Assembly (NCBI GenBank): GCA_025454125.1
Contig: JALOPA010000229.1
Span: 1 to 7,167, forward strand
Direction of reading: 5' to 3'
Length of the DNA: 7,167 bases
Source: Thermodesulfobacteriota bacterium
GTDB taxonomy: Bacteria > Desulfobacterota > DSM-4660 > Desulfatiglandales > HGW-15
The notes beneath the pieces were generated by a model. The model was not told the DNA's origin and did not search any database. It worked only from the letters and a program-made list of their open reading frames with translations. Shown here in pieces: positions 1 to 7,167 of this stretch. The first letter of the stretch is position 1, and each line of letters begins with the position of its first letter. Made by a program: the position numbers and the translations under genes.

Positions 1-752
1 TCCTCTTCATTGAAAACCTCGAGGGTGAGGATTGGAGGTGAAGCGACCCAAGACCCGAGGTTGCCGAAGAGAAGGGCAAGCTCTGAGTCCTTCAGCGCTC
101 CCAGGTCTCGATGGTCTTTGCCTTCTCGAATGCCGTGGGCGTGGAAGACCCGGATCCTATCTTGATACGTCGCAAGATAAGCGTCAAGGGGATAGCCCTG
201 GAGAAGGACATGCCCGATATCCAAACAGACGGAGAGGTCAAATTCGCGGACAATCGGGTCAACCAAAGCAAAGGGATAGTCCAGCGTCTCCACGCAAAAA
301 AAACGGGATGGAACTCCGCTGCTGAGCAGTTCTGCCACTGATGCCTTGAGACTGTTTATCCATCCCGTCATGTTCTCCGAGGGGAGGGGACCTCTCCGGT
401 CCCCCTCAAAGTGCACGACATAGGCTGCCGGATTCAGAGGGGAGGTCAACCCCACAATGTGGAGCGCCTTTTTCACAGAACTGCGCCGCTCTTCCTCGTC
501 CACCGCCCCCAGCGAGAGGCCGAGGGGCAGATGAACCGTGTAGGTCAGGTTTCTGGAGCGGGCTATGGAATCAAGCTCGGCAACGGTTTTTTCATCAGGG
601 AGATTGGACTCATCGTCCGCTTCAAAAAGAACAAGTTCAACATCATCCACATAGGGAGCGAGGTATCTGACATTGGTGATCAGATCCGCCGGGATGATGT
701 AAGAGGTGGTTCCCAGGCGAAAGGGGAACCGGTTTTTCAGATTTCTCATCAT
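1..752 (-). CDS. cbiR: CbiR-family cobamide-remodelling phosphodiesterase (3' end beyond window)
   Basis: The first 250 residues are present; the C-terminus runs off the left edge. CbiR proteins are AP-endonuclease/xylose-isomerase-like TIM barrels that hydrolyse the nucleotide loop of cobamides in the cytoplasm, so that a different lower ligand can be installed. The N-terminus (FRLGTTSYIIPADL, residues 11-24, then DDVELVLFE, 36-44) is what I recognise as typical of this family. Candidate metal or catalytic residues fall at expected strand ends: H74 (VHLP), H114 (VVHFEG), E155 (CVETLD), D178 and H181 (CLDIGH), H204 and H206 (FHAHG), D213-H214, and E245 (LTLEVF). The start is the first of two consecutive ATG codons; an earlier ATG at 757 hits a stop after two codons. 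An AAAGGA stretch lies about 10 bases upstream. Only 25 bases separate it from the receptor gene, so it is probably co-transcribed and under the same riboswitch. The family call is from memory of sequence character; a generic sugar-phosphate isomerase/epimerase is the alternative, made less likely by the B12 context. Confidence 0.85.
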   Translation of the reverse strand, partial: MMRNLKNRFPFRLGTTSYIIPADLITNVRYLAPYVDDVELVLFEADDESNLPDEKTVAELDSIARSRNLTYTVHLPLGLSLGAVDEEERRSSVKKALHIVGLTSPLNPAAYVVHFEGDRRGPLPSENMTGWINSLKASVAELLSSGVPSRFFCVETLDYPFALVDPIVREFDLSVCLDIGHVLLQGYPLDAYLATYQDRIRVFHAHGIREGKDHRDLGALKDSELALLFGNLGSWVASPPILTLEVFNEE

Positions 753-777
753 AGCATGTTTTTCCTTTGAAGGACGG

Positions 778-2817
778 CTAGTAGCGAATCTCAATGCCTC
801 CCACCCAGGTTTTATCCGGTGAGGGGTACACGAAAGGCTGCTCAGGGGAACCGCCTATGACGCCATACTGTGCGTATTTCTGGTCCGTGAGGTTGTTGAC
901 TCCCAAAAAGCAATTGATCCATTTCCACCCGTACGAAAGCCTGAGGTCAACCGTGTAATAGCTCTCCAGCTTGGGGAACTGGTTGTTTTGGTCGCTGATG
1001 AAGAAGCTTGATCCCACGTAGTTGTAGACTGCAGTGAAAATCGCCCCTGGCACCACATCGTGAATTCGAAATCCGAGGTTAAACTTGTTTCTAGGCACAC
1101 CGGGAATGTCTTTGCCGTCGTACGGCTCCCCAACGAATACCGTCTTTTGGTAGGTGTAATTGCCGAAGAGGGTCAGGACCCCAAAGAGGTCTGCATTGCT
1201 GCCGACTTCCACCCCCTGGTGAAGGGTTTCCGGGTAATTGGAGTTTGTCCCAAAGAAAGGGACAGGGGTTGGGTCATAATAGATTTCATTCTTGAACTTT
1301 ACGCGGTACAGGGTCATATTGGCCTGGATCAGGGGGGTGAAAAAGTGCCGTATCCCCCAATCTACGTGAAAACCGGTTTGGGGCTTCAGGTCCGTGTTCA
1401 CCATCGGCTGTCCGGTGAACTGATCAAACTCGATGAGTTCATCCGTGGCTGGGAACCGGAAGCTCCGGTTCATACGTAAGAAGGTGTAGGATTGGCCGGT
1501 ATAGACGTAGTTGAGCCCTGCGACATAAGCGGGTTCGGACTCGCTTAGCGTTTCTGAAAGCGGAGGCGGGGGGACCGGGAAACCCGTGAGCGGAGTGTTG
1601 CTGAGGTCGTAGTGAACGCTTTCATAGCGGCCTCCCAGAGTCAAGAAGAGGTTGTCCAGAAGCGCAAACTCGTCGTTGAGGTATAGACCGACGGTGTCCT
1701 TCTGAACTTCTGCAGTGCCCGAAGGGGTAGGCGGGTTCCCGTAAGATGAATTGGTGCTTTGCCGGGACTGGTAAAGGTCAACGCCTCCGATGACCTTGTT
1801 CTGGCGCCCCATGAGATCTCCACTCAAAATATATCGCGGCGTAAAAGCCCACGTCTCTATGTCGCTGTTGGAGAGAAAAGTGCCGAAGGGGTCAACGTAT
1901 TTCCAGTCTGCCTCCCTGTCTCTGTAGGCGAGATCCGCGACAAGATTGCCGTAGGATCTAAAGTCAAACCCACCGCCCAGTTTCAAATAACCATCCGTCG
2001 TATTGGCTTCATTAAGTGGGTCTCTCGCCATTTTCGGGTTGGTATTAAATTGCTCCAAAGTGAGAGGGCCTGGAAGCCCCGTGTGGTCTGAATGATAATT
2101 CCCGCTGAGATTGAGGCTCACCGTGTCCGAAGGATCAAAGAGGATCTTCCCTCCTAGGTTCTTGCCTCGAAATTCATTGTTTTCCCGGTAACCGTCCGTG
2201 GACTGATAATTGCCGAACAAGGAAGCCGCAACCTTTCCAGACCCACCGCTGGCGGAGAAGACTCCATTGTTGTAACCATAACTGCCGAAGGTGCCACCCG
2301 CCGAAGCGGTCAACTGATCCGGCGGCGTCTTCGTGATGATGTTGATCACGCCGCCAGGTGCATTGTCCCCATAGAGCACGGTGCCGGTTCCCCGTACGAT
2401 TTCAATTCGCTGAACCTGATCAATTGGAATCTGCGCCCAATCGACTCCGCTAAGGTCGATCTCGTTCACCCTGCGTCCATCCACAAGTACCAGCGTGTTG
2501 GAGGGAGCCGACTCTCCAAAACCTCTAAGGTCAACTTGCGCTGTTTTGGGGTTCCCCAGGAGATTTCTCACAACGATTCCCTCTTGAAAGCGAAGCAATT
2601 CAGGAATGTTCTGCGCGTTTGAATTGGCAATGGCCTTATCATCGATCACCGTGACGTTGGCAGGGATTCTTTCAACCTTTTCCTCAGACCTGGTTCCGGT
2701 CACCACCACTTCCTCCATGGTGACAGGTGGAGTGGCCGGTTTCGTTTGTTCTTGTGCAGGGCTTTGTGAAGGCAGCGCAAACATCAGCACCAATAAAGCA
2801 AAGAGCCGCTTTTTCAT
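778..2817 (-). CDS. btuB: TonB-dependent outer-membrane receptor, probable cobamide (BtuB-type) transporter
   Basis: A complete 679-residue receptor. Residues 1-21 form a signal peptide (basic MKKR start, hydrophobic core, cleavage likely after SPA). A TonB box-like segment, MEEVVVT, lies at 34-40. The plug domain spans roughly 47-165, with the family hallmarks VDLRGFG (95-101), TLVLVDGRRV (108-117) and IEIVRGTGTVLYG followed by APGGVINIIT (138-162). The rest is a 22-strand-type barrel rich in alternating aromatic residues, with a C-terminal stretch VNNLTDQKYAQYG and a final strand ending in Tyr, as expected for outer-membrane assembly. The start is firm: AAGGAGG (2831-2825) sits 7 bases before the ATG. 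Such receptors import a ligand using energy from TonB-ExbB-ExbD. The cobamide substrate is inferred from the upstream cobalamin riboswitch and the downstream cbiR; the protein alone would only support a TonB receptor, and it is somewhat longer than E. coli BtuB (614 residues). Confidence 0.93.
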   Translation of the reverse strand: MKKRLFALLVLMFALPSQSPAQEQTKPATPPVTMEEVVVTGTRSEEKVERIPANVTVIDDKAIANSNAQNIPELLRFQEGIVVRNLLGNPKTAQVDLRGFGESAPSNTLVLVDGRRVNEIDLSGVDWAQIPIDQVQRIEIVRGTGTVLYGDNAPGGVINIITKTPPDQLTASAGGTFGSYGYNNGVFSASGGSGKVAASLFGNYQSTDGYRENNEFRGKNLGGKILFDPSDTVSLNLSGNYHSDHTGLPGPLTLEQFNTNPKMARDPLNEANTTDGYLKLGGGFDFRSYGNLVADLAYRDREADWKYVDPFGTFLSNSDIETWAFTPRYILSGDLMGRQNKVIGGVDLYQSRQSTNSSYGNPPTPSGTAEVQKDTVGLYLNDEFALLDNLFLTLGGRYESVHYDLSNTPLTGFPVPPPPLSETLSESEPAYVAGLNYVYTGQSYTFLRMNRSFRFPATDELIEFDQFTGQPMVNTDLKPQTGFHVDWGIRHFFTPLIQANMTLYRVKFKNEIYYDPTPVPFFGTNSNYPETLHQGVEVGSNADLFGVLTLFGNYTYQKTVFVGEPYDGKDIPGVPRNKFNLGFRIHDVVPGAIFTAVYNYVGSSFFISDQNNQFPKLESYYTVDLRLSYGWKWINCFLGVNNLTDQKYAQYGVIGGSPEQPFVYPSPDKTWVGGIEIRY

Positions 2818-2824
2818 CTCCCAT

Positions 2825-2831
2825 CCTCCTT
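2825..2831 (-). promoter_or_regulatory. Strong Shine-Dalgarno site of the TonB receptor gene
   Basis: On the minus strand this reads AAGGAGG, a full match to the anti-SD core, 7 bases before the receptor ATG at 2817. It lies in the 22-base gap after the stop codon of the 44-residue small gene, so the receptor has its own strong ribosome entry and does not depend on coupling. Confidence 0.8.
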
Positions 2832-2839
2832 TTTAGCTT

Positions 2840-2974
2840 TCAATTGATCCAGTTGCCTTTTGCCAATCTCTTGTTCAACCAGCGACTGTATTCCCTGCCA
2901 AAGCGAGGGTCCATGAACACCAGGATTTCCCCCAGGTACAAGAGTTCTTCCTTGATTCGCCAGTAAAGATGCAT
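2840..2974 (-). CDS. Unrecognised 44-residue small protein in the cobalamin-riboswitch operon
   Basis: The reading frame starts at ATG 2974 and ends at TGA 2842-2840. It begins MHLYWRIKEELLYLGEILV and ends LAKGNWIN. GGAG lies about 11 bases upstream, a slightly long but usable spacing. The frame sits between the riboswitch terminator and the receptor gene, so it would be transcribed only when the riboswitch allows read-through. I do not recognise the family. The first 20 residues alternate charged and hydrophobic positions and could form an amphipathic helix. The middle, MDPRFGREYSRWLNKRL, is basic and aromatic, and there are three Trp residues (5, 32, 42). No signal peptide, transmembrane span or metal-binding motif is visible. 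It could be a small accessory to cobamide uptake or a leader peptide for the receptor gene. The protein-like composition, start signals and tight placement argue that it is translated, but nothing here proves it. Confidence 0.6.
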   Translation of the reverse strand: MHLYWRIKEELLYLGEILVFMDPRFGREYSRWLNKRLAKGNWIN

Positions 2975-3005
2975 CGGTCGTTTCTCTCCTTTCGGGCGGT
3001 GCCTT

Positions 3006-3048
3006 AAACAAAAAAATCCCCGGACCGATCAAGCTCGATCCGGGGATT
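3006..3048 (-). terminator. Intrinsic terminator of the cobalamin riboswitch expression platform
   Basis: A perfect 10-bp stem pairs AATCCCCGGA with TCCGGGGATT (arms 3039-3048 and 3015-3024). On the minus strand it is followed directly by seven T, then G and TTT. It lies about 60 bases after the riboswitch aptamer and before the first gene, the normal position for a transcription-attenuation switch. On the plus strand the same hairpin is followed by TCCCTTTTTT, so it may also stop transcription coming from the other side. Confidence 0.88.
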
Positions 3049-3107
3049 TCCCTTTTTTATCCTCAAGATCTAACAGCAGCCCCTGACCTCGAAGGCTGTT
3101 GCAAAAC

Positions 3108-3294
3108 GTCCAGGCAGGTCTTCTGACTCCCTCGCCCTTTCAGCGGCCTTCCCATCCCGGAAGATCAGAACAGTGGCGCACAACGGCTGAAAGAGTTCCC
3201 CTGTCTCTGCAAGAGAGAGGAGAGAGGTTACAGCGGCGGGCCCGTCCCCGGTTTTAACGGGGTTCCCCTTTAAGCTCGGACAGAGCACCTGAAC
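3108..3294 (-). ncRNA. Cobalamin (AdoCbl) riboswitch aptamer
   Basis: Read on the minus strand, the conserved elements appear in the right order. They are AGGTGC (3290-3285), an AAAGGGGAACCCCG segment (P3 region, about 3273-3260), GGGACGGGCCCGCCGCTGTAA (3248-3228; the 5' part and CCGCTGTAA are the universally conserved piece), GCCACTG (3177-3171), GGGAAGGC, and the B12 box GAGTCAGAAGACCTGCC (3129-3113). The ends close a P1 helix, GTTCAGG with CCTGGAC, seven pairs including one G-U. The downstream intrinsic terminator indicates control by premature termination when cobalamin binds. It governs the small gene, the TonB receptor and cbiR. Whether it prefers adenosyl- or methyl/aquocobalamin cannot be told by eye. 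Confidence 0.95.
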
Positions 3295-3305
3295 AAAGTG
3301 CGTCG

Positions 3306-3335
3306 AGTTTTTCCCGAAAGGCCTGCAGAAGTCAA
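3306..3335 (-). promoter_or_regulatory. Possible sigma70-type promoter of the cobamide operon
   Basis: The minus strand has TTGACT (3335-3330), an 18-base spacer, then AAAACT (3311-3306), a weak -10 with three of six consensus matches. Initiation near 3299 would begin the RNA just before the first riboswitch helix at 3294, which is the main reason to consider it. The -35 is good and the -10 is poor. Confidence 0.38.
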
Positions 3336-3420
3336 GAAAAAATTTCTGCTCGTGGTCGGAAGAGAACGGGGGAAGCAGCGCCAGCGGATGCCTCGAAGTG
3401 AATCAGGTACGGCAGGAGGG

Positions 3421-3449
3421 TTGACTCCGGGTACGGAATCGCCTATACT
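3421..3449 (+). promoter_or_regulatory. Near-consensus sigma70-type promoter of the pilT module
   Basis: TTGACT (3421-3426) is separated by exactly 17 bases from TATACT (3444-3449), each matching five of six consensus bases. Transcription would start near 3456, leaving a leader of about 16 bases with GGAGG (3461-3465) six bases ahead of TTG 3472. The layout is self-consistent and makes the earlier ATG at 3451 an unlikely start, because it precedes the predicted transcript. Confidence 0.65.
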
Positions 3450-3460
3450 TATGGACACTT

Positions 3461-3465
3461 GGAGG
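3461..3465 (+). promoter_or_regulatory. Shine-Dalgarno site that selects the TTG start of pilT
   Basis: GGAGG with a 6-base spacer to TTG 3472, an optimal distance. The other possible starts, ATG 3451 and the ATG at 3298, have no comparable site, so this decides the start. Confidence 0.65.
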
Positions 3466-3471
3466 TTCCTC

Positions 3472-4530
3472 TTGGCGAAAATCGATGTCCTTCTCAACAT
3501 GATGATCGGCCACAAGGCCTCGGATCTCCACATCTCCGCGGGCGATCCGCCCATGCTCCGCATCAACGGCCGGCTTCAACGTCTCAAGTATCACGACCTT
3601 ACCCCTCAGGAAGTGGAAGTGCTTTTGTTCGAACTTCTTGAAGAAGACCAGGTCGCTCTCCTGCAAGAAAGAAAGGATATAGACTTCGCCTACGAGATGG
3701 CGGATCAGGCCCGGTTCCGGTCGAACGTCTTCATGGAGAGAAAGGGCTATGGAGGGTCCTTCCGGCTCATTCCCAATTCCATCAAAACGTTGCGAGAGCT
3801 GATGCTGCCGGAGTCGGTTCAGATTTTGAGCCGCCAGAGGGCAGGTCTGGTGCTGGTCACCGGCCCGACGGGTTCAGGCAAGTCCACCACCTTGGCGGCC
3901 ATGATCGACCTGATCAACAAAGAACAAACCTATCACATCATCACCCTCGAAGACCCCATTGAGTTCATTCACCCCAAGGGCAAGTGCCTCATCCACCAGC
4001 GGCAGATCGGTTTTCATGCGGAGAGCTTCGCCTCCGGCCTCCGGGCCGCGCTTCGAGAAGACCCGGACGTGATCCTGGTGGGCGAAATGAGAGACCTGGA
4101 AACGGTGCAGCTGGCCCTCACGGCCTCTGAAACAGGCTTGCTCGTGCTGGGAACCCTCCACACCTCAAGCGCCCACAAAACCGTGGACCGGGTCATTGAT
4201 GTCTTTCCCACGTTTCAGCAGGCCCAGATCAGGACCGTGCTGAGCGAGGCTCTGAGGGGGGTCGTGTCCCAGAGACTGCTCCGAAGAGCGGACGGCAGCG
4301 GCAGGATCGCGGCCGTGGAGGTGATGATCACCAACCAGGCCATTCAAAACCAGATCCGGGAAGGCAAAACCCACCAGATCCCCTCCGTGCTCCAGACCGG
4401 AAAGAATGCGGGCATGCAAACCATGGAAGACCACATCAGGGCGTTGGCCCAACAGGGAATCGCGGACCGCGAGGAGGCGGCCTCCTATCTGGATGAAAAG
4501 AGGCGGGGGCTCGGCGAGGAACCGCGATGA
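3472..4530 (+). CDS. pilT: Type IV pilus retraction ATPase, PilT family
   Basis: A 352-residue hexameric secretion-type ATPase that would sit at the inner-membrane base of type IV pili and depolymerise pilin for retraction or twitching. From the TTG start the protein begins MAKIDVLLNMMIGHKASDLHIS, the usual PilT N-terminus, and the length suits the family. Visible motifs are SAGDPPMLRINGRL (22-35) of the PAS-like N-domain, Walker A GPTGSGKST (131-139), the Asp box LEDPIEF (159-165), the Walker B region DPDVILVGEMRD (197-208), the His box HTSSAHKTVDR (230-240), and AIQNQIREGKTHQI (290-303), the counterpart of the AIRNLIRE motif important for retraction, followed by QTGKNAGMQTMED. The frame is open back to 3298, but the extra residues are low-complexity and unlike PilT. 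The next gene overlaps by ATGA, so translation is probably coupled. PilU is a less likely alternative. No pilin or assembly gene is nearby. Confidence 0.93.
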   Translation: MAKIDVLLNMMIGHKASDLHISAGDPPMLRINGRLQRLKYHDLTPQEVEVLLFELLEEDQVALLQERKDIDFAYEMADQARFRSNVFMERKGYGGSFRLIPNSIKTLRELMLPESVQILSRQRAGLVLVTGPTGSGKSTTLAAMIDLINKEQTYHIITLEDPIEFIHPKGKCLIHQRQIGFHAESFASGLRAALREDPDVILVGEMRDLETVQLALTASETGLLVLGTLHTSSAHKTVDRVIDVFPTFQQAQIRTVLSEALRGVVSQRLLRRADGSGRIAAVEVMITNQAIQNQIREGKTHQIPSVLQTGKNAGMQTMEDHIRALAQQGIADREEAASYLDEKRRGLGEEPR

Positions 4531-5249
4531 CCGATCTGGCCGCTCTCAAGTCCTATTTGATCGAGAAGGGAGGGCTCAGGCCTGAGCAGATCGCCCAGGC
4601 TGAAGACTACGCCCTGACGCGCAACATCTCGCTGGAAGAGGCCCTCGTCTTCCTGGAACTGATTGATTACAGCGTCCTGGGCAAACGCCTGGCTGACCTC
4701 TACGGGAGACCGTATGTCGCCCTTCTGGACAAAGAGCCTCAGAAGACCGCCAAAGCCAGGGTGTCCCTGAAGATGGCGGCCAAACTCAGAGTCTTTCCCG
4801 TCAAGTACGATTCCGAAAAGAACGTGCTGGCTCTGGCCGTCTCAAACCCAAAGGATTCGGGGCTTGCCGAAAAACTCAAAACCTTGTTTCACGGGACAAC
4901 GCGCCTGGCTTTTTGCGTGGCTTCGGCAGCGGAGATCGAAAAAGCCATTGACGTGTACTACAGGGGGATGAGTTACTCCATGAGCCAGGAGATCCATCTC
5001 CCCAAGGACTTCACCATTATTGCAGACGCTTCGTGCAGAAGGCTACGGGGACGTGACCTGGATCCAGTCCGCACTGGAACTGGAAACCGCTCTGGCCAAG
5101 GACGCTTTTCACCTCCTCCTGGCGAACGGCCGGGTCTTCCGGCCCAAAGGTCCTTGGTTGGATCACCTCGGAAAGGGAACTGTGCTTCCCAAGATCTCTT
5201 ACTACCACCTGGCGCCCATGCTGATGGGGCAGGAGTTTCCCTACCATGA
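4527..5249 (+). pseudogene. MshEN-domain N-terminal part of a frameshifted signalling protein
   Basis: Starts at an ATG overlapping the pilT stop (ATGA), with GAGGAA just upstream. Residues 1-145 match the MshEN/GspE N-terminal domain found on type II secretion and type IV pilus ATPases and known to bind c-di-GMP in MshE. Two helical repeats come first (LKSYLIEKGGLRPEQ and EEALVFLELIDYSVLGKRL), then LYGRPYVALLD, LRVFPVKYD, LALAVSNPKD and EIEKAIDVYY. The RLG and Gln positions of the canonical c-di-GMP motif are poorly kept, so ligand binding is uncertain. From about residue 160 (PKDFTIIAD) the first strand of a receiver domain appears to begin. Downstream the frame becomes an Arg/Pro/Gly-rich sequence to 5249, typical of reading out of frame, while sensible coding continues one base later in the frame of the next entry. 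I therefore read this as the 5' half of one gene broken near 5020-5035, by mutation or sequencing/assembly error. A standalone MshEN protein with a junk tail is the alternative. Confidence 0.72.
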
Positions 5250-6339
5250 GATGAGCAGCGCCCTCATCCACGCCGTGTCGTATCTCGTCAAAACCCGGTT
5301 TGCCCGCGAACAGGGTCTGCTTCAGGAGATCGTGACGCGCGCCCGCTACGGAAGACTGCTCGCTTCGCGGCTGGGGTTGGATCAGCGGCAGGTGGACGGC
5401 GTCGAGCTTGCAGCCTGGTGTTCCGGAGGCGGGCTGGGAGAAGACTTTTTGAAGCAGGTTCCCCTCCCCTACGGCCTGCAGGAGATCTTCTCCTCCGAAG
5501 ACAAAGAGCGAGGGGCGGCAAGAATGGAGGCGGGCATCCTCAGTCTGGTGGGCCGCTACCTGACGCTTCTGAAAGGCGACCCGGAAGGGACCAAGGATGT
5601 GCAGCGATTGCGAAAGGAGCTTCAGGGAACCCGATCCAGCTCTGAAACGGATACCATGATTGAGACCTTCCTCAAGGTGATCAAGGAGGAGGAACTCCTG
5701 GGCCGGGTCGGCGAAGGGTCCTCAGGCCGCATTCTGATCGTGGATCCGACGGAGTCTCCGGTTTCTCCCTGTGTCCTTCGATTGAACAACGAGGGCTACC
5801 AGGTGGAGGTGATCCAAAGAGCCAAAGACGCCCTCGGCAGAGCGGTGCAGGGAAAGGCTGATCTGATCCTCTCCGAACTCAATCTGGTGGACGCCAAGGG
5901 CCTTCAGCTCTGCCGGGCCATCAAGGGGAGGGAGGCCACGGCCGCGATCCCGTTCCTGTTCCTGACCTCAGACAGGGGCGAAGGGCTCCAGGCCGAATGC
6001 CTGGAGGCGGGGGCCGAGGAGTTCTTCCTCAAACCGCCGGACCTCGATGTCCTGTCGCTCAAGATTAAACGTCTCCTCAGCATGAAGCAGGCGGACACGA
6101 AGACCCGCGGGGTGCATGGATCGCTCAGCGAGATGAAGCCGGCCGACTTCCTCCAGACCCTCTCGGCGGCGGAAAAAAGCGTGGAGGTTCGCTTGGAACG
6201 GGCCAAAGAGCGGGGCAGCATTTTTATGCAAAAGGGCGAGGTGGTCCACTCGGCCACGGGCAGCCTGAGCGGTGAAGAGGCGTTCTATCGGCGGGTGGAC
6301 GAATCCCAGGCAGAGGGCGACATCGGAGAGGACGAGTGA
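5020..6339 (+). CDS. Pseudo-REC / degenerate HD-GYP / REC / PATAN (DUF4388) signalling protein, probably the 3' part of the 4527 gene
   Basis: The 439-residue frame opens at TTG 5020, with AAGGA 11 bases before it, but it starts inside a domain, so the TTG is probably not a native start. Domains in order: residues 2-60, the remainder of a receiver domain (LRAEGYGDVTW, HLLLANG) with the acceptor Asp apparently replaced by N36; residues 80-222, HD-GYP-like (ASRLGLDQRQVDGVELAAW, then RMEAGILSLVGRYLTLL and MIETFLKVIKEEE) but lacking the HD and GYP residues; residues 236-355, a second REC with LIVD at 239-242, acceptor position E286, T316 and K338-P339; residues 363-432, PATAN/DUF4388 (GSLSEMKPADFLQTLS, GSIFMQKGEVVHSATG, LSGEEAFYR). 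Catalysis seems lost throughout, which suggests a binding or scaffold role. REC-PATAN proteins are known to act on pilus motors in cyanobacteria, which fits the pilT neighbour. It overlaps the next gene by GTGA. Domain calls rest on pattern recognition. Confidence 0.82.
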   Translation: MQTLRAEGYGDVTWIQSALELETALAKDAFHLLLANGRVFRPKGPWLDHLGKGTVLPKISYYHLAPMLMGQEFPYHEMSSALIHAVSYLVKTRFAREQGLLQEIVTRARYGRLLASRLGLDQRQVDGVELAAWCSGGGLGEDFLKQVPLPYGLQEIFSSEDKERGAARMEAGILSLVGRYLTLLKGDPEGTKDVQRLRKELQGTRSSSETDTMIETFLKVIKEEELLGRVGEGSSGRILIVDPTESPVSPCVLRLNNEGYQVEVIQRAKDALGRAVQGKADLILSELNLVDAKGLQLCRAIKGREATAAIPFLFLTSDRGEGLQAECLEAGAEEFFLKPPDLDVLSLKIKRLLSMKQADTKTRGVHGSLSEMKPADFLQTLSAAEKSVEVRLERAKERGSIFMQKGEVVHSATGSLSGEEAFYRRVDESQAEGDIGEDE

Positions 6340-6827
6340 AGCTTCAGACGATCAGGAAGCAGGTGGAGGTGGTTCTTGAGGACGGAACGCGACTGGAAGG
6401 GTTTCTGTTCCTCTCGCCGGCCTCTGCCCTTCGGTGGGGAAAGGAGTCGATTGGAGAGCTTTTGAACGGAGACCGCAAGTCCCTGCCCATGGAACTGAAG
6501 ACGAAAGAAGTGGTGCTTCTGAACCGGAGCGCTATCGTGATGGCTTTTTCAAAGGAAGAGGAAGAAGAACCGGATTTGACGAACACCAAGAGAATCCCTG
6601 TCGAGGTCGTTCTCCGGTCAGGAGAAATCCTGAGGGGAGAGATTCACAACGATCTTCCCGAGACCCACTCCCGCCTGTCAGACTATCTCAATCGAACCGA
6701 CATCTTCTTTCACCTTCAAACGGGAGATACGGTCTGCTTCGTCTCGAACGGATTTGTGAGGCTCATCAAGCCGGCCGATCCAGAGGAGGCGCGCGCTTTC
6801 GACCATCCTGTCAGGCCGAACCCTTAG
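6336..6827 (+). CDS. Hypothetical protein with an internally duplicated beta-rich domain (DUF6812-like)
   Basis: A 163-residue protein starting at GTG 6336, overlapping the preceding stop by 4 bases, with GGAG 7 bases upstream; translational coupling is likely. Two similar units are visible. Unit A (about 9-72) opens QVEVVLEDGTRLEGFLF and contains GELLN. Unit B (about 88-146) opens PVEVVLRSGEILRGEI and contains HSRLSDYLNR, then a strand-rich VCFVSNGFVRLIK. They are joined by an acidic linker with EEEEE at 74-78. The RLSDYLN signature after a V-V-x-x-G-x-x-L-x-G strand pair is what I associate with the DUF6812 type of small domain, seen in several signalling and motility operons, but the name is from memory. 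There is no signal peptide or membrane span, so it is likely cytoplasmic. Its function is unknown; a role with the pilT module is inferred only from operon structure. Confidence 0.78.
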   Translation: MKLQTIRKQVEVVLEDGTRLEGFLFLSPASALRWGKESIGELLNGDRKSLPMELKTKEVVLLNRSAIVMAFSKEEEEEPDLTNTKRIPVEVVLRSGEILRGEIHNDLPETHSRLSDYLNRTDIFFHLQTGDTVCFVSNGFVRLIKPADPEEARAFDHPVRPNP

Positions 6828-7060
6828 GTCCCCTTTCTCGAATCATCGCACGGCTCATCGTCGCTCGTCCACCTTGCGTGCTCCGGGCTCGGAGCCTCTG
6901 TGCAAAAAGGCAAAGGCTCCCCCGGTTTTCCCCTTTTTTCTTCCTGTTCTTTCTTCTCTTTGTCTTCCATAGGACCCACCCCCAGAGTCATGGTCTTGCC
7001 ATAAAACTAAATACCCTCTCCCCCCTGTCAAGCCACCTCACCCCCCTGCTGTGCAGGCAG
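6828..7060 (+). other. Non-coding spacer, C- and pyrimidine-rich
   Basis: No plausible gene is seen on either strand here; open frames give low-complexity Pro/Leu/Phe/Ser translations. Besides the hairpins at 6880-6925, the notable content is a long C/T tract (about 6921-6969) and runs of C near 7020-7048. I see no tRNA, riboswitch or repeat. Confidence 0.6.
6883..6940 (+). terminator. Probable intrinsic terminator of the pilT module
   Basis: CCGGG (6883-6887) pairs with CCCGG (6921-6925), and GGAGCCT (6891-6897) pairs with AGGCTCC (6914-6920). This gives 12 pairs with a 3-base bulge and a 16-base loop, followed at once by TTTTCCCCTTTTTTC. It lies 55 bases after the last stop codon of the unit. 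The interrupted T tract makes it less than ideal. Confidence 0.6.
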
Positions 7061-7090
7061 TTGACACCGTGTCCCCTCTTCCAGTATCTG
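7061..7090 (+). promoter_or_regulatory. Possible promoter of a gene to the right
   Basis: A perfect -35 hexamer TTGACA (7061-7066) is followed after 18 bases by TATCTG (7085-7090), which keeps only the TAT of a -10 box. The position after a terminator, facing the right edge, fits a new transcription unit. The weak -10 keeps confidence low. Confidence 0.33.
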
Positions 7091-7099
7091 TTCTAGTGT

Positions 7100-7113
7100 A
7101 AACGTTTTCGTTT
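7100..7113. repeat. Short inverted repeat AAACG-TTTT-CGTTT, possible operator
   Basis: Perfect 5-base arms around a 4-base centre, just after the putative promoter at 7061-7090 and overlapping where its transcript would begin. It could be a regulator site, but chance is not excluded for such short arms. Confidence 0.25.
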
Positions 7114-7167
7114 CAGAGCGTGAATTTCGATGAAGCAATCTCTCAAAAATTTTCTTCCTCTCAAGGA

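What the first reader, a model, noticed from the sequence alone, without database searches (positions are those of the whole stretch)
3472..6827. PilT coupled to a MshEN/REC/HD-GYP-like/REC/PATAN protein and a duplicated small-domain protein: a candidate motor-control module
Three genes overlap by 4 bases each under one promoter and terminator, with no pilin or assembly genes. The middle product combines a domain usually fused to pilus ATPases (MshEN), domains of c-di-GMP and two-component signalling, and PATAN, which in cyanobacterial REC-PATAN proteins acts on pilus motors. This suggests a dedicated c-di-GMP or protein-responsive regulator of pilus retraction, with the 163-residue protein as third component. 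I know of no named system with this composition.
Basis: partly seen in the sequence, partly recalled or inferred. Interest (0 to 1): 0.7.

Follow-up and report, generated by a model that had tools for sequence, protein, structure and literature searches.

The report
Pilus retraction motor with two partners
A conserved set of three neighbouring genes couples an extra pilus-retraction motor to a large protein built of worn-out signalling domains and to a small two-barrel protein that resembles Hfq, which suggests a dedicated way of controlling that motor.

Summary
The three-gene unit is real and conserved. In 16 other genomes with a close relative of the middle protein, PilT lies directly upstream in 14 of the 15 that could be tested, and the 163-residue gene is next downstream in 15 of 15. 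More distant middle proteins lie beside PilT in another, convergent layout (6 of 9). The small protein follows PilT without the middle gene in 14 of 24 further loci. The module PilTs form one clade, apart from the PilT and PilU that most of these genomes also carry.

But the known input sites are lost: MshEN c-di-GMP motifs (0 of 39), HD-GYP metal residues, both receiver aspartates (second receiver: Glu in 39 of 39). A c-di-GMP or phosphorelay sensor is unlikely; a scaffold for a specialised retraction motor fits better. The small protein is a duplicated barrel resembling Hfq, recalling cyanobacterial Hfq on PilB.

In the window the middle gene is broken by two deletions; intact relatives exist. 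Promoter and terminator are unsupported. Function is untested. New variant of a known kind.

The parts
3461..3465 (+). Shine-Dalgarno-like GGAGG for the TTG start of pilT
   Evidence: read from sequence
3472..4530 (+). pilT paralog (PilT/PilU family type 4a pilus ATPase), 352 aa; Walker A, Asp box, Walker B and the gamma-phosphate His of the His box intact; Leu at the position of the other His-box His
   Evidence: NCBIfam TIGR01420 463.4 bits over cut-off 319.1 (on 3451-4530); motif counts; clade in tree
4527..6339 (+). middle gene, broken in this record: frame shift near 5028 and an in-frame deletion near 6285 compared with intact 674-aa relatives
4701..4967 (+). MshEN domain (PF05157) without the c-di-GMP motifs
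   Evidence: 45.2 bits, cut-off 23.1; motif test
5029..5229 (+). remaining part of the first, degenerate receiver (Asn at the phosphoacceptor place)
   Evidence: hhalign to receivers probability 95-96 in intact relatives; N236 in 27 of 27 and 3 of 3 further close relatives
5233..5715 (+). HD-GYP-like domain without the HD and GYP residues
   Evidence: hhalign probability 97.2, E 4e-11; 20 shuffles at most 2.5; not among the Pfam families listed
5716..6087 (+). second receiver; Glu at the phosphoacceptor place (codon 5875-5877)
   Evidence: PF00072 56.2 bits, cut-off 30.2; Glu in 39 of 39
6106..6285 (+). PATAN (DUF4388), truncated in this record
   Evidence: PF14332 35.2 bits; full length in P0001, 67.5 bits
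6336..6827 (+). 163-residue protein: two Sm/Hfq-like barrels in tandem (about residues 5-72 and 84-146); weak DUF6812 match
   Evidence: AlphaFold2 pLDDT 81.9, pTM 0.76; Hfq chains fill most rows of Foldseek and VIA lists, with modest scores; PF20660 25.7 bits, below its cut-off 27.1, in 28 of 28 relatives at E<=1

Best explanation
It is an accessory type IV pilus motor module: a specialised further member of the PilT family, made together with two cytoplasmic partner proteins that dock on it. Shown here: the three genes are kept together, the PilTs of the trios form one clade, and the PilT keeps its ATPase residues. Inferred: the middle protein is not a sensor any more but a scaffold or adaptor. 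Its MshEN, receiver, HD-GYP-like, receiver and PATAN parts keep their folds and surfaces but have lost ligand and phosphate sites, and the second receiver is held in a phosphate-like state by an invariant Glu. PATAN and MshEN parts bind the motor or the platform protein PilC, and so decide when or where this PilT engages the pilus base. The duplicated Sm-like protein binds the PilT ring, as cyanobacterial Hfq binds PilB, and either stabilises the ring or couples it to the scaffold.
For: Gene order pilT, middle, p163 on one strand in 13 other genomes: 8 of the 10 loci L001-L010, G022, G060, G096, G405, G408. Flanking genes differ between most loci; shared ones occur in the pairs L003/L004, L005/L006 and L007/L008. 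A second tier of middle proteins (9 of 395 genomes) lies beside PilT in convergent orientation in 6 of 9. p163 lies directly downstream of PilT without the middle gene in 14 of 24 further loci, and after PilT-PilU plus one gene in 2 more. PilT tree: 12 module PilTs one clade (99/100), sister (85/76, not a starred branch) to the 6 convergent-tier PilTs. Seven of the ten genomes G001-G010 have module PilT plus two further PilT-family genes of about 50% and 40% identity, adjacent to each other in six. PilB-like and PilQ-like matches in 19 of 19 genomes tested (above the curated cut-off in 8 and 15). Input sites lost. Precedents in papers: PATAN regulators interact with PilB1 and PilC, Hfq binds PilB and is needed for pili in cyanobacteria (PMC12288463, section 5 and passages).
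Against: No interaction, expression or motility data; complexes could not be predicted here. L003 keeps both partners without pilT beside them, and its genome has no module-type PilT in the search; compared with L004 the pilT interval and a further 0.8 kb upstream are absent, so the partners may also serve another motor. p163 has no PilT within about 6-8 kb (or to the contig end) in 8 of 24 loci outside the trio. The module is patchy: 7 of 46 genomes in one family, 2 of 51 in another, so it is dispensable. The gap from the middle gene to p163 is 172 nt in L001 and 404 nt in L002, so one transcript is not certain there. The Sm-like assignment rests on modest scores. The middle gene is broken in the window and interrupted by a stop in L001.
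Confidence: 0.6

Rival explanations
1. One reading: the middle protein senses c-di-GMP (MshEN or HD-GYP-like part) or a phosphoryl signal and passes it to PilT through PATAN.
For: The domains that usually sense these signals are present as folds, and HD-GYP proteins (PF13487) occur in 8 of 8 of the genomes tested, so c-di-GMP turnover is likely there.
Against: 0 of 39 middle proteins carry even the relaxed 24-residue MshEN motif (one row, L087, lacks its N-terminus), against 8 of 20 PilB-like proteins of the same genomes; the HD and GYP residues are gone; both receivers lack the Asp. A new binding site elsewhere is not excluded.
Confidence: 0.1
2. The PilT paralog does not retract the main type IV pilus but drives or gates another machine (a second pilus, a secretion or adhesion system), and the partners direct it there.
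For: The trio carries no pilin or assembly genes, seven of ten genomes G001-G010 have a further PilT and PilU and often several PilB-like ATPases; the His box has a clade-specific Leu (18 of 18). In L001 the next gene downstream, convergent, is a PilB/GspE-like ATPase.
Against: The sequence is within the PilT/PilU type 4a family (TIGR01420), and the flanking genes looked at share no other machine (nine proteins of eight loci).
Confidence: 0.2
3. The small Sm-like protein acts on RNA, as Hfq does, and regulates pilus genes after transcription; its link to PilT is regulatory only.
For: Hfq chains fill most rows of the fold lists; no Hfq (TIGR02383) was found in 10 of 10 genomes G001-G010, which are MAGs.
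Against: Two of three further trio genomes (G022, G060) and 8 of 10 genomes with a PilT-p163 pair have their own Hfq; the His of Hfq's Sm2 KH is not kept, though the first barrel often has a Lys there (alignment, read by eye); the partner beside it is a motor gene.
Confidence: 0.1
4. For this window only: the middle gene is a decaying pseudogene, so the module is being lost in this strain.
For: Two deletions in one gene, one of them frame-shifting; L001 has an interrupted middle gene and L003 lacks the pilT.
Against: Apart from the two gaps the pieces are 97% and about 96% identical to an intact relative with no further stop, and pilT and p163 are open; a metagenome assembly fault would look the same.
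Confidence: 0.4

Closest known systems
Cyanobacterial PATAN response regulators (PixE, PixG, LsiR) acting on PilB1/PilC
   Same: A PATAN domain in a cytoplasmic protein with a receiver, thought to set the activity of a pilus motor (passages of PMC7690835, and PMC12288463).
   Different: There PATAN is joined to a CheY-like receiver (phosphorylated in PixG) and the motor is PilB; here PATAN is C-terminal behind MshEN, two receivers without Asp and an HD-GYP-like part, and the linked motor is PilT.
Cyanobacterial Hfq-PilB-EbsA complex
   Same: An Sm/Hfq protein tied to a pilus motor ATPase (PMC12288463 section 5).
   Different: There a single-barrel Hfq on PilB; here a two-barrel protein with a helical insert in each barrel, linked to PilT, and probably not orthologous to Hfq (both occur in 8 of 10 genomes with the PilT-p163 pair that were tested).
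Extra PilT paralogs outside the pil cluster, such as Geobacter sulfurreducens PilT1-PilT3
   Same: A PilT paralog away from the pilus genes; pilT3 lies next to a gene with MshE similarity (passages of PMC5065972).
   Different: The Geobacter neighbour is described as an ATPase (mshE); the passages seen mention no middle protein or Sm-like partner. Orthology was not tested.
Myxococcus FrzS (pseudo-receiver) in polar pilus control
   Same: A receiver without critical phosphorylation residues that works as a binding domain in pilus control (passages of PMC11580455).
   Different: FrzS is receiver plus coiled coil and acts through SgmX on PilB localisation.

Membership tests
PilT/PilU family type 4a pilus ATPase | Family score over the curated cut-off | tested here: met
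   TIGR01420 463.4 bits, cut-off 319.1
PilT/PilU family type 4a pilus ATPase | Walker A, Asp box, Walker B Glu and gamma-phosphate His of the His box | tested here: met
   Kept in 12 of 12 module PilTs and 6 of 6 convergent-tier PilTs
PilT/PilU family type 4a pilus ATPase | Powers pilus retraction | not testable with these tools
   no experiment
MshEN c-di-GMP receptor | MshEN domain | tested here: met
   PF05157 in 27 of 27 at E<=1; window piece 45.2 bits over cut-off 23.1
MshEN c-di-GMP receptor | Two 24-residue RLG...Q motifs (passages of PMC5013675) | tested here: not met
   Strict and relaxed patterns 0 of 39; control: 8 of 20 PilB-like proteins with one or more, 3 of 20 with two
HD-GYP phosphodiesterase | Homology over the domain | tested here: met
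   hhalign probability 97.2 over 148 columns (39 rows); 96.2 with the 12 added rows alone; 20 shuffles at most 2.5, reversed 0.8. Pfam lists none; with only four HD-GYP sequences the probability was 9.7
HD-GYP phosphodiesterase | HD and GYP metal and catalytic residues | tested here: not met
   The place of HD holds other residues (mostly YS or LS) and the HDIGK and GYP stretches have no counterpart
Phosphorylatable receiver (two-component) | Phosphoacceptor Asp | tested here: not met
   REC1 Asn 30 of 30 close relatives, K/T/E in 9 of 9 distant ones (gapped there, so uncertain); REC2 Glu 39 of 39
PATAN | DUF4388 match | tested here: met
   27 of 27 at E<=1; window piece 35.2 bits over cut-off 25
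PATAN | Binding to PilB/PilC | not testable with these tools
   no experiment
Hfq/Sm-like proteins | Sm-like barrel fold | tested here: inconclusive
Hfq/Sm-like proteins | Member of the Hfq family (over cut-off) | tested here: not met
   No NCBIfam match at E<=0.1 for the window protein; Pfam Hfq 12.5 bits, cut-off 27; LSM 18.4, cut-off 23.4

The most novel reading that the evidence does not exclude
A general 'Sm-like clutch' of pilus retraction: three copies of the two-barrel protein form a six-barrel ring that stacks on the PilT hexamer, the counterpart on the retraction motor of Hfq on PilB. The middle protein is a fossil sensor, a scaffold built of signalling domains that have lost their signals and whose second receiver is locked by Glu, and it holds this clade of PilT in a permanently engaged or permanently parked state.
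Probability: 0.2. Interest if true: 0.78.

Novelty: new variant of a known kind. Interest (0 to 1): 0.6.

Why it matters
Partner proteins that are encoded with PilT and conserved with it are, as far as my searches show, little described. The trio gives a small, clonable set for testing how PilT is controlled, links the PATAN and Sm-like themes known from cyanobacterial PilB to PilT in another group of bacteria, and offers a natural experiment on how a signalling protein turns into a scaffold.

Tried and rejected
Searches that led nowhere: no genome is held for the window, so its own pilus genes could not be checked. Pfam on nine flanking proteins of eight loci shows no machine shared by all (PilB/GspE-like, PAS-rich kinases, DnaE, glycosyltransferase and others), and the neighbours of p163 looked at in four loci without PilT are unrelated. 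PDB sequence search with the p163 profile gave one match at E 0.27, taken as chance. VIA on the middle-protein model was filled by receivers only and says nothing on the other parts. A first HD-GYP comparison with four sequences was weak (probability 9.7); it became clear only with 32 more.

Considered and rejected: programmed frameshifting of the middle gene, because both gaps remove residues that the intact relatives have; two separate genes, for the same reason; the 'tier 3' middle-like proteins as module members, because in the 15 loci fetched (12 checked over up to about 6 kb, 3 over 1.5 kb; 8 further genomes had no locus fetched) none lies near PilT and they match only the second half; a shared catalytic defect of this PilT, because the gamma-phosphate His (P. 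aeruginosa H229, passages of PMC6858323) is kept and only the other His of the box is Leu.

Limits and rows dropped: the survey scored only 3 candidates per genome and that up to 9, so 6, 9 and 33 of 395 are lower bounds. L001's middle gene (interrupted) and L010's (cut) were left out of A3; the REC control profile excluded L001-L010; three of ten Hfq loci were not picked up by my pattern (7 used); PilT hits under 250 aa were left out of the tree; PilB control sequences were cut at the family match, so a first motif may be missed in some.
Full report
What is in the window. PilT belongs to the PilT/PilU type 4a family (TIGR01420 463.4 bits, cut-off 319.1). The TTG start is backed by GGAGG six bases upstream, and the frame of relatives agrees from 'AKID' on. 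The promoter match (3421-3449) is one where shuffled sequence gives 1.6, and no terminator after the third gene is supported. On the minus strand is an unrelated cobalamin gene pair (below).

The middle gene is broken here. A relative 97% identical over the first part and about 96% over the rest is an uninterrupted 674-residue protein (P0001); compared with it the window lacks about 107 nt near 5028 and about 105 nt near 6285. Of 67 hits, 43 are 668-678 aa with MshEN, receiver and PATAN (only the 7997 candidates sharing most words were scored). Whether this is decay or an assembly fault cannot be told from the window.

Is the trio conserved? A scan of 84,980 species genomes with the profile of the middle protein, by two peptide patterns and so not exhaustive, gave 79 distinct loci of 108 confirmed places; ten (L001-L010, MAGs labelled Deltaproteobacteria, Desulfosarcina, Desulfobacterales, Syntrophaceae or Proteobacteria) match over the whole protein or up to a contig end at 39-48% identity, the other 69 match mostly in the receiver region. 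With further genomes from three surveys there are 16 genomes with a close relative. PilT is directly upstream on the same strand in 14 of 15 (L010 starts inside the gene; L003 lacks it) and p163 is next downstream in 15 of 15 (G429 ends inside), with gaps of 172 nt in L001 and 404 nt in L002. L001's middle gene is interrupted by a stop. L003 against L004 shows conserved flanks, with the pilT interval and a further 0.8 kb upstream absent from L003, and its genome G003 shows no module-type PilT. Neighbouring genes otherwise differ, apart from genes shared by the pairs L003/L004, L005/L006 and L007/L008. In 395 genomes of the phylum at least 6 have this form (3 candidates scored per genome); in two families 7 of 46 and 2 of 51: patchy, so accessory.

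Independent linkage. Nine more genomes of the 395 carry a diverged middle protein (open frames of 685-733 aa, one cut by a contig end). In 6 of 9 a PilT (59-62% identical to the window's) lies next to it in convergent orientation; in 3 there is none in the 6-15 kb looked at; no p163 was found in these nine genomes. Two of the six are near-identical. p163 relatives were found in 33 of 395 genomes; 30 loci were fetched: 6 are trios, 14 have p163 directly downstream of PilT, 2 follow PilT-PilU and one more gene, 8 have no PilT within about 6-8 kb or to the contig end. So each partner is tied to PilT in a second arrangement. I did not run a shuffled-genome control; with about three PilT-family genes per genome I estimate chance proximity at well under 1%.

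Which PilT. In G001-G010, module PilTs are 72-76% identical to the window's in 8 genomes; 7 of these also carry a PilT at about 50% and a PilU-like gene at about 40%, adjacent to each other in 6. In a tree of 57 PilT-family proteins the 12 module PilTs form one clade (99/100) and the six convergent-tier PilTs another (100/99); their union is less sure (85/76). All 18 have Leu where 22 of 22 other PilT and PilU of these genomes have the first His of the His box (14 of 17 p163-linked PilTs have His); the His that contacts the gamma phosphate and the Walker B Glu are kept in 18 of 18 (role of that His: passages of PMC6858323). PilB-like and PilQ-like matches occur in 19 of 19 genomes tested, above curated cut-offs in 8 and 15.

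What the middle protein is. Pfam finds MshEN, one receiver and DUF4388 (PATAN) in 27 of 27. The first receiver is seen by profile comparison (probability 95-96; 5 shuffles at most 0.3) and the HD-GYP-like part likewise (97.2; 20 shuffles at most 2.5). But the known input sites are lost: the MshEN motifs (strict and relaxed forms from passages of PMC5013675) in 0 of 39, against 8 of 20 PilB-like proteins of the same genomes with at least one (a pattern that finds only 8 of 20 controls is a weak instrument alone, but the Gly of both motifs is also absent in the alignment, read by eye); the HD and GYP residues; Asp of REC1 (Asn in 30 of 30 close relatives, K/T/E in 9 distant ones, where the alignment is gapped); Asp of REC2, which is Glu in 39 of 39 although 9 of 9 distant ones have changed the Pro after the receiver's Lys (the Lys is kept in 7 of 9). 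Glu in that place can mimic the phosphorylated state (recalled). The model of the whole protein has good domains but no reliable arrangement (pLDDT 78.0, pTM 0.35).

Mechanism. The most likely reading is a specialised PilT with two docking partners. Precedents: in cyanobacteria PATAN regulators interact with PilB1 and PilC, and Hfq binds PilB and is needed for pili (PMC12288463 section 5 and passages; PMC7690835 passages); in Myxococcus the pseudo-receiver of FrzS is a binding domain in pilus control (PMC11580455 passages). From these I infer that the PATAN/MshEN scaffold and the Sm-like protein bind this PilT or PilC and set its engagement. Binding, stoichiometry and effect on retraction are not shown.

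Literature. Searches of open-access full text: DUF4388 with PilT, 0 papers; DUF6812, 0; MshEN with PATAN, 3 papers on cyanobacteria and light; PATAN with PilB and PilC, 9 (listing seen); two of PilT4, Geobacter, PilT3, 9 (listing seen), among them one where pilT3 stands beside an mshE-like ATPase gene (passages of PMC5065972). I saw no description of this trio in these; subscription papers and preprints are not covered.

Verdict.

Noticed in passing
window 3-3307, minus strand: A cobalamin riboswitch (3096-3307, Rfam 84.4 bits), a strong hairpin followed by a T run downstream of it (about 3010-3053; fold z -4.18), a TonB-dependent receptor (778-2817) and a CbiR cobamide-remodelling phosphodiesterase (3-794, NCBIfam 251 bits over 105): probably a cobamide uptake and remodelling operon under transcription attenuation.
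   Followed up: partly
L183, L184, L185: p163 follows two tandem PilT genes; in 3 of 3 pairs one PilT has lost the gamma-phosphate His of the His box (Q, Q, A) and the other the first His (Q, Q, I), as if the two shared one ring.
   Followed up: no
L003 about 7868-8060 against L004 4384-6479: The pilT interval and a further 0.8 kb upstream of it are absent from L003 while both flanks are syntenic; the two partner genes are kept. Loss, or an assembly fault.
   Followed up: partly
L178, L179: PilT, PilU, one more gene (a zinc-ribbon protein in the G088 locus, L122), p163: a further arrangement.
   Followed up: no
G001-G010: No Hfq (TIGR02383) found in 10 of 10 of these MAGs, while 2 of 3 further trio genomes and 8 of 10 genomes with a PilT-p163 pair have one; MAGs may be incomplete.
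   Followed up: no
L094, L095, L097-L106: A group of relatives (open frames of about 570-850 aa) matching the second half of the middle protein (HD-GYP-like, REC, PATAN) that is not near PilT.
   Followed up: no
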